Shown in pieces: positions 1 to 64,000 of a stretch of DNA of 64,000 nucleotides. This stretch comes from Fischerella thermalis PCC 7521 (GTDB lineage: Bacteria; Cyanobacteriota; Cyanobacteriia; Cyanobacteriales; Nostocaceae). The stretch is from NCBI RefSeq assembly GCF_000317225.1, contig NZ_AJLL01000007.1:1-64000 (forward strand), written 5' to 3'. Made by a program: the position numbers and the translations under genes. The notes below the pieces were generated by a model that worked only from the letters and a program-made list of their open reading frames with translations, did not search any database and was not told the DNA's origin. The stretch's first letter is position 1, and every line of letters begins with the position of its first letter.

Positions 1-36
1 GGATATTGGTTACATCCAGCATCATGAATGATATTG

Positions 37-1455
37 TTATTTATACAAGTTCCAAGTATTTTGGATTTCCAGAGCCATTTCTTGCCGCAAGTTCCAAGGT
101 AGTAGGACTTCCACATTGGAACCCAAAGCTCGCAACCATCTAAGGACGTAGTAGTCTGTAACTCGGTAATCTACTTGGTAGTAAGCATCGGTGCTTGGGC
201 GAGATTGGAGAATTTCTAAAATAGCCTCTCGACGTTCAGGGTTAAGTGTGTATTGTTGAATTAATTTGACTGTTTGCTCAGAGCTAATTCTAGTAAATGT
301 ATCGTGAATACTGATGCCATCAATATAAAACTGATGAAAATTTTGCTCAAACCGCAATACCATCCGTGCTTTGTCTTTATAAAAGTCACAGCCCCAAGCT
401 TCTTTTAACTTAGCGTTGACAATTTTTGGGGTTGGCAGGTCATTATCTTCATATTTTTCTCTTAATAATTGAGGAACACGAGGGTTATGCCAATCTAAAG
501 TTTCTAGGCGTTTAGAAAGAATCCGGTCTAGGCGATATTTATACCAGTTAATATCACCTTTGGGAGTGCTGCCATAGGCACACAAGTATTTAGCACGTTC
601 CATAAAGTAAATGCAAACTGGATAAACAACGCACTCTTTTATTTGATTTTGATGAGCGCTGTGATAGGTCAAAAGTAAAGGTGGAATTTCTCCTGAATCC
701 CACAGAGACTGCAATTCACTCTGGATTTCATCCACTGCATCTTGTGTAGGACTAGATTCTGGTACTACATAATCTACATACAAAAAAACGCGATGAATAT
801 CTTCATCAACTTCATCTTCTGAGATTTCTTGAGCCAGCAAAGGTAAACTAGGGTCAAGAAAACTAAACATACCTAAAGTTGTAGTTAAATAAGCTTGTTT
901 TTTAAAATTTAAAGTTGTTTCATAACCAAGATTTTCTGATTTACTGGAAATTGGCAATATTTCTACTCGGCGGTAATATTTGCTTCTACCAGTGACATTG
1001 TTTACTCGCTGCAAGCAGTTTCGCTTAACTAATAAATCTAAATCGCTTTGAAGTGATTTGCGAACTTGAGCAAATAACCGTTCTTCCAAGAGATTTTCTA
1101 GGTCAGAATTCGATAAAGGTATTTGTTTTTGCAGAGAATTTCGCCATTCATCTATAGGCACTTCCAATTCTAATAACCATTGTCCGGTTGTTTTAATACA
1201 AGCACAATCGGGGTCTTGATGGTTGAGGATGTCTGCTTGCTTTTCATCCTTGTGAGTCTCAGTAAAGAAAGCCTGTCGCCAATCAGTGTAAGTAAAACTG
1301 TTGGCGAGAGCAGTGTGTCCTTTATCACTATAGAGCCAACATAACAATGCCCAAAGCCGTATGGCGCGAGTGAGATTATGACTTTGGTCTAGAGAGCCAT
1401 TGGCTAGCTGTTGTAAAAGTTTGGGGTGCGGAGGGTTGGTGAAGAGTGCATTCAC
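37..1455 (-). CDS. WYL-domain regulator, TIGR03985-type CRISPR-associated protein
   Basis: 472 aa, divergent from the CRISPR effector operon with about 65-120 bp between the starts. Residues about 125-165 look like a winged helix-turn-helix (two helices, then a basic GRSKYYRR wing). Residues about 272-320 resemble a WYL ligand-binding fold (RAKYLCAYG, then WYKYRLDRI), and residues about 363-460 resemble a WYL C-terminal extension. I recognise the overall pattern as the cyanobacterial TIGR03985 family found beside type III-D genes. WYL proteins are known transcriptional regulators; Sll7009 represses a type I-D locus in Synechocystis. I infer that this one controls the adjacent operon and perhaps itself. 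The ligand is unknown. Confidence 0.75.
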   Translation of the reverse strand: MNALFTNPPHPKLLQQLANGSLDQSHNLTRAIRLWALLCWLYSDKGHTALANSFTYTDWRQAFFTETHKDEKQADILNHQDPDCACIKTTGQWLLELEVPIDEWRNSLQKQIPLSNSDLENLLEERLFAQVRKSLQSDLDLLVKRNCLQRVNNVTGRSKYYRRVEILPISSKSENLGYETTLNFKKQAYLTTTLGMFSFLDPSLPLLAQEISEDEVDEDIHRVFLYVDYVVPESSPTQDAVDEIQSELQSLWDSGEIPPLLLTYHSAHQNQIKECVVYPVCIYFMERAKYLCAYGSTPKGDINWYKYRLDRILSKRLETLDWHNPRVPQLLREKYEDNDLPTPKIVNAKLKEAWGCDFYKDKARMVLRFEQNFHQFYIDGISIHDTFTRISSEQTVKLIQQYTLNPERREAILEILQSRPSTDAYYQVDYRVTDYYVLRWLRALGSNVEVLLPWNLRQEMALEIQNTWNLYK

Positions 1456-1576
1456 GGTCAGTTAAGATGTCTCAGGTGTACTTTCCAAGGTAGCAGTTAT
1501 TCGGAAGGGGGTATTTCCGATGCTGTGTAATACTGGGTATGGCAATTTTGAAAAACGGATACATCTTCCCTGTGAT

Positions 1577-3049
1577 ATGAGTACGTCTGAGTTTGACAAG
1601 TATAAAGTAGACCATCTGTTTTTGCTGATTGGTGAAAATCCTCTGCCTAACTATGTTGCAGCCCAAATACTGCTGAAAGAGGATGGTACTGTTTACTTGG
1701 TACACAGCACAGATACAACTAGTAAAGCTGCTTGTTTGGAAAGAAATTTAAAGGGTGTAAATGTCAAACTAATCTCATTGAAAACACATGAGGCTAACTC
1801 ATGTGTTATTAAAAACAAAATCCAAACCGAAGTAAAAAATATTTTAACAAAGCATCCAAAGCATACTTTTGGTTTGAATTATACAGGTGGAACAAAGGCA
1901 ATGTCCGTTCACGGTTATCGGGCTTTATTCGAGGCTTCAGGAGTTCAGAATCCTGTATTTAGTTATCTGGATGCTCGAAGTTTACAAATGTTCATCGATA
2001 GGGACAATGATTCTCCTAAAGCTGAAGCAGTAGATATAAAACTTTCCTTAGAAAAAATCTTTGATTTGCATGATTTACGCTGGGACAAAGAGCCGATTAC
2101 TGTTCCAATACTACCTGAATTAGCAATAGAATTTGCAAAACTACATACTGATAAAAAAGTAGTATTTGCATGGCGCTGGTGGTGTGATAATGTGCTAAAG
2201 CCTGCGACAAAGGTGTTTAAGAAAAAGCTTAATAAACCACCTGAATGGGAATGGAAGAAGGACAACCAGATAGATAAAGTTGCTCTCAAAGCTGATATTG
2301 CAGTTCAAAATTTAAATAAAGCTCTTTTAGATTATCTCAAACAACCAGAAGAGGGGAAATCGCTTTTAGAACTTTTTCAAGATGACAACTACAAAAGGCT
2401 GAAAGACCTGTGTGATTTTTATAATGGTTTATGGATTCCAGAATACTTACCACATATAGAGAAAGTTACTCAGCTTTTGAAAGAGAGAAAATACTTAGGT
2501 GAATCAGACCCGGAATTATCACTCAAGCAGTTTACTGAAAAGGCTCAGTTAGAAAAACCTGAACATTCTTGTCAGTGGTTAGAAAAACCTAGAAAGTCTT
2601 GCCAGTGGCTTGATGGTATTTGGCTAGAGCATTATGTATTGCATCAATTACAAGAATTGTCTAGGAAATTTCCTGGTCTGATAAATGATAGTGGAATGTC
2701 ATTTAATGTCAAGGATACTAAAAAAGAAAAATTTGAGTTTGATGTTGCTTTTGTAAAAAATTACCAACTATTTGCATTATCTTGTACTACTGATGCTAGC
2801 AAATCTTTATGTAAATCCAAACTATTTGAAGCTTATATAAGAGCGCAGCAATTAGGTGGAGAACAGGCGCGAGTAGCTTTAGTATGTTGCTACGACAACC
2901 CCGAAGAACTAGAAGCAGAACTTAAAGTTGATACTGAAGTAAAAAAAGAAGATCCAAAGATTATTGTTTTTGGATGTAAACATCTCGATGATATTCAAAA
3001 ATATATAAAAGATTGGATTGACGACAATAATCGCTATTACGCACCATGA
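1577..3049 (+). CDS. CARF-domain PD-(D/E)XK-type nuclease (Card1/Can2-like ancillary effector)
   Basis: First gene of the CRISPR operon, 490 aa from ATG 1577. An in-frame ATG at 1520, preceded by GGAAGGGGG, would add 19 residues; I prefer 1577 because CARF proteins usually begin just before the first strand (here VDHLFLLIGENPLPNY). The N-terminal domain (about 1-150) has the Rossmann-like CARF layout and the ligand-loop motif NYTGGTKAMS at residues 101-110. The last ~150 residues have a nuclease-like pattern: WLE, then FEFDV, then ALSCTT. The classical E-x-K is replaced by S-C-T, with lysines a few residues later. Known relatives bind cyclic oligoadenylate and cut DNA or RNA. It overlaps cas10 by ATGA. 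CARF assignment is firm; active-site integrity is uncertain. Confidence 0.8.
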   Translation: MSTSEFDKYKVDHLFLLIGENPLPNYVAAQILLKEDGTVYLVHSTDTTSKAACLERNLKGVNVKLISLKTHEANSCVIKNKIQTEVKNILTKHPKHTFGLNYTGGTKAMSVHGYRALFEASGVQNPVFSYLDARSLQMFIDRDNDSPKAEAVDIKLSLEKIFDLHDLRWDKEPITVPILPELAIEFAKLHTDKKVVFAWRWWCDNVLKPATKVFKKKLNKPPEWEWKKDNQIDKVALKADIAVQNLNKALLDYLKQPEEGKSLLELFQDDNYKRLKDLCDFYNGLWIPEYLPHIEKVTQLLKERKYLGESDPELSLKQFTEKAQLEKPEHSCQWLEKPRKSCQWLDGIWLEHYVLHQLQELSRKFPGLINDSGMSFNVKDTKKEKFEFDVAFVKNYQLFALSCTTDASKSLCKSKLFEAYIRAQQLGGEQARVALVCCYDNPEELEAELKVDTEVKKEDPKIIVFGCKHLDDIQKYIKDWIDDNNRYYAP

Positions 3050-4728
3050 GTAAATACATAGCAACTGTAATTGATACAACAGGAATACAACCATATATTT
3101 TTGGCAGTAATCGTTTACGAGAAAATATAGGTGCATCGTATTTAGTAGAACAAGCAACAAATAGTTGGGTTAAGTGCGCTTTACGCCAAATATTTGGAGA
3201 AAATGTGTATATTCCTGAACCAGAACAAGAAGAAAAATGTATTGAACACGATAATCTTGATGCTGAATTAGTCTATACCGGAGGTGGTAATGCAGTTATT
3301 CTTTTCAAAGACAGAGAAGATAAAGAAAGTGCTATTAAATTTACTAAAAGATTGAGCAAAAGAGTATTGCAAGAAGCACCAGGCTTAAAAATTGTAGTAG
3401 CTCACAGTGAACCCTTTGAGTGGGGAAACAAACTATCAGGAATGGTTGATAGTTTGATGAAAGAATTAGAGCGAAAAAAACGCGAATACAATCCTTCTGT
3501 CCCTTTGCTAGGTCTGGGAGTTACAGCTAACTGTCTTTCTACTGGATTATCTGCTGTAGATACTAGCGATCGCTACAGTGTACCCACTAGCTATCCAGTC
3601 TCCAGAGAAATCGTTGAAAAGCTCCGAGCCGTTGACCCTAAAAATAAAGCTCCAGCCAATCAAGAACTAAAAGATACTATATTTAAAAATTTGCCGCTAG
3701 GCAATTATATAGTCCCTTATGATGTTGATGATTTAGGTCGCACTGAGGGTAAAAGTAGTTACATGGCTATAGTTCACGCTGATGGTAACGGGATGGGCGA
3801 TCGCTTTAAAGAACATGGTAGGAAATGTAAAACAGACCGTGAGTATATTACTGCCATGCGTGAACTATCTAAAACTGTGAATCAGGCAGGTGTTAATGCT
3901 TTAAAAAAAGTTGCTGAGAGAGTTATCCAATTAGCAGATGGTAAATTACAGGAGCAGTTTGCAATTACAGAAAGAGATGGCGAAAAGTATCTGCCTTTTC
4001 GTCCAATAGTTTATGGCGGTGATGACGTTACATTTGTATGTGATGGACGATTAGGATTATCATTAGCAGCACTTTATCTGAAGGAATTTGCAGATCAAAA
4101 AGTAGCAGATGGAAAAGATTTAACAGCCTGTGCAGGAATAGCTATTGTCAAAACACATTATCCATTTGCCAGAGCATATCAATTAAGTGAAGCACTGTGC
4201 AGAAATGCTAAAAATTTTGTGCGTTCTGAAAAAGAACGACTTGGAATATCAGATTTTTCTGCACTTGATTGGCACATTGCTCCTAGCGGTTTGTTAGGTT
4301 CAATCAGCGATATCCGTCAACGAGAATATCAAGTTACTGAAGGAAATCTCACCATGCGACCTTTGTACTTGCAATCTGATAGTGATTGGCGCAACTGGGA
4401 TGATTTTTCTGAGGTAGTTAATAAATTTAATACACACCGAGACTGGACAAATCGCCGTAATAAAGTGATAGCTTTGCGAGAACAGTTACGGCAAGGTTCA
4501 GAGAAAACAAAGCAGTTTTTACAGGTTTACGGTTTGAATGAGAACTATTTACCCCAATTTAGCAAAGCAAAATATGACGACTTTTATCAATGTGGTTGGA
4601 CTGACGATCCCAGAACAAATACGAGAGTCTGTGGATATTTTGATGCCATTGAAGCAATGGAATTTCACATTCCTTTAAAGGAGAAAACCGATGGAGATTT
4701 ATTACCTGAAAATGCTACTTTTGAGTGA
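3046..4728 (+). CDS. cas10: Cas10, large subunit of a type III-D effector complex (palm cyclase, no HD domain)
   Basis: 560 aa, starting in an ATGA overlap with the CARF gene. The N-terminus (IQPYIFGSNRLRENIGASYLV) is typical Cas10/Cmr2 palm sequence. ADGNGMGDRF begins at A245 and YGGDDVTF places GGDD at residues 324-327, so the cyclic oligoadenylate synthase site is intact. No N-terminal HD motif is present and the protein is shorter than HD-bearing Cas10s, so single-stranded DNase activity is not expected. Within the complex it should sense target-RNA binding and signal to the CARF nuclease encoded upstream. The end overlaps the next gene by 38 bp. The C-terminal ~120 residues are probably the D4-like helical domain. 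Confidence 0.92.
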   Translation: MSKYIATVIDTTGIQPYIFGSNRLRENIGASYLVEQATNSWVKCALRQIFGENVYIPEPEQEEKCIEHDNLDAELVYTGGGNAVILFKDREDKESAIKFTKRLSKRVLQEAPGLKIVVAHSEPFEWGNKLSGMVDSLMKELERKKREYNPSVPLLGLGVTANCLSTGLSAVDTSDRYSVPTSYPVSREIVEKLRAVDPKNKAPANQELKDTIFKNLPLGNYIVPYDVDDLGRTEGKSSYMAIVHADGNGMGDRFKEHGRKCKTDREYITAMRELSKTVNQAGVNALKKVAERVIQLADGKLQEQFAITERDGEKYLPFRPIVYGGDDVTFVCDGRLGLSLAALYLKEFADQKVADGKDLTACAGIAIVKTHYPFARAYQLSEALCRNAKNFVRSEKERLGISDFSALDWHIAPSGLLGSISDIRQREYQVTEGNLTMRPLYLQSDSDWRNWDDFSEVVNKFNTHRDWTNRRNKVIALREQLRQGSEKTKQFLQVYGLNENYLPQFSKAKYDDFYQCGWTDDPRTNTRVCGYFDAIEAMEFHIPLKEKTDGDLLPENATFE

Positions 4729-5392
4729 TACAACTTTTGGGCGTGGTGATGGAGTAGCAGGTTTAATCGACCAAGAAGTAGAGCATGATGCTAACGGATT
4801 TCCCTACTTACGTGGACGTACTTTAAAAGGCTTGTTGAGTGAAGAATGCGACAATTTGATTGCTGTGCTTTCTGAACCACCGCCTTCCCGTTGTTCCCGT
4901 TGGGAACAAGCCGCCGAACATTTATTTGGCATACCTGGTAGCACCCTGGAAACTATCTCCAAGATGCACGTTGGCGATGCTTGTTTAGCCCAAGACTTGC
5001 GAAAGGCTGTAAAACTTCAACTTGACCAAGAACAGGAAAGAGAACGCAGAGGTCAGGAAAGAAGACTCACAGAAGTAGACGTTCTTGCTTCTCTTACCAC
5101 TATTCGCCGTCAAACTGCTATTGACCCTGAAGATGGCGCACCAGTGGAACATAGCTTACGCTCTAGTCGGGTTATCTTGCGAGATTTATGCTTCACCGCA
5201 CCATTGTTATTTGAAAAAAAACCAACACCAGATATGCTAGCACTCTTAGCAGTCAGCACATTAGCACTGCAAAGGGTTGGTAGCGGACGTAACCGTGGTC
5301 GGGGTCATGTTCGTTGTACGCTACATGACTCAATTGGTGAAGAAATTACTCAAGAGCATTTTCGTTATTTTGAGCAGGAAACCAGAGGATGA
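4691..5392 (+). CDS. Cas7 (Csm3-like) backbone subunit, single domain
   Basis: 233 aa. ATG 4691 is supported by AAAGGAG at 4677-4683, inside the end of cas10. The RAMP signature includes TTFGRGDG (residues 14-21), GFPYLRGRTLKGLL, a thumb-like TTIRRQTAID segment and the C-terminal glycine-rich loop VGSGRNRGRGH. Asp27 (LIDQEVEHD) lines up with the catalytic Asp of Csm3, so target-RNA cleavage is plausible. In the type III-Dv complex described from Synechocystis this domain is fused to Cas5 and Cas11. Here it is a free protein followed by the Cas5-Cas11 gene in an ATGA overlap. Confidence 0.85.
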   Translation: MEIYYLKMLLLSDTTFGRGDGVAGLIDQEVEHDANGFPYLRGRTLKGLLSEECDNLIAVLSEPPPSRCSRWEQAAEHLFGIPGSTLETISKMHVGDACLAQDLRKAVKLQLDQEQERERRGQERRLTEVDVLASLTTIRRQTAIDPEDGAPVEHSLRSSRVILRDLCFTAPLLFEKKPTPDMLALLAVSTLALQRVGSGRNRGRGHVRCTLHDSIGEEITQEHFRYFEQETRG

Positions 5393-7059
5393 AAGCAATT
5401 ACTTTTTTACTGCACACTACACAACCATTATTAGCAACTTCGCTTCAGGGAGACCCGAACAGTGATATATCTTTTCCTTATATTCCAGGTAGCATGATTC
5501 GCGGAGTGTTGATTGGTCGCTATCTCCAACGTCACAATTTAAAAAGTACAGATGATATTTTAGATGAATCAAAATATCCAGATATAAAACGTTTATTTTT
5601 TAATGGTAATACCCGATATTTAAATGCTTATTTGTACGATAAACAAAAACAAAAGCGCACTCTACCTGTACCGCGCTCTTGGTTAAAGAAAAAGGGTGAT
5701 GACATTTCCAATTTAGACGAGATAACTGTTTATGATTTCAGTTACGAAACACCGGAAGAAGATATTTCATACAAATCACTAGATGAGAGTTTTTGCACTG
5801 TAGATGATAAAGATATAGTGCTTTACAAAGAAAAGCGACGCATCAACATTCATAATATGCGAAATCGCAAAAAAGGCAGAGGTGATGAAAATAATGGTGC
5901 AATATTTCGCTATGAGGCTTTAGATGCGGAACAATATTTCCAGGCTGTAATTCTCTGTGATGATCCTGACGATATAGAAAAAATTAAGCCGTTACTAGAA
6001 CCACAAGAAATGTGGTTAGGCGGTTCTCAAAGTGCGGGATATGGACATACTCAGATTATTCCTATAGAAGAGGATGAAGAGCATGATTATTGGGACGAAG
6101 TGGGAATTGAGCCTGAAGACCGTAACGACAGAGAACTAATCCGTATTACTCTTCTCAGTGATCTAATTTTACGGGATAAATGGGGTCATTATGTTGCCAC
6201 GCCACCAAACTCAACAGGAGATGAAATTAATCAAAAAGTTGAGTCATTAACTCAGATATTAGAAGAATTACTAGATATAAAGTTAGAACCACAATCTAGT
6301 TATACCAGTAGTCTTATTGTTGGGGGATTTAACCGTAAATGGGGATTACCTTTACCGCAAGTACCAGCTTTAGCAGCAGGTAGTGTTTTTGTATTTAAGT
6401 ATAATAAAGAAGATGGAGAACTAGATTCAGAAAAAATTCGTTTAGTAGAAAATCAAGGTATTGGTGAAAGGCGGGTTGATGGTTTTGGAAGAATTGCTAT
6501 CAATTGGCTAGAGGAAGAAGCAATATTTAATGCTTGTTTACCAAAAAGAGAAACTAACAGGGAGCAACCACAGCTAGTCCCAAATTCAGAAGACAGTCAA
6601 CTAGCGCAAAAGATGGCGAAGAGATTATTGGAACAAAAGCTAGATAGGCGACTTTTAGAGAAGGTTGATAATTGTAAACTCAGACCAAACAAACTCAGCA
6701 ATAGCCAACTTTCCCGGTTAATGATTGTAGCAACACAAGCTCTGAGACAAGAAATTAAAAAATCAGGTGTTGAAGAATTAGAAGAAAGAAAAAAAATAGT
6801 TATTGATTTTTTGAAAAATCTAACCAAAAATGCCAATAGTCAATTTGAAGACACAAAAGTTTATCGTAAATCTTTCAAAGGTCAGATTTGTGACTGGTTA
6901 AAAGACTCAAGTACATGGTTAGATTCAGATAATTTAAAATTTTCTATTGCTGGTGAGTCAGTTCCACCAGACTTAGTTGAAAAACTGAAGCTAGAATACA
7001 CGCTACGGCTAATTATTGCGGTTGCCAAACAAGCGACAAAGGATAAACAAGATGAATAG
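5389..7059 (+). CDS. csx10: Csx10 (Cas5-like) fused to a Cas11-like helical tail
   Basis: 556 aa. Residues about 1-390 have two RAMP folds. The first contains FPYIPGSMIRG (29-39) and the glycine loop LGGSQSAGYGH (about 209-219). The second contains GGFNRKWGLPLPQ and the loop GERRVDGFGR (about 358-367). This is the Csx10/Cas5 pattern of type III-D. Residues about 395-556 are charged and strongly helical with no RAMP motif. Their length and position fit a fused Cas11 small subunit, as in the type III-Dv Cas7-Cas5-Cas11 fusion. The Csx10 call is firm; the Cas11 call is inferred from architecture. Confidence 0.8.
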   Translation: MKAITFLLHTTQPLLATSLQGDPNSDISFPYIPGSMIRGVLIGRYLQRHNLKSTDDILDESKYPDIKRLFFNGNTRYLNAYLYDKQKQKRTLPVPRSWLKKKGDDISNLDEITVYDFSYETPEEDISYKSLDESFCTVDDKDIVLYKEKRRINIHNMRNRKKGRGDENNGAIFRYEALDAEQYFQAVILCDDPDDIEKIKPLLEPQEMWLGGSQSAGYGHTQIIPIEEDEEHDYWDEVGIEPEDRNDRELIRITLLSDLILRDKWGHYVATPPNSTGDEINQKVESLTQILEELLDIKLEPQSSYTSSLIVGGFNRKWGLPLPQVPALAAGSVFVFKYNKEDGELDSEKIRLVENQGIGERRVDGFGRIAINWLEEEAIFNACLPKRETNREQPQLVPNSEDSQLAQKMAKRLLEQKLDRRLLEKVDNCKLRPNKLSNSQLSRLMIVATQALRQEIKKSGVEELEERKKIVIDFLKNLTKNANSQFEDTKVYRKSFKGQICDWLKDSSTWLDSDNLKFSIAGESVPPDLVEKLKLEYTLRLIIAVAKQATKDKQDE

Positions 7060-8608
7060 AACACGCGAAGAACGACATATTATTAAGCGCATTATTGTAC
7101 GCGGTGTTTTGGTTCTGGATACGCCAACTTGTTTGGGAAATGGTGATGCTGAAGGTGCTACAGATATGATGCTGTTACTTGACAGTATTAGTCATAACCC
7201 TTTACTAACAGGTTCATCAATTGCTGGTGCTTTACGCAATTATTTACATGAATATCAGTGTGATTACACGAAAAGTGAAAGCCGTGATAATATAGCTGCA
7301 AAATTGTTTGGTGATTTATTTGCTTACAAGGATGAAAGGAATAAAAATGAAGCAGAAAAAATTGCGTTAAGAGAAAAAGATACTCAAAGTCCTTTAATTA
7401 TTCATGATGCAATAGGTAGCACTATTCACAATGTTGAAATACGAGATGGAGTCAAAATAGATGGTGCAACTGGTACTGCGTCTGACAAGGCAAAATACGA
7501 CTTGGAACTCTTGCCAGCAGGGACTAAGTTTCCTTTGAACTTTGAGTTGTTAATTGAAAAAGATAAAGATAAAGATAAAGATGAGAATGAATTAAAACAA
7601 GCACTTGCTTTAGCTTTAGAAGGGTTAAAGAATGGTGAAATTGCTATTGGAATGAAAAAGCGACGGGGTTTTGGTCGCTGTCATGTAGATGAGTGGCAAG
7701 TTTGGGAATTTGATTTAACTAAACATAGCGATCTCATTGCTTGGTTAACATTTGAAAGACCTTGGGGTAAACCTTATGCTACTAAATTACCAAGCGACAA
7801 GCTATTGAGTAATACACACCTCCAGAAGCTAAAGGTAGATAAGCCAGATAAGCGCGATCGCCTCTTCATCACTGCCAAATTTCAACTAGCCAGCCCCTTA
7901 CTCATTCGCTCTGGTCAAGATTTAATTCAACACAAATGTTCTCCCGATGTGGTACATTTGCACTCCTATAGAAAAGACAAACCTGAGCCAGTTGTTTCTG
8001 GTACAAGTTTAGCAGGAGTGCTGTGGCATAGAGCCGAGAGAATAGTGAATACTTTAGATAAGAATTTACAAATTGTGTATGACCTATTTGGCTTTGTTAA
8101 AGAAGAAAGTAAACAAGCAAAGGCTAGTCGTTTAGTTATTCATGAAAGCTTGATAGAAAATACAGTTGACATTGTACAAAGCCGAATTGCTATTGACCGT
8201 TTTACAGGCGGAGCATATAACGGAGCATTGTTTCAGGAACAACCTGTTTTTAGTATCTCTAAAAAAGAGGATAGTCAAAAAATTAATAAAGTTAAAGGTA
8301 AATTAAAAAAAAGTAGCAATACAAGTAGTAACACAGCGCATATAAAACTAGAACTGGAACTACGTCAACCAAAGGAATATGAAATTGGGTTACTTCTGCT
8401 GTTACTTAAAGATTTATGGACGGGTGATTTACCAATAGGTGGTACTAGCAGTATAGGGAGAGGACGTTTGCAGGGAGTTGAAGCAACTATAGTTTGGCAA
8501 CAACACAAGTGGGTAATCTCTGAGGAGAATCGGAAACTACTAATCAGCAACCAGGATAAAGATGAAATGGAAGAGTTTGTTAAAAAGTTTTTGGAGCAAG
8601 CACCATGA
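7052..8608 (+). CDS. Cas7-2x: tandem double Cas7 (RAMP) protein
   Basis: 518 aa. ATG 7052 lies in the last 8 bp of csx10, with AAAGGA just upstream; an in-frame TTG at 7016 is less likely. Two Cas7 copies are visible. Copy 1 (about 10-235) has NPLLTGSSIAGALR and the loop KKRRGFGR near residue 205. Copy 2 (about 265-505) has VVSGTSLAGVLW and GGTSSIGRGR near residue 465. Candidate catalytic aspartates are Asp38 and Asp299, each 12-16 residues before the GSS/GTS turn as in Csm3. The layout matches the type III-Dv Cas7-2x subunit, which contributes backbone positions and cutting sites. Confidence 0.85.
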   Translation: MNRTREERHIIKRIIVRGVLVLDTPTCLGNGDAEGATDMMLLLDSISHNPLLTGSSIAGALRNYLHEYQCDYTKSESRDNIAAKLFGDLFAYKDERNKNEAEKIALREKDTQSPLIIHDAIGSTIHNVEIRDGVKIDGATGTASDKAKYDLELLPAGTKFPLNFELLIEKDKDKDKDENELKQALALALEGLKNGEIAIGMKKRRGFGRCHVDEWQVWEFDLTKHSDLIAWLTFERPWGKPYATKLPSDKLLSNTHLQKLKVDKPDKRDRLFITAKFQLASPLLIRSGQDLIQHKCSPDVVHLHSYRKDKPEPVVSGTSLAGVLWHRAERIVNTLDKNLQIVYDLFGFVKEESKQAKASRLVIHESLIENTVDIVQSRIAIDRFTGGAYNGALFQEQPVFSISKKEDSQKINKVKGKLKKSSNTSSNTAHIKLELELRQPKEYEIGLLLLLLKDLWTGDLPIGGTSSIGRGRLQGVEATIVWQQHKWVISEENRKLLISNQDKDEMEEFVKKFLEQAP

Positions 8609-9213
8609 ATCAAGATTTGTGTCAGGAAGTTTCAACAGAAACAATTGAACTATCACTAGAGGATTGGTTAAAGCAACAAGCAATTACTAAAGATTATCAG
8701 TTACGGTACGTGTTAGCTCATGCAGAGGATGGAGTTATCTGGGGACATTTTGAAGTAGAAAGCGGCATTTTAGAAACTTCTAAGCAAGCTTTTCCTGAGT
8801 ATGATTTTCCTACATTACGTCTGTCAACATTACAACAATGCCGAATATTTGGAGAAGCTGGTGAAGTCTTACTATGGAATAGTAATGGAAAATGGCGATC
8901 GCGGCTAATTTTACAAAGCCAAGTATCAGAATTACTTGAACAAGAAAAAATAGGTTTAATACCAGAATCACAAATTCTCTGGGGTACTCAAGGAAAAGCA
9001 AACGGTAACTTTACCATACTTTCAGATGGTTCTCAGGGGCTTAAATATGCTGCTCCCATCACAGGGATTACTTTTAGCCAGGATAAACAGAAACAGTATC
9101 GTCCACTTCGACTAGAAGTACATCACTATTTTTATTATGACCAAGATGGAGTAGCTCGTATTTTTCTCAGTCGTCTTGTATCTCTCACAAAAGAAAAAAT
9201 TTATGAATCCTAA
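8605..9213 (+). CDS. csx19: Csx19, type III-D accessory subunit (TIGR03984-type)
   Basis: 202 aa, starting in an ATGA overlap with Cas7-2x and overlapping the next gene by 11 bp. Recognised by LRYVLAHAEDGVIWG, LQQCRIFGEAGEVLLWN, ILWGT and the C-terminal YFYYDQDGVARIFLSRLV, characteristic of the Csx19 family found only with type III-D genes. No catalytic motif is visible. In the III-Dv complex it is a structural component beside the Cas7 backbone; its precise role is not well established. Confidence 0.85.
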   Translation: MNQDLCQEVSTETIELSLEDWLKQQAITKDYQLRYVLAHAEDGVIWGHFEVESGILETSKQAFPEYDFPTLRLSTLQQCRIFGEAGEVLLWNSNGKWRSRLILQSQVSELLEQEKIGLIPESQILWGTQGKANGNFTILSDGSQGLKYAAPITGITFSQDKQKQYRPLRLEVHHYFYYDQDGVARIFLSRLVSLTKEKIYES

Positions 9214-11437
9214 ACATCTAAAAAAAGTGCCTGATGACCGTAAAGCAGTTGCTCCATATAACTTCATAGAACTACCAGAAAAAGTAGTTGAAGCAGAACT
9301 TGAATGTAATGGTAAATTACGCGATAACAACCGCTACTATTCTGACCGTCACACTGGCAAAATTGTATGTACTTTAAAAACTGAATCACCTTTATATATT
9401 CGTTGTGGTTTAACACCTGCTGATTTTGCAGATTTTGGAGATAAACCGAACGAAGAACTAACACCAGAACAACGCAAAAAAAAGGCTGAATTCTTTCAGC
9501 ATCCTTCAAAACAGTATCCCGTTTTGCCTGGTAGCAGTTTGCGTGGAATGGTCAGAAGTCTAGTTGAAATTGTTAGCTTTGGCAAGATTGAAAGAGTATC
9601 AGATGCTTCAAAATTTTTCTTCCGTGCGGTTGCTGCTGATAGTGACGATCCCCTAGCAGAAAGATATACAAATGCTGTTGGTAAGTTAGCTGGAAATGTC
9701 AGCGCAGGGTATCTAGAAAAAAGAGATGGGAAATGGTTCATTCGCCCAGCTATTAAAAACCACTTGGGTAAATCATTTATTCGAGTGAAAGAAGAAGATA
9801 TAAAAGTTTATCTTCCTTCTCTAATCACTATGGAAAAAGCTAATTACCTACCTCAGTATCTCAAAATTAGCTATGAGGGAGTAGGAGAATCTCTAAAGAT
9901 TAGTGAAAATTGTGATATTTATGAACACAAAGGCTGGCTTGTTACTAGCGGTAATATGCTAGATAACAGCAAAACAACGGAAGCGGAACGCAAACGCCTA
10001 CTTCGCCGTAAGGAAGGACGTAAGTTTCACTATATAGTTTTGCAATCTGATAATTCAGCTGTTTCAATTCCAATTAGTGAAGATGCAATAAGAGATTACC
10101 GTAACGCATTGACAGACTTTCAAAAAGGAAAGCCCTTTAAGCAGAATTCTAAAAATACTTTCCATGAAAGTATGGGTTTTTTAAAATATTTAGACAATGA
10201 AGAACCTAGACCTGTTTTTTATTGTGAACCACAAAATCGACAGTCAACAGTAACTTTATTTGGTCAAAGTCCTAACTTTCGTATTCCTTATTCTCCTAAA
10301 AATGATGGTAAAGCTGCATCAGCAGTTGATTTTATTCCTGAAGAAGTAGGTGAATCTAAAAAAATTGATCTAGCTGATGCCATTTTTGGCTTTGTTAGGC
10401 GTAAAAACGAGAACAAAGAACAAGGTTCTGATGAAAATAAAAAAGAAAAACAGGAAAAATCTCGTGCTGGACGTATATTTTTCAGTGATGCTCAATATAA
10501 AAGTGAAGAAAATGGTATCTGGCTGACTGATGACACCATTACACCACAAATTCTGGCTACTCCTAAACCAACAACATTTCAGCACTACTTAGTCCAAAAA
10601 AGCCACGAAAAGAAAAGCCTGAAGCACTATGCTAGTCAACCCAATCAAGACACAGTAATTCGGGGACATAAACTATATTGGCATAAGGGAAATGTAGGCA
10701 TAGACAGAATTAAAACCAAAGCAACTGAAGCTGAAATTAAAGATAAACAATCCCAGTACACGGAAATTAAGCCAATTCAATCAGGAGTTTCTTTTGAGTT
10801 CACCATTTATTTTGAGAATCTCAGTGATGTAGAACTGGGTGCGCTTTTATGGGTGTTAACCCTATCAGTCGAAGATGTAGAGAAAGTCAAATTACTTGGC
10901 CTTGATAGCAAAGAAAAATATCGGCTTTCCCTTGGTATGGGAAAGCCATTAGGTATGGGTGCAGTAATGATTGAAAAATATGAACTTTCCCTTAATGAAC
11001 GATATCGTAATGAACCTAAGCAGCGATACACACAGCTATTTGATGATAATAACTGGTTAAGTGGCGATCGCCCTGCTACTTATGATGAGCATAAAGAATG
11101 TATTCATAAGTTTGAGGAATATGTAACTACGCACATTAGTGAAGCTGACTTTCCCCAAGATTATCCAGACAAACAAGATTATGAAAAATTGAAGCTAAAG
11201 GATGTACCGCGTATCAAAATGTTACTAGCTATGCTGAGATGGGATATTTTTCCACCTGTAAATAGAACACGATACATGGAAATAGAACGAGACATAACAA
11301 CAAATGACTACATCTGTCAGCCTGTTAAGGAAGATGATAAAACAGTTAATGAGTATAAATGTCGTCTGATACTGCCAACTCCATTTCAAGTAATGGATAT
11401 GTCAGACAATCGAAGAAGTTCAGTTCAACTTTGGTAA
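9203..11437 (+). CDS. Large Cas7 with internal insertion (TIGR03986-type RAMP)
   Basis: 744 aa from ATG 9203 (a frame start at 9176 lies deeper in csx19 and is not favoured). The RAMP halves are split. The N-terminal half carries YPVLPGSSLRGMVR near residues 104-117, and the C-terminal half carries the glycine loop LSLGMGKPLGMGAV near residues 575-588. Between them lie about 400 extra residues, including a lysine/glutamate-rich stretch around residues 395-425 and RGHKLYWHKG. This matches the Cas7-insertion subunit of type III-D. It ends the operon; downstream is transposase debris, with no array. Confidence 0.85.
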   Translation: MNPKHLKKVPDDRKAVAPYNFIELPEKVVEAELECNGKLRDNNRYYSDRHTGKIVCTLKTESPLYIRCGLTPADFADFGDKPNEELTPEQRKKKAEFFQHPSKQYPVLPGSSLRGMVRSLVEIVSFGKIERVSDASKFFFRAVAADSDDPLAERYTNAVGKLAGNVSAGYLEKRDGKWFIRPAIKNHLGKSFIRVKEEDIKVYLPSLITMEKANYLPQYLKISYEGVGESLKISENCDIYEHKGWLVTSGNMLDNSKTTEAERKRLLRRKEGRKFHYIVLQSDNSAVSIPISEDAIRDYRNALTDFQKGKPFKQNSKNTFHESMGFLKYLDNEEPRPVFYCEPQNRQSTVTLFGQSPNFRIPYSPKNDGKAASAVDFIPEEVGESKKIDLADAIFGFVRRKNENKEQGSDENKKEKQEKSRAGRIFFSDAQYKSEENGIWLTDDTITPQILATPKPTTFQHYLVQKSHEKKSLKHYASQPNQDTVIRGHKLYWHKGNVGIDRIKTKATEAEIKDKQSQYTEIKPIQSGVSFEFTIYFENLSDVELGALLWVLTLSVEDVEKVKLLGLDSKEKYRLSLGMGKPLGMGAVMIEKYELSLNERYRNEPKQRYTQLFDDNNWLSGDRPATYDEHKECIHKFEEYVTTHISEADFPQDYPDKQDYEKLKLKDVPRIKMLLAMLRWDIFPPVNRTRYMEIERDITTNDYICQPVKEDDKTVNEYKCRLILPTPFQVMDMSDNRRSSVQLW

Positions 11438-11451
11438 AAGCCTCTTTGGGC

Positions 11452-11649
11452 AAACTTTGGTGCTTCAGTTAAAAAATGATGTAATTTATGGTATTCAACC
11501 CCTATAGAGTTAAAAGCCATCTGAGAAAAGTTTTTTCTCTCGCTTTCCCCTAATAATCCTCCCAAATAATCCCTAAATCCTATTTTTTGGGCTTTATGAG
11601 TAAAAGCTTCATCAAATCGTTGACACCATTTATCAAAACACGACGGCAT
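11452..11649 (-). pseudogene. IS701-type transposase, N-terminal remnant
   Basis: Starting at the Met encoded at 11649 the frame reads MPSCFDKWCQRFDEAF, then LGGLLGESERKNFSQMA and YHKLHHFLTEAP. I recognise this as the N-terminus of IS701-like (IS4-superfamily) DDE transposases common in cyanobacteria. Similarity stops after LTEAP near 11452, before any catalytic residue. Only about 65 residues survive, abutting the 3' end of the CRISPR operon. No terminal inverted repeats were identified. Confidence 0.7.
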
Positions 11650-11731
11650 TGGGTAGGGAGGTGGGGGGAGTGTGAGGGGTGTGAGGAGATAACGAAGAAA
11701 GATTACTTCCTTGTCCTCCAAGTCGTCCCCC

Positions 11732-12552
11732 TTATCCTCCTTCTTCCCCTACTCTCTCCTCTGCCCATATCCGCACTTGGGGTTGAACATCAGCATTCAC
11801 AAACTTAATGGCATTACTAATCAAATTAATCAATACCTGTACTAAGATAGTGCGATGTGCTTTCACAATCGGTAAAGGTGACTCGATGGTGATGTGTGCT
11901 TGGGCAACTTGTATTTCTGGCTGTAATTCCTTGAGTACCTCAGCGATCGCGCTGTCCAAACTCAGCCGTTGTAACCAAATTTCGCTGCGTCCCAGACGAC
12001 TATAAGCAAGCAAATCCAGAATCAAGGTGTCCATGCGTGCAGCTGCGGTGACAAATTGTAGGTTTTATTAATAAACTGGTAGCGTTGCTGGCTATCAATA
12101 TAAGAAATGCAGACTGGCAAAGAGTTAGCAATTAAATGTAATAAATCTTGATGCTGACGACTTTTGTCTTCACTTAAAAGCAATTTTTGGCTAATTATTT
12201 GGGTATTCCGTCGAGAAGTGTTAACGAAGTGAATAAGTGAAACAAGAAATAGTCCTTCCACCAAAAATATAACTAGCTGGAGATTTGCCCAAGGATCGCT
12301 GCTGAATAATGATTTAGCTGGAGTTAAGAAAAAATAACCACCCAAAAAACTAGATAAAACTACTGCCAAAATACCAGGGCCAACTCCTCCATAGTAGCTA
12401 GTTGCCATAATGGCAGCAAAAAATAGTAAAAATGGGGTTTCTCTTAGTTGACCAGACCAATAATTCAGCAGCAATTTACCCAGTAGCGCAATCGCTACAG
12501 TCAAAACTGCAATACTATAACGCCAAAAGATCCGGCTTTTTCCTCTCAACAT
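11732..12552 (-). pseudogene. Broken sensor histidine kinase (DUF4118 membrane domain plus kinase fragment)
   Basis: Two minus-strand pieces in different frames. The 5' piece (12022-12552, 176 aa) has four hydrophobic segments of the KdpD/DUF4118 type and the beginning of a PAS domain (CISYIDSQQRYQFINKTY). The 3' piece (to 11732) reads RMDTLILDLLAYSRL, then an N-box-like VLINLISNAIKFV, and stops before the G boxes. The PAS remainder, the phospho-accepting His segment and the end of the ATPase are gone. The join near 12050 suggests an internal deletion with frameshift. It should not signal. Confidence 0.75.
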
Positions 12553-12811
12553 ATTTTTTGCCCAGGCTTACCTGAATCATATCGTTTCCAGATAAGTCTG
12601 GTAGATTTGGCAACCAGACAAGGATTTGTATTAAGAATTTTGTGAAATAGTATAAGGCGTTGTGTTCGTAGCACAACCCCTATTTGTTAGAGCGATCGCC
12701 TAAAGATTTAGTGGTCTGTGCGATCGCATTAATTTTCAGTAATTATCAAAATTTGGACATCAAAAATAGTCCACTTAACAGCAGGCAGATTACATTATGG
12801 TTTCAAAAAAC

Positions 12812-12836
12812 AAAACCCGTCACTAGGACGGGTTTT
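12812..12836 (-). terminator. Rho-independent terminator after tRNA-Val
   Basis: Ten-base-pair stem AAAACCCGTC / GACGGGTTTT around a 5-nt loop. Read on the minus strand it is followed by a T-rich run, directly 3' of tRNA-Val. Confidence 0.75.
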
Positions 12837-12843
12837 TAAAACA

Positions 12844-12916
<73 letters not shown>

Positions 12917-13008
12917 GTTTTTGCTCACAATAATTAATGTTAGCACACTAAATTGAAAAACGCGATAGTATTTTTGAGAAAATTTTGCTTGCCTCATCCA
13001 AAATTCCT

Positions 13009-13617
13009 ATGCCCTCTGGTCAAACGCACGATCGCATAACTTTGTGGGCTTTGCCGTTCGTTGCTGGAGCCACTTTTGCCCAAACCAAGAGTGGCAACTT
13101 AACCTTATTGGTGGCAAGTGGATTTATGTTCGGGGGGCTGATGTTTGGCCCAGACTTGGATATCTATTCTCGGCAGTACCAACGCTGGGGTCTGTTACGT
13201 TGGATTTGGATTCCTTATCAAAAAAGCCTACGTCATCGCTCATTCTTATCTCACGGGCCAATTATCGGTACAACACTACGAGTTATTTATTTGAGTGGCG
13301 TAGTGGGAATATTGGTAATTTTGGGTACAGTAGTTGCCCAAATACTAGGTAACGGCGACTGGAGTAGGCAATTTTTGAATGAAACCGTAGGGCGATCGCT
13401 TAATCACATTCCAGAATTACTAGCACTATTCTTAGGGCTGGAACTGGGTGCAATGAGCCATTCTCTCAGCGACTGGAGCAATTCTGCATACAAGCGTTTT
13501 CAAAAGCAAGGTGTTCGCGGTTTATTACCACGTGCGAAAATGAAGAAACGTAAACGCACAACTACTCAGTCGAATAGAACTAGAACAAAAAGAGCAAGCA
13601 AAGCAAAAAAGCATTGA
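13009..13617 (+). CDS. DUF2227-type putative metal-binding membrane protein
   Basis: 202 aa from ATG 13009 (an in-frame TTG lies 24 bp upstream). The N-terminus MPSGQTHDRITLW is followed by hydrophobic segments, the acidic FGPDLDIYSRQYQRWG motif, RHRSFLSHGP and HSLSDW. These His/Asp clusters are typical of the DUF2227 family, an integral-membrane group thought to bind metal through these residues. The C-terminal ~30 residues are very basic (KMKKRKRTTTQ). Function is unknown. It stands alone between tRNA-Val and mazG. Confidence 0.7.
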   Translation: MPSGQTHDRITLWALPFVAGATFAQTKSGNLTLLVASGFMFGGLMFGPDLDIYSRQYQRWGLLRWIWIPYQKSLRHRSFLSHGPIIGTTLRVIYLSGVVGILVILGTVVAQILGNGDWSRQFLNETVGRSLNHIPELLALFLGLELGAMSHSLSDWSNSAYKRFQKQGVRGLLPRAKMKKRKRTTTQSNRTRTKRASKAKKH

Positions 13618-13641
13618 GCTATCCTGGCATTTTCTTGGTGT

Positions 13642-13689
13642 CTTGGTGTCTTAGTGGTTAATTAAACACAAAGTCACTAAGACACAAAG
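13642..13689. repeat. Inverted-repeat element between DUF2227 gene and mazG
   Basis: CTTGGTGTCTTAGTG at 13642-13656 faces CACTAAGACACAAAG at 13675-13689, separated by 18 nt. The near-perfect hairpin resembles the small dispersed palindromes common in Nostoc-type genomes and may also end transcription of the upstream gene. Confidence 0.6.
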
Positions 13690-13715
13690 TAAGCTGTTAT
13701 TTTAAAGTTAAGTAT

Positions 13716-14558
13716 ATGTCTAATCTGCAAAAAAAGAATCAAACACAATCTGATGCTGACACTTTGGCAGCCTTACAAGAATTAATAGATGTGGTCGCAA
13801 AGTTGCGATCGCCTGATGGTGGTTGTCCTTGGGATTTAGCACAAACTCCCCAAACCCTAACACCGTATGTCATTGAAGAAGCTTATGAGGTGGTAGATGC
13901 TATTAACAGTGGGGATAAACAAGCGATCGCTGAAGAATTAGGAGATTTGTTATTGCAAGTTGTTCTGCAAGCACAAATAGCCAAGGAATATGGGCAATTT
14001 TCTTTACAAGAAGTAGCACAAGCTATTTCCCAAAAACTAATTCGGCGTCATCCTCATGTTTTTGCGGATGTGTCAGTGCAAAGCGTGGATGAAGTGCGGC
14101 AAAACTGGGAACAAATCAAAGCAGCAGAAAAAGGTGAACTATCTCCAGAAAATCAAAAACTGAGTACAAAACTCAGTGGTTATGCTCGCAAATTTCCCCC
14201 ATTAATGGCGACGATGAAGATTTCTCAAAAAGCTGCTGCTATTGGGTTTGAGTGGGAAAATATTGATGGAGTATGGGATAAATTTCACGAAGAATTGCGA
14301 GAGTTTCAAGAAGCTTTAGCTCACGAAACACCAGAACGCCAACAAGCTGAATTAGGAGATTTATTATTTTCTGTTCTCCAGCTGGCTCGTTGGTACAACC
14401 TTGATCCGAGCGAAGCTTTACAAGGAACAAATCAACGTTTTATTCACCGCTTCCAAAAAATAGAAGGATTTGCTGATCGCCCCCTGTCTGATTACTCTTT
14501 GGAAGAGTTAGAAGCATTTTGGCAAGAGGCGAAAGCACAACTTGCTAAAGATGGTTAG
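13716..14558 (+). CDS. mazG: MazG nucleoside triphosphate pyrophosphohydrolase
   Basis: 280 aa, the usual length for two-domain MazG. The first domain has RSPDGGCPWDLAQT followed by the metal-binding helices EEAYEVVDAI and EELGDLLLQVV. The second domain repeats the pattern with FEWENIDGVWDKFHEEL and ELGDLLFSVLQLARW. The family hydrolyses NTPs (canonical or damaged) to NMP plus pyrophosphate and helps clean the nucleotide pool or reset alarmone levels. Monocistronic by context. Cytosolic. Confidence 0.93.
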   Translation: MSNLQKKNQTQSDADTLAALQELIDVVAKLRSPDGGCPWDLAQTPQTLTPYVIEEAYEVVDAINSGDKQAIAEELGDLLLQVVLQAQIAKEYGQFSLQEVAQAISQKLIRRHPHVFADVSVQSVDEVRQNWEQIKAAEKGELSPENQKLSTKLSGYARKFPPLMATMKISQKAAAIGFEWENIDGVWDKFHEELREFQEALAHETPERQQAELGDLLFSVLQLARWYNLDPSEALQGTNQRFIHRFQKIEGFADRPLSDYSLEELEAFWQEAKAQLAKDG

Positions 14559-14889
14559 TAGTTGGTTGCACCACCAACTACTGACCACTGACTACTAGTT
14601 ATTTACAACTTAATTGTGAATGCCAATTTGTTAATATCTGTGTGGTGCGCGATCGCAGCGCCTGCGGTTGGGCCGTAGCCAGAGAGGATATTAACTGTAC
14701 CACAAAGGTGCAAAGATTAAAGTTGAGGAAATTTTTTGAGGATTTTTATCCACCTTGAAAGGACTGGTGGTCAGTGCTTGATGGTTGTTTGTTTTCTCCT
14801 TTGTCTTCCTTTTTCCCCAATCTCCTCTTGGTCAAAATTCTTTTTTTATAAAAATTAACTAAAAATCTGTACTGGCTGTTACAATCTTG

Positions 14890-15008
14890 TTATCAAAGAT
14901 TGCCCGCTGCGTTTTGGAAACGCGATGTTTGGGTTTTGCTCTACATAAGAAGAGAAGAGAAAGGATAGCCTTCTTAACAGACCAGCGGTATGAGGCTGGT
15001 CTTTTTTT
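14890..15008 (+). ncRNA. Candidate small RNA ending in a strong terminator, beside the porin gene
   Basis: The 465-bp gap after mazG contains no credible ORF. TACAAT at 14880-14885 could be a -10 box, with TTAACT 19 nt upstream as a weak -35. The following ~115 nt form a GCGTTT/AAACGC hairpin displaying GGAAAC and end in a perfect 8-bp hairpin plus seven T. The terminator serves the plus strand, yet the only plus-strand gene upstream ends more than 400 bp away, which argues for an independent short transcript. The GGAAAC loop is reminiscent of Yfr2-type cyanobacterial sRNAs; this resemblance is weak. Confidence 0.4.
14979..15008 (+). terminator. Rho-independent terminator
   Basis: AGACCAGC (14979-14986) pairs perfectly with GCTGGTCT (14995-15002), followed by a T run. 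Read on the minus strand there is no T run after the stem, so it is oriented for plus-strand RNA. Confidence 0.75.
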
Positions 15009-15023
15009 ATCTGCCCAAAAAAC

Positions 15024-16679
15024 TTAGAAACTAAAGGTAGTTCTAAGTGCGCCAATGATCACATCATTATTATCACTGTTATGATCCGGTGCAGTTAGCC
15101 AAATCACACCTGGGGTAATGGTTATGTTTTCGCTCACCTGATACTGATAAAAAGCCTCGAAGTGATATGAGGTATCTTCGTCCTCGTCGATTTCATTGAT
15201 GCTAGAACTTGTAACTTTCGGTTCCATGCCGACAATGATACCCGCTAAGCTGCCTTTACTACCGAGGTCAGGAAATCCCAGAGTTACTGCCCAGTTCCAA
15301 ATATCCAGCTTACCACGGTCGATTGTTCCTCCTTGTGTAGATAAGTTCCGAGCATTGGTGTAACCAACCCAACCACCCAAAACAAAATTATCACTGAGTT
15401 TATAGGATGCTTGTAGACCGTAGGAGTTGCTGGAAAATGGTACACTCACCGGTTCAGGTTCTCCAGGAACATCAGGGGGAGAAGTCAGTTCAGACTCCAG
15501 GAAAGAGATGGGATTGGCACGCGTGCTACCAGCACCCAGTTCCTGATTATAAGCATTAATGTAGGTTAAGCCAACAGTGAGGCGATCGCTCGGTTGAAAG
15601 GTTAGCTGTGCGAGTGCGCCGTAAGGCCCGTTAAATATACCGTTATCGGCAGATGGGTCATTGGGTGAACTTCCCAAATACGCTAAGCTGAGTGCTAATG
15701 CTTCGCTAAAGTTTTGCGTGACACCCAAACCCGCACCATCCATTTGGTAATAAATAGGGTTACGTGTACCAAAGGTTGATAATGCACCAAATGCACCATC
15801 TCCATCAAACAGGTTGACTGTATTTGTAACGTCGTCGGCTGCGCCTGCATTGGCAATAGCAATTACCTCAGTACTGTCAGTCAGTGAGAATCTGTACCAG
15901 AGTGCATCTAGGGACGCATCAGTGGTACCATCCTCACCAGCAAACGACAGACTACCTTCTGGTGTGCCGATATTCGGGTTGAGAATATTATTTGCTTGAA
16001 TCCTGGTAAATAAAGTATCTGACCCTGTGAAGCTGGTGTTCAATTCTACACGCGCCCGCGCCCCAAGGGTGGTATTGTTATCTTTAGCATCCACACCATT
16101 AACATTATCTCCTCCCAGAACATCGGTAATTGCCATTACCACTTGTCCAGTTAATTTAGTGGTGGTAGAAAATTGATTCGCTTCTAATTCTGCGGTACGT
16201 GCTTCTAGTGTATCTACACGACCCCGCAGAGTCGCCAATTCGGCGGAAAATTCTTCTTGCAGTCTTTGTAATGTGGCTAAATCTTCTTTTGTCACCAACT
16301 CTGATGTCGCGGTAGCGATGATTTCGTTGACGCGATCTAAACACGCATTTAAACCTGCGGCAAATTCATAACGCGTCATCGGCCGATTACCGCGATAAGT
16401 ACCGTTTGGATATCCAGCTATACAACCGTAGCGTTCTACTAGTGATTGTAAAGCTTGAAATGCCCAGTCTGTTGGTTGTACGTCCGACAATTGAGAAACC
16501 GAAGTTACTTGAGATTGAGTATTTTTGTTCTCAACTTTCTGCTTGGGAGTGACTACCAATTGCGGTTGAGTGTTTTCGGAAGTATTAATTGTTTCTCCAG
16601 CTAATGCAGTCGCATCAACAAGTAGAATTGCGCCGAGAATTGCTGGACTAACCAGCAAAGATTTCCAGAATTTTTGCAT
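15024..16679 (-). CDS. SLH-OprB outer-membrane porin (SomA / iron-uptake-porin family)
   Basis: 551 aa. A Sec signal peptide (LVSPAILGAILLVDATALA) is followed by an SLH domain at about residues 65-125 (VQPTDWAFQALQSLVERYGC, then YPNGTYRG and MTRYEFAAGLNACL). A coiled coil (about 130-170) comes next, then a beta-barrel of alternating hydrophobic strands ending in phenylalanine (TTFSF), as expected for BamA-dependent insertion. Cyanobacterial members form the major outer-membrane channels for small solutes and inorganic ions, with the SLH domain binding peptidoglycan-linked polymer. The 350-bp upstream gap also holds the divergent znuA promoter. Confidence 0.88.
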   Translation of the reverse strand: MQKFWKSLLVSPAILGAILLVDATALAGETINTSENTQPQLVVTPKQKVENKNTQSQVTSVSQLSDVQPTDWAFQALQSLVERYGCIAGYPNGTYRGNRPMTRYEFAAGLNACLDRVNEIIATATSELVTKEDLATLQRLQEEFSAELATLRGRVDTLEARTAELEANQFSTTTKLTGQVVMAITDVLGGDNVNGVDAKDNNTTLGARARVELNTSFTGSDTLFTRIQANNILNPNIGTPEGSLSFAGEDGTTDASLDALWYRFSLTDSTEVIAIANAGAADDVTNTVNLFDGDGAFGALSTFGTRNPIYYQMDGAGLGVTQNFSEALALSLAYLGSSPNDPSADNGIFNGPYGALAQLTFQPSDRLTVGLTYINAYNQELGAGSTRANPISFLESELTSPPDVPGEPEPVSVPFSSNSYGLQASYKLSDNFVLGGWVGYTNARNLSTQGGTIDRGKLDIWNWAVTLGFPDLGSKGSLAGIIVGMEPKVTSSSINEIDEDEDTSYHFEAFYQYQVSENITITPGVIWLTAPDHNSDNNDVIIGALRTTFSF

Positions 16680-16985
16680 TTTTCCTCACACTAAAACTTA
16701 AAAAGCTATGCAGAAGAGAAACTACTAGCACCCTAGCCAGAATACTTATCAGCGCTAAAGCGTTAACTACAAACCATTAGTATTTTTTTTGACAGACTAC
16801 AGATCCGCTTGCTGACAGCAGAGTTATTAAAAAGTATTCTCAAATAATTTATCAGTTGTCAGCAATTTTTTTAACAAAAAGTCTAGGAATCATAACTACA
16901 TGGCTATTTTGGCAACAGATTACCCATAGGGACTGTTGGAAAAAGCTATCGTTAGTTTTACATTTTTAAACAATTATCTCATGAG

Positions 16986-16999
16986 AATGAAAATTATTT
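16986..16999. promoter_or_regulatory. Zur/Fur-like operator upstream of znuA
   Basis: AATGAAAATTATTT, 67 bp before the znuA start, matches 12 of 14 positions of the palindromic box at 19384-19397. The rest of the 16680-17065 gap is AT-rich and holds the divergent porin promoter region; no ORF is seen there. Confidence 0.55.
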
Positions 17000-17065
17000 T
17001 TCTTTCTATTAGAGGTAGAATAAGACTCATTGTCAAGACCTAATCTTTGGGGAGGTAACAAGACA

Positions 17066-18070
17066 GTGAGTGACAGAGTAAGTAAAACAAATAAATTCCT
17101 GAGTAGTTTTGTATCTTTAGTAACTTTATTTTTACTAACAACTGCTTGTAATCAAGCAGATACAAAACGCTCAGTCAGTGTAGAACAATCACCCCAAGCA
17201 CAGGAAGCAGCATCCACACCGAAAGCAGAATCCAAAAAAATTAAAGTAGTGGCGACCTTTTTACCGATGTATTGGTTTACGCAAGCGGTAGCAGGAGATG
17301 CAGCAGACGTGGCGATTTTAGTACCTCCAGGAACAGAAGTACATGAGTATCAAGCTACACCAGAAAATGTGAAAGCGATCGCCACAGCTAATCTATTAGT
17401 AAAAAACGGCTTGGGTTTAGAAGAATTTTTAGAACCAACAGTCAAAAATGCTCAAAATCCAAAGTTAACACAAATAGATGCCAGTAAAGGTATTCAAACT
17501 GTAAAAGAAATATCACCGGTTGTAGAAGCAGGAAATAAAGAAGAACACGACCATGAACATGGTGAAGGTAATCCTCATGTATGGTTAGATCCTGTTTTAG
17601 CAAAACAACAAGTTATTAATATTCGGGATGGTTTAATTGCGGCTGATCCTGCAAATAAAGCCACATACGAAGCAAATGCAGCAGCTTATGTAAAACAATT
17701 AGAAGATTTAAATAATCAATATCAGCAGACTCTACAAAAGAATCCTAACTGCACATTTATTACATTCCATGATGCCTATCCATATCTAGCAAAACGCTAC
17801 AACCTTAAGCAAGTAGCAGTAGTAGAAATTCCTGAAGACCAACTGACACCGACTGATGTACAAAAAGCTGTTAATGCGGTGAAAAAGTATAATGTTAAAG
17901 CTTTATTTGGTGAACCAGGAATAGATAACAAATTATTGACAAGTCTTTCTAAAGATTTGAATTTAACTTTATATGAACTAGATTCTTTGGAAAAAGGTTC
18001 AACAGATCCGCAACATTATTTTCAGGCAATGAAAAATAATTTACAAACTTTAGAAACAGCTTGTAAATAA
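17066..18070 (+). CDS. znuA: ZnuA-type zinc-binding lipoprotein of an ABC importer
   Basis: 334 aa from GTG 17066, preceded by GGGGAGG at a good distance. The lipobox LLTTAC gives a lipid-anchored periplasmic protein. The cluster A-I fold is visible: FLPMYWFTQAVAGD, PPGTEVHEYQATPENV, then a short His/Glu loop EEHDHEHGEGNPHVWLDP, TFHDAYPYLAKRY and FGEPGIDN. Metal-ligand histidines sit in HEY, HVW and FHDAY. The histidine-rich loop favours zinc over manganese. It is followed 35 bp later by the ATPase gene. The upstream Zur-like box fits derepression under zinc shortage. Confidence 0.9.
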   Translation: MSDRVSKTNKFLSSFVSLVTLFLLTTACNQADTKRSVSVEQSPQAQEAASTPKAESKKIKVVATFLPMYWFTQAVAGDAADVAILVPPGTEVHEYQATPENVKAIATANLLVKNGLGLEEFLEPTVKNAQNPKLTQIDASKGIQTVKEISPVVEAGNKEEHDHEHGEGNPHVWLDPVLAKQQVINIRDGLIAADPANKATYEANAAAYVKQLEDLNNQYQQTLQKNPNCTFITFHDAYPYLAKRYNLKQVAVVEIPEDQLTPTDVQKAVNAVKKYNVKALFGEPGIDNKLLTSLSKDLNLTLYELDSLEKGSTDPQHYFQAMKNNLQTLETACK

Positions 18071-18105
18071 ATGTCATGTGTTGGTTGTTGGTCGAATTTT
18101 AAGTA

Positions 18106-18882
18106 ATGAATATTGAAATTCCTGTCCTGAAAGTAGAAGGATTGAGTGTAAATAAGGGTAATTATTTGGTTATTCGGGACGTTTCTTTTGATTTGTTGCC
18201 CGGGACAAATACTGCTATAGTTGGCCCTAATGGTGCAGGTAAAAGTACTTTAGTACAAGCAGTTTTAGATTTAATTCCTCGCACTGCTGGCAATATAGAA
18301 ATATTTGGTCGTCCAGTAACTAGATTAGGACATTTGTGCCATCAGTTGGGGTATGTGCCACAGCATTTTATTTTCGACCGCAGTTTTCCGATTTCTGTAG
18401 GTGAGTTGGTAGGCTTGGGATGGGTCAAACAAGGGAAAAGGGGAAATTCATTTTTTCAAAGTCTATGGCAGGGAAATCAGGAAAAAGCAGCAGCTATAAC
18501 CTCGGCTTTACGTCGAACAGATACTTATCATCTGCGAAACCAAGCAATTGGTACTCTCAGTGGTGGTCAGCTAAAGCGAGTGTTGCTCGCTTATTGTTTG
18601 GTGATGCCTAGAAGATTATTAATATTAGATGAAGCATTTGCTGGGGTAGATGTACAAGGTGCGGCAGATTTTTATACCTTGCTAAATGAACTGAAGCAAG
18701 AAGAAGGTTGGACAGTTTTACAAGTTTCCCACGATATTGACATGGTCAGTCGTTATTGCGATCGCGTGATTTGTCTCAACCAAACCATTGTTTGCACCGG
18801 AGTACCAGAAGTTGCACTCTCACCACAAAATCTTTTAGCAACCTACGGTCCAGGATTTAGCCGCTACCAACACCAACATTAA
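18106..18882 (+). CDS. znuC: ZnuC-type ABC transporter ATPase
   Basis: 258 aa with all ABC motifs: Walker A GPNGAGKST, Q-loop YVPQ, signature LSGGQLKRVLLA, Walker B RRLLILDEAF and the switch histidine in VSHDID. It should power zinc import with ZnuA and the membrane protein encoded at 19363-20241. Unusually, the permease gene is not next: a heptamer repeat tract and a minus-strand ArsR gene lie between them. Confidence 0.9.
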   Translation: MNIEIPVLKVEGLSVNKGNYLVIRDVSFDLLPGTNTAIVGPNGAGKSTLVQAVLDLIPRTAGNIEIFGRPVTRLGHLCHQLGYVPQHFIFDRSFPISVGELVGLGWVKQGKRGNSFFQSLWQGNQEKAAAITSALRRTDTYHLRNQAIGTLSGGQLKRVLLAYCLVMPRRLLILDEAFAGVDVQGAADFYTLLNELKQEEGWTVLQVSHDIDMVSRYCDRVICLNQTIVCTGVPEVALSPQNLLATYGPGFSRYQHQH

Positions 18883-18890
18883 AAGGATGA

Positions 18891-18965
18891 AGTGTGAAGG
18901 ATGAAGTATAAATTTTTATCCTTCTGCCTTCTGCCTTCTGCCTTCTGCCTTCATCCTTCATCCTT
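18891..18965. repeat. Heptamer tandem repeat tract (CCTTCTG/CCTTCAT)
   Basis: On one side GGATGAAG units, on the other five CCTTCTG-type units followed by two CCTTCAT-type units; the two sides are roughly complementary and could fold. This is the short/long tandemly repeated repetitive sequence type of heterocystous cyanobacteria. The tract runs into the last codons of the ArsR gene. Confidence 0.8.
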
Positions 18966-19283
18966 CTCATCTAGGTGTTCGGCGACAGCTTGATAAAGAT
19001 GCAAAACATGGTTATCGTGGAGGCGATAAAATACGCGACGACCTTGCTTACGATAATTAACTAAGCGCATGGCTCGTAAATTTCGTAACTGATGAGATAC
19101 AGCAGATTCACTCATGTCTAGTGTAGCTGCTAAATCACTCACACAAAATTCTTTTTCAGCTAACAGAGATAGAATTCGCAGACGATTAGCATCCCCTAAG
19201 AAACTAAAAAATTCTGCCATCCTTTGGGCTTTTTCGCTGCTAAGAACTTGAATTGAGAGGGGTTGCAACTCTTTTGTAAACAT
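18951..19283 (-). CDS. ArsR/SmtB-family metal-sensing repressor
   Basis: 110 aa. The winged-helix body (FFSFLGDANRLRILSLLA, then DMSESAVSHQLRNLRAMRLV) follows the SmtB pattern. The helix-5 metal site is conserved: Asp and His in DNHVLH, then His and Glu ten residues on in EHLDE, the D-x-H...H-x-x-E ligands of SmtB/ZiaR. The EFCVSDL segment matches the alpha3 cysteine. Such proteins leave DNA when zinc binds. The location inside a zinc importer cluster, divergent from the permease gene, suggests local control. The last residues (EKDEG) are encoded by the heptamer repeat. Confidence 0.85.
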   Translation of the reverse strand: MFTKELQPLSIQVLSSEKAQRMAEFFSFLGDANRLRILSLLAEKEFCVSDLAATLDMSESAVSHQLRNLRAMRLVNYRKQGRRVFYRLHDNHVLHLYQAVAEHLDEKDEG

Positions 19284-19362
19284 CTCGTTTTTTTGGCATT
19301 TAATTAAGTGAATGAAAACTAAACTTATATACTTAAGATATTCATGAATTTTGTGTAAATTA

Positions 19363-20241
19363 ATGCTGCATAAATTGTTTTTAAATGATAATCATTTCAC
19401 TTGGTTAGCGATTACCACAACTGGTGATCTATTAACTTTGTTACAGTTTCCCTTTATGCAGCGGGCTATGGTTGGTGCTGTCTTAATGGGAATACTTGGT
19501 GGTTTGCTTGGCTGTTTTGTCACCCTGCGCCAGTTATCTTTTTTCAGCCATGCTGTCGGCCATGCGGCATTAGTAGGCGTAGCATTAGGTGTATTGCTAC
19601 AGTTAAATCCTACTTGGATGTTGCTACCTTTCACATTGGTGTTTGGGGTAGTGGTGATTTACTTTATCGACAAAACCGATTTAGCTAGCGATAGCGTACT
19701 TAGTATAGTTTTATCAGGAGCGTTAGCGATCGGCATAATTTTAAGTAGCCTCATCCAAGGATATCGCGGCAACTTGATGGCAGTCCTGTTTGGCGATATT
19801 TTGGCGATAGATCTGACAGATCTGATTTTAACCATGCTGTTGCTTGTGGGTGGGAGCATATTTCTATTATCAACCCTGCGCCAGCAAATTTTGTTAACCC
19901 TTAATCTTGGTGTGGCAAAAGTCCAAGGGATTCCGGTACAAATTTATCGATATGGATTTGTGGTTTTGCTGTCATTAGCTGTTGCTGTGGCGATTAAATC
20001 TGTCGGCGTTTTACTGGTGAATGCATTTCTGGTGATTCCCGCCTCCACAGCTAAATTGATGAGTCATCACTTTGGCCGCTTTTTGCTGCTGTCAGTGATA
20101 GTTGGTTCTACCACCAGCATAGCTGGCATCATCGCATCAGGTCTTTTCAATCTTGCTTCTGGGCCGAGTATTGTACTTGTACAATTCCTGGGGTTTGTGG
20201 CTGTTTTCGGCTGGGTCAAGTTTCTGGGCAAAGACGCATAG
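19363..20241 (+). CDS. znuB: ZnuB-type ABC transporter permease
   Basis: 292 aa if ATG 19363 is used. The family core begins at LLTLLQFPFMQRAMVGAVLMG, followed by seven to eight membrane helices and the coupling motif RQLSFFSHAVGHAALVGVALG. The perfect palindrome at 19383-19397 would lie inside the coding region with this start. In-frame TTG 19437 or ATG 19456 would put the operator upstream and give 261-267 aa, closer to the family length, so the true start may be downstream. Inner-membrane partner of ZnuA and ZnuC. Confidence 0.85.
   Translation: MLHKLFLNDNHFTWLAITTTGDLLTLLQFPFMQRAMVGAVLMGILGGLLGCFVTLRQLSFFSHAVGHAALVGVALGVLLQLNPTWMLLPFTLVFGVVVIYFIDKTDLASDSVLSIVLSGALAIGIILSSLIQGYRGNLMAVLFGDILAIDLTDLILTMLLLVGGSIFLLSTLRQQILLTLNLGVAKVQGIPVQIYRYGFVVLLSLAVAVAIKSVGVLLVNAFLVIPASTAKLMSHHFGRFLLLSVIVGSTTSIAGIIASGLFNLASGPSIVLVQFLGFVAVFGWVKFLGKDA
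19383..19397. promoter_or_regulatory. Perfect 15-bp palindromic Zur-like box
   Basis: AAATGATAATCATTT is an exact inverted repeat about a central A, the classic Fur/Zur operator shape. It is positioned for the permease gene and possibly the divergent ArsR gene. A separate ATTCATGAAT palindrome at 19340-19349 could be the ArsR operator. Confidence 0.65.
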
Positions 20242-20313
20242 TTTTTTCGATTGACCTATTGCAATTTAAGAAAAAGTTTGCTACATTGGTTAATCGTTGA
20301 AAACAAATGCTTC

Positions 20314-20387
<74 letters not shown>

Positions 20388-20394
20388 TTAAGGT

Positions 20395-20427
20395 AAAACC
20401 CCTGGTAAGCAACACTTCCAGGGGTTT
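20395..20427 (+). terminator. Hairpin after tRNA-Phe
   Basis: AAAACCCCTGG (20395-20405) pairs with CCAGGGGTTT (20418-20427). The stem is stable but there is no long T run. Confidence 0.5.
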
Positions 20428-20465
20428 ACTGTCTCCATAAAAACCCCATTTCAGCCGTTTTTGGT

Positions 20466-20550
20466 GGTGTAAATCTGGTGTAATTTTATGCCACGTTGGA
20501 CATTTTTGGACGGGGTTAGTCAAATTTTGGGGGTAAATTGGGGGTAAATC
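20466..20550 (+). repeat. Two pairs of 10-bp direct repeats near the left att (possible integrase arm sites)
   Basis: GGTGTAAATC at 20466 and GGTGTAATTT at 20477 form one pair; GGGGTAAATT at 20530 and GGGGTAAATC at 20541 form another. Both pairs have 11-bp spacing. A GGTAAATCAG/CTGATTTACC hairpin follows at 20543-20568. The arrangement resembles arm-type binding sites of tyrosine recombinases. No integrase gene remains nearby. Confidence 0.45.
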
Positions 20551-20594
20551 AGGGCGCGCTGATTTACCTAATTTCAGGAGTTGCCTATGAACTC

Positions 20595-20937
20595 TCAACC
20601 CTGTGGAGGTAAATCCTCTAAAGGTACTACAAACGCTTGCAACTTGTTTTTCGCTATGGCGGCAAGTGTCATTATCTTTCGACAGGTTTTACTGCCTCGG
20701 ATGGACTTGGATGGTGTTGATGTTCTATGCGAACCCAAACTCTTACGACTGTCGTGGATTTTTAGCCAAGTCCCGTCTTTACGCCAATTGCGAAAGTACG
20801 TATAGAGCGTTTGCCAAGCTGGAAAATCCCCTGGTAGCGATCGCCATCTGACTGCTTCTAGCAAAATGTAGAAAATCGCGTTTAGGACCTGCCACATATC
20901 GACTTCACGCTTACGACCACCCGGTTTTGCTTCTGGA
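20595..20937 (-). pseudogene. IS5-family transposase remnant
   Basis: Minus-strand reading gives PEAKPGGRKREVDMWQVLNA, then LLEAVRWRSLPGDFPAWQ and TYFRNWRKDGTWLKIHD, the N-terminal DUF4096-like part of IS5-group transposases. After KIHD the frame diverges and no DDE residues follow. Confidence 0.7.
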
Positions 20938-20939
20938 AT

Positions 20940-21107
20940 TTGGGAGATTTATTTGCAGAGGGTGCAATTGATATTGATGATTTGTCCGCGCAAGCCATTC
21001 GCGATGAAGAAATCCAAGAACGCAGACGTAAAGCAACTGAAGCAACGGCTTATTTGGATGACCCAGATTGGGAACCACCTTATGTAATTGAAGGTTCCGA
21101 TTTTTAG
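20940..21107 (+). pseudogene. C-terminal fragment of an unrecognised protein
   Basis: An open 55-codon tail (LGDLFAEGAIDIDDLSAQAI, later DDPDWEPPYVIEGSDF, then stop) with no start codon and a coding-like acidic composition. It begins exactly where the IS5 remnant ends. I do not recognise the parent gene. Confidence 0.45.
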
Positions 21108-21112
21108 CGAAT

Positions 21113-21265
21113 TCTGCTTTCTTTTAATGCTTCCTGAAAACAATCAATGGCGGCTTCTAAATTATTGGCTCATCGCCTCATTCTCCATGAATGCGGTTAC
21201 TGTAAGTTATACCCAGGTTATTTTGCGTCCTTGCCCATTCATAAGGAAAGTGATCGCGCTTTTCT
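21113..21265 (-). pseudogene. TPR-repeat protein fragment
   Basis: Minus-strand FPYEWARTQNNLGITYSNRI followed, after a frameshift, by NNLEAAIDCFQEALKES reproduces the tetratricopeptide consensus of cyanobacterial TPR/CHAT proteins. About one and a half repeats remain. Confidence 0.55.
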
Positions 21266-21342
21266 TTTGGGTTTCGAGAAGAGTGTGATACTCCGCAGGA
21301 GTAGCTAGCTGCCGCGATCGCCTTCCAGAACTATCTTGCTTT

Positions 21343-21523
21343 GAAGTGGGTGAAGTTTGTATCAAATCTCCTGCAAATATGATTGGTTATTGGAAATTAC
21401 CAGACTGGTGATGCTGGTTACTTTGATGAAGAAGGTTACATTTATATTTGCGATCGCTTTAAAGACATAATTCTTTATGGTGGCGAAAATGTCTATCCAG
21501 CAGAAATTGAAAATATTTTATAG
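21343..21523 (+). pseudogene. AMP-dependent acyl-CoA synthetase fragment
   Basis: [20 protein letters not shown] then, after a frameshift near 21400, [18 protein letters not shown] and [20 protein letters not shown]. These are the hallmark motifs around the hinge of acyl-CoA/AMP ligases. Both ends are missing. Confidence 0.75.
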
Positions 21524-21724
21524 GTAAAGTGTATTGTAAAGTATCTCGATTACCTGAAGGTAAGTTAAAGTCTGTCACTGTTTCACTAATTTAGGAAGCG
21601 CGATTGCTGTCTCCGATCGCTGCTGAAAAAATACATCAAGCAGCAAGATTCTCCGTCTGGATAACTAGATCCTGCCCAAGTTTCATCCCCTTGGAAGACT
21701 CCACCTGGGGACTTCCCGCAAGGA

Positions 21725-21788
21725 AGGTTAAAGTCGTTTTACCTGCACCGAGAAATCCTGTGATTACCGTGACGGGAATTTTGTGCAT
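21725..21788 (-). pseudogene. CobW/COG0523 GTPase N-terminal fragment
   Basis: From ATG 21788 the frame reads MHKIPVTVITGFLGAGKTTL, the strongly conserved start and Walker A of COG0523 GTPases, then loses similarity at once. An intact COG0523 gene is present at 60971. Confidence 0.7.
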
Positions 21789-21921
21789 ATAAAATAAGTT
21801 GTTTGTTGATTAAAGGAGCGATCGCAAGAAAGAAGTTTTCACCGCAGATATCATACAGTATTTTAGATAGATGCAGTGATAAGGTCATAGCTCGAAACTC
21901 ACGCACCGGTCATAATGCTTG

Positions 21922-22926
21922 CTACCTAACCGAGCTTGAGGGAGTTTCCTTAGCAAAGTTTCTATCCATCAATTCTGTACGTGAATTTGTCCGCACAGCC
22001 CGGAACATTCCAAACCGACACAGCCCTGTACCAAACGCCAAACGCATCAGTAAAAGTGTCGGTACTTCCCGCACAGACTTGACAAAACCAGACAGTCCAA
22101 AACGCACCAATCCCTCAGGTCTGGCTATCCCTTGCCAAATCGAATCTAACCAAGAAGGAAGGGTTTCTTGCGTCCAATCAGCCGTAATTACCTCACCTTC
22201 GACTAATCCTGTAGCTGTCAACAGTTCAGAAAATCCCTCAATGCTAGAAAAAGCTGGATGAGACCACTGATCTAGCAATTGTCGCATTACTGGTTTCTCC
22301 CAAAAATTTAGTGGCTTTTGGCGGTCATCCCTTTGATTCCAGTCAGCGACGACCAAAATTCCACCAGGCTTTAGCACCCGCATTAATTCTCTGGCAAAAA
22401 CGGCTTTATCAGGCATATGAGGGCCTGCTTCGATTGACCAAACTACATCAAAACTGGCATCTGGAAACGACAGTGCCATCGCATCATCGACCGCAAACTG
22501 GACGTTTAGCCCGTCGGGTGTTAACTCCTGGGCGCGTTTTACTTGTTGTGGGCTGATGGTAATTCCTGTGACAGCAAATCCATAATCTCGCGCTAAAATC
22601 CGACTGCTGCCCCCAATTCCACAGCCAACATCTAAGACGGTAGTACCAGGAGGTAATTTATCTAAACCACCCCACTTAACCATTTCGTGTACAAAGTCAG
22701 ATTTAGCAGCCAAAAAATCCTTGCGTCTTGGTGGCGAACCGTAGTGACCGAGGTGAATGTGTTCTCCCCAGTAAAACTCTAGGATGCCGTCAAGCGTCCA
22801 TAGGTCGTAGGAATTGGCAACTGTGGCTGAGGATTGATACTTACGAGCCGTTAGGAAATAAGCGGCAATTCCAATTAGTAAAACGATAAGAGAACCAATT
22901 ACAAAATAAACTAATGAAGTTGACAT
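21922..22926 (-). CDS. MPBQ/MSBQ methyltransferase (tocopherol and plastoquinone synthesis)
   Basis: 334 aa, SAM-dependent. An N-terminal membrane anchor (about 5-25) is followed by LTARKYQSSATVANSYDLWT and EFYWGEHIHLGHYGSPP. The SAM-binding loop VLDVGCGIGGSSRILA comes next, then GITISPQQVKRAQELTPDG, SIEAGPHMPDKAVFARELMR and VREVPTLLLMRLAFGTGLCR. It matches my memory of Synechocystis Sll0418 along nearly the whole length; that enzyme methylates 2-methyl-6-phytyl- and solanesyl-benzoquinol. It lies between gene fragments inside the tRNA-Phe-flanked region, so it may be a second copy. Confidence 0.85.
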   Translation of the reverse strand: MSTSLVYFVIGSLIVLLIGIAAYFLTARKYQSSATVANSYDLWTLDGILEFYWGEHIHLGHYGSPPRRKDFLAAKSDFVHEMVKWGGLDKLPPGTTVLDVGCGIGGSSRILARDYGFAVTGITISPQQVKRAQELTPDGLNVQFAVDDAMALSFPDASFDVVWSIEAGPHMPDKAVFARELMRVLKPGGILVVADWNQRDDRQKPLNFWEKPVMRQLLDQWSHPAFSSIEGFSELLTATGLVEGEVITADWTQETLPSWLDSIWQGIARPEGLVRFGLSGFVKSVREVPTLLLMRLAFGTGLCRFGMFRAVRTNSRTELMDRNFAKETPSSSVR

Positions 22927-22975
22927 TGTTGTGACAGCTTTTTATTTAGCTAACCTTTGATAGATGTTGGTGTGT

Positions 22976-23176
22976 TTATGGTTCATTCCGAATTAAACGA
23001 GCGATCGCAAGAGAAATCTTCCTATAGGTTGAGCTTGCAATATTTTGCCAACCTCGAATCATTTTCCTGAGATTTAGAAAGGGTTGCTGCTTATCTTCTC
23101 TGATACTTGTTTGTTTGACAAAAGGATGAACAGCAGTAGGAATCTTCCCGGTTTGGTGAAGATAATATTTCGGCAT
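22976..23176 (-). CDS. Small ORF of unknown function between riboswitch and methyltransferase
   Basis: 66 aa, basic, with no recognised domain or signal peptide and no clear ribosome binding site. It is listed only because it is the first same-strand ORF after the cobalamin riboswitch. It may not be a gene. Confidence 0.2.
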   Translation of the reverse strand: MPKYYLHQTGKIPTAVHPFVKQTSIREDKQQPFLNLRKMIRGWQNIASSTYRKISLAIARLIRNEP

Positions 23177-23439
23177 GATGATTAACCGAGTCAGAATTTA
23201 ACGAAAATACACAGAAGTTATGCACGCGATATATAGCACTCTCAAGTTACTGCAATATCTTGTCGAAAATTGCTTAGATTTCTAAGTTCAAATAATTACT
23301 AATCGAAATTTAATATTAATTACTTATTTCATGGAAAGCCGCCATCTGTAGCGTTTTTATGTGCGGTACTTTCAAAATATTAGACCTAGCGATCGCCATG
23401 TAATAAACCATCCGTGCCTCGCAGATGTACAAAATTTAC

Positions 23440-23570
23440 AAGTCAACTTCGGCGGGCATTCTGACTCACAAGGCAAGCCTTGATTACAGCTGCGGGACAG
23501 CGCCGGATTTGCACCGGACTTTCCCCCTTACCTCTAGTGGCTGACCCCCACTAGAACCGAAATTCCTTTG
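23440..23570 (-). promoter_or_regulatory. Cobalamin (AdoCbl-type) riboswitch
   Basis: Read on the minus strand the conserved elements occur in order: GGGGGAAAGTCCGGTGCAAA, TCCGGCGCTGTCCCGCAGC, TGTAATC, then GAGTCAGAATGCCCGCC. The B12-box context CAGCCACTAGAGG lies just upstream. These are the core, B12 box and L5-L13 partners of the cobalamin riboswitch. Next on the strand are 260 bp without a good gene, the doubtful 66-aa ORF, and the methyltransferase. No B12 transport or synthesis gene is intact nearby. Confidence 0.88.
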
Positions 23571-23589
23571 CATTTTAACACAACCGTGA

Positions 23590-24140
23590 TTTGCTTGCGT
23601 AAAAATCAATGGTCGATCTATACTGGCATTCGTCGTTAATCAGGGCAAGTTTCATTCTTTACCAAAGCTTGCTCTGGATTTTTATTGGACAATTTTTTTA
23701 ATCTGATCAAGTTTTACCCACTTGCCTTTCTAATTACACATCAACTAGCCAGTTACGAAGGCTTGTCTAGCCTGCATCAATTCAATCAGCTTTTGCCAAT
23801 ACGACAAGCCTTTGCGGATGCTGGTCATTCACCACTTACATTTTTTGTAGGGGCGGCGATCGAGAGAAGGATGGCTGGCGAAATTTGGAACTAGAAAGCA
23901 GGATGCTCAGTAATGCTGCGAACCTAAATGAGGAGAACCAAGTTGCATCTATTTCTCGCTGGCTATGCAGTTTGTAGGAGTAACACCCACCAACACTGCG
24001 TTGGTGCGGACCGTATAAAGGCTGTCGGTGAGAGTTCGAGGTTATCTGCCGCCGCACAACTTCACCGTTGTACTGCTACGGCGCTCAAATTCCCTCAAAG
24101 CAAAGCAAGGCTTCAGTAGCTTTATCTGTTGAACTAGCCT
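23590..24140. other. About 550 bp without a recognisable gene
   Basis: Short open frames occur on both strands but none has a recognisable domain, coding-like composition or ribosome binding site. One HIP1-like GGCGATCG site is present. Probably decayed sequence within the island. Confidence 0.5.
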
Positions 24141-24143
24141 GTC

Positions 24144-24968
24144 TTACAAATCTACCTTAGCCACCGGAAACTGAATCTCAATCACTACATCGTCCATTCG
24201 ATCTCCAACGAACTTGTGGTAGACCTCCCGAAAGGGACCCGTTATCTCGTAACCATTCCCTTCAATCCAACTGAGTACAGCTTGATAACCTTGCATAAAA
24301 TCCTTCATGCGACCTTGATGGACAACTGAGGCAACTTCAACTTGAGGCAGTTGGTGTACTTTGATCCGCTCACTTTCCAGCATTGGCTCTTTGAGTAGCA
24401 CTGCTGCTTCCACATCTTCATTTGTAGTTGTATCAACTGGGGTGTACCAGATCGCTATTCCGCAGCCTGTCGGGTCAGTGCGATGCTCTTTGGTGTAGGC
24501 ATACACTTCTTGAAATGCTTCTGGTAATCCAATCGGATAATTTAAGTTTTCGCTGATAATTATGCGTCGTCCGGCGACGAGCACAGGTTCGACTGTCTTA
24601 AGCACAACATCATACTTTGGCATTTTTCCCTCCTGCTCAATTGATCTGAGTCGCTCTTCTACTCGTGCTAACTGCGCTTGCATTTCCTGCATCTGATCGG
24701 CAAGTTGCGCGTGCCGAAATCTCAACATGCCACGAATTTCGTTGGCACTCACATCTTCCTCTAATATTCGTGCGATTTGATTAAGGGACAAGCCTAAATC
24801 CTTAAGCGCCAAAATGCGATTGAGGCGTGGCAATTGCTCAATCGAGTAATAGCGATAGCTGGTAAAGTGGTCAACATGGACAGGGCGCAGCAAACCCAGC
24901 TTGTCGTAGTATCGTAACGTTTGGACTGCTACTTGGCTGATCCGTGAGAAGTATCCGATCCGTAGCAT
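24144..24968 (-). CDS. MerR-family regulator with GyrI-like effector-binding domain
   Basis: 274 aa. The N-terminal MerR helix-turn-helix (IGYFSRISQVAVQTLRYYDK, then FTSYRYYSIEQL) is followed by a coiled-coil dimerisation helix (about 80-115) and a C-terminal GyrI/BmrR-like domain. That domain includes YPIGLPEAFQEVY, WYTPVD and the conserved GYQAVLSWIEGNGYEITGP and FREVYH. Family members sense lipophilic cations or drugs and activate promoters with long spacers. No efflux gene is adjacent, so the target is unclear apart from likely autoregulation. Confidence 0.88.
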   Translation of the reverse strand: MLRIGYFSRISQVAVQTLRYYDKLGLLRPVHVDHFTSYRYYSIEQLPRLNRILALKDLGLSLNQIARILEEDVSANEIRGMLRFRHAQLADQMQEMQAQLARVEERLRSIEQEGKMPKYDVVLKTVEPVLVAGRRIIISENLNYPIGLPEAFQEVYAYTKEHRTDPTGCGIAIWYTPVDTTTNEDVEAAVLLKEPMLESERIKVHQLPQVEVASVVHQGRMKDFMQGYQAVLSWIEGNGYEITGPFREVYHKFVGDRMDDVVIEIQFPVAKVDL

Positions 24969-25010
24969 AGTGTTTCTGTACAGATAGACTCAGTAAAAGC
25001 GTTCATTGCA

Positions 25011-25041
25011 AGCCTAAAGTCTGTTGTAGGGAGAGAGTCAA
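25011..25041 (-). promoter_or_regulatory. MerR-type promoter with 19-bp spacer
   Basis: Minus-strand TTGACT (25036-25041) and TAGGCT (25011-25016) are separated by 19 bp, the lengthened spacing typical of MerR-activated promoters, about 43 bp before the merR start. Confidence 0.5.
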
Positions 25042-25566
25042 GGAGGTTTAATGCAAGATTTTTACAAGGGGTGGGATACAGGTGTAGCAAACATAGGTTA
25101 GTCCGTGTATGACTCCTCCACAAATAGCAGTCCAACAATCCCGCTGTACCGGAACGAAGTCAAGCTATTGGTGAGATGCAAAGGTTATCTGTGTCCGGTG
25201 AGCACGACCGTTGGGCGGCTCTATGGTCGATCTCATAAATCATTGATTGTAGTTTTTGACGGAAATTGCATAAGTTATGGAGTTATGCGAGTATTACCCC
25301 ATGAACAAAATTGGTTGGCGTGTAATTGCTATCAACTAAGTTTGCACCAGATTTTAAATCGCACCGGGATTAGCACAAAGAGTAGAGACACGATGAGAGA
25401 GAAAAAGCATCTAACAGACAAGCTGATTGATTGGGCTTTAGTCTTGGGTTGGAGCTGCACCTTGAGTACCTCATCCAAAGCCAAGAATCCCTACGATCGC
25501 CCCTTGGTGTGTCCGCTAGGACGATCCCTAGCACCCTACAGAGAACTTGATTTATCAGCATTTGGT
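25042..25566. other. Gap before the response regulator
   Basis: About 520 bp. A plus-strand frame stays open from 25105 into the response regulator, but its sequence resembles no receiver extension or known domain, so I treat it as leader or non-coding. Confidence 0.5.
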
Positions 25567-26256
25567 ATGAGGATTTTACTCATCGAGGATGATGTGGCCA
25601 TTGCCAAGGCCGTTGCCGAGGCCCTGGGTGACAAAGGCTATACTGTTGAAATGGCTTACGACGGTCAGACTGGTCTGGCCTTTGCGGAGACTGGTTTATT
25701 TGACTTGATTGTCTTGGATCTGACCTTACCCAAACTCAATGGCATCGCCCTTTGCCAAAAACTGCGGCAACAAAACTTGTCTGTGCCTGTGTTGATGCTG
25801 ACCGCACGAGACACCACCGCAGATAAGATCGTTGGTCTGGATGCAGGTGCCGATGACTATATCATCAAGCCCTTCGAGATATCTGAGTTACTAGCCAGGG
25901 TTCGCGCCTTGTTGCGTCGGCGTTCACTCCCCTTTGCAGAGACACTGACTTGGGAAAAGCTCCTGCTCAGGGTAGACTCCTGCGAAACCTTTTATGATGG
26001 TATTATTCTGCGCTTAACCCCTAAAGAATATGCTTTACTTGAGCTTTTTTTGAAGAATGGCAGCCGCATCTTGACGCGCCAATACATTCTAGAACGAGTC
26101 TGGACGTTTGATGACCTGCCTGGGGAAGACACGGTCAAAGCGCACTTGCGCAGTCTGCGTCAGAAGCTGAAGTTAGCAGGAGCACCCCCCAACTTAATTG
26201 AAACAGTGTATGGCTTGGGCTACCGACTTAACCCGAATCTCCAATCTGCGGTTTAA
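25567..26256 (+). CDS. OmpR/PhoB-family response regulator
   Basis: 229 aa from ATG 25567, where the receiver domain begins (MRILLIEDD). The phospho-acceptor is Asp51 (VLDLTLPKLNG), with Thr79 and Lys101 (IIKPFE) completing the active site. The winged-helix output domain (LRLTPKEYALLELFLKN, then HLRSLRQKLK and ETVYGLGYRL) is complete. It overlaps the kinase gene by 47 bp, so the two are co-translated. The pair is visibly GC-richer than the flanks, suggesting transfer. Confidence 0.92.
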   Translation: MRILLIEDDVAIAKAVAEALGDKGYTVEMAYDGQTGLAFAETGLFDLIVLDLTLPKLNGIALCQKLRQQNLSVPVLMLTARDTTADKIVGLDAGADDYIIKPFEISELLARVRALLRRRSLPFAETLTWEKLLLRVDSCETFYDGIILRLTPKEYALLELFLKNGSRILTRQYILERVWTFDDLPGEDTVKAHLRSLRQKLKLAGAPPNLIETVYGLGYRLNPNLQSAV

Positions 26257-27610
26257 CCGCCTGCGTAACCGCTTGCTGCTGTTTTACTTTTTGGCCATTA
26301 CAGCAATTTTAGTTTTTTTCGCAACGACGATTTACGTCCTTGTATCGCGCGATCGCCAACAGCAATTTGACCAACAATTGCAGCAGATCGGTACTTCCGC
26401 GGCGGGAATCTGGGAGGTGGTGCACCACGAATATGAAGAACTGACGACTCAACCTGAGTACGCCGCTTACCAACGCACCTTGCCCCGCGATCGCCAGGGA
26501 CAGCTTTTACCGATCGCCCTTGTGCAACTGATGGGTAAATACCAAACGGACACTGCACCGCCGCTGGTTCCGGGAACACTCCTCGACCCAACCTACGGAA
26601 TTGCTTGGTATACGCCCACGCGAGAGCTGTTGATCTACGAGGGAATATTGTTTAACTTGCCCCTGCCAGACCAGATTCCGGTTGAAGGCTTGTTCGTATC
26701 CAGAGATAAAACCCGCAGTTTCTTGCAGCCAATTTACAAAGCCTCACCGCAGTCGGGGCAGGAGTTGCTAGGGTATGTTGCGGTCACAGGGACGCTAGCA
26801 GAGTTGGAGACAGAGCTAGACCATTTGCGCACAAACTTATTCTTGGGCGTTGTGCTGGTAGCGGGTTTTGTGGTGGTAGCAGGATGGTGGCTCACGCGCC
26901 AGTCGATCGCCCCGGTGGCCGCCAGCTTAGCTCAACTCAAGCAATTCACTGCCGATGCCTCCCACGAATTGCGCACCCCCCTCACAGCAATTCAGGCGTC
27001 GGCGGAGGTTTTGCAGAGTCATCCCGAACGCATTCACCCTAGCGACATCGAGAAAGTAAGTGCGATCGCCACTGCGGCCACCCGCATGGGCCATCTGGTC
27101 AAAGACTTACTGCTCATAGCTCGCCTGGATGCCCAAGCCCCTGATCAGCGGGGATGGCACGTCATCGACTTGGATGAACTGCTGGAAGACTTAGTGGAAC
27201 TGCACCGCGATCGCGCCCAAGCCGCCCAGCTCGCGCTGACCTACCAACCCCAAGCCACAGTCAAGGTTTATGGCGATGCCGAGCAACTCCAGCGCTTATT
27301 TGCCAACTTGTTGAGCAACGCCCTACAGTACACCCCAGCGGGTGGCATCGTTACCGTCACCTTGCAGCAAACCGGGAAAACGGCTGTTGTCAGGGTGCAA
27401 GATACCGGCATCGGCATTGCGCCCGCAGACCTGCCCCACGTTTTTGAGCGGTTCTGGCGGACTGAAGAAGCGCGTCACTATTATCGGGATGGGTCTGGGC
27501 TGGGGCTGGCGATCGCCAAAACCATTGTTGAGCGCCATCATGGCCACATCAGCGTCCAAAGCCAACCCCACCAAGGTACCTGCTTTGAGGTCAAGCTCCC
27601 CTGCCGGTAG
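26210..27610 (+). CDS. Sensor histidine kinase, partner of the adjacent regulator
   Basis: 466 aa from ATG 26210 inside the regulator gene. TM1 (about 23-45) and TM2 (about 208-228) enclose a ~160-residue extracytoplasmic sensor. Kinase boxes are intact: H box FTADASHELRTPLTAIQ (His252), N box LFANLLSNALQYTP, G1 VQDTGIGIAP, F box VFERFWR and G2 GSGLGLAIAK. The HAMP region is very short. RppB/NrsS-like metal sensors have similar layouts, but no metal motif is evident and the signal is unknown. Confidence 0.92.
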   Translation: MAWATDLTRISNLRFNRLRNRLLLFYFLAITAILVFFATTIYVLVSRDRQQQFDQQLQQIGTSAAGIWEVVHHEYEELTTQPEYAAYQRTLPRDRQGQLLPIALVQLMGKYQTDTAPPLVPGTLLDPTYGIAWYTPTRELLIYEGILFNLPLPDQIPVEGLFVSRDKTRSFLQPIYKASPQSGQELLGYVAVTGTLAELETELDHLRTNLFLGVVLVAGFVVVAGWWLTRQSIAPVAASLAQLKQFTADASHELRTPLTAIQASAEVLQSHPERIHPSDIEKVSAIATAATRMGHLVKDLLLIARLDAQAPDQRGWHVIDLDELLEDLVELHRDRAQAAQLALTYQPQATVKVYGDAEQLQRLFANLLSNALQYTPAGGIVTVTLQQTGKTAVVRVQDTGIGIAPADLPHVFERFWRTEEARHYYRDGSGLGLAIAKTIVERHHGHISVQSQPHQGTCFEVKLPCR

Positions 27611-27703
27611 GCTTTTCTAGGTCAATCTTTTAGCAGGTAACCTATGGCCGTCAATTACCGAGTTCTTTACTTTTACAGGCTAACTTAACAGTGAGAAAGT
27701 CTG
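27610..27703 (+). repeat. About 95-bp direct repeat, copy A (before the cyclase)
   Basis: Shares roughly 80% identity with 29122-29217. The best-conserved core is ATGGCCGTCAATTACCGAGT followed by TTCTT-ACTTTTACAG and CTAACTT-ACAGT. Each copy lies just upstream of a gene, so it may be a duplicated promoter or operator. Confidence 0.75.
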
Positions 27704-27725
27704 TGCAAAGGTTTCATTAACTGAT

Positions 27726-28967
27726 GTGATTAAGTCATTGAAGAACATATCTTGCAGAATTGTCGAAGAAAAGATCGAGGGGTCGTTCTCAACCCGTTTT
27801 TGGATGGAATTGTTCGGCAACTCAGCTCACTTTGCAATCGCCAATATCCTACTCGAATTACTCATCAAAGAGCCTGCCGAGTATATTCGCACACCTGATC
27901 CCTACGTCATTGTATTCGCTGCCATAATACAGGCATACTGGCTGACGCGCCAAGCGGCGACTCGCCCCCATCGATTTATCGGCAATCTAATCGCACCTGC
28001 ACTCTACAATCTTACAGAAATCTTACTAGAAGGCATTCGTTTTTTCTCTGTTCCGCACCATGTGGCTTATTGGGGTTTTGCTCTGACCATTGGTCTCTTG
28101 CAAGAGTTGCGCTTTCACCTGCCACCACTCTATGCATTCCTTGTCGTTATCGAAAGCGTCATCCGCGCCTCTATTCTCCTTTTCATGTACGCTATTTTTG
28201 AGAGATATGCCAATCCTGAACAAACCCTTTCTTGGAATGCGTTTTTTAGCGACACAAGCCACGTGTTTATTGGCTGGGCAATTTTACTGATTGGTTTCAG
28301 CAACGGTCTGGCAAATCTGACTGCCGAACGCTATCTGCAAAATTTACGCCAAATGTCGGCGCAACTTCGTACTTATTCAGAGTGGCTGCTCGGGCGAAAT
28401 TTACTCTCTCAAATTATTCTTAGTCCCAATTCTCTGCACATTACTCGCCGTGAGCGTACGATTTTGTTTATGGACATTCGGGGCTTTACCGCATGGAGCG
28501 AGTCGCATCAACCCGAAGAAGTCGTGGCGCTTCTCGATGAGTACTATCATCAGTCTGAGGCGATTATTACATTTTATTGTCCTATTAAGTTAAAGTTCTC
28601 AGCCGACGAAGTGATGGCAGTTTTTCCCACTGCCCAAGCTGCGGTCCATGCAGCGGTGGAATTACGTCGTCAGATACACCCTCTACTTGCCGAAAATCAA
28701 CTTGGAGCAGGCATTGGCTTGGAGAGTGGGTCAGTTGTGGAAGGATTGCTGGGTAGTACAAACATAAGGTTCTATGATGCTATCGGTGACACCGTTAATA
28801 CTGCTAAACGTATTGAAAACGCTGCCCAAGCAGGTCAAGTGCTTATCTCTGAACGTGTTTGCGAGCAAGTAGCAACCGTTAAGCTTGGCGCAAAAACAAA
28901 GATTCGGGTCAAAGGAAAGGCACAACCCATCACAGTTTATGACCTGGAAGATGTCAAAGCGGGCTAA
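27726..28967 (+). CDS. Class III adenylate/guanylate cyclase with N-terminal membrane domain
   Basis: 413 aa from GTG 27726; the start is uncertain. Residues about 30-200 contain five to six hydrophobic helices, a membrane sensor module. The cyclase domain (about 240-405) has the metal-binding Asp250 in LFMDIRGFT and Asp294 in KFSADEVMAVF. The substrate and transition-state region GLESGSVVEGLLGS, then FYDAIGDTVNTAKRIE, follows. The active site therefore looks complete. It probably makes cAMP at the membrane. It is framed by two copies of a 95-bp repeat, with the two-component system just upstream. Confidence 0.88.
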   Translation: MIKSLKNISCRIVEEKIEGSFSTRFWMELFGNSAHFAIANILLELLIKEPAEYIRTPDPYVIVFAAIIQAYWLTRQAATRPHRFIGNLIAPALYNLTEILLEGIRFFSVPHHVAYWGFALTIGLLQELRFHLPPLYAFLVVIESVIRASILLFMYAIFERYANPEQTLSWNAFFSDTSHVFIGWAILLIGFSNGLANLTAERYLQNLRQMSAQLRTYSEWLLGRNLLSQIILSPNSLHITRRERTILFMDIRGFTAWSESHQPEEVVALLDEYYHQSEAIITFYCPIKLKFSADEVMAVFPTAQAAVHAAVELRRQIHPLLAENQLGAGIGLESGSVVEGLLGSTNIRFYDAIGDTVNTAKRIENAAQAGQVLISERVCEQVATVKLGAKTKIRVKGKAQPITVYDLEDVKAG

Positions 28968-29010
28968 CACCGTTCGCCCCTGACTACCTTCGGCTTCCAC
29001 GCCGCCGTAC

Positions 29011-29111
29011 TCCCCCTCACCCTAAATCCCTTTCCCCCTGTGGGAGAGGGACTTGCAAGATAGCTCTTAGCCCCCCTCTCCCTTTTTGGGAGAGAGGCTG
29101 GGGGTGAGGGC
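29011..29111. repeat. About 100-bp palindromic MITE-like element
   Basis: Outer arms CCCCCTCACCC and GGGTGAGGG enclose two hairpins of the CCCTCTCCC/GGGAGAGGG type. A shorter relative is at 31026-31065. Such elements are common between cyanobacterial genes. Confidence 0.7.
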
Positions 29112-29121
29112 CTTTGCTGAT

Positions 29122-29217
29122 GGCTTTTCTAGATAGGCCTTTCTCGTAGGCAACCTAATGGCCGTCAATTACCGAGTTCTTCACTTTTACAGACTAACTT
29201 GACAGTCAGAGAGTTTG
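29122..29217 (+). repeat. About 95-bp direct repeat, copy B (before the lipoprotein)
   Basis: Second copy of the element at 27610-27703, 30 bp upstream of the lipoprotein start. Confidence 0.75.
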
Positions 29218-29246
29218 AGTCCATCTCCGAATTACAGAGGTTAGCC

Positions 29247-29645
29247 ATGAAAAAATCCCAAGCAGTTGCTTTATTTCTGAGTTTAAGTTTGGCAACAGGT
29301 GTGACGGCCTGCACCAACCAACCCCAAAAAACAGGTGGTGAAGAAGGAGGCAATTCAGCCCCTACCTCACCCCAACCCAAAAAAACCGGTGGTGGTGAAG
29401 AAGGGGCTAGTTTAGCCCCGACCTCACCATCCGCCGCAAATTGGCATCAGCCAGCCCCTGGTCAGTCCCTTGATGCAACCCTCTATCTCGCTGGTCGGGG
29501 TGAACGCGGTGAACGCAGTGGACGGGGTGAACGCGGTGAACGCGGTGGACGGGGTGAACGCGGTGAACGCGGTGAACGGGGTGAACGCGGTGAACGCGGT
29601 GAAGGCGGTGAGCGGAGTGCCCTGCCCTCAAGTCAAATAGTGTAA
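29247..29645 (+). CDS. Small lipoprotein with Gly-Glu-Arg repeat tail
   Basis: 132 aa from ATG 29247, preceded by CAGAGG. A lipoprotein signal with lipobox GVTAC is followed by a Gly/Pro/Thr-rich linker and, from about residue 88, around twelve Gly-Glu-Arg-type triplets (GERGERSGRGERGERGG and on). The tail is encoded by tandem 9-bp units based on GGTGAACGC. Glycine recurs every third residue, collagen-like but without proline, and the tail is densely charged. Unknown function; lies 22 bp before the dioxygenase gene and probably in the same transcript. Confidence 0.7.
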   Translation: MKKSQAVALFLSLSLATGVTACTNQPQKTGGEEGGNSAPTSPQPKKTGGGEEGASLAPTSPSAANWHQPAPGQSLDATLYLAGRGERGERSGRGERGERGGRGERGERGERGERGERGEGGERSALPSSQIV

Positions 29646-29667
29646 ACAGAAGTCGCTTAGGAGTACC

Positions 29668-30342
29668 ATGATCCTTTGCATTGACGGTGTTCTCGATTCA
29701 GCTGAGCTGACCGAACTGCACCAACTCTTGCAGCAAGGTCAGTTTTTAGACGGCAAGCTCACTGCGGGTACCTATGCCAAGGTCGTCAAAGAGAACGAGC
29801 AGTGGCAGAGCGAGGCAGCAGCTAAGCAACAAGCCCAAACCCTCGTTCTCACGGCACTCCAGCGCCACCCTCTGTTTCAGTCCGTCGCGCAGCCCCGCTC
29901 TATTTGCCCGATCCTGTTTAGTCGCTATCAGTCGGGTATGAGTTACGGGGTACATATGGACAATGCCCTCATGGGAGAGGGAGCCACCCTCATGCGGACA
30001 GATATTTCACTGACGCTCTTTTTGAGCGACCCCGCCACCTATACCGGCGGCGAACTGGCGATCGATACTAGCTTGGGGGAACAAACTTTCAAGCTAGCCG
30101 CTGGTTCAATGGTGATGTATCCGTCTACATTTCTCCATCACGTCACGCCGGTCACGGAGGGAGTGCGCCTAGCAGCAGTCACCTGGGTTCAGAGCCTGAT
30201 TCGGAACCCGAGCGAGCGGGAAATGTTGTTTGAGTTGGATACCGTTCGCCAAGCTTTATTTGAGAAATACGGCAAGACCGTTGAGTTCGACCTGCTGTGC
30301 AAACTGCATGGCAATTTATTGCGCAAGTGGGTTGAGTTTTGA
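29668..30342 (+). CDS. PiuC/YbiX-type Fe(II)- and 2-oxoglutarate-dependent dioxygenase
   Basis: 224 aa, the full family length. The Fe(II) triad is visible: His96 and Asp98 in YGVHMDNA, and His157 in PSTFLHHVTPV. The 2-oxoglutarate-binding Arg follows in GVRLAAVTWVQS. TYTGGELAID and the C-terminal RNPSEREMLFELDTVR are typical. PiuC-like genes elsewhere accompany siderophore receptors and are iron-regulated; the substrate is unknown. Here it sits between the GER lipoprotein and a PepSY-like membrane protein, consistent with an iron or redox role by association only. Confidence 0.9.
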   Translation: MILCIDGVLDSAELTELHQLLQQGQFLDGKLTAGTYAKVVKENEQWQSEAAAKQQAQTLVLTALQRHPLFQSVAQPRSICPILFSRYQSGMSYGVHMDNALMGEGATLMRTDISLTLFLSDPATYTGGELAIDTSLGEQTFKLAAGSMVMYPSTFLHHVTPVTEGVRLAAVTWVQSLIRNPSEREMLFELDTVRQALFEKYGKTVEFDLLCKLHGNLLRKWVEF

Positions 30343-30387
30343 GGAGTAGATAAACGGGTACAACCATTGCTGACTTTCAGGTAGCCT

Positions 30388-30957
30388 ATGAACATCAAAA
30401 GCATTAAGTTTGTCAAGCTGCATCGCCAATTAGCCCTACCCTTATTTGTGCCACTGTTGTTAACCGGCATCAGTGGCATTGCCTATCGGCTCGGTCGCAG
30501 TTGGTTGGGTTTGCCCAAGTCGTTTGGTCAGGCCATGATGACCATCCATGAAGGTCGTTTTCTCGGTGAGCCTTTGGTTCCTTTTTATGTTGCGCTGGTG
30601 GGTTTAGGCTTGTTGGCCCTGATTGGGAGCGGGGCAGTGCTTTGGTCTCGTTTCCGGCGGCGATCGCCCGCCAAGCTGGCACCAGAGCGGAACATCCATC
30701 GCTTCCTAGCACCGATCGCCCTCCTGCCTTTGATGGTGAGCGCCGGTACCGGCATTGCCTATCGCCTGAGCATCAATTGGCTCGGCGTTTCTGAGGAGCA
30801 GGTCGAGTTTTTGATGACCCTGCATCAGGGTTCCTACCTTGGCTCTACCTTGAGACCGTTCTATGTCCTCTTGGTAGGCGCTGGACTCCTTATCATGCTG
30901 TGGACCGGCGTGCAAATGTTAGGCCTCGCCCGTCGCACAAGGAGAGAGTCCAACTAG
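30388..30957 (+). CDS. PepSY-associated transmembrane protein with internal duplication
   Basis: 189 aa, four membrane helices in two similar halves. Half 1 has KLHRQLALPLFVPLLLTGIS, GIAYRLGRSWLGL, IHEGRFLGEPLVPFYVALVG. Half 2 has NIHRFLAPIALLPLMVSAGT, GIAYRLSINWLGV, LHQGSYLGSTLRPFYVLLVG. The H-R at the start of each helix pair is typical of PepSY-TM domains seen near iron-uptake genes. It follows the dioxygenase by 45 bp. Confidence 0.75.
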   Translation: MNIKSIKFVKLHRQLALPLFVPLLLTGISGIAYRLGRSWLGLPKSFGQAMMTIHEGRFLGEPLVPFYVALVGLGLLALIGSGAVLWSRFRRRSPAKLAPERNIHRFLAPIALLPLMVSAGTGIAYRLSINWLGVSEEQVEFLMTLHQGSYLGSTLRPFYVLLVGAGLLIMLWTGVQMLGLARRTRRESN

Positions 30958-31025
30958 GGCAGCTTAAAGGTTCTCTCTCAATCGGGAGAAGCGGGAGCAG
31001 ACTATGGCTCAGAAAGCAGTTCGGC

Positions 31026-31065
31026 TCCCCTCTCCCCACTTGGGAGAGGGGCTGGGGGTGAGGGC
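31026..31065. repeat. Short palindrome related to the 29.0-kb element
   Basis: CCCCTCTCCCC/GGGAGAGGGG hairpin followed by GCTGGGGGTGAGGG, matching one end of the 29011-29111 element. Confidence 0.6.
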
Positions 31066-31071
31066 ATTCAA

Positions 31072-31395
31072 TGGCACTATCTCTACATTCCCCAAGGCGT
31101 GTTTGAGCGCATGGCCGGTGATACCATTGCCGAACTCGCCCGTGCCTGTGCCCCAGCCCTGCAAAACTTGCTCCAATCCGAGGAATTCCAAGATTTACCC
31201 CTGTTTGTCAATCGGTTGAGAGCCTGATTGATCCCGCCATCCTCAACGCCTTGCCTTCCCGCTATCGCCGCGCCGCCGATCAAGCCGTGATGCTCTACCG
31301 CTTCTTTGAAAACAAAGAGGGCATGAATTATGCCCCGGTTTTTACTGCCTTGCTGGGTTCGATCGATGAAGTAGCGAAAGGCTTCCTGGTACTGT
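31072..31395 (+). pseudogene. CO2 hydration protein (ChpX/ChpY-type) C-terminal fragment
   Basis: Reading frames give HYLYIPQGVFERMAGDTIAE, LARACAPALQNLLQSEEFQD and LPLFVNRL. After a frameshift near 31210 come LIDPAILNALPSRYRRAADQ, AVMLYRFFENKEGMNYAPVF and TALLG. I recognise this as the tail of the CO2 hydration subunits that partner NDH-1 complexes. The start and most of the gene are absent. Confidence 0.5.
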
Positions 31396-31594
31396 AGAGG
31401 AACAAAAAGCTTGGTTTGCCCCATATTTAGGCGGAGTCGATTCTCTTGCAAAGACGCGGCGCGAACGCAAATCCGAAGACTATTATCGAAAACTTGCCCA
31501 AAATCTGAAACGGACGCTGGTGACCGCAATTTGAGCAGTCTTGAGAAGTACCGTTTGGATTCACCGCGATCGCAAGCAATCCCTTTGATATTCA

Positions 31595-32172
31595 GCTTTT
31601 CATGAGCAACGTGCTTCCCTTGAGATAAAAGCTTTTTGGCTGTTTTGTAATGAAAGTCTTTACGCTGATTGGCGACTTTCAGATGTGCTTTAGCGATTCG
31701 CTTAATTGCCTCCTTGCGACGATTTGACCCTTTCTTCTTGCGAGAAAGTAACCGCTGTAACCGCTTTAGATGCTTTTCTGCTTTCCGGTAGTGCTGAGGA
31801 ATTGCAATCTCTTCACCCGAATCATCTACCAGAAACGCCTTCAGACCCATATCAATCCCGATGGTGTTTTCCAGTCCTTGGCAAGTCAGGAGTGAGGACG
31901 GGGACAGAAACATCTTCAAGACTGAATGTCACATACCAGCCGTCAACTTTACGGGTGACGGTGGCAGTCTTGATCTTGAAGCCATCCGGTAACGGACGGT
32001 GCAGAATCAGTTTCACCATGCCGATTTTGGGCAGATTGATGAACTTGCCTTGAATGCAACAAGGCTGCATTTGAGGGAATGTGAACGAGCGATATCGCCC
32101 TAATCCCTTGAATCTTGGCTTCCCTGATTTCTTGCCAGTGCAATCCCCCTTCAACCATCGGTCAAACGTCAA
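31595..32172 (-). pseudogene. TnpB (IS200/IS605 OrfB) remnant
   Basis: Two minus-strand frames join near 31880. The first carries GKKSGKPRFKGLGRYRSFTF and PKIGMVKLILHRPLPDGFKI; the second carries IGIDMGLKAFLVDDSGEEIA and AHLKVANQRKDFHYKTAKKL. The GIDMG motif holds the first RuvC aspartate. The protein loses its N-terminus at 32172, at the edge of the right att repeat. It loses similarity after LNIKGIA near 31595, so the zinc finger and last RuvC residue are gone. Inactive. Confidence 0.8.
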
Positions 32173-32209
32173 ATCCTCGTGTCACCGGTTCAAGTCCGGT
32201 TCCTGGCAT
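32171..32209 (+). repeat. Right att-like direct repeat (partial tRNA-Phe)
   Basis: Copy of tRNA-Phe from the anticodon loop to the 3' end, 38 of 39 bp identical to 20349-20387. It cannot form a complete tRNA. Confidence 0.75.
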
Positions 32210-32218
32210 AATCCCCGT

Positions 32219-32251
32219 AAACTCCTGTCAACGCTTGCTTTACAGGGGTTT
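32219..32251 (+). terminator. Hairpin after the partial tRNA-Phe
   Basis: AAACTCCTGT pairs with ACAGGGGTTT, parallel in position to the hairpin after the intact tRNA-Phe. It may be the original terminator of the tRNA before integration. From here to 32520 there is no ORF of note. Confidence 0.4.
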
Positions 32252-32519
32252 AAAGTTTATAATACGCCCTTACACCCCCGTGTTTCTTGAGAGAGTGATG
32301 GCGAGCGATCGCTCAGAAACACTCTAAACTGAGATAATCACTACATCGCTTGCAAAAGTAGATCTTCTATTTTACAGGAAAAGATAAAGAAGAAAGAAAA
32401 GAAAGTCTTTCAATTTCTTGACTTCTTTATCCTTCACCTTTTCTCAATTCTGCAAGCAGTTTATTCTTTTTGCGCGTCCCCTGTTTTGTAATTGAGACAA
32501 TTGATGTTGGATAGCGAAA

Positions 32520-32966
32520 TTATCCCCTATTTTTAATCAACATCACTTGTACTATTTGTGTGGCGATATCACTGGAGATGCCCAAAGCTTGATATAAATC
32601 ATTCAAAAAGTCTCGTTCTTCCTGGGAAACAACTCCATCGGCTAATACTAAATCCGTTGCTGCTGCAAAAGCCGCTTCCCGCAAATCACCTGGTAAAGAC
32701 TCCTTAGCAGCATTAAATAAAACATCAATACCCTCACGCCTCAGAATCGCCAAAAGTTTGTCAAACATTCTGATCATGACATCATTGGAATAACTTCTGA
32801 AAAGTCTCATTCGAGACAGGGTGGATGAGATAGCGCGCGCCTCCTCTTCAGAAAGATAACCGTCTGAGGCTGTTGCAGCCAGAGTAATCGCGGCAAATGC
32901 TTCTGCTGGACTGAATGCGTCTTCAACTTGGCTTTGTGTGCCGAACATTTTGTCGAATAAACCCAT
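32520..32966 (-). CDS. TerB-family (tellurite-resistance-like) protein
   Basis: 148 aa, all helical. AFAAITLAATASDGYLSEEE and AFAAATDLVLADGVVSQEER are the two TerB repeats, each with an acidic A-x-D-G motif that could bind metal. AAAGGAGCAAACT precedes the start. The N-terminal MGLFDKMFG may associate with membrane. Role in cyanobacteria unknown; linked in general to envelope or metal stress. Confidence 0.8.
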   Translation of the reverse strand: MGLFDKMFGTQSQVEDAFSPAEAFAAITLAATASDGYLSEEEARAISSTLSRMRLFRSYSNDVMIRMFDKLLAILRREGIDVLFNAAKESLPGDLREAAFAAATDLVLADGVVSQEERDFLNDLYQALGISSDIATQIVQVMLIKNRG

Positions 32967-33142
32967 TGTAGTTTGCTCCTTTGCTCTGGTCTCAAGCTCA
33001 GTATATTCACTGCTACTTTTTTCACTCTTTTGGTAGCTAATAACACTTGTTGAGACTCTTGACCTTAGTGTTCCCAGGATTTTTGTCTAGTGAACACAAT
33101 ACTCAATGGTTTCCGACAATTGGTTAAATTTTTAGCTTGTAG

Positions 33143-33304
33143 TTAGCGAAACTGCCTGGGGGATATTTGGCGATCGCTTGTTTTTTCTATTGTTTCAATT
33201 ACTGCCAAACCAATACCAGAAGCTGTAATTAGCAGAGCTACTGATATCAAAAAGGCATTTACAAGTATGTGGAGGGCCTCGTCGAAGAAAACGTAGGTGG
33301 TCAT
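33143..33304 (-). CDS. Candidate 53-aa single-pass membrane protein
   Basis: ATG at 33304, stop at 33143, with AAAGAGAG upstream. The product starts MTTYVFFDEALHILVNAFLI, continues SVALLITASGIGLAVIE as one membrane helix, and ends in a charged tail. Codon use looks coding. It lies upstream of terB on the same strand. Not recognised. Confidence 0.45.
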   Translation of the reverse strand: MTTYVFFDEALHILVNAFLISVALLITASGIGLAVIETIEKTSDRQISPRQFR

Positions 33305-33724
33305 GGCTTTGCTCTCTTTAACTCTGTTGTGCTAGTACTATTTGTTCTTTCACACCTTGACAGCTGATTTTCGGTCTTTAAGGTACCAGCATATGCATCT
33401 TAACAAAACTTTAGGTATTTAGCGAGATGTCTAACTATTTTTCTTTTGAAAGATTTGAATAAAGTTTGTCAATCTTTTATTAAGCTATAGAATCAACAGT
33501 AAGTAGTTGTCAAAAATGCACTAACTAGATTTACGTAAGCTATTTTTGTAATTTTTGTTGAACCAAGAATCTCCTCTCCCAAATTTAAGGACAAAGTTCA
33601 CAATCAAAAACTAAATTTCCCTTCTCCTAGAATTCCACACCCATTTTCAAGCCAGCTAATCACAAGAAAATCCCACAAAACTTACCATGAAAATTCTTAC
33701 CCCTTCTGCCACCTGCCTTCTGCC
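33305..33724. other. 420-bp gap without a gene
   Basis: AT-rich intergenic sequence. A short CCTTCTGCC-type tract near 33705-33722 precedes the 3' end of the deacetylase-like gene. I see no ORF, RNA motif or clear operator. Confidence 0.5.
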
Positions 33725-34648
33725 TTATTTTCCAGCCAGACATTGATTGATAGTTGCTACCACAGATTGAGAAAGTGCTGGCAAATCGTAACCACCTTCT
33801 AACCCAAATAGAATTCGACGAGTTATACCCAAACAATAGTTGGTAAAAATACCGTAATCTTGAGGTTGGAGATTAATCATCGCCAATGGATCAGCAGCAT
33901 TGGCATCATAACCAGCACTAACTATCAATAAATCTGGTTGAAAGTCTGACAGAAAGGGTACAACCTTTTTGGTAAAAATAGGTTCATATAATCCAATATC
34001 ATTACCTGGTGGTATTGGTATATTGAGAACATTTTTATGAAAACCTCTTTCTGTGGCTTTACCAGTACCTGGATAGCAGGGGTATTGATGGAGCGAACAA
34101 TAGGCAATTTGGGGATTCATCTCCACAATTGCTTGGGTTCCATTTCCATGATGCACATCCCAATCTAAGATAGCGACGCGGTTAATATCTGGTTGTTCCA
34201 GGGCATAGAAAGCAGCGATCGCCGCATTTGCAAATAGGCAAAATCCCATTCCATAATCTCTTTCAGCATGGTGTCCTGGTGGGCGTGCTAAAACAAAAGC
34301 AGGTTCGGCATTTTTTATGACAATATCTACGCCATCCAACCAAGCGCTCACTGCTAGTAATGCTACATCGTAACTGCGGGGAGAAACAGCTGTGTCTGTA
34401 TCCAAATAGCCACCGCCACCAGAGGCTAATTCTTGGACTGTTTTAATATAACTTGGGCTGTGTATTTTCTCCATTAGCGACATTAAAGGACGCTTTGTCA
34501 CTGGTGTAGGCGATCGCCATTCAATTTGTGAAGCAAACGGTGCAGCTTTCAAAGCTTTAGTAATAGCACTCAAACGTTCAGGTTTCTCAGGATGGAGATA
34601 CCCTGTTTTGTGATCCAGAAATTCATCAGAGTAGATTACTGTAAACAT
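33725..34648 (-). CDS. Histone-deacetylase-superfamily zinc amidohydrolase
   Basis: 307 aa. Class II HDAC-like motifs are in place: HPEKPERL, RPPGHHAERDYGMGFC with the catalytic His pair, DWDVHHGNGTQ with zinc ligands Asp and His, SAGYDANAADPL with the third ligand Asp, and GLEGGYD. The fold hydrolyses acetyl-amide bonds of polyamines, small molecules or proteins; the substrate here cannot be told. Cytosolic, apparently monocistronic. Confidence 0.9.
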   Translation of the reverse strand: MFTVIYSDEFLDHKTGYLHPEKPERLSAITKALKAAPFASQIEWRSPTPVTKRPLMSLMEKIHSPSYIKTVQELASGGGGYLDTDTAVSPRSYDVALLAVSAWLDGVDIVIKNAEPAFVLARPPGHHAERDYGMGFCLFANAAIAAFYALEQPDINRVAILDWDVHHGNGTQAIVEMNPQIAYCSLHQYPCYPGTGKATERGFHKNVLNIPIPPGNDIGLYEPIFTKKVVPFLSDFQPDLLIVSAGYDANAADPLAMINLQPQDYGIFTNYCLGITRRILFGLEGGYDLPALSQSVVATINQCLAGK

Positions 34649-34833
34649 AGCCCAAGCAAGATTGGCAACGGGGTACTGATTGAAATTGTATCCTCCCTTC
34701 CTTGTATATTTATGTCGGGAAGTGTCCTCAAGAGTGACAAAGATAAATTAAATTTTCTTCACAAAGTAGATGACAATTGCCGCAAAAAGCGACAAAATTT
34801 CCTATCTCATCTTTTACTACGGTAACTAGTACA

Positions 34834-36123
34834 GTGCAACCAAAGCAGCGTCAAAGATTAGATCAAACTCAACGTTGGACATTTTCGCAACTCTTCGGAC
34901 TCACAAGGCGTAATCCTTTCATGATTTCCCGTTGGGTTTTGCGTTGGGTATCAGTAGGGATTTTAGGAGGTTTATTTGCTGCGTTGTATTGGAATATTCT
35001 AGAGCTACTAACTCACGTACTACAAAAAGTTCCCGATTGGGGTGTGTTGTTGCTCATGCCACTAGCCGGTTTGATTGTCGGTTTAGTGATTCACTTCCTT
35101 GGTAATCCCGGAGAAATAGGCGTTATTATCGATAACATTCATTTTCGCAGCGGACGTTTGGATATTAATAAAAATCCTGCGATGATTCTTGCTTCTTTAG
35201 TTGGGATATCAGCTGGTGGTAGTGCTGGTCCTGAAGCACCATTAGTACAGGTAACAGGTTCCTTTAGCACTTGGGCTAGCGATCGCCTCAAACTCCAAGG
35301 TGAAGATGTTCGCAACATGAGTCTAGCGGGGATGGCAGCAGGTTTTACTGCTTTATTTGGCGCACCTCTTGGCGGTGCGGTGTTCGCTTTAGAGATATTG
35401 CACCATCAGTATGTGGTGGAGTACTATCAAGCCCTGATGCCAGCCATAGTTTCTAGTTGTGCTAGCTACTTAGTGTTTGCGCTAATTACGGACTTAGGGA
35501 TTGCACCGACTTGGTATTTCCCTCAATATAGTTTAGAAGGTATAAATGATATCTTCTCTGCCATCCTCTTGGGGATGATTGGGGCATTGGCAGGATGGAT
35601 ATTTATAGGGATTTTTCACGGATGCGATCGCTTATTTGCCCGTATTCCCGGTCCGATTTATCTTCGCACAACCTTAGCAGGATTGGGGCTAGGAATCTTA
35701 GCATTTTCATTACCGCTAACTCGTTATTTTGGTCATGATCAGTTAGCACTCATTGTTACTACTAGCTTTTCTGGTGTTTTGTTATTGGGTTTAGCCTTGG
35801 GTAAAATGGCAGCCATTGGCGTGACCGTAACAGGTGGCTGGCCTGGTGGGTTTATTATCCCCTTGTTTTTTATTGGTGCTTGTCTTGGCAAAGCCATAGC
35901 AGTTTTTTTTCCTGCAATTAATCCTTCTCTATCCATGATTTGTGTAATGGCAGCTATTAACGCCGCAGTTACGCGTACCCCGATCAGCACAACCTTACTG
36001 CTATCAAAACTCACCAATTTCGCTCCCTTAACACCAATTCTGTTTGCGAGTTTACTCGGTTTCTTTTTTGCTCCTAAAGTTCCTTTAATTACATCTCAAA
36101 TCAAGTCTCAGCATGATACCTAG
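34834..36123 (+). CDS. CLC-family chloride channel or H+/Cl- antiporter
   Basis: 429 aa from GTG 34834; an in-frame TTG at 34777 would add 19 residues. Ten or more membrane helices. The selectivity motif GGSAGPEAPLVQ holds the gating-type Glu, and KMAAIGVTVTGGWPGGFIIP gives the second filter segment. No cytoplasmic CBS domains follow the membrane part. The internal proton glutamate cannot be assigned by eye, so channel versus exchanger is open. Confidence 0.88.
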   Translation: MQPKQRQRLDQTQRWTFSQLFGLTRRNPFMISRWVLRWVSVGILGGLFAALYWNILELLTHVLQKVPDWGVLLLMPLAGLIVGLVIHFLGNPGEIGVIIDNIHFRSGRLDINKNPAMILASLVGISAGGSAGPEAPLVQVTGSFSTWASDRLKLQGEDVRNMSLAGMAAGFTALFGAPLGGAVFALEILHHQYVVEYYQALMPAIVSSCASYLVFALITDLGIAPTWYFPQYSLEGINDIFSAILLGMIGALAGWIFIGIFHGCDRLFARIPGPIYLRTTLAGLGLGILAFSLPLTRYFGHDQLALIVTTSFSGVLLLGLALGKMAAIGVTVTGGWPGGFIIPLFFIGACLGKAIAVFFPAINPSLSMICVMAAINAAVTRTPISTTLLLSKLTNFAPLTPILFASLLGFFFAPKVPLITSQIKSQHDT

Positions 36124-36402
36124 TGAATCAGGACTTACGCACAACTGACGAAAAAACAAACCCTAGAGGACGCAGAGTACGGGGAAGAATGAGAGTTTGA
36201 GAGCTTTTTGCATTTTTATGCTTGGTTGTGGGATGTTCTGAATGACTTTAGGTCTATGGCTAAGCTTGCTTGGCAGGCAAAAATAGACAATATGTGCTAA
36301 AATTGTAACAAATTATGGCAATTATTCAAGCTTAGTTTGCAATAATTTTGCTTATTTTCGCTTTAATCGCTAAAACTAGCCATTATTGGAGCTTTTTAGG
36401 TT

Positions 36403-38985
36403 ATGACAACCTCTCAGGAGAGGATTATCCCCACGGATCTGCGAAACGAAATGTCCAGGTCTTACCTGGAATATGCCATGAGCGTCATCGTTGGGCGGGC
36501 GCTGCCAGATGCCAGGGATGGTCTGAAACCTGTCCATCGGCGTATCCTTTACGCCATGCATGAGTTGGGGTTGACCTCAGACCGTCCTTTCCGTAAATGT
36601 GCGCGTGTTGTGGGGGAAGTTTTGGGTAAATATCACCCCCACGGCGACACAGCAGTGTATGATGCCTTAGTGCGGATGGCGCAGGATTTCTCGATGCGAT
36701 CGCCTTTAATTGAAGGGCATGGTAATTTTGGTTCTGTAGATAACGATCCACCAGCGGCGATGCGTTACACCGAATGCCGCTTACAAGCCTTAACTACCGA
36801 TGCTCTGCTTCAAGACATTGAATCGGAAACCGTAGATTTTGTCAATAACTTCGACGGTTCTCAGCAAGAACCAACCGTCTTACCAGCGCGGATACCGCAG
36901 TTGTTATTAAATGGTTCCTCCGGAATTGCCGTGGGGATGGCAACTAATATCCCACCCCATAACTTGGGTGAATTGATTGATGGGTTAGTAGCACTAATTC
37001 ATAACCCGGATATAACTAATACTCAACTTATGCAGTATATCCATGGACCCGACTTTCCGACTGGTGGTCACGTTCTTGGTACTGCGGCGATCAAAGAAGC
37101 CTACACCACTGGACGCGGTTCGATAACTATGCGTGGTGTAGCAAACATTGAAACCATCGAACAACGAGGACGCCCGGAAAGGGAAGCGATTATTATCACC
37201 GAGTTGCCCTATCAAACCAACAAAGCAGCGTTAATTGAGAAAATCGCCGAGTTGGTAAATGAAAAACGCATCGAGGGAATTGCTGATATCCGGGATGAAA
37301 GCGATCGCGACGGAATGCGAATTGTCATCGAACTCAAGCGCGATGCCTATCCCCGTGTCGTTCTGAACAATCTCTACAAGCAAACGCCCCTGCAAGCTAA
37401 CTTTGGGGCAAATATGCTGGCGTTGGTGAACGGAGAACCCCAAATCCTCACCCTTAAGCAGTTTTTGCAAGTATTTCTGGATTTTCGTGTAGAAGCGATC
37501 ACCAGACGCACCCAGTATGAACTGCGCAAAGCAGAAGAACGCGACCATATTTTGCAAGGGTTATTAATTGCCTTATCCCATCTAGATGCAATTATTGCTT
37601 TAATTCGTCACGCCGCGGATACACCGACAGCAAAAGGAGAATTAATCACAACTCACGGCTTGTCAGAAGCACAAGCAGATGCAATTTTACAAATGCAACT
37701 GCGGCGGTTAACAGCCTTAGAAGCAGATAAAATCCGCCAAGAACATGAAGAATTGCAAGCCCAAATCGCCGACTTGCAAGATATTTTGGCAAAGCGGGAA
37801 CGGATACTGCACATTATTGAAACCGAAATACAGTATCTCAAAAACAAATTTGCTACACCACGACGCACGGTCATTACCCATGGTGAAGGGGATTTAGAAG
37901 ATATAGACCTAATTGCCAACGAAAAAGCTGTAATTTTAATCACCGAACAAGGCTATATCAAACGGATGCCCGTCAACACCTTTGAAGCCCAAAGCCGCGC
38001 CACCAGAGGCAAAGCTGCTGCCAAAGTCAAAGACGATGATGGCGTCGAACATTTCTTGACTTGCTGTGACCACGATAGCCTATTATTCTTTAGCGATCGC
38101 GGTGTAGTCTACTGCCTCAAAGCCTACCAAATTCCTGTAGGTTCCCGTACCAGTCGCGGCACACCGATTGTACAGATGCTGCCCATTCCCAAAGAAGAAA
38201 AAATTACTTCCATCGTACCTGTCAGTGAATTTACCAGCGATGAATATTTGGTCATGCTCACCAAAGGCGGCAACATCAAGAAAACCGTATTGGAAGCCTT
38301 TAGTCATATTCGTGCCAACGGCTTAATTGCTATTTCCCTAGAAGAAGGCGATCAACTGCGCTGGGTACGACGGGCAAAAGTTGAAGACAGCGTCATCATC
38401 GGTTCTCGTCAAGGTATGGCCATTCACTTCCGCTGCGATCACGAACAACTGCGTCCCCTTGGTCGTGCTACCCGTGGTGTCAAAGCCATGAAACTCAAGA
38501 ACGGTGATGAATTAGTTGGCATGGATATTCTACCCGCCGCGATTCTAGATAATTTAACCCCAGTGTCTGAAGCAGAAATCGCAGAGATCGAAACCGAAGA
38601 CATCGAAACAGAAGAATCCGCAGAAGTACCAGGCAACGGTCATCACGGCCCTTGGGTATTAGTAATTACAACTGGAGGCTACGGTAAACGCGTACCCGTT
38701 GCTCAGTTCCGCTTGCAAAACCGGGCTGGTCAAGGTTTAATGGCAACCAAATTCAAGAGTCGCAAAATCAAAGACCAACTAGCCAACCTACACATTGTCA
38801 ACAACGACGATGAAATTATGATGGTCACCAGTCGCGGTATCATCATCAGACAGGCAGTGAATGCAATTTCCGTCCAGTCTCGCTCTGCTACAGGCGTCCG
38901 TGTACAACGCCTAGACGAAGATGATGTCATTACAGGAGTGGCGATCGTTCCTCCCGACACTGGTGATGCGACAGAAGCAGAGTAA
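36403..38985 (+). CDS. gyrA: DNA gyrase subunit A (type IIA topoisomerase A subunit)
   Basis: 860 aa. Catalytic Tyr122 lies in MRYTECRL, the same number as in E. coli. Upstream are [20 protein letters not shown] and [20 protein letters not shown]. The C-terminal beta-pinwheel starts near residue 525. Its GyrA box at residues 530-536 reads QSRATRG rather than the canonical QRRGGKG. An acidic insert (about residues 725-740) interrupts the pinwheel. The complex with GyrB introduces negative supercoils. The 280-bp upstream gap includes CAGGACTTACGCAC, a dispersed motif in these genomes. The lnt gene overlaps the end by 20 bp. Confidence 0.93.
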
Positions 38986-40582
38986 AGAACACAGCGAACT
39001 CTTTGTGAGTTGTGCGATCGCCTTAGGGAGTGGTATATTGATGGGGCTTACCGTCGCCCCAGTCAATGCCTGGTTTTTGGCATGGGTAGCCTTAGCACCT
39101 CTATGGTATTTAGTAGTTAATCCTACACTCCGCCCAAAGCCATTTCCCCTTCTTCTTGCCTTGATCTGGGGTATTGGTTATCACGGTATAGCCCTATCCT
39201 GGATTACAGGTATTCATCCCATGACGTGGATGGGGGTTCCTTGGTTAACAAGCCTGGCAATAGCTCTTTTCTGCTGGGTATTCATCACCCTTTGGGGGGC
39301 TGCATCCGTAGCGTTGTGGGCGACAGGGATGAGGATCATTTGTCCTTCTATCCAAAAACCCTACGCTCGTGTTCTTATAGGCACAGCCCTGTGGTGTGGT
39401 ATCGAGACTGTATTGAGTTGGGGAGCCTTATTTTGGAGTTCTCTTTCCTACACACAAAGTCCGTATAATCTCGTAATCCTCCATCTTGGGCAACTTTCAG
39501 GGCCTTATGCCGTAACAGCTGCGATTGTCGCCGTCAATGGGCTAATTGCAGAAGCTTTTATCAACCGCCAAGACGCCAAGGACGCCAAGATTTTCTCTGC
39601 GTTCTTGGCGCCTTGGCGGTTCGTTAATAAATATCTAATTACCGCCACAGGTTTATTACTTATCCTACACCTAATCGGTTTTAGCTTATACACCCGTCCC
39701 CTAATTCAACCACCAGCGGCAGCCCTGAAGATAGGAATAATTCAAGGTAACATTCCTAACCAAATCAAACTTTATCCAGAAGGCTTACGTCGCGCCTTAG
39801 CAGGCTACACCAGTGGGTATCTAACTTTAGTAAATCAAGGAGTTGATGCAGTACTAACACCGGAAGGGGCCTTACCTTTCTTCCAGCGTCACATTATCGG
39901 TAGTTCCTTGGTGGCGGCGGTGCGTTCTAAGGGAGTTGTAGCCTGGATTGGTGGTTTTGGCGAGAAGGGAAAAAGTTATACAAATAGTTTGTTGACTATC
40001 ACTGGTGACGGTGAGGTTTTTAGTCGTTACGACAAGGTAAAGTTAGTACCGATTGGTGAGTACGTCCCCTTTGAAGAAATTTTAGGTGGTATTATTAGTC
40101 GCTTGTCACCTTTGGATGAACATCAAGTTCCTGGTTCACCAAATCAAATTTTTAACACGCCTTTTGGTCGTGCGATCGCAGGCATTTGTTACGAGTCTGC
40201 TTTCCCGGAGGTATTTCGCTATCAAGCCCAAGCAGGGGGACAGTTTATCCTCAGCTCATCTAATGATGCTCATTACAGTGCATCTATGCCAGCACAGCAT
40301 CATGCTCAGGATATCATGCGGGCAATTGAAACTGATAAATGGGCAGTACGGGCAACAAATACAGGATATTCAGCTTTTGTAGATCCCCACGGTAGAACAG
40401 TATGGATATCGGGACATAATATCTACGAGGTTCACGCTGAAAAAATTTATCGCCGCCAAACGCAGACTTTATATGTGCGTTGGGGTGATTGGTTGACGCC
40501 TTTTTTACTAGTATCGGCAACAGGAGTATGGCTGATCAATTTCTTGACTGTCCAACTCTCACGCAAGCGGGGGCTGAACTAG
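38966..40582 (+). CDS. lnt: Apolipoprotein N-acyltransferase
   Basis: 538 aa from ATG 38966, overlapping gyrA by 20 bp. About six N-terminal membrane helices are followed by a periplasmic nitrilase-fold domain. The Glu-Lys-Cys triad is visible: Glu300 (LTPEGALP), Lys357 (RYDKVKLVP) and Cys408 (GICYESAFP). It adds the third acyl chain to lipoproteins in the inner membrane. Around residues 200-220 the reading frame carries a palindromic repeat element ([20 protein letters not shown]) between membrane helices, not part of the family core. The 3' end overlaps the convergent VirB9-like gene by 47 bp. Confidence 0.93.
39564..39620. repeat. Palindromic repeat inserted in frame within lnt
   Basis: ACCGCCAAGACGCCAAG, then GACGCCAAGA, faces TCTTGGCGCCTTGGCGGT across a 12-nt loop. 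The length keeps the lnt frame open. CGCCAAGGACGCCAAG-type palindromes are a dispersed cyanobacterial repeat class. Confidence 0.75.
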
Positions 40583-41123
40583 GAGCAGGAGGATCAGGGT
40601 AAATTGCTAAAGTATGATATTCTGGAGACCCTGTATCATAAACAATTTCAAAGGTATATAGCTTGTTTTTACCGCCTTGTTCAGTAACTACTGTTAAAAG
40701 TGTTTTATCAGTGGTGGGTAGTCCAGGAATATTGATTTTTTTTATTCGTCTGAGTTGAATGACATTTGCTGCGGAATTTTTACAATCTCCGACGTTATTA
40801 TTACGGTCTGGACCAAACTGCATACACATTGGCCCATCAAAATCCATTGTGACCTGGGATGGATCGTTTAACCAAACTTTTTTAATTGTTTCTCCAGCCG
40901 GAATAAAACTTAAATTTGTGCCTTGTTGAAACCAGACGTTGATAGTAGGTATTACTCCTCCTAACCCTTGCGCTTGGCAAGAAAACATGGAACGGAGAAC
41001 GGCATTATTTGCCAAGGCACGACCTGCTATGATCGAGATTGCAGCTGAAAAAATCAGGGAAGTTAGAGTTAGGAGATGGGGGTTATTTGGGGGTTTAAAT
41101 TGCAGGTTGATGTTATTTTTCAT
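40536..41123 (-). CDS. VirB9/TraK-like secretion channel component
   Basis: 195 aa with a signal peptide (SLIFSAAISIIAGRALA). The mature part resembles the VirB9 N-terminal beta-domain: IKKVWLNDPSQVTMDFDGP, IQLRRIKKINIPGLP and LLTVVTEQGGKNKLYTFEIVY. It is shorter than VirB9 and lacks the usual C-terminal domain. Last gene of the type IV-like cluster; its 3' end overlaps lnt on the opposite strand. Assignment relies on weak similarity plus the neighbouring VirB10-like gene. Confidence 0.5.
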   Translation of the reverse strand: MKNNINLQFKPPNNPHLLTLTSLIFSAAISIIAGRALANNAVLRSMFSCQAQGLGGVIPTINVWFQQGTNLSFIPAGETIKKVWLNDPSQVTMDFDGPMCMQFGPDRNNNVGDCKNSAANVIQLRRIKKINIPGLPTTDKTLLTVVTEQGGKNKLYTFEIVYDTGSPEYHTLAIYPDPPAPSSAPACVRVGQSRN

Positions 41124-41187
41124 GGCTGTATATAGTATTTATATTTGCTGGGAATTGAGGCTGTGACGAAATTTATGTTTTAGATAT

Positions 41188-41220
41188 CGAACACAGATGC
41201 ACACCGATGAACACAGATGG
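41188..41220. repeat. 33-bp repeat, copy 1 (gap between VirB9- and VirB10-like genes)
   Basis: CGAACACAGATGCACACCGA then TGAACACAGATGG. The same 33-mer is at 46567 and a variant is inverted at 43746. The rest of the gap (41124-41354) is AT-rich with no ORF. Confidence 0.85.
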
Positions 41221-41354
41221 GTACAGAGAGATTATTCGGTTAGATTTTATTTTGTGTTTGTGTAGCGTGTCTAAAGGGAAAGTAGGTTATTGGCACAATA
41301 CTATGTTATTATGCAGCTTTGATTAGCTTAAATACGATTTTCAGAGATACTATA

Positions 41355-42974
41355 CTAAAGCTGCATAGTTTGATTAATATATATTTCTACTTCTTTGCCT
41401 GCTGGCAAAAACCAGATGTTAGTGCGTTGCATTGCTTGGGAAATTGCCTGTTGATTACGTTGGGTAATTTGCGGAACCACTGTTCTCACACCACCTTCCA
41501 AAATCCCAGCTAAGAGATTGCGTCGGGGATTACTGTTAGTAACGACAGTACCTGTAGCTGTTGTCGTGACTTGCGATTCGGTACGATTGAACAATTCTGC
41601 GGCTTTACCAATACCTCCCAATACGAATTGGCTAGCATCAATCATAGCGGTGGATGTCCCTCTTTTATATTGGTTGGCAACTAGAGGTTTACCTGCCGAG
41701 GCACGAATTAGGATAGCATTTGCTGTTAAGGGTTGCTCTGTCAAATTACCATTGTTTTCCCTCACCAATTTGACCACATTTAACTGCACTAAACCTTGTT
41801 CAGAAATAGAACTAACTTCTGTCAAAAACTCAGTTTTGGCTGGTAATACTACCTCACCATCGATAGATTTTAATGGTTCTTGTAAACGGACTACAAATAC
41901 GTTTTTTGGACTATTATCTTGATTATTTCTATTATTAGTTGATCTAGTAGTTTCTCCAAAGACAGCAGTAGCTAATACTGCTTTCACACTAGTTCCGACT
42001 CGTACTGATTTTGGACTTTTTGTTTGTGCTTGGCTAACAACAGAAGTTGATTGTTCTGAAGTATTATCCTCAGGTTGAGAATTATTGATCTGCGGTGGAA
42101 CTTTGGGATTGTTTGCAGCTAAAGGAGTCGGACGATTTATATTAGTATTATTGGGGGTATTATTAGGTGTAGCAGTATCTAATACTTGACCATAGCTACC
42201 CAATTTTGATAGCCTTGCCCATTCCTGCAATGGATCTGGTGTGGGTTCGGGGGTAAATTGAACTGTGGGTTGGGTTTCTGGTGTGGGAATTACAGGTAGG
42301 GGTGAAGTAGAATTTGGTGGAGTTTGGGGTACTGTGACTACACGCGTTATCACCCTTGGCGGCGTGTAAACTGTTTTTGTGGGTGTAGGTGTTCTTTGCA
42401 GAGCAACTCTCAGTCTATTATCTCTAGCAGTTTCCACCCCAGAAGTTGGTTGTGGCGATTTGACTTTTCCAACTCTTAATTGTTGCTGAGCTAATTTTAC
42501 AGCTTGTGCTTGTTCAGCTAAGGCTAATTTTGTTTTTAAAGTCTCTAATTCTCCTTCTAGTTGTTGCAGGCGTGTTTCCGTGGATGTTTGCGGCGTTTTT
42601 GGTGCAACTATGTTAGTTTTTTTTGGTTTTTGATTGCTAGCACTCATCAACTGGGACAAAAAAGCACCAGCTACTAAAACTAAAGCAAAAGTAGCAGTCC
42701 CTACTAAGGCTAACTTAGCAAAAGGATTGGATGAGAGGGACTGCTTGGTAGAAACTTCACCTTCTCGAGCAGTTGAAGATAACTGTGGTAAGTTGGCTGT
42801 ATCCTCTCCTACTTCTGTTTGGGTTTCGGTGGCTGGAGATTCTTGTTCAAAGCCAACCAATTTTGCCATTCGCAGTTCCCAATCAGATAATCCTAGTTCT
42901 GGTTGATAATTTTCACTGATGGGAGTCTCGAGATTTTCTGGATGAGTTTCTGAAGGAATAGAATATCGAGTCAT
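41355..42974 (-). CDS. VirB10/TrbI-like channel protein
   Basis: 539 aa. A cytoplasmic N-terminus (about 1-88) contains LGLSDWELRMAKLVGFE. A single membrane helix follows (LALVGTATFALVLVAGAFLS, about 89-108), then a coiled coil (QQLEGELETLKTKLALAEQA) and a long Pro/Thr-rich periplasmic stretch. The C-terminal TrbI domain (about 325-539) includes VGTSVKAVLATAVFG, FVVRLQEPLKSIDGEVVLPA and NIWFLPAGKEVEIYINQ. VirB10 spans inner to outer membrane and links ATPase energy to the outer pore. Confidence 0.85.
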   Translation of the reverse strand: MTRYSIPSETHPENLETPISENYQPELGLSDWELRMAKLVGFEQESPATETQTEVGEDTANLPQLSSTAREGEVSTKQSLSSNPFAKLALVGTATFALVLVAGAFLSQLMSASNQKPKKTNIVAPKTPQTSTETRLQQLEGELETLKTKLALAEQAQAVKLAQQQLRVGKVKSPQPTSGVETARDNRLRVALQRTPTPTKTVYTPPRVITRVVTVPQTPPNSTSPLPVIPTPETQPTVQFTPEPTPDPLQEWARLSKLGSYGQVLDTATPNNTPNNTNINRPTPLAANNPKVPPQINNSQPEDNTSEQSTSVVSQAQTKSPKSVRVGTSVKAVLATAVFGETTRSTNNRNNQDNSPKNVFVVRLQEPLKSIDGEVVLPAKTEFLTEVSSISEQGLVQLNVVKLVRENNGNLTEQPLTANAILIRASAGKPLVANQYKRGTSTAMIDASQFVLGGIGKAAELFNRTESQVTTTATGTVVTNSNPRRNLLAGILEGGVRTVVPQITQRNQQAISQAMQRTNIWFLPAGKEVEIYINQTMQL

Positions 42975-42999
42975 AGTAAAGCTTTAGTTTATAGTTTAA

Positions 43000-43677
43000 T
43001 CAGGAACAGTTGTTATCTTTGATGTCACATATATTGTAAATTTCTAGTCTGGCTTCACCGAGGCGGTAAGCTGCTAAATGCCAAGAAAGTGGTAGATCAG
43101 GTAATGTTATTTTTTGATTATCTATTGCTTGGATTAAGATTTGTTTATTGAATGCGATCGCTCTTCCTAACCTGTCAGAATTGCTAAATATTAATTGATT
43201 ACCTTGTAACTCCACTTTCCATTTTCCATCAGCAATTTTTACAGGTTGAGAAATTCTTTGGATCACAAAAACACTCTCAGCACCTCGGTTTTCAAATTGA
43301 TTAGCTGTATTCCCATTAATAATTTCTGATTGAAATTTTTGTTTTACATCATTAGTTAACAATTCCGAACTAATTTCCCATATTGTTTCTGGTGGCTGCT
43401 CCTGAGACCAGGTTAGCATTAAGGTCATCGTTTCACCTACAAAGCGCCGGATAGTATCTGGATAGCGTTCTAAATTTTGCGTCGGATCTACCGTAATCGC
43501 ACGACCATCAGCAAGTTGCACTAAACTTCGCGGTGTTAATTGCTTACTTAGCTGCTGCAACATCGAACCGTGGAACATCAGTATTAATAAAGTGAAAATA
43601 TTTAAACCAAAGGCTACAACAGCAAACAAAGGTAAAATACTACTTTTCTTTTTATTTTCCTGTTTAAGTAACTGCAT
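43000..43677 (-). CDS. VirB8/TraE-like protein, paralogue b
   Basis: 225 aa: short basic N-terminus, one membrane helix (LPLFAVVAFGLNIFTLLILM), periplasmic domain. It shares a layout with the upstream gene: LVQLADGRAITVDPTQNLER and PDTIRRFVGETMTLMLTWS align with LIAGQPITVNDD and PEAIRQFVSKSMTSMFNWS. One-helix plus NTF2-like periplasmic domain fits VirB8. Conserved position beside VirB6- and VirB10-like genes supports this. Confidence 0.55.
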   Translation of the reverse strand: MQLLKQENKKKSSILPLFAVVAFGLNIFTLLILMFHGSMLQQLSKQLTPRSLVQLADGRAITVDPTQNLERYPDTIRRFVGETMTLMLTWSQEQPPETIWEISSELLTNDVKQKFQSEIINGNTANQFENRGAESVFVIQRISQPVKIADGKWKVELQGNQLIFSNSDRLGRAIAFNKQILIQAIDNQKITLPDLPLSWHLAAYRLGEARLEIYNICDIKDNNCS

Positions 43678-43745
43678 TGATAATTAACTCTATAAATTTA
43701 CTCATAAAATAAACTCAACACATAACCCAAACGCACACGCAAACT

Positions 43746-43778
43746 CCATCTGTGTCCATCTGTGTTCATCTGTGTTCG
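43746..43778. repeat. 33-bp repeat, copy 2 (inverted variant)
   Basis: CCATCTGTGTCCATCTGTGT then TCATCTGTGTTCG, the reverse-complement form of the 41188 and 46567 elements with a few changes, in the gap between the two VirB8-like genes. Confidence 0.8.
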
Positions 43779-43818
43779 TTTTTTCAAACATTATTTTTTG
43801 CATAACCACCATCCCCAA

Positions 43819-44643
43819 TTACCTCACAAAACTATCAGACGTATTTTGAATTCCACACTGCTGTAACTGCTCCTGACTTAAATTGTTATACTGATCCAAC
43901 AAACACAAATTCCGAATTTCATAAATTTCCAACTTCTCCGAACGGATACCATAAATTGCCTTTTGCAGAACACTAGTAGTATCATCTAGCGGATAAGGAA
44001 AATAATCGACAGCCTGCACCAACACATCCTTATTAAAAGGAGTAATAATTCTTCTTCCATCCGATTTTTTTGTTTGAATCAAGTCAGCCACTAAACCTAC
44101 TCGCCATTTACCTGGTGAAATTTTTTGCGGAGGATAAACTCGCTTAATGGCAATTTGTGCAGTTATTGCTTGACTGGAATTATTACTAAAAACCTCTGGC
44201 GGTGTCATCGCTGCTATTTCACGCAAAAAACCTTTGCGAAAGTCTTCTGATATAGCAAAGCTAGCAATCCAACTGCTAGTAGTAACTTTTTTGCTAATTC
44301 CTTGTGATGTGGGAATAAGTATACCTAAATCTGGTTTGGGTTTTGATACTTCTTCGACATTTTGTGCTGGTAATTTACCAGACCAGTTGAACATTGAGGT
44401 CATGCTTTTACTGACAAATTGGCGAATTGCTTCTGGATCTCTTACCAAGTCATCATTAACAGTTATCGGTTGACCAGCTATTAATTGGACAAAAGCAGCA
44501 GGTTTTCTGAGACTAAGTTGACGAATTTTTAAACCTTGGAATGTCAAGAAAAGTAGGGCTAATATCTGCAATCCTAAAGTTGCGATCGCAAATGTAGTTA
44601 AAAGATTCACTGTTCGTTGTTTTTTCTCTAATAAACGTACCAT
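43819..44643 (-). CDS. VirB8/TraE-like protein, paralogue a
   Basis: 274 aa: basic N-terminus, one membrane helix (LLTTFAIATLGLQILALLFL), periplasmic domain. Paralogous to the 225-aa protein downstream, with an extra ~40 residues in the middle (PKPDLGILIPTSQGISKKVT region). Starts 1 bp after the stop of the VirB6-like gene. Inner-membrane scaffold role inferred from VirB8. Confidence 0.55.
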   Translation of the reverse strand: MVRLLEKKQRTVNLLTTFAIATLGLQILALLFLTFQGLKIRQLSLRKPAAFVQLIAGQPITVNDDLVRDPEAIRQFVSKSMTSMFNWSGKLPAQNVEEVSKPKPDLGILIPTSQGISKKVTTSSWIASFAISEDFRKGFLREIAAMTPPEVFSNNSSQAITAQIAIKRVYPPQKISPGKWRVGLVADLIQTKKSDGRRIITPFNKDVLVQAVDYFPYPLDDTTSVLQKAIYGIRSEKLEIYEIRNLCLLDQYNNLSQEQLQQCGIQNTSDSFVR

Positions 44644-45717
44644 TTAAACCCTCTCTTTTGCCCACGCCGCTGTATTACTAATTGCATTGAATACTGCAAA
44701 TCCCCCCGCAGCTGCTAAAAGCAAAGATACTATTGGTGCTAAGACTCCCAAAAAAATCATGAACCACATTAAATCGGGATCAGCACTAGCGTCTTCACCA
44801 GGGCCATTGACAATTACTGTGGCAGTTAAAATGGCAATAATCGTGAAGGAAATTTTGGCAATTCCCAACGATAAAAATCCAGTCATCCAAGCAAAAATCG
44901 GCTTACCAGCTACAGGTAACAAAGAACCCCCCACAGCTAATGGTCCTAAAGTTGCTACTAACAACATCGTAGCTTCGATTAAATTTTGAAATGCATATTG
45001 CAAGGAAATGAAAAAATTTTTAATGCTAGTCTGGACTGTGGAACCTAAGAAAGAATTAAATGTATTTTCTGGTACGCTATTTGTGCTAAATGCGATTTGA
45101 TTAATCTTACTTTCTAGCCGATTAATCCAAACTTTATCACCATATAAATCTCTATAAGTCTGCCACAGAATTTCTATTTTTTCTCTGCCTCTTTGAAAAC
45201 ATTGATTTTGTTGTTCACCTGTTAATGACTGGCAAGGACGCAGCACAGATCCAGCTACTTCTTCAGCAACACCCATACTCAATGCTTGCTGATAATTTCT
45301 ATTAGCATCTGCTGTGGTGATCACTTGCTGATTTACTGTGTTGATGAAATTTCTAATTCCCAGTGTCAGATTAGACAATATACTACCGCTTCCTGTATTA
45401 GTTAATAGTATTACCACTATAAAAGGCCAAATCAAAGCAGAAATCGGACGGGAATATTCACTATAGATAACATCTCTGAGCCATTGGATCATGAAAAATA
45501 ATAGTGTGCCGACTGCGAAAAATACGCCCAGATTTGTTAATGCTCCATATAAATTATCATTAGTATTATTTTGTAATAAATCTAACCATTGATTTTCCCA
45601 ACTTTCCGAAACACTTTTGGCAGTAGTGAAGCCACTGTTGAGAATATCGGGAATATCAGGAACGTTAGATTGGGCAAAAAATCTTGAAGGATAAAGTTGG
45701 GAAATTATAATTTTCAT
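44644..45717 (-). CDS. VirB6/TrbL-like polytopic membrane protein
   Basis: 357 aa. Membrane helices occur near 60-80, 90-110, and four to five in the C-terminal half (MLLVATLGPLAVGGSLLPVA, IAKISFTIIAILTATVIV, WFMIFLGVLAPIVSLLLAAA). A large central loop (about 120-235) carries a Cys pair (RPCQSLTGEQQNQC). Topology and place in the cluster match VirB6/TrbL inner-membrane channel components. Sequence is too diverged for a direct family call by eye. Confidence 0.65.
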   Translation of the reverse strand: MKIIISQLYPSRFFAQSNVPDIPDILNSGFTTAKSVSESWENQWLDLLQNNTNDNLYGALTNLGVFFAVGTLLFFMIQWLRDVIYSEYSRPISALIWPFIVVILLTNTGSGSILSNLTLGIRNFINTVNQQVITTADANRNYQQALSMGVAEEVAGSVLRPCQSLTGEQQNQCFQRGREKIEILWQTYRDLYGDKVWINRLESKINQIAFSTNSVPENTFNSFLGSTVQTSIKNFFISLQYAFQNLIEATMLLVATLGPLAVGGSLLPVAGKPIFAWMTGFLSLGIAKISFTIIAILTATVIVNGPGEDASADPDLMWFMIFLGVLAPIVSLLLAAAGGFAVFNAISNTAAWAKERV

Positions 45718-45731
45718 TTCGAGGATTTGAG

Positions 45732-46535
45732 TTATTGTTCAAACTGCCTACCAAATAAATCTACTTGAGAAGAATTTCGTAATAGTCTAGATGCTTCAGT
45801 AGCATTATCTACTCTGCGTGCGCGGTTATTTTCTTCTACTTGTTGGGAAATATTCGCTAAATTTAAATTGGAGTATTGTAGAAATTGGTTAGTTTGCATT
45901 GTTTGGGCTAAATGTTCGCTTGTTATTTTCACTTCTTCCTCTTGCATTTTGTTATTTTGTAGTAAAAAGTTCAGCTGACCAATACCCAAAAGTGAAGTGA
46001 TGCTAGCTAATGCGTTTTGAACAGGATCAGGTATTGCATTTTTAAAACTTTCAAGCTGAGTATTTATCTCCTCTTGCAGTTTTTCATTTTCCTGGTTAAA
46101 TCCTGCAATTGTTTGGATTGTTTGTTCTGTTGATTCTAATTTTGTTTTTAATCTCAATTGTCCATTTGTACCCAATAATCCAGATGCTGCACCACGAGTA
46201 ATTAAGCGATTAATTTCATTGCTGACTAAATTTGCTCTCACTGTGGAATTATTATCGAATTTGTCTGCGGAAGTGTAGTACCAAATCGTCCGATCACGAA
46301 TGATTTCTCCGGCGGCGTTGGGGTTGGGTATGTTCAATTCTCCGGTGGAACTATCAATGGCAATTTGAGCTTCTGCTTCTATTGGTTGTAGTGTTTCGGT
46401 GAGGTTATTTCTCAGGTAGTTTTGTAAGTCGGTTGCGTAAGATTGAAAGTCTGTCCAAACTTGACCAAGGTCTGCTATTGCTGGTAGGATGGTGAGTAAT
46501 GAAAGAGGTATGGCAAGTAAAATTATTTTTTTCAT
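45732..46535 (-). CDS. VirB5/TrbJ-like secreted helical protein
   Basis: 267 aa with a signal peptide (MKKIILLAIPLSLLTILPAIA). The mature part is mostly helical and Gln/Asn/Glu-rich with coiled-coil stretches (about 145-170 and 205-240). TrbJ/VirB5 proteins are periplasmic pilus-tip or assembly factors with the same profile, encoded between the B4 and B6 genes as here. Confidence 0.6.
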   Translation of the reverse strand: MKKIILLAIPLSLLTILPAIADLGQVWTDFQSYATDLQNYLRNNLTETLQPIEAEAQIAIDSSTGELNIPNPNAAGEIIRDRTIWYYTSADKFDNNSTVRANLVSNEINRLITRGAASGLLGTNGQLRLKTKLESTEQTIQTIAGFNQENEKLQEEINTQLESFKNAIPDPVQNALASITSLLGIGQLNFLLQNNKMQEEEVKITSEHLAQTMQTNQFLQYSNLNLANISQQVEENNRARRVDNATEASRLLRNSSQVDLFGRQFEQ

Positions 46536-46566
46536 AACTGCTGGGTAAGTAGATTTTTATTTAATA

Positions 46567-46599
46567 CGAACACAGATGCACACCGATGAACACAGATGG
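46567..46599. repeat. 33-bp repeat, copy 3 (gap between VirB4- and VirB5-like genes)
   Basis: Identical over 33 bp to the 41188-41220 element and in the same orientation. Confidence 0.85.
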
Positions 46600-46668
46600 A
46601 TTTTTTGTTTGCATTTAAGTTTGTAGTAAGGGGTTTAGCTTTGACTACAAATAAGCAATTTAAGCAAT

Positions 46669-49413
46669 TTAACCGCGTAGTAATGCTACTAATTGACGTG
46701 CAAAGACAGAAACTGCTTCGTATTTATCTTTGTGAGTCTGCATAACTTTTTGACGTGCAGCTTGTTCTTGGGGATTGTTAGCTACTACTGCTAATTGTTC
46801 GTAACCTGGGTAGTAGCGACAGAAGGTATAAATCCCGTTATCATCTAATAACCATTGGCTATAAATTCCTTCTTTACGAGGGAAAAAGCTTTCAGTTGCG
46901 TTGCGCGCAATGATTTCGCGGGGATATTTGAGAATGTTGGTGAAACTATCAACGGCTACTGGCTGAATTCGACCTATTAAGCGTGTAGTGAGGTTTTGTA
47001 AAATTTTGGATGATGCTTTAGATTTGGCAATTGTATCAGGGTCTTGGGCTGAGAGGATGACTCTAATACCGGCTTTCGCACCGTTAGCACAAATTCTTCC
47101 TACTAAATCAGAAATTTGGTCGAATTCAAAGAGAATTGGTGCTTCATCAATGAAGAATATAGAAGCAGGACTACTTAAGGCGCGGCGTAATGCTGCGGAA
47201 TAAGCACTCAAAGATAGCACTGCTGCGTCTTCGTTATCTGCAAGGTTCCGCAAAGCGAAAACCAAAAGTTGTGCATCTGTGGGAAAACTAGAAGGTGCGG
47301 AAATTGCTTTACCTACACGACTGGAAAGCCAAAATCGCAGGCGCAGCTGAATTTGATTTAAGGCGTCTTCAACTCTACCTGCGATCGATTCGAGTTGCAA
47401 ATGTTCTGGCGAACAAAAATAGAGAAAATCTCTTAATGTTGGGGTTTTCTGCCAAGCTATACTACCAAAGCCACCTGCGATCGCTTCTTGATATCGTGTT
47501 TTAATACTTTCATCGGTAAAGAAGGCTCCTAATGCTAAGTTTAAGAGCGATCGCACTGTTTGCGATAATAGCTGATTCTCGCTAGATGACCCCAAAACCA
47601 TTGTCATCAAAGCAGATTCGAGGAAAGCGATATAATCCAACATGCGATCGCGTTGTTCTTCTGGATTCAACAAGCGCAGATCTGGTTGTTCAAATAAGTT
47701 ATTTGATTGTTTGGAGATATCAAAATACGCTCCATTCCCCTCCATAAAATATGTGTAGTCGGTGAAAGTAGACGTACCATCGGGTTTGGGAAAATCTAGT
47801 GCTACTACAGGAATGTTATGAGCTAAAGCTTGTGTTAAAATCCCTGAAACCAATACTGATTTACCTGCACGGGTGGTAGCAAATAGTGCTAAGTTTTTAT
47901 GTTGGTTGAATAAATCTAAATGAACTGGTGTACCGCCTTCTTCAGCAATTAATTCAAAACCTTCGCGATCGCCTGCTTTAGTTAACACCAAAGGCATTAA
48001 TCCTGGGACTTCACTTGTTAAATATAACTGACGTCGATTAAAAGGTCTAGCGAGTAGAGTCTCCCAAACAATTGGTAAAGTTTGCAACCAAATTTTCCAA
48101 GCATATTCTGTTTCTCTAATTACCCTAGCTGGACGTTGAAAACAGTTTTCAATATATCTTGTAGCTTCATCCAATCTCTCGATGCTCGGACGATGCACTA
48201 AAATAGCTATACCTGCGTAAATCGGTAGTGCTCCCTCGTATAATTGTTCTTGTGCTGCTACAGATTTTCTTAACTTTAATTGAGCATTGACATCGATAGT
48301 TCTACTTTTTTCCTGTGCTAATAAAGCCGTAATATTTGACTGCTTTAATACCCGTTGCAGTGTAGTTTTGACTATTGCTGGATTCGCTGCACTCAACTGA
48401 CAAAAAATTTCTGTGTCTATGACATTTTCTCTGGCTAACAGTTCCCAAAGATAACGTAATTGAGCGGTTTTACTCGGCCAACCACCAGGTTTTTCGAGAA
48501 AAGTCATGACGCCGACATAGTTACTGTTAACATGAACCCAGCGGCGATCGGCACAAGGTACATCAGACTCAATTAGCAAAGTTGTACTATGGATATTCTC
48601 AATCAGTAATCTGGTACTAGCTAAGTCTGAATTAGCTTGTTCACGTAAACCATTTTCATCTAAAGTCAACAATTGAGGAATATCTATTGGTTGGGTATCA
48701 TTGAACCTTCTCCAAACTTCTCCCCATAATTCTTGTGTATTCAGAGGTTTAATATCTAACCCCATTTTGTTAGATAAAAGTTGTTCCCAACGACAAAAAC
48801 CATTTTTATAGGCATTAGTAATAATCGTTTCAATACGTTGGTTTTCGACTTCTGCTAAATCACCTTTAAATTTCAACCACCAAGTTTCACCTTTAGCTAA
48901 TAATTTTTCTATCCAATCATCTGTATTTGCCGCATCTGGTTCAATTGTGTAAGTTACATAAATTCGCAAAAATTTTGGCTTCCGGATACCAGAACGAGTT
49001 AATTCTTGAACTCTTGCTCTTTCTGAAAGCAATAAATATTTAATATCTGGCGATGGAGATTTTTTAACAAGAGATGCTAGCTCTTTTTGTCGCTGTTTAT
49101 CTGAACTAAAAGACCCTAAATGTAAAGTTATTCTTTCACCTTCAGGGATATCTTTTAAGCCAGCTTCAATGTTATTCAAAATGGTATTAATTTGTTCTGG
49201 TCTTAAGGTCGTATGAATTCCTTGACAGTCAAAACCAAAAACGAAACAAAACCTATCTTTTTGGTTTCCTTTCGTCAAAGTGTAAGCACCGATATCGCGT
49301 CCATCAAGCGATATGCGTAGCATTGTTGCTAGATGTAAAGCGTCTTCAAAGGGTGTGAATCGTGTTTCACTTCCGGCGACGCCGACGCTTTGTTTTCCGA
49401 TTTTTTGCTTCAT
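46669..49413 (-). CDS. VirB4/TraC-like secretion ATPase
   Basis: 914 aa from ATG 49413; a longer in-frame start would reach further into the VirB3-like gene. Walker A is ATTRAGKS at residues 512-519, unusual in having Ala instead of the first Gly. Walker B is FFIDEAP with Asp756-Glu757. LALDFPKPDGTST-type sequence after Walker A and RVILSAQDPDTIA plus RLIGRIQP near the C-terminus are typical of the VirB4/TraC/FtsK-HerA group. It would energise assembly of the inner-membrane complex. It overlaps the VirB3-like gene by 47 bp, as VirB3-VirB4 pairs often do. Confidence 0.85.
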   Translation of the reverse strand: MKQKIGKQSVGVAGSETRFTPFEDALHLATMLRISLDGRDIGAYTLTKGNQKDRFCFVFGFDCQGIHTTLRPEQINTILNNIEAGLKDIPEGERITLHLGSFSSDKQRQKELASLVKKSPSPDIKYLLLSERARVQELTRSGIRKPKFLRIYVTYTIEPDAANTDDWIEKLLAKGETWWLKFKGDLAEVENQRIETIITNAYKNGFCRWEQLLSNKMGLDIKPLNTQELWGEVWRRFNDTQPIDIPQLLTLDENGLREQANSDLASTRLLIENIHSTTLLIESDVPCADRRWVHVNSNYVGVMTFLEKPGGWPSKTAQLRYLWELLARENVIDTEIFCQLSAANPAIVKTTLQRVLKQSNITALLAQEKSRTIDVNAQLKLRKSVAAQEQLYEGALPIYAGIAILVHRPSIERLDEATRYIENCFQRPARVIRETEYAWKIWLQTLPIVWETLLARPFNRRQLYLTSEVPGLMPLVLTKAGDREGFELIAEEGGTPVHLDLFNQHKNLALFATTRAGKSVLVSGILTQALAHNIPVVALDFPKPDGTSTFTDYTYFMEGNGAYFDISKQSNNLFEQPDLRLLNPEEQRDRMLDYIAFLESALMTMVLGSSSENQLLSQTVRSLLNLALGAFFTDESIKTRYQEAIAGGFGSIAWQKTPTLRDFLYFCSPEHLQLESIAGRVEDALNQIQLRLRFWLSSRVGKAISAPSSFPTDAQLLVFALRNLADNEDAAVLSLSAYSAALRRALSSPASIFFIDEAPILFEFDQISDLVGRICANGAKAGIRVILSAQDPDTIAKSKASSKILQNLTTRLIGRIQPVAVDSFTNILKYPREIIARNATESFFPRKEGIYSQWLLDDNGIYTFCRYYPGYEQLAVVANNPQEQAARQKVMQTHKDKYEAVSVFARQLVALLRG

Positions 49414-49738
49414 GGTTATTTTCCAGCAAGCTTTGATAACGAGCAAAGCCTCTAGTCCAAGTGGGAACCCCAATAAATTTACTTAAAAAGCGCCAACTCC
49501 TACCACCAGTTAAGATCCACCAAGTCGCCATTCCCCAAGCAGTAATTAGCAATGTCCACAACCATTTTTGAAACTCATCACTAAAGATACCGCCAAAAAT
49601 TCCATTGACGATAAAGTAGGAAGTTAAGGCTATTACTGTCCAAGGAAAGACTTGATCAGCAGGAATTGGACCTAGTGAAGGTTGAGTTCCTAAAATTTGA
49701 TTTACTGGTCGAAATTCTTTATCTGATTCTTGAGACAT
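49367..49738 (-). CDS. VirB3/TrbD-like small membrane protein
   Basis: 123 aa with two hydrophobic segments (VIALTSYFIVNGIFGGIF and WTLLITAWGMATWWILTGG) and a very basic tail (KNRKTKRRRRRK). Two-helix topology, position before VirB4 and overlap with it match VirB3. The first ~30 residues are soluble. The call depends on context. Confidence 0.6.
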   Translation of the reverse strand: MSQESDKEFRPVNQILGTQPSLGPIPADQVFPWTVIALTSYFIVNGIFGGIFSDEFQKWLWTLLITAWGMATWWILTGGRSWRFLSKFIGVPTWTRGFARYQSLLENNHEAKNRKTKRRRRRK

Positions 49739-49776
49739 GGCGAACTTCTGATCTGTTTTTCATCTTTACTGATGAA

Positions 49777-50400
49777 TCAATTAGTTGTATTGGTGTCACC
49801 AATAACGAAGCCAGTGAGTACATCAGCAATAGTTACCGCAACTACAACTAATAAGGGAATTCTAGCAACACTTTGCCAGTCTTCATCTTTCCGAACTGCA
49901 TTAATTACACCAATCAGGGAAACAGCTATATATAGTAAGTAAAGCGCACGTAATACATTAAATACTAGACTAACTGCTGCTTGAGTATTGCTACCTGTTG
50001 CCGCACCTTGTGTTAGGGTATTTTTGAAAAAATCTTCAGCTTTTCTGAAAAACTGTGCTTGTGCTGGGTCTGCAAAATAATCTAACCAAAATGCACTGAA
50101 AATAATAGCTACTCCTAACATTTGTAACAAGATAATATATCGTTTTGGTAGATTGACTTGTTGCCCAATTTTATGCAAGACAACTGCGCTTAAACTACTA
50201 AAAACTAAACAAAAAAGTAGGATGGGACTTTTCAGACTTATTACACTTAAAAATACAGCACAAGCAATTAAAAAAGGGACAGACTCTAACAGTCTCATCC
50301 AGCATATTTTCAAAATAGTAATCAATTTATAGATTATATTTATTACCCTTTGGTCAAAAGCTCTCAAAAATTTTCTCTGATGATAAATTTGCCTAGACAT
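49777..50400 (-). CDS. VirB2-like pilin candidate with extra N-terminal membrane region
   Basis: 207 aa from ATG 50400 (AAGGAA upstream). The C-terminal ~100 residues resemble VirB2/TrbC pilins: a hydrophobic leader ending in Ala-x-Ala-like ADPAQAQ, then FFRKAEDFFKN, two membrane helices (VFNVLRALYLLYIAVSLIGV and RIPLLVVVAVTIADVLTGFV) joined by a short basic loop. About 100 residues with two to three helices precede it, unlike standard pilins. First gene of the cluster. Confidence 0.5.
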   Translation of the reverse strand: MSRQIYHQRKFLRAFDQRVINIIYKLITILKICWMRLLESVPFLIACAVFLSVISLKSPILLFCLVFSSLSAVVLHKIGQQVNLPKRYIILLQMLGVAIIFSAFWLDYFADPAQAQFFRKAEDFFKNTLTQGAATGSNTQAAVSLVFNVLRALYLLYIAVSLIGVINAVRKDEDWQSVARIPLLVVVAVTIADVLTGFVIGDTNTTN

Positions 50401-50451
50401 CTGTAGATTTCCTTTTTGTGCATTACAACAACTCGTGGGCTTCGGGATCAC

Positions 50452-51004
50452 AATTTAACATGAATAAACATTTAACTTAAACAAAATTATTAAAATAATG
50501 TAAATTATTATACACGTAATTTCAATGTAAATAAACACAATTTTTGCTAATTGATTTTTGCAAACAGACTCAGGACTATTACAGTTCTACAGAATATTTT
50601 TTATATGGTTCGTGATCATCACAAAGCCTAGACCCCCGACTTCTTTGAGAATTCGGGGATCTTGTCTCTCAGGAATAATTTGGCAATACTATAGCTGGAA
50701 CTTAGCATTTGGGAATAAATTTGATGGAATAGTTGTTCTTTTTCCCTTTTGCTGTATGTCATGCTTGACTATCCAAAACTAGGGTATCAGCTAAGTATTT
50801 TATCGTTTGCAGAGAATTCGGTTGCATTCTGAAATTAAATAGCGTGTGGTCTTCATTCATATTGTCGCTTATTAATTTTTTTTAAACTACGTAAATTCTC
50901 GCAGCGTAAAAATAGTAGGTTATTTAACTATTGCTTCACTTGAATTTAACCAGGGATTGATAGATTTCACCTCAAAGGAGTGAAATCACAAGGATTCAGA
51001 GCAA
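50452..51004. other. Gap with a CCCCGA hairpin repeat
   Basis: 550 bp upstream of the VirB-like cluster. It holds a small palindrome at 50634-50658 (CCCCGA...TCGGGG) of the same class as those at 60788 and 63546. No credible gene; the cluster promoter should lie near 50401-50520 but no sharp -35/-10 pair is seen. Confidence 0.5.
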
Positions 51005-51262
51005 GTGTCTTTCTCACGACGTAGGTTTCTATCTCTGGCTGGTGTAACCGCTGCTGGTGTGACTCCCCTAGAAGCTTTCTATGCCAGAGTTTCCCATGGT
51101 CAAGCCAGAAATGGTATCGGTCATGGTGCTATAAAACCCAAGCTACCTGTGAACTACAGAGAGTTAACCAGTACCGTCATCAGTGATCTCAGTCGAATTC
51201 CGCAAACTGTTCTCTGTTCCCTTTTGAACATTTGGGCGATCGCATACTTGGCTACTTGTTAA
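51005..51262 (+). pseudogene. PhoX-type alkaline phosphatase, N-terminal remnant
   Basis: GTG 51005, with AAGGA upstream, begins a Tat signal (SRRRFLSLAGVTAAGVTPLE) followed by AFYARVSHGQA and PVNYRELTSTVISDLSRIP, which I recognise from cyanobacterial PhoX-family phosphatases. The sequence loses similarity after ~65 codons and ends at codon 86 of a family normally over 500 aa. No catalytic residue remains. The 260 bp that follow hold no recognisable gene. Confidence 0.6.
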
Positions 51263-51526
51263 AAATATCAAAACTCGCCTCAGTCGATGTTTATTTTTAG
51301 CCCTCAGTACGATCATTAACCAGCTCTGGCAAAATTTACTACTGAGCAAGGCGATGCAGTGCAATCAAAAGATGTAACTGATACCAGTATGAGCATCTGA
51401 GTGCGTAACAATAAGGAAGAGTCGGAATAATTATTGTCACTTCTGACGAATAAGGCTCTACCTTGCTCAAAAGCCTCTACCTCGTTACTGAGAGAACTGA
51501 TCGGTTCTCTCAGTTTTTCTATCCCC

Positions 51527-52210
51527 CTAAAATATGGCTTGCGTCTGCAATAGTGCTAAATCCAGACTGCCTAAGCGTTCATATGCATTATCTATTACAC
51601 GCTTACCCCGGAGAAAACCCGTATTTGCTCCGGGGCAAATGTATTGAAGTGTTTCTGGAGTAAAGCGTTCTAAAAGCATTTTGATGCTCTTTATTTGCCT
51701 ATGCCAGTGAAAAGTCTTAGCTGTTCGCAATGGAACTGGATCACCTTGCTGGTTGGGTAGTAAGTGGCGTCCAGAAAACAGTACACCCCCAGACTTACTA
51801 TAATAAAGGCAAGATGAGCCGGGAGAATGCCCACACGTCCAAATCACTTTTGTGATGGAATCAAGGACAAATTCCTGACTAAAAGTAGTTACAGTAAGCT
51901 CAGGCAAGAGATATGCTTCTTGTTCTTGAATTAAAACTTTACAATCGAAGGCTTGCTGATATTCTACTGTCTTACCAATAGCCCCTCTGTGGGTGAGAAA
52001 TAACCAACTTATACCACCATGCGATCGCATAAAATCTTGGTAAGTTTGATCAAAGGCAGGACAGTCTATCAGGATATTGCCTTCATTTTTGACAATAAAA
52101 TAAGCTGTTCCCCCTAGTGTGTCCCGATTTGGCGGAAATGCAAAAATAGTATCTAGGACTTCCTGTGGTGGCTTGGCTGTATGATTTGATTCTTGAGACA
52201 AGGGACACAT
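51527..52210 (-). CDS. Metallo-beta-lactamase-fold protein lacking the usual metal motif
   Basis: 227 aa. The fold is recognisable from GTAYFIVKNEGNILIDCPAF, WLFLTHRGAIGKTVEYQQAF, VIWTCGHSPGSSCLYY and GVLFSGRHLLP. The signature H-x-H-x-D-H is replaced by HRGAIG, so the dinuclear metal site should be incomplete, though GHSPGS (third-ligand region) is kept. It may have a non-hydrolytic or altered activity. Monocistronic. Confidence 0.8.
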   Translation of the reverse strand: MCPLSQESNHTAKPPQEVLDTIFAFPPNRDTLGGTAYFIVKNEGNILIDCPAFDQTYQDFMRSHGGISWLFLTHRGAIGKTVEYQQAFDCKVLIQEQEAYLLPELTVTTFSQEFVLDSITKVIWTCGHSPGSSCLYYSKSGGVLFSGRHLLPNQQGDPVPLRTAKTFHWHRQIKSIKMLLERFTPETLQYICPGANTGFLRGKRVIDNAYERLGSLDLALLQTQAIF

Positions 52211-52364
52211 GAGAAAAACAATTTACTTGAGGAGTCTTGACAAACCCGGTTTAAGTATAAAACTTCTCTGAATCAAAAAGTGGGATAGTGTCTATCTTGT
52301 GGCAATAATAGTGGAGCGGTTGACCACAAGTTTGGACTGACATTTAAAAATAAACAAAAATCAC

Positions 52365-53855
52365 ATGACAGTTTGGTTTCTGATTCTACTGGGACTAATT
52401 ACTTATCTAATGGTGCAACGTAGTGTTGCTCGCCTCACCCAGACACCTGTCTGGTTATTGTGGTTGGTATTGATGACTCCAGCACTGTTGTGGACAGGAT
52501 GGACAGTAATCCATGGAGCAAAACAACCACTACCGCGATCGCTAATGATTTGGCCATTAGTTATTTGTCCTATTTTATACTGGGTGCTATTTCAACGGGG
52601 ACGCCAACCGCAACAAGACAAACCAACTGAAGTTCAAGCGCCACAAACAGAACCCACAACACTCCCCAGTCCAGAACCAACTCCCGTGCGTCCTATTCAG
52701 CCGAACGAAGAACAAAAACTGCGAGATTGTTTTCCTTGGTCTGTATATTACATCCAGAATATAGAATATAGACCTCAGGCTGTAATTTGCCGAGGGCAAT
52801 TAAGAAGCAAACCAAACGAAGCGTACCAAAAGATTAAAGAAAATATAGAAACAAAATTTGCAGGTAGATTTTTAGTGTTCTTTCAAGAAGATGTAAATGG
52901 CAAACCCTTCTTTGTACTTGTTCCTAATACTCTAGCTACCCAAGGTAATACACCGAGAAAAAAAGAACAATTAAAACAATTTGGTTGGGCATTGTTGCTA
53001 TTGTTAGCCACTTTGGTAACAACTACCAAGGTTGGAGTAGAAATTGCTGGTATTGAATTGACAATCCGCCAATTTCAATCTAACCCAAGCCTGATTTTGC
53101 AAGGATTACCCTACGCCCTAGCTTTGATGTTTATTTTAGGTGTCCACGAACTTGGTCACTATTTAATGGCGACGAGACGCTATAAAATTCGCTCAACCCC
53201 GCCTTACTTTATTCCCATGCCATTTTTCTTGGGAACTTTTGGTGCATTTATTAAGATGCGTAGTCCTGTACCGAACCGTAAAGCTTTATTTGATGTGAGT
53301 ATTGCCGGGCCTTTAGCAGGTTTTGTGGTAACATTGCCTTTATTGATTTGGGGCTTAGCTCACTCTGAGGTTGTGAGTTTACCAGAAGAAAAAACAGGAC
53401 TATTAAATCCTGATGCACTCAATCCCAAATATTCTATTTTGCTAGCCCTGCTCTCCAAGCTGGCTTTGGGTAGTCAATTAACACCACAATCAGCTATTGA
53501 TTTACATCCAGTAGCTGTCGCTGCTTGCTTGGGACTAATCGTAACTGCATTGAATTTGATGCCGGTGGGACAGTTAGATGGGGGTCATATTGTCCATGCA
53601 ATGTTTGGGCAAAGAAACGCTATCTTAATTGGTCAAGTTGCGCGTCTACTGTTGCTGTTGTTGTCTTTAGTTCAACCAGGATTTTTCTTGTGGGCGCTGA
53701 TATTGTTGTTCATACCCTTAATGGATGAACCTGCTTTAAATGATGTCACGGAACTGGACAACCAACGTGATGTTTGGGGATTGTTTGCAATGGCTTTGTT
53801 GGTGATGATCATCCTACCATTACCACAGGCGATCGCTAGTTTGTTGCAGATCTAA
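52365..53855 (+). CDS. Site-2 protease family (M50) membrane metalloprotease
   Basis: 496 aa. Two to three N-terminal hydrophobic segments and a Pro-rich linker (about 85-115) are followed by a soluble domain (about 120-205). The membrane protease core comes next, with HELGH at 261-265 and LMPVGQLDGGH holding Asp405, the zinc site. The long N-terminal soluble domain resembles plant EGY-type and cyanobacterial homologues. Such enzymes cut within membranes to release regulators or process transporters; the substrate is unknown. Confidence 0.88.
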   Translation: MTVWFLILLGLITYLMVQRSVARLTQTPVWLLWLVLMTPALLWTGWTVIHGAKQPLPRSLMIWPLVICPILYWVLFQRGRQPQQDKPTEVQAPQTEPTTLPSPEPTPVRPIQPNEEQKLRDCFPWSVYYIQNIEYRPQAVICRGQLRSKPNEAYQKIKENIETKFAGRFLVFFQEDVNGKPFFVLVPNTLATQGNTPRKKEQLKQFGWALLLLLATLVTTTKVGVEIAGIELTIRQFQSNPSLILQGLPYALALMFILGVHELGHYLMATRRYKIRSTPPYFIPMPFFLGTFGAFIKMRSPVPNRKALFDVSIAGPLAGFVVTLPLLIWGLAHSEVVSLPEEKTGLLNPDALNPKYSILLALLSKLALGSQLTPQSAIDLHPVAVAACLGLIVTALNLMPVGQLDGGHIVHAMFGQRNAILIGQVARLLLLLLSLVQPGFFLWALILLFIPLMDEPALNDVTELDNQRDVWGLFAMALLVMIILPLPQAIASLLQI

Positions 53856-53881
53856 ATTTGCAGATCAATCAGACCCAAATT

Positions 53882-54370
53882 ATGAGTAAATGGGTAAATC
53901 CTGAAGAATGGCAGCGATTGAGAATTAGTGAGTTCTGTCCAGTATGCCAAAATGGTAAGCCTCTTGGCATTGTTGCTGAATTAGAAGCATCATACCTAAC
54001 CAGTGTTGAAGATGCTCCCATGAAAGGTTACTGCTGTCTAGTTCTCAAACGACATGCAATTGAAATACATGATTTGACTACTGAAGAAGCTGCTGCATTG
54101 ATGCGAGATATGCAAACAACCTCCAAAGCTGTAGCTGAAATTACGCAGCCGATCAAGATGAACTATGAGATTCACGGCAATTCTATACCACACCTGCACG
54201 TACACTTCTTTCCCCGCTATGTCGGAGATCCGTTTGAAAATGCTCCTGTGAATCCCCGTATTATTTCTAAACCTGTTTATATGGCAGGTGAATTTGCAGA
54301 ATTTGTCAAGCAGTTACAAAAAGCGATCACCTCAATTACGACTTCAATGAAAACTCACAAAGACGCTTGA
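53882..54370 (+). CDS. HIT-family nucleotide hydrolase/transferase
   Basis: 162 aa from ATG 53882 (the preceding in-frame TTG overlaps little and is disfavoured). The histidine triad is HLHVHFFPR in IHGNSIPHLHVHFFPR. An N-terminal FCPVCQNG Cys pair may bind zinc as in some HIT proteins. The family hydrolyses nucleotidyl phosphoramidates or dinucleoside polyphosphates. It starts 27 bp after the protease gene and may be co-transcribed. Confidence 0.88.
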   Translation: MSKWVNPEEWQRLRISEFCPVCQNGKPLGIVAELEASYLTSVEDAPMKGYCCLVLKRHAIEIHDLTTEEAAALMRDMQTTSKAVAEITQPIKMNYEIHGNSIPHLHVHFFPRYVGDPFENAPVNPRIISKPVYMAGEFAEFVKQLQKAITSITTSMKTHKDA

Positions 54371-54417
54371 ATAAAGCTTGTATTTTTATGCGTCTTTGTG
54401 GTCCAATATTGTTTTAA

Positions 54418-54981
54418 CTAACTTGATGCTGAATTCGCCGCCTCAGAAGCTTTAGCTGGTGCAGCACCACCCATGCGAATTTCAGAAGTGAACGAAGCCA
54501 TACTAAAGCCACCAAAGCGCTTCAGGACGCCGACTCGCATCCGTAAATTGGGGCTAGCAAACCAGAGGCGCTCTTCAGACCACATTGTTTCGTATTCTGT
54601 AATTAAGGTCAATGCGTCATCATCACCAATCTTATAGCTGCCAGCAACAGGCATTTTCTCAGCGTAGCCCATTTCCCGCAATAATTTGCCTTCGTTGGGG
54701 TTATCTTCATTCGGTACTGGAACTAATACCGTAGAACCTTTGTGATCTTGTTCATCCCATTCCATCGTGCCATTCCAAGTCACTCTCGCACCACAGGAAG
54801 CACGTTTAGGGTCAATTTCATACTGTTCACACAGCTTGATCACCTCTGGATGATCTGCTGCCAGCATTTCTATAAAGATATCTGATTTACCAGACTCGGA
54901 TTGCTTGAAAGCTAAGTGATGACTAGTACGATGGGAAAACCATTTACCAGCACTTAACTCAAAAAATTCTTCAATACTCAT
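54418..54981 (-). CDS. cpcS: CpcS/CpeS-type phycobiliprotein bilin lyase
   Basis: 187 aa. [52 protein letters not shown] and [20 protein letters not shown] are near-identical to CpcS-I/CpeS1 lyases. The beta-barrel protein attaches phycocyanobilin to the conserved Cys of phycocyanin-beta and allophycocyanin. The Ala/Ser-rich tail is not part of the fold. Confidence 0.9.
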
Positions 54982-55115
54982 GAATCAAATTACCTTGTGT
55001 CAAATTCTTGATGATCCCACTTATTACAAGGTAGCAGGAAGAGGAGATGGGGAGGTGGGCAATGAAGAAGAATGAAAAAAAGAAATGCTTTGTGTGTCTC
55101 CCTTTCTATGTGTCC

Positions 55116-55796
55116 TCAGACTTGATAGCCTGTTTCCTCTAATCTCTTAAGAGAAATTCTGGCAGCTTCGGCCACGTTTTCGTGACTGTCTTTTTCTAGG
55201 TACTTCAAAGCGGAGACACTTTTAGGAGTGGGAAGCTGGCCAAGAGTTTCGGCTAAACGCTGTCGCACTAACCAATCATCTGATTGAGCAAAACGTAAAA
55301 CGCGATCTACTGCATCGATATCTTTAATTTCTCCGAGTGCTGCGATCGCTGCTTGTTGTAGTACCACTTCTTCACTGTCGAGGGCTTTGTACAGGATTTC
55401 ACGGGCACGAGTGTCTTTTAAATTACCTAATGAGACAGCCGCGCTAAAGCGGACTAACCAATCAGTATCTTCATAAAATGCTCTTGACAGAGGTTCAAAG
55501 GCTCTGCCATCACCCAAGTATCCTAGCGCACCAGCAGCATCAGCACGGATGCCATAGTCTGGATCAGTTTCTAGAATTTTGACCAAAATAGAGTAGCACT
55601 CCGAAGTTTGTTTAATCCCCAAGGCAAATATTGCCATTGATCGCAATTGTAGGGACTCATCATCCAACACTTTTTTAATTAAAGGTACAGCCTCTTCTGC
55701 TGGTATGTCTCTCAACGAGGCAAGAGCAACCATGCGATCGCGTAGATTCGGACTGTCTAACTGAGCGGAAATTTTCTCTAAGCTTGGAACTGCCAT
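55116..55796 (-). CDS. HEAT-repeat protein, NblB-like (phycobilisome turnover)
   Basis: 226 aa composed of about six to seven HEAT/PBS-lyase-like repeats (for example LRDRMVALASLRDIPAEEAV, YGIRADAAGALGYLGD and WLVRFSAAVSLGNL). Length and repeat wording fit NblB, needed for phycobilisome degradation under starvation. Related to CpcE/F lyases but shorter. Proximity to cpcS supports a phycobilisome role; NblB versus another HEAT paralogue cannot be settled by eye. Confidence 0.7.
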   Translation of the reverse strand: MAVPSLEKISAQLDSPNLRDRMVALASLRDIPAEEAVPLIKKVLDDESLQLRSMAIFALGIKQTSECYSILVKILETDPDYGIRADAAGALGYLGDGRAFEPLSRAFYEDTDWLVRFSAAVSLGNLKDTRAREILYKALDSEEVVLQQAAIAALGEIKDIDAVDRVLRFAQSDDWLVRQRLAETLGQLPTPKSVSALKYLEKDSHENVAEAARISLKRLEETGYQV

Positions 55797-55919
55797 TTGG
55801 TTTAATTGGCTTTTTCTACTTAATATATATATTAAGTATTATTGCGTCTTTTCATATACATTCACCCTCTTTAGATTGATTGTTAGTGGTTAGTCAATTG
55901 TCATTTGTCATTAGTTACT

Positions 55920-55968
55920 CTCCCCACACTCCCCACACTCCTCACACTCCTCACACCCCTCACACCCC
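55920..55968. repeat. CTCCCCACA-type tandem repeat
   Basis: About five imperfect 9-bp units drifting from ACTCCCCAC to CCTCACAC, overlapping the stop codon of the symporter gene. Confidence 0.75.
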
Positions 55969-57432
55969 ATCTCCCCTATTCCCGATCCCCCGTCTCTCCC
56001 TTCTTTCTTGGAGTTTGAGTAAAATTTCAGCGTGCATTTCGCGGGTAATTGGGTAAAAATACGCCAAAACTAAACCACAAATTAAAGCTGCTGCTGGTAA
56101 GGGGCCAATCGAAACACGAATCACTTCTAAAACAGAGTCTGGTTGAGTTGGTACAGGTATTTCTGGTGTGGGTTTAATATATCCAGCTGCACCCAGTCTT
56201 TGCAAAACTAAATTCACAGCCAAACCCAAACAAATTTTTTGCAAAAATACCATGAAACTATAGAAAATACCTTCCCGACGCTGTCCTGTTTTTAATTCAT
56301 CTAGTTCAATCACGTCTGGTAGCATTGACCAAGGAATTAAATAAGCTGTTGATACCCCAAAACCAGCTAAAACTGCTAAACAGTACATCAACACAACCTG
56401 ATCTGGCTTGACGAAAAACAGTCCAGCTTGAGCGATAATCCACAAAGTCATACCCATGTAGTACACAGCTTGTTTGCCAACACGCTTACTAATGGCACTC
56501 CAGACAAACAACATACTCATTGCGGTTCCTTGTACAGCTAATAGTACTGAACTAATGTGCCATTGGGGAAGACGCATCCAACTAATGACAAAATAAGGAA
56601 TAATACCAGCCGTGAGTTGGACTGCTAACCAGGAACAAAGATATATCCCGACTACAAATAAAAAAGGGCGATTACTAAAAGCAATTTTAAGTTGTTGCCC
56701 AATGGGAATGGAGACAGTTTGTTCTGTTTCTGGGTGCAAATTTGCTACAGCTTGAGCGCGTTTTTTCGTTCCCCAAACACACCAATATATTGGTAGAACA
56801 GAAATAATCGCACAAATCGCTCCTATTAATAAAAACTGTAAGCTGCGGTTATTAGGAACTACTAAAGAAATAACTAATCCAATAATTAAAGCAAGAATGC
56901 TCCCACCAATCGAAAAAGCAAAACGAAAACTATTGAGGCTGGTACGTTCGTCATAGTCTTGGGTTAGTTCAGCAGTGAGAGCCGTGTATGGTAAATTAAC
57001 AACTGTATAGAAAGCATTAAACAAAATCGAAATCGCAGTGTAATACCAAAATAAACCCCACTGATTCACATTTTCATTATTACTAAAGTGAGGTACAATC
57101 CACTGCAAAAAAAAGAAAACGCCGAAGGGAATTGCCCCCCAAATCATCCAAGGATAGCGTCTCCCCTGACTGCTTTGAGTGCGATCGCTCAATACCCCCA
57201 CCATTGGATCGTTGACTGCATCCCAAACTTTACCGACGAGTTGAGTTTGTCCAGCTAATTGGGGATTCAAACCAGCGACATCTGTCAGGAAAGGTGACAA
57301 ATAAGAGATCCCTATCATGGCAGTAATTGCCGTACCCAAATCTCCAGCACCAAAAGCTAGCTTAGTACTCAAGTCTAGTTTTTCATTCTCAGGACTGTGC
57401 TGGAAATTATCATCAGGGGGAGAATCGCTCAT
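55960..57432 (-). CDS. GPH-family (MelB-like) sugar:cation symporter
   Basis: 490 aa, twelve predicted membrane helices. GPH signatures include FGAGDLGTAI, VWDAVNDPMVGVLSDRTQSS with the cation-site Asp residues, RRYPWMIWGAIPFG and YTALTAELTQDYDERTSLNS. It should import a glycoside with Na+ or H+; the substrate is not apparent. The last residues (RRERRGIGNRGDGV) run into low-complexity repeat DNA. Confidence 0.88.
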   Translation of the reverse strand: MSDSPPDDNFQHSPENEKLDLSTKLAFGAGDLGTAITAMIGISYLSPFLTDVAGLNPQLAGQTQLVGKVWDAVNDPMVGVLSDRTQSSQGRRYPWMIWGAIPFGVFFFLQWIVPHFSNNENVNQWGLFWYYTAISILFNAFYTVVNLPYTALTAELTQDYDERTSLNSFRFAFSIGGSILALIIGLVISLVVPNNRSLQFLLIGAICAIISVLPIYWCVWGTKKRAQAVANLHPETEQTVSIPIGQQLKIAFSNRPFLFVVGIYLCSWLAVQLTAGIIPYFVISWMRLPQWHISSVLLAVQGTAMSMLFVWSAISKRVGKQAVYYMGMTLWIIAQAGLFFVKPDQVVLMYCLAVLAGFGVSTAYLIPWSMLPDVIELDELKTGQRREGIFYSFMVFLQKICLGLAVNLVLQRLGAAGYIKPTPEIPVPTQPDSVLEVIRVSIGPLPAAALICGLVLAYFYPITREMHAEILLKLQERRERRGIGNRGDGV

Positions 57433-57507
57433 ATTACACTTCGCTCATACTAAGATAAAAAGTTTGATTTGCCATTTCATTAATAGCTACAAATAACTTT
57501 CCCTACT

Positions 57508-58020
57508 ATGCCAGACCTTTACATTTCTTGGTCAGATTATCACCGCAAAATTGAACAATTGGCTGCTCAAATCTATCAATCAGGTTGGGAGTTCAATCAA
57601 ATTATTTGCCTTGCTAGAGGCGGACTACGGGTGGGTGATATTCTCTCCCGTATTTATAACCAGCCCTTGGCAATTTTAGCAACATCATCTTACAGTGGCC
57701 CAGGCAAGCAAGAAAGGGGATATTTAACCTTTTCTCGCCATTTGACAATGACTACAGAAAAGTTGGGTTCGCGCATTCTCTTAGTTGATGACTTAGTGGA
57801 TTCTGGGGTGACTCTCAAAGAGACTATACCTTGGCTGAAGACGCATTCTGATACTCCAATAGAGGAAATTCGCACTGCGGTAATTTGGTATAAAGCTTGT
57901 TCAGTAATAAAACCTGATTATTACGTTGATTATTTATCTGATAATCCTTGGATTCATCAACCATTTGAACACTATGAATTTATGAATCCGGCGGAATTAT
58001 TGGAAGTGGTTAGTAGTTAG
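57508..58020 (+). CDS. Phosphoribosyltransferase-fold protein
   Basis: 170 aa. The PRPP-binding motif RILLVDDLVDSGVTLKE and an upstream ICLARGGLRVGDIL loop are complete, as in xanthine/hypoxanthine-type phosphoribosyltransferases. Base specificity cannot be told. A small GGTTAGTGG repeat tract follows the stop. Confidence 0.85.
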   Translation: MPDLYISWSDYHRKIEQLAAQIYQSGWEFNQIICLARGGLRVGDILSRIYNQPLAILATSSYSGPGKQERGYLTFSRHLTMTTEKLGSRILLVDDLVDSGVTLKETIPWLKTHSDTPIEEIRTAVIWYKACSVIKPDYYVDYLSDNPWIHQPFEHYEFMNPAELLEVVSS

Positions 58021-58229
58021 TGGTTGGTGGTTAGTGGTTAGTGATAATCAGAGGTGCGGATAGGAAATATTTCAACATCCTCTCGCCACCAAGCTGTACA
58101 CTTTCACCTAACGCGATCGCTCCTCATGCTGCTCGAATAAATGCTCTCCACTAAGTACATTTAATCAATGTCAATCATAGAATATAGCCACAGAAAATTA
58201 GTTTCTATTGTTAATTTTGGCTAGTGTCG

Positions 58230-59156
58230 CTACCCTACAGAAAATAGCCACAACCACAGAGGTAGAGTAAATAATAATACTATTGAACCTACGGCTAAGG
58301 CAGTAACTGCTAGATCGCGATCAAGATTGAAGGTTTCAGCAAGCACTAATGTGGCAAAGGCTGGAGGCATAGCCATTTGTAGGACTATAACCAAGGCTGC
58401 TTGGCCTGTTAAACCAAAAAATGGTAAAGTAAAGCCCAGAATCAGCGGAACTAATAACATTTTTATTCCCAAGCTGATTCCTGCTTGTGGTAAGCTATGC
58501 CAGGAATTGAGCTTGCTCAATCGCATTCCGATTAATAACAGCGACAATGCCACAGTAGTCCAAGCGAATTTATCTAGGTAAAATTCAACTGGGGTAGGAA
58601 TTGCTACTTGCCGTAATATTAAACCGAAACCAAAACTCCACAAAGCAGGATTAATAATTATTGCCTTAGTAATATGTTTAATATCATGGACACTGCTACT
58701 AAAACGTGCTGCTAAGGCTACGCCTAAGCCATAAGCGCCTAGTGTAGTACCAAGCAAATCGTAAAACAGCGCCAAAGCAAAATATTGAGTGCCAACTATG
58801 GCTAAGGTAACAGGATAACCCAAATAACCAGTGTTACCTACCATTGCTGCTAGGAGAAAACTACCCTGAGTTGGTTGCTGAAGATTGTTTTTTGTAAAAA
58901 GGGCTTGCCATTTTATCCCCATCCAGCCTAGTAATGCCCCAAGGAAAATGGCTAAGTAGGCGATCGCAGGTGCAATCCAAATCTGCCCTGACAAGTCTGT
59001 TTGATATAAAAAAGCTACAATGCTCAATGGTACTCCTACCCAAAAGAGGAAATGACCTAAGCGGGTGGGAACAGTAGCAGGTAGTTTGCGTCCCAAGAAA
59101 AACCCTAGCAAAACTAAACCCACCAATTTGACATATAGTTCTAAGAGGTTTGTCAA
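58230..59156 (-). CDS. AEC (auxin efflux carrier) family transporter
   Basis: 308 aa with about ten membrane helices. GNTGYLGYPVTLAIVG and LLLIGMRLSKL, then QMAMPPAFATLVLAE, are the conserved N- and C-terminal motifs of the family. Bacterial members export or exchange small organic acids; the substrate is unknown. Confidence 0.88.
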   Translation of the reverse strand: MTNLLELYVKLVGLVLLGFFLGRKLPATVPTRLGHFLFWVGVPLSIVAFLYQTDLSGQIWIAPAIAYLAIFLGALLGWMGIKWQALFTKNNLQQPTQGSFLLAAMVGNTGYLGYPVTLAIVGTQYFALALFYDLLGTTLGAYGLGVALAARFSSSVHDIKHITKAIIINPALWSFGFGLILRQVAIPTPVEFYLDKFAWTTVALSLLLIGMRLSKLNSWHSLPQAGISLGIKMLLVPLILGFTLPFFGLTGQAALVIVLQMAMPPAFATLVLAETFNLDRDLAVTALAVGSIVLLFTLPLWLWLFSVG

Positions 59157-59257
59157 AACGAAACTCGAAACTAAATATCTAAAATGATACCTATTGCCTT
59201 TATTCCTCTCCAGTCTACAATCTGTTATGAATACTCAACAAAAGCAGGAGTTAACCC

Positions 59258-60055
59258 TTGAAGAACGCTGAGTTTTCTGGAAAACCGCGAAACTCATCGC
59301 CTGTGTCTGGTGAAGATATTCCAGCAGCTTTACGCGATTTTCCTGATGTTGCACCCAAGAGGCGTCTATCTCTCTTGGTTTTGGGAATTGGGGGAGTGCT
59401 TGTTTGTGGGCTGCTGGCTGTGATTAGTGGTTTTTTGTTCGCCTGGACTGCACCGAAAAAAAATTTAGTTTCTCAGCCTTCTCCAACTAATGCAACTCCT
59501 GCGAATTCACAAAACAACAATACCGATCAAGTTCTGGGACATCTGGCATACACAGAAGCGCCAGAATCAGAACTAGCACCAATTTCGGCAGATGGACGGC
59601 AAAGACTGCGAAAAGTAGCTGCCCAAAAATATCAGGAGATGGTGGCAGCAGCGCGGAGCGCTGGTGTTATTTTGACACCTATTTCTGGCTTTCGTTCAGT
59701 TAAAGAGCAAGAACAATTATTCTTTGGTGTAGGCGCTCAACGCAATCAAACCCCAGCCCAGAGAGCAGCTTTGAGCGCTCCTCCTGGTCATAGCGAACAT
59801 CATACAGGTTACGCCGTGGATATTGGGGATGGAACAGCACCAGCGACTAACTTGAATGAGAATTTTGAAAATACCAAAGCTTTTCAATGGCTACAAACAA
59901 ATGCTGCTCGTTTTGGCTTTGAGATGTCCTTTCCCAAAGATAATTCCCAAGGCGTGAGTTATGAACCTTGGCATTGGCGTTTTGTAGGCGATCGCGACAG
60001 CTTGGAAACTTTCTATAGAGCCAAAAATGTTAAGCCGACTCAAGTGCCGCAATGA
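59258..60055 (+). CDS. VanY-type D-alanyl-D-alanine carboxypeptidase (M15)
   Basis: 265 aa from TTG 59258, with CAGGAG eight bases upstream. One membrane anchor (about 35-65), a Ser/Asn-rich linker, then the peptidase domain: GFRSVKEQEQLF, SEHHTGYAVDIGD with zinc ligands His and Asp, and YEPWHWRFVG with the catalytic Glu and third-ligand His. It trims D-Ala from peptidoglycan stems in the periplasm. Confidence 0.9.
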   Translation: MKNAEFSGKPRNSSPVSGEDIPAALRDFPDVAPKRRLSLLVLGIGGVLVCGLLAVISGFLFAWTAPKKNLVSQPSPTNATPANSQNNNTDQVLGHLAYTEAPESELAPISADGRQRLRKVAAQKYQEMVAAARSAGVILTPISGFRSVKEQEQLFFGVGAQRNQTPAQRAALSAPPGHSEHHTGYAVDIGDGTAPATNLNENFENTKAFQWLQTNAARFGFEMSFPKDNSQGVSYEPWHWRFVGDRDSLETFYRAKNVKPTQVPQ

Positions 60056-60106
60056 GAGAATGGGGGGAAGTTGGGAGGTGGGGTAGTGTTATTCAACTAA
60101 TAACTG

Positions 60107-60595
60107 TTAAATATGTCGTCCCATAATTACTAAATCCCGTTCCACACCATCCAATTCTGCAACTTTGGGTAGGTATCCCCAATTTTGAAAGCCAAATTTG
60201 TTAAACAATTGTAAGCTTGGATGGTTATGAGCAAAAATAAAACCTAATAAATTCTTAATGCCCAAGTTGGGACTTTGGTTAATCGCTTGAGATAGTAACT
60301 GCTTTCCTAAACCGTGGCGATGATACTTAGGAGCTATGTAAATACTAACCTCAGCAGTAGCATGATATGCTGGTCGTCCGTAAAAAGATTGTAAACTCAA
60401 CCATCCAGCCACTACGCCCTCGACTTCAATTACCCAAAGTGGATTTTTTGAGGGCGATCGCGCACTAAACCAAGTACGACGGCTTTCCAAAGATACTGGT
60501 TCTAAATCAGCAGTTGCCATGCGTCCAGGAACTGCGGCATTATAAATTGCTACAACTTTTGGCAAGTCAGCTTCAGTCGCATGGCGGATAATCAT
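60107..60595 (-). CDS. GNAT N-acetyltransferase, phosphinothricin-acetyltransferase-like
   Basis: 162 aa from ATG 60595. IRHATEADLPKVVAIYNAAV, TWFSARSPSKNPLWV and the acetyl-CoA loop IAPKYHRHGLGKQLLSQAI, then FAHNHPSLQLFNKFGF, match the PAT/Bar-like group of GNAT enzymes that acetylate methionine sulfone/sulfoximine and analogues. The natural substrate is uncertain. Confidence 0.85.
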   Translation of the reverse strand: MIIRHATEADLPKVVAIYNAAVPGRMATADLEPVSLESRRTWFSARSPSKNPLWVIEVEGVVAGWLSLQSFYGRPAYHATAEVSIYIAPKYHRHGLGKQLLSQAINQSPNLGIKNLLGFIFAHNHPSLQLFNKFGFQNWGYLPKVAELDGVERDLVIMGRHI

Positions 60596-60787
60596 TTGCT
60601 GTTTCAAGAAAAGTTTAGAAAATATCTAAAAATCATACAGTGTATTGATCACAGACAGGTAAGGCAAAAGTCAGCAAATTTTGTTTTCCTTTTCTGTAAT
60701 TACCGATTACCCATTCCCGCAATGGGGCGACTTTCCTCTCCACAACCAAGTTGTATGGGGAATTTTTAAGGTTGTGGTTGTTCAGCT

Positions 60788-60812
60788 CCCCGACTTTTTC
60801 AAAAAGTCGGGG
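60788..60812. repeat. CCCCGACTTTTT palindrome
   Basis: TCCCCGACTTTTT faces AAAAAGTCGGGGA almost without a loop. The gap 60608-60970 otherwise contains only a Zur-like box. Confidence 0.7.
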
Positions 60813-60935
60813 AACTATGACCTCTGATAATTTCTTTGGTGGACTAGTAGTACAAGGAGCGATCGCGGATTGTGGCTAAAGCTGTTAGATTCCTTTTCAA
60901 GGAGCTGGTCAAAGCTCTGAAAATTAACTAGAGTG

Positions 60936-60951
60936 AATACGATTATCATTT
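60936..60951. promoter_or_regulatory. Zur-like box upstream of the COG0523 gene
   Basis: Reverse-complement AAATGATAATCGTATT shares the 11-mer AAATGATAATC with the perfect box at 19383-19397. It ends 20 bp before the start codon. Confidence 0.6.
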
Positions 60952-60970
60952 AAAAAAAGGTATCTGGGAT

Positions 60971-61942
60971 ATGGTCAGCAGTGTGACAACAGACGTAGTT
61001 CCAGTAACAGTTATTACAGGTTATTTAGGAGCAGGAAAAACAACTCTGCTCAATCGTATTCTCACCCATGAACATGGCAAGAAAGTGGCTGTGATTGTTA
61101 ATGAATTTGGGGAAGTCGGCATTGATAATCAATTAGTTATCGATACAGATGAAGAAATCTTTGAGATGAACAACGGCTGTATTTGCTGTACGGTACGGGG
61201 CGATTTGATTCGCATCATCAGTAATTTAATGAAACGCCGTCATAAATTTGACCATTTAGTCATTGAAACCACTGGGTTAGCTGATCCCGCACCAGTCATT
61301 CAGACATTTTTTGTCGATGAAGATATGCGCCAACAATTAGAACTGGATGCAGTGGTAACGGTGGTAGATGCTAAGCACATTTGGCAGCATTGGGAAGCTG
61401 ACGAAGCACAAGAACAGATTGCCTTTGCGGACGTTATCTTGTTGAATAAAACCGATTTAGTGACGTCAGATGTGCTAGATGAATTAGAAAGGCGAATTCG
61501 CGGGATGAATGCAATGGCAAAAATTTACCGTACCCGCAATTCCGAAGTAGGAATGGATGCACTTTTAGGTGTGAAAGCCTTTGATTTGAATCGGGCTTTG
61601 GAAATTGACCCAGAATTTTTGGGAGAAGATGCCCACGAACACGATGAAACCGTTTATTCTGTGGCTTTAGTTGCCGAAGGCGCACTTGATGGAGAGAAAC
61701 TCAACAACTGGCTAGGCAAGTTACTGCAAACCCAAGGGCCCGATATCTTTCGTATGAAGGGTATTTTAAATATCGCCGGAGAGGACGATCGCTTTGTCTT
61801 TCAAGGTGTGCATATGATCTTTGAAGGCAAACCCGACCGCCGCTGGAAAGAAGGCGAAACCCGTAAAAATGAACTGGTCTTTATCGGTCGTAACCTAGAT
61901 GAAGCCAAATTAAAACAAAATTTTCTCGCCTGCTTAGTTTAA
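60971..61942 (+). CDS. COG0523 (CobW/ZNG1-type) metallochaperone GTPase
   Basis: 323 aa. Walker A is GYLGAGKTTLLN, the metal-binding CxCC motif is NNGCICCTVRGDL, the Mg/Walker B region is IETTGLADPAPV, and the GTP base motif is NKTD. The C-terminal CobW domain contains VFQGVHMIFEGKPDRRW. A short HEHDE stretch (near residue 225) may bind zinc. The Zur-like box just upstream points to a zinc-starvation role such as delivering zinc to client enzymes. The WD40 gene follows 91 bp later. Confidence 0.9.
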   Translation: MVSSVTTDVVPVTVITGYLGAGKTTLLNRILTHEHGKKVAVIVNEFGEVGIDNQLVIDTDEEIFEMNNGCICCTVRGDLIRIISNLMKRRHKFDHLVIETTGLADPAPVIQTFFVDEDMRQQLELDAVVTVVDAKHIWQHWEADEAQEQIAFADVILLNKTDLVTSDVLDELERRIRGMNAMAKIYRTRNSEVGMDALLGVKAFDLNRALEIDPEFLGEDAHEHDETVYSVALVAEGALDGEKLNNWLGKLLQTQGPDIFRMKGILNIAGEDDRFVFQGVHMIFEGKPDRRWKEGETRKNELVFIGRNLDEAKLKQNFLACLV

Positions 61943-61983
61943 AGGGGATCGGGAATTGGGCATAGGGCATAAATATTTATTCT

Positions 61984-62032
61984 CCCCATCCCCCCATCCC
62001 CCCATCCCCCTATCACCCCATCCCCCCATCAT
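61984..62032. repeat. CCCCATC heptamer tandem repeat
   Basis: About six CCCCATC-type units between the COG0523 and WD40 genes, ending 2 bp before the WD40 start codon, so the repeat replaces a normal ribosome binding site. Confidence 0.75.
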
Positions 62033-62033
62033 T

Positions 62034-63107
62034 ATGAAACCCTCAACTCTCAATTCCAAAAAATTTGACCAGTACTTTTCTGGAACCATTTCAGATTACG
62101 TGAGAGCGATCGCTTGGTCGCCACAAGGTAAAATGCTTGCTGCTGCTTCTGCTGCTGGGGAAGTAGCACTATGGCAAAATGACAATTTAACAACCTTGCA
62201 AACTAGCAATGATCAATCTGTTGATTGCCTGGCTTTTTCCCATGATGGGCAATTCTTAGCCGTGGGTGGTCAAGATGGTCTAGTCAAGATTTGGCAAGGA
62301 ACAGAATTAATTGCTACTTTAGAAAATGCTCCGGCTTGGGTTGATCAACTAACTTGGAGTCCCAACTCTCACCAGCTAGCTTTTAGCTTGGGGCGGCGCG
62401 TGCAAGTCTGGAATGCTGATACTCGTGAGATTGTTGTGATTCTCAATTTTGAGTCTTCATCAGCATTGGATATTGATTGGCGTAGTGATGGCAAATACCT
62501 TGCCATTGGTGGTCATCAGGGTATTAAGGTGTGGAATTGCCAAGACTGGAATCAAGAACCATATATTTTGGATATACCTTCTGTCAGTATTGCTATGGCA
62601 TGGTCGCCTGATGGCAAGTATCTGGCTTCCGGCAATATGGATCGCACCATCACTGTAGTTGAAAGTCAGTTACTAGTCTCTGGTAATGACCCCCAGCCTT
62701 GGGTGATGCGTGGCTTTCCGGGTAAGATTCGCGAAATCGCCTGGTCAGATATTGGCAATCAAAATGGTGTACCGATTTTGGCTTGCTGTAGCGTTGACGG
62801 TATCGTTGTTTGGGAAAAGTCGCAGGATGAGTCTTTAGGTTGGGAAGCAACTGTATTAACCAATCATGTAGATGTAATTAATGCGATCGCCTTTGCACCT
62901 CATAGTTTGCTACTGGCTTCCGCAGGTGCTGATGGCTGGGTTTGTCTATGGAAAGATGCCAAGCAAATATCGCAAATTCTCACAGGCGCATCAGATGGCT
63001 TTTCGTGCCTAGCTTGGCATCCCCAAGGTAAGCTACTAGCTGCTGGTGGTAAAGAGGGTGAATTATTTATTTGGGCACAAACATCACATGGTCAAGGTTT
63101 TGGATAA
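62034..63107 (+). CDS. WD40-repeat beta-propeller protein
   Basis: 357 aa from ATG 62034. About seven to eight WD-type blades are visible (for example IAWSPQGKMLAAASAAGEVA then LWQN, and AMAWSPDGKYLASGNMDRTI). No signal peptide, kinase or other domain is attached. A probable cytosolic scaffold. Co-orientation with the COG0523 gene suggests one operon under the same zinc control. Confidence 0.85.
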   Translation: MKPSTLNSKKFDQYFSGTISDYVRAIAWSPQGKMLAAASAAGEVALWQNDNLTTLQTSNDQSVDCLAFSHDGQFLAVGGQDGLVKIWQGTELIATLENAPAWVDQLTWSPNSHQLAFSLGRRVQVWNADTREIVVILNFESSSALDIDWRSDGKYLAIGGHQGIKVWNCQDWNQEPYILDIPSVSIAMAWSPDGKYLASGNMDRTITVVESQLLVSGNDPQPWVMRGFPGKIREIAWSDIGNQNGVPILACCSVDGIVVWEKSQDESLGWEATVLTNHVDVINAIAFAPHSLLLASAGADGWVCLWKDAKQISQILTGASDGFSCLAWHPQGKLLAAGGKEGELFIWAQTSHGQGFG

Positions 63108-63194
63108 GGCTAACAGCTAAAAGGAACAATTATTACTCATGACGAGTCGGCAAGGATTGGCTATGCTATAGTCCTATAGGGTTTGTTGTCAATT

Positions 63195-63470
63195 ATGAAC
63201 ATAATCAAACTAATTTTACTTGCTTGTCCTGTAGTCCTTGCTTCTATGCTGTTGGTAGCAAATCCGGCGGCTGCATCTTATCTCAAGTCTATAGCTGCTG
63301 TCACACAACAGGTAACTTTCGTATCTGCACAACCTGTTCACCCATGGATTGCACCAAACTTATCTAGTGACTCTCAAGCGATTATTGATCAACTTGGTTG
63401 TAGTTGTGCTACTTGTGTGCAAGCCAAACTTCAGATGGAAGGCAAACTATCACTTTCTGATTTGCTTTGA
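63195..63470 (+). CDS. Small secreted protein with C-terminal Cys motif
   Basis: 91 aa from ATG 63195. A Sec signal peptide (LILLACPVVLASMLLVANPAAA) is followed by ~70 mature residues ending with DQLGCSCATCVQAKLQMEGK. Three cysteines in C-x-C-x-x-C could bind a metal or form a redox site. I know no function for it. Confidence 0.6.
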   Translation: MNIIKLILLACPVVLASMLLVANPAAASYLKSIAAVTQQVTFVSAQPVHPWIAPNLSSDSQAIIDQLGCSCATCVQAKLQMEGKLSLSDLL

Positions 63471-63545
63471 CCGAAAATATATCTTGGTTGAAACGAGAAC
63501 ATTGTCGATTAACTCTTCAAAATCAGTGATTGCAACACTCTTGAG

Positions 63546-63574
63546 ATCCCCGACTTTTCCAAAAAGTCAGGGAT
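63546..63574. repeat. CCCCGACTTTT palindrome near the amidase 3' end
   Basis: ATCCCCGACTTTT faces AAAAGTCAGGGAT with a short loop. Same class as the element at 60788; may end transcription from both sides. Confidence 0.6.
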
Positions 63575-64000
63575 TTAGTTCACACTCTTAAACCACTCGA
63601 CAATTCCATCAGCTACAGCCTTTGCTAATTTCTTTTGTTCTTTCTCATCCATCACCCACTCAAATTCATCGGGGTTACTCATAAAACCTAACTCTAATAA
63701 TATTGATGGTGCACTCGCTGGACGCGTCAGCGCTAAGTTATCCCAAAACACACCGTAGGAAGGCCGTTTTCTGGTTTTAACTAGATAATTCTGCATGAAT
63801 ATTGCTAAGTCGTGCGCTTGGGGATGATACCAAAAAGTTGCTACCCCTTTGGTGTTTTCGGCGTCGCCATCGTCGGGGAGGGAGTTGTAGTGGATAGAAA
63901 TAGAAATTGCTGGTTCTTCCCTATCTATGATTGCTTGACGATCAGGAAGCGAAACTTCTTTGTCATCTTCCCGCGTCATCACCACTATCGCGCCTCGCTT
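63575..64000 (-). CDS. N-acetylmuramoyl-L-alanine amidase (Amidase_3), C-terminal part
   Basis: Partial: the frame is open through the right edge of the window. VVMTREDDKEVSLPDRQAII, ISIHYNSLPDDGD with the third zinc ligand His, and SILLELGFMSNPDEF with the catalytic Glu are AmiC/CwlD-type motifs. It cleaves peptidoglycan between MurNAc and the stem peptide in the periplasm. The signal peptide and first zinc ligands lie outside the window. Confidence 0.88.
   Translation of the reverse strand, partial: KRGAIVVMTREDDKEVSLPDRQAIIDREEPAISISIHYNSLPDDGDAENTKGVATFWYHPQAHDLAIFMQNYLVKTRKRPSYGVFWDNLALTRPASAPSILLELGFMSNPDEFEWVMDEKEQKKLAKAVADGIVEWFKSVN

Follow-up and report, generated by a model that had tools for sequence, protein, structure and literature searches.

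piuC adjoins the gene of a Gly-Glu-tract protein in most cyanobacterial loci: a candidate enzyme-substrate pair for iron handling

Introduction

The PiuC family of Fe(II)/2-oxoglutarate (2OG) dioxygenases matters for iron uptake. Its Caulobacter member CciO is a cytoplasmic dioxygenase strictly required for iron uptake by its receptor; its substrate is given as unknown in the accessible part of that report, where a surface-tethered siderophore is floated as one option (PMC12004947). PiuC has been proposed to act on the imported siderophore (PMC12004943), and a link has been drawn between siderophore-type drug resistance and altered piuC or ybiX (PMC12004943, PMC11878004), again according to partially available texts. 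As far as the available portions of the two 2025 Caulobacter papers go, no substrate has been established for PiuC, YbiX or CciO (PMC12004947, PMC12004943).

Here we analyse a piuC locus of the cyanobacterium Fischerella thermalis PCC 7521, contained in a stretch of 64,000 nucleotides that we call the window (contig NZ_AJLL01000007.1, positions 1 to 64,000). Its dioxygenase is homologous to those of the proteobacterial systems PiuA-PiuC, Fiu-YbiX and CciT-CciO (~40% identity, same fold). The likeness extends to iron acquisition, which is an inference for F. thermalis, and to PepSY genes, which are sometimes adjacent in the proteobacterial systems as well (loci L174 and L179). Unlike these systems, which have a TonB receptor, the window has a protein with a Gly-Glu (GE) tract and no receptor-sized ORF beside piuC.

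The fold and the Fe/2OG residues of the window PiuC are also those of collagen and other peptidyl 2OG hydroxylases such as PHD2, algal P4H and bacterial P4H. These hydroxylases act on short repeated or flexible peptides, as the titles of their PDB entries also indicate. The window pair differs from them in that the GE tract is almost devoid of Pro, with Glu as the recurrent residue, and in the PKHD_C domain of the enzyme. In bufferins and metal-related RiPPs, MNIO oxygenases are associated with a Cys-rich core and with copper. These systems resemble the PiuC pair in combining a small exported protein with a cytoplasmic iron-dependent oxygenase and in their role in metal handling, but their oxygenase belongs to another family, and the PiuC pair has a Gly-Glu tract and, by inference, iron. 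The siderophore reductases PiuB and FoxB are PepSY_TM proteins with the PF03929 domain and conserved His pairs. The PepSY_TM protein of the window has both features, but is a minimal, duplicated form of 189 amino acids whose gene is linked to that of a GE-tract protein.

Gene organization of the window

The genes of the locus lie on the forward strand between positions 25555 and 30957, in the order OmpR-type response regulator (25555-26256), sensor histidine kinase (26198-27610), cyclase-domain protein, GE-tract lipoprotein in its GER form (29247-29645), PiuC/YbiX-type (PKHD) dioxygenase (29668-30342) and PepSY_TM membrane protein (30388-30957). Regulator and kinase were assigned by Pfam. The last three genes had been grouped into a module spanning 29247-30957 in a preliminary description of this DNA; their coordinates are correct and their identities confirmed, with gaps of 22 bp between lipoprotein and dioxygenase and 45 bp between dioxygenase and PepSY_TM protein.

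The lipoprotein of 132 amino acids begins with a signal-like sequence, MKKSQAVALFLSLSLATGVTAC, followed by a lipobox-like VTAC (judged by eye), and shares a GGEEGG-type motif and the tract with piuC neighbours in relatives. Its tract of GER, GEG and GGR triplets (29499-29615) contains 10 GER triplets, and the whole protein has 13 GE dipeptides. None of 20,000 shuffles of its residues reached 10 GER, the maximum being 3. At the DNA level, the 9-bp repeat reported before is present: TRF finds a 9-bp unit in 12.6 copies (87% matches) and a 27-bp unit in 4.1 copies (96%). A single scan of the GE lipoprotein against NCBIfam returned no family. When another GE lipoprotein was used as query, the F. 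thermalis genome gave the window gene as its best match (E 2.2e-5), followed by two matches at 0.34 and 0.50.

The dioxygenase had been described as a complete Fe(II)/2OG enzyme of PiuC type, and this description holds. The protein has 224 amino acids, matches NCBIfam NF003974 with 295 bits (cut-off 143) and scores above the cut-off for both Pfam domains 2OG-FeII_Oxy_3 and PKHD_C. The iron triad H96, D98 and H157 and the 2OG-binding R167 are present and invariant in an alignment of 12 sequences, window included. The active site is intact, while catalytic activity and substrate are inferred. An AF2 model (mean pLDDT 86.9) aligns with PiuC of P. aeruginosa (9ghl) at Z 29.2 and rmsd 1.9 over 223 residues. 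Below the PiuC and Shewanella PKHD entries, the fold matches include peptide hydroxylases with Z 16-18, among them, according to their PDB titles, PHD2 with HIF, an algal P4H with peptide and a P4H with EF-Tu. No TonB receptor gene is located beside the window piuC, and ORFs of more than 470 amino acids are absent from the region of 25 to 35 kb; the first long ORF after it (36403-38985) encodes DNA gyrase A.

The PepSY_TM protein matches PF03929 with 41.2 bits (gathering cut-off 28.8) in two stretches, which bears out the proposed PepSY duplication. A His pair is repeated in both halves (H12/H54 and H104/H146) and shows at least 90% conservation across 21 sequences, the window protein among them. 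These four residues are likely haem ligands; haem binding and membrane position are inferred.

In a search of 60 genomes (F. thermalis and 59 relatives), 16 gave a PiuC match at E 0.001. F. thermalis itself gave a strong match (E <1e-60), as did 10 further genomes, which all belong to the same order but lie outside its family; the 35 genus and family relatives gave none. In the PiuC tree (132 proteins), the window protein groups (support 97/90) with those of loci L141 and L147 from two 2.6-Mb genomes, which have the same regulator, kinase, GE lipoprotein, PiuC and PepSY_TM genes.

GE-tract proteins beside piuC in cyanobacteria

Apart from the window, we read 11 strong loci, in 8 of which a protein with Gly-Glu-X (GEX) units adjoins piuC (ORFs of at least 70 amino acids). 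Two larger sets of loci were then compiled. For the first, obtained by a scan of genome contigs, we used the best 80 of 199 confirmed cyanobacterial piuC loci; 60 of these 80 have an ORF with three or more consecutive GEX units, (GEX)3+, no more than 3 kb from piuC. Collapsed GE matches were concentrated near the gene, with 64 in the 294,708 bp within 2 kb of piuC versus 8 in the 904,569 bp beyond. The second set comes from a phylum-wide search, which detected PiuC in 64 of 292 genomes and from which 40 loci were taken. Synechococcus elongatus, one of the control genomes, likewise has PiuC. Of its loci L131 to L157 (n=27), 21 have three GE within 12 amino acids, or 19 of 24 after removal of three duplicates of the first set.

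Pooling and de-duplicating both sets together with the window gave 118 distinct PiuC loci. A GE-tract ORF is found within 1.5 kb of piuC in 97 of them, at a median distance of 154 bp and within 400 bp in 93 of the 97. The partner gene is mostly upstream, on the same strand in 46 loci and on the opposite strand in 37; it is downstream on the same strand in 13 and on the opposite strand in one. We scored a tract under a loose rule, which accepted three GE in 12 amino acids, a C-terminal GEGGE tail or GEGENCW. When each flank had to comprise 800 bp or more, 90 of 106 loci have a GE ORF, compared with 4 of 221 control ORFs, i.e., other long ORFs more than 4 kb off piuC in the same loci. Because the loose rule was set after many loci had been seen, we recounted with the strict (GEX)3+ rule, itself picked after the first loci were read, and obtained 72/106 versus 1/221. 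The corresponding Fisher p-values (5e-58 and 1e-44) ignore relatedness, so a count by clusters is fairer: at 70% identity the 106 PiuC proteins form 49 clusters, in 42 of which some member has a GE partner (the representative itself in 40), or in 31 by the strict rule. A GE-tract protein is thus encoded beside piuC in most cyanobacterial loci.

The exceptions fall into several kinds. Nine of the 106 both-flank loci have no GE tract by any of the rules applied (L035, L053, L064, L092, L093, L094, L100, L152 and L161), and seven have one just outside the rule (L061, L065, L067, L083, L095, L138 and L142, weak in L142). Five more failing loci miss one flank (L027, L049, L063, L069 and L087). In L010, a large Gly-Gly-Thr-rich protein is encoded beside piuC (genome G055, 2210-3666) in place of a GE protein.

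Searches in the opposite direction, from lipoprotein to genome, gave an association that is not exclusive. One GER lipoprotein as query in 8 whole genomes yielded 9 matches (E <=0.01) in 6 genomes, all beside piuC. The other GE lipoprotein gave a less clear result in 11 genomes: it had 33 matches with E up to 1, 10 of them no further than 2.2 kb from piuC, and of the 7 that reach E 1e-4, 5 are located at most 2.1 kb away. In view of the two exceptions (L103 and L111) and the weaker matches, GE proteins also occur away from piuC, and the tract is not exclusive to these loci. The GE-tract lipoprotein of L103 (1492-1671) is encoded next to single-repeat PepSY_TM-like, Rieske-like and rubrerythrin-like proteins (named by eye), and piuC of that genome is on a different contig.

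The three-gene module of the preliminary description therefore has to be modified. What usually accompanies the dioxygenase is the GE-tract protein, while PepSY_TM is optional, being encoded near piuC in 23 of 121 loci, window included. A GE-tract ORF is present in 22 of these 23; the exception is L027, where the upstream contig comprises only 238 bp. The preliminary description had also suggested looking for the same trio elsewhere, and it does co-occur: trio, regulator and kinase are found within 4 kb in 15 other loci. Counting the window, 16 of 121 loci have regulator and kinase homologues (at least 240 bits) together with PepSY_TM no more than 4 kb away from piuC, and all 16 have a GE-tract ORF.

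This distribution bears on a reading in which the GE tract is an unmodified acidic tail that binds or buffers iron, PiuC acts on a small molecule such as a siderophore or another ligand, and the two are neighbours only through a common iron-starvation pathway. Acidic tails could indeed bind Fe(III) without modification, some GE proteins are located away from piuC, and the published models for PiuC and CciO, as far as those texts are available, prefer a siderophore-like substrate (PMC12004947, PMC12004943). The other iron-related neighbours, however, vary from locus to locus (FutA in 18, PepSY_TM in 23, M75 imelysin in 10 and multicopper oxidase in 6 of 121), whereas the GE tract is usual and sits on different carriers. 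Since this one sequence feature tracks PiuC, a common pathway alone is insufficient as an explanation, and we regard this alternative as unlikely, though the strongest of those considered here.

Carriers and composition of the GE tract

We found the tract on unrelated proteins: small lipoproteins, M75 imelysins, histidine-phosphatase-like proteins, an RTX-repeat protein and an unnamed helical family, termed HIGHP here. On the PiuC tree, the carrier labels, assigned by homologues within 4 kb of piuC, require 4 (M75), 6 (histidine-phosphatase-like), 5 (RTX) and 3 (HIGHP) changes. The pairing thus recurs with unrelated carriers. In 69 of the nearest partners of the 97 loci, at most 8 amino acids separate the last GE from the C-terminus; a lipobox-like site is present in 54. 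The arrangement is that of a RiPP-type pair in that a small precursor gene adjoins, and is co-inherited with, that of a putative modifying enzyme, post-translational modification being hypothetical; some GE partners are large, which is atypical of RiPP precursors.

HIGHP proteins look exported and helical, with GHL and HIGHP-like motifs and a GE tract, and none of the five members scanned has a Pfam match. They were found in L077 (2591-3418), L095, L097, L148-L150, L158, L185 (3071-3997) and L191 (5752-6639). In 6 of the 7 cyanobacterial HIGHP loci, a multicopper oxidase homologue is encoded within 4 kb of piuC. A model of the L077 protein has pLDDT values under 50 for residues 1-63 and a confident helical bundle after residue 63; its fold matches are of the usual helical-bundle kind, with EfeO listed only at Z 6.6.

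The 526 GEX units of the piuC-linked tracts have 16 residue types at position X, including 263 Gly, 112 Ser and a single Pro, and their Gly and Glu codons vary synonymously. The units were counted inside GE runs, and their number is therefore no measure of constraint on Glu. The GER repeat first noticed in the window is real as a tract, but GER represents the local variant of a more general GE-X tract, with Gly or Ser at most X positions.

GER is also a Gly-X-Y triplet, which raises the possibility of a bacterial collagen-like protein with a collagen-type (PKHD) hydroxylase. The PKHD name, the P4H-like fold of the enzyme and a weak match to Pfam Collagen (PF01391, 20.3 bits) would fit such a system. 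This score is below the Pfam cut-off of 27.2 bits, and the composition is also against it: the window tract has no Pro, and units with 263 Gly but one Pro among 526 third positions are ill-suited to a collagen helix. We rejected a collagen-like protein as a candidate, and consider such a system very improbable.

The free variability of X would suit a docking, sorting or oligomerising element, e.g., a protease target or a partner positioning PiuC at the membrane, that is neither substrate nor iron ligand. The very low confidence of the tract in the sole modelled carrier (L077), as for disordered segments, is compatible with such a role. Many carriers, however, look exported, by the lipobox-like sites given above or, on visual inspection, by other signal sequences; such proteins would not stay in the cytoplasm, where CciO resides according to the accessible part of the Caulobacter study (PMC12004947). 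A mere docking function therefore appears improbable.

Marine picocyanobacteria

One picocyanobacterial family (f36) contributes 29 genomes with a PiuC match among the 292 searched. In the ten loci read (L160 and L162-L170), PiuC is distant, with 36-48% identity to the best of 12 queries. All ten have a gene for a FutA/IdiA-like binding protein beside piuC, and likewise one for a small exported-looking protein with the invariant C-terminus C(I/V)PIGEGENCW. A profile of this protein matched 27 of 292 genomes, exactly the 27 with this type of PiuC, and in all 27 its gene lies downstream of piuC, 70-109 bp from where the piuC alignment ends. The remaining two genomes of the family, G215 (L159) and G221 (L158), have the GE-tract type instead. 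A porin-like gene (by eye) is also found near piuC and futA in L160 and L162-L170.

In Synechococcus, iron limitation raises idiA in the two strains investigated, and in the coastal one piuC, idiA and Fe porins respond to warming, according to the accessible part of that study (PMC12274634). piuC is also cited as tied to picocyanobacterial iron stress in a partially available source (PMC13184970). As one form of the pair occurs in these organisms beside FutA/IdiA-like genes, it could bear on the acquisition of scarce iron by these abundant phototrophs. We searched for a Fur-box-like 15-base core upstream of ten picocyanobacterial piuC genes and three window genes and found no excess over shuffles, so neither regulation by Fur nor control by the neighbouring kinase and response regulator is shown. 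For the cyanophage "PiuC" proteins (~29% identity), the neighbourhoods in two of 193 phage records were viewed, by annotation only, and contain no annotated GE partner.

Proteobacteria

Our proteobacterial sample comprises 17 PiuC loci in 16 records, all plasmid-borne. Eight have an annotated TonB receptor adjoining, seven lack gene annotation, and two have a GE partner, so that the pairing is present in two Proteobacteria. The partner in Pantoea agglomerans is a 94-aa protein of GGEHE/GGEYE repeats; that of Roseovarius indicus is HIGHP-like (by eye), has GEGEGE tracts and ends 3 bp before piuC. A test for Gly/Glu-rich ORFs flagged 19 others in 11 proteobacterial loci; these we discounted on visual inspection as high-GC frames that lack a GE run. 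The other proteobacterial PiuC proteins, including receptor-linked copies, form one clade (12 rows, 100/91). Pantoea and Roseovarius PiuC fall outside it, at positions that are unsure because of long branches. With a GE partner in only 2 of 17 loci and a TonB receptor in 8, either the substrate in Proteobacteria is to be found elsewhere or the function differs. Indioceanicola has a similar HIGHP-like protein with a GGE tract, and no PiuC match within the 12 kb read.

A proposed role for the pair

The frequent adjacency of piuC to the gene of a GE-repeat protein in cyanobacteria makes the repeat the leading candidate target of PiuC. We propose that PiuC and the GE-tract protein belong together as enzyme and exported, ribosomally made partner, the latter most probably as substrate, in the service of iron handling, a reading to which we assign a probability of about 0.55; the modification itself is untested. 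In its favour are the pairing itself, its different gene arrangements and unrelated carriers, its presence in picocyanobacteria and two Proteobacteria, the peptide hydroxylases among the nearest other folds, and the iron-related neighbours. There are no biochemical data for an enzyme-substrate relation, and the nine cyanobacterial loci without a nearby GE tract, the GE proteins away from piuC, the scarcity of GE partners in Proteobacteria, the published siderophore proposal and the lack of a Fur-box-like signal count against it. The iron role of the pair is inferred from neighbours and relatives. Iron function in F. thermalis, export, the substrate relation, the modified residue and its chemistry, and Fe binding are likewise inferences.

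According to this proposal, PiuC would use Fe(II), 2-oxoglutarate and O2 in the cytoplasm to oxidise residues of the Gly-Glu tract. Glu would be the recurrent reactive side chain, which upon hydroxylation could become an oxygen-rich metal ligand. The GE protein would next leave the cytoplasm and be fixed to the membrane as a lipoprotein; alternatively, a different exported protein such as imelysin would carry the tract. Once in the periplasm or at the cell surface, it may bind or buffer Fe(III) and hand the iron to the reductive or uptake machinery that its neighbours encode in various genomes, i.e., the PepSY_TM haem protein, FutA/IdiA, a multicopper oxidase or imelysin. We rate hydroxyglutamate as an iron ligand lower than the reading of the tract as a substrate in iron handling.

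A peptide-modifying oxygenase with an exported partner is a known kind of system; whether the pair also represents a new kind of metal ligand is a bolder reading that remains open. In its widest form, the missing substrate of PiuC would be a genetically encoded Gly-Glu tract, whose oxidised Glu residues form a tethered Fe(III) ligand, a "ribosomal siderophore", in cyanobacteria including marine picocyanobacteria and in some Proteobacteria, and a TonB receptor would have replaced the partner elsewhere. We put this forward tentatively and consider it rather unlikely as a whole. We know of no protein modification on Gly-Glu repeats from any other system, and if one exists here, it would to our knowledge be unprecedented. 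Among the open-access full-text matches listed, of which titles and beginnings of abstracts were considered, none reports GE-tract proteins together with PiuC; this search leaves out most of the subscription literature. The frequent exported-looking GE partner makes the substrate question of PiuC, YbiX and CciO directly assayable by mass spectrometry and with the enzyme.

Possible insertions and repeats around the module

The cyclase-domain gene between kinase and lipoprotein (27726-28967, Pfam Guanylate_cyc) is bracketed by a 60-nt repeat (27644-27703 and 29158-29217, 90% identical). In L141 and L147 the lipoprotein gene follows directly after the kinase gene, without a cyclase gene, and the window copy therefore has the appearance of having entered the operon later by insertion.

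Downstream of the module, at a distance of about 8 kb, an apolipoprotein N-acyltransferase-like gene (38921-40582; LNT_N, CN_hydrolase) belongs to lipoprotein maturation; its proximity is probably a coincidence. A piece of an IS605 OrfB (TnpB-type) transposase lies at 31083-31919 on the reverse strand (PF01385, 75.6 bits). It is adjoined by a reverse-strand ORF (31852-32172) without Pfam match that by eye resembles its other end. The module itself is flanked on either side by related, MITE-like inverted repeats at 29014-29110 and 31024-31068.
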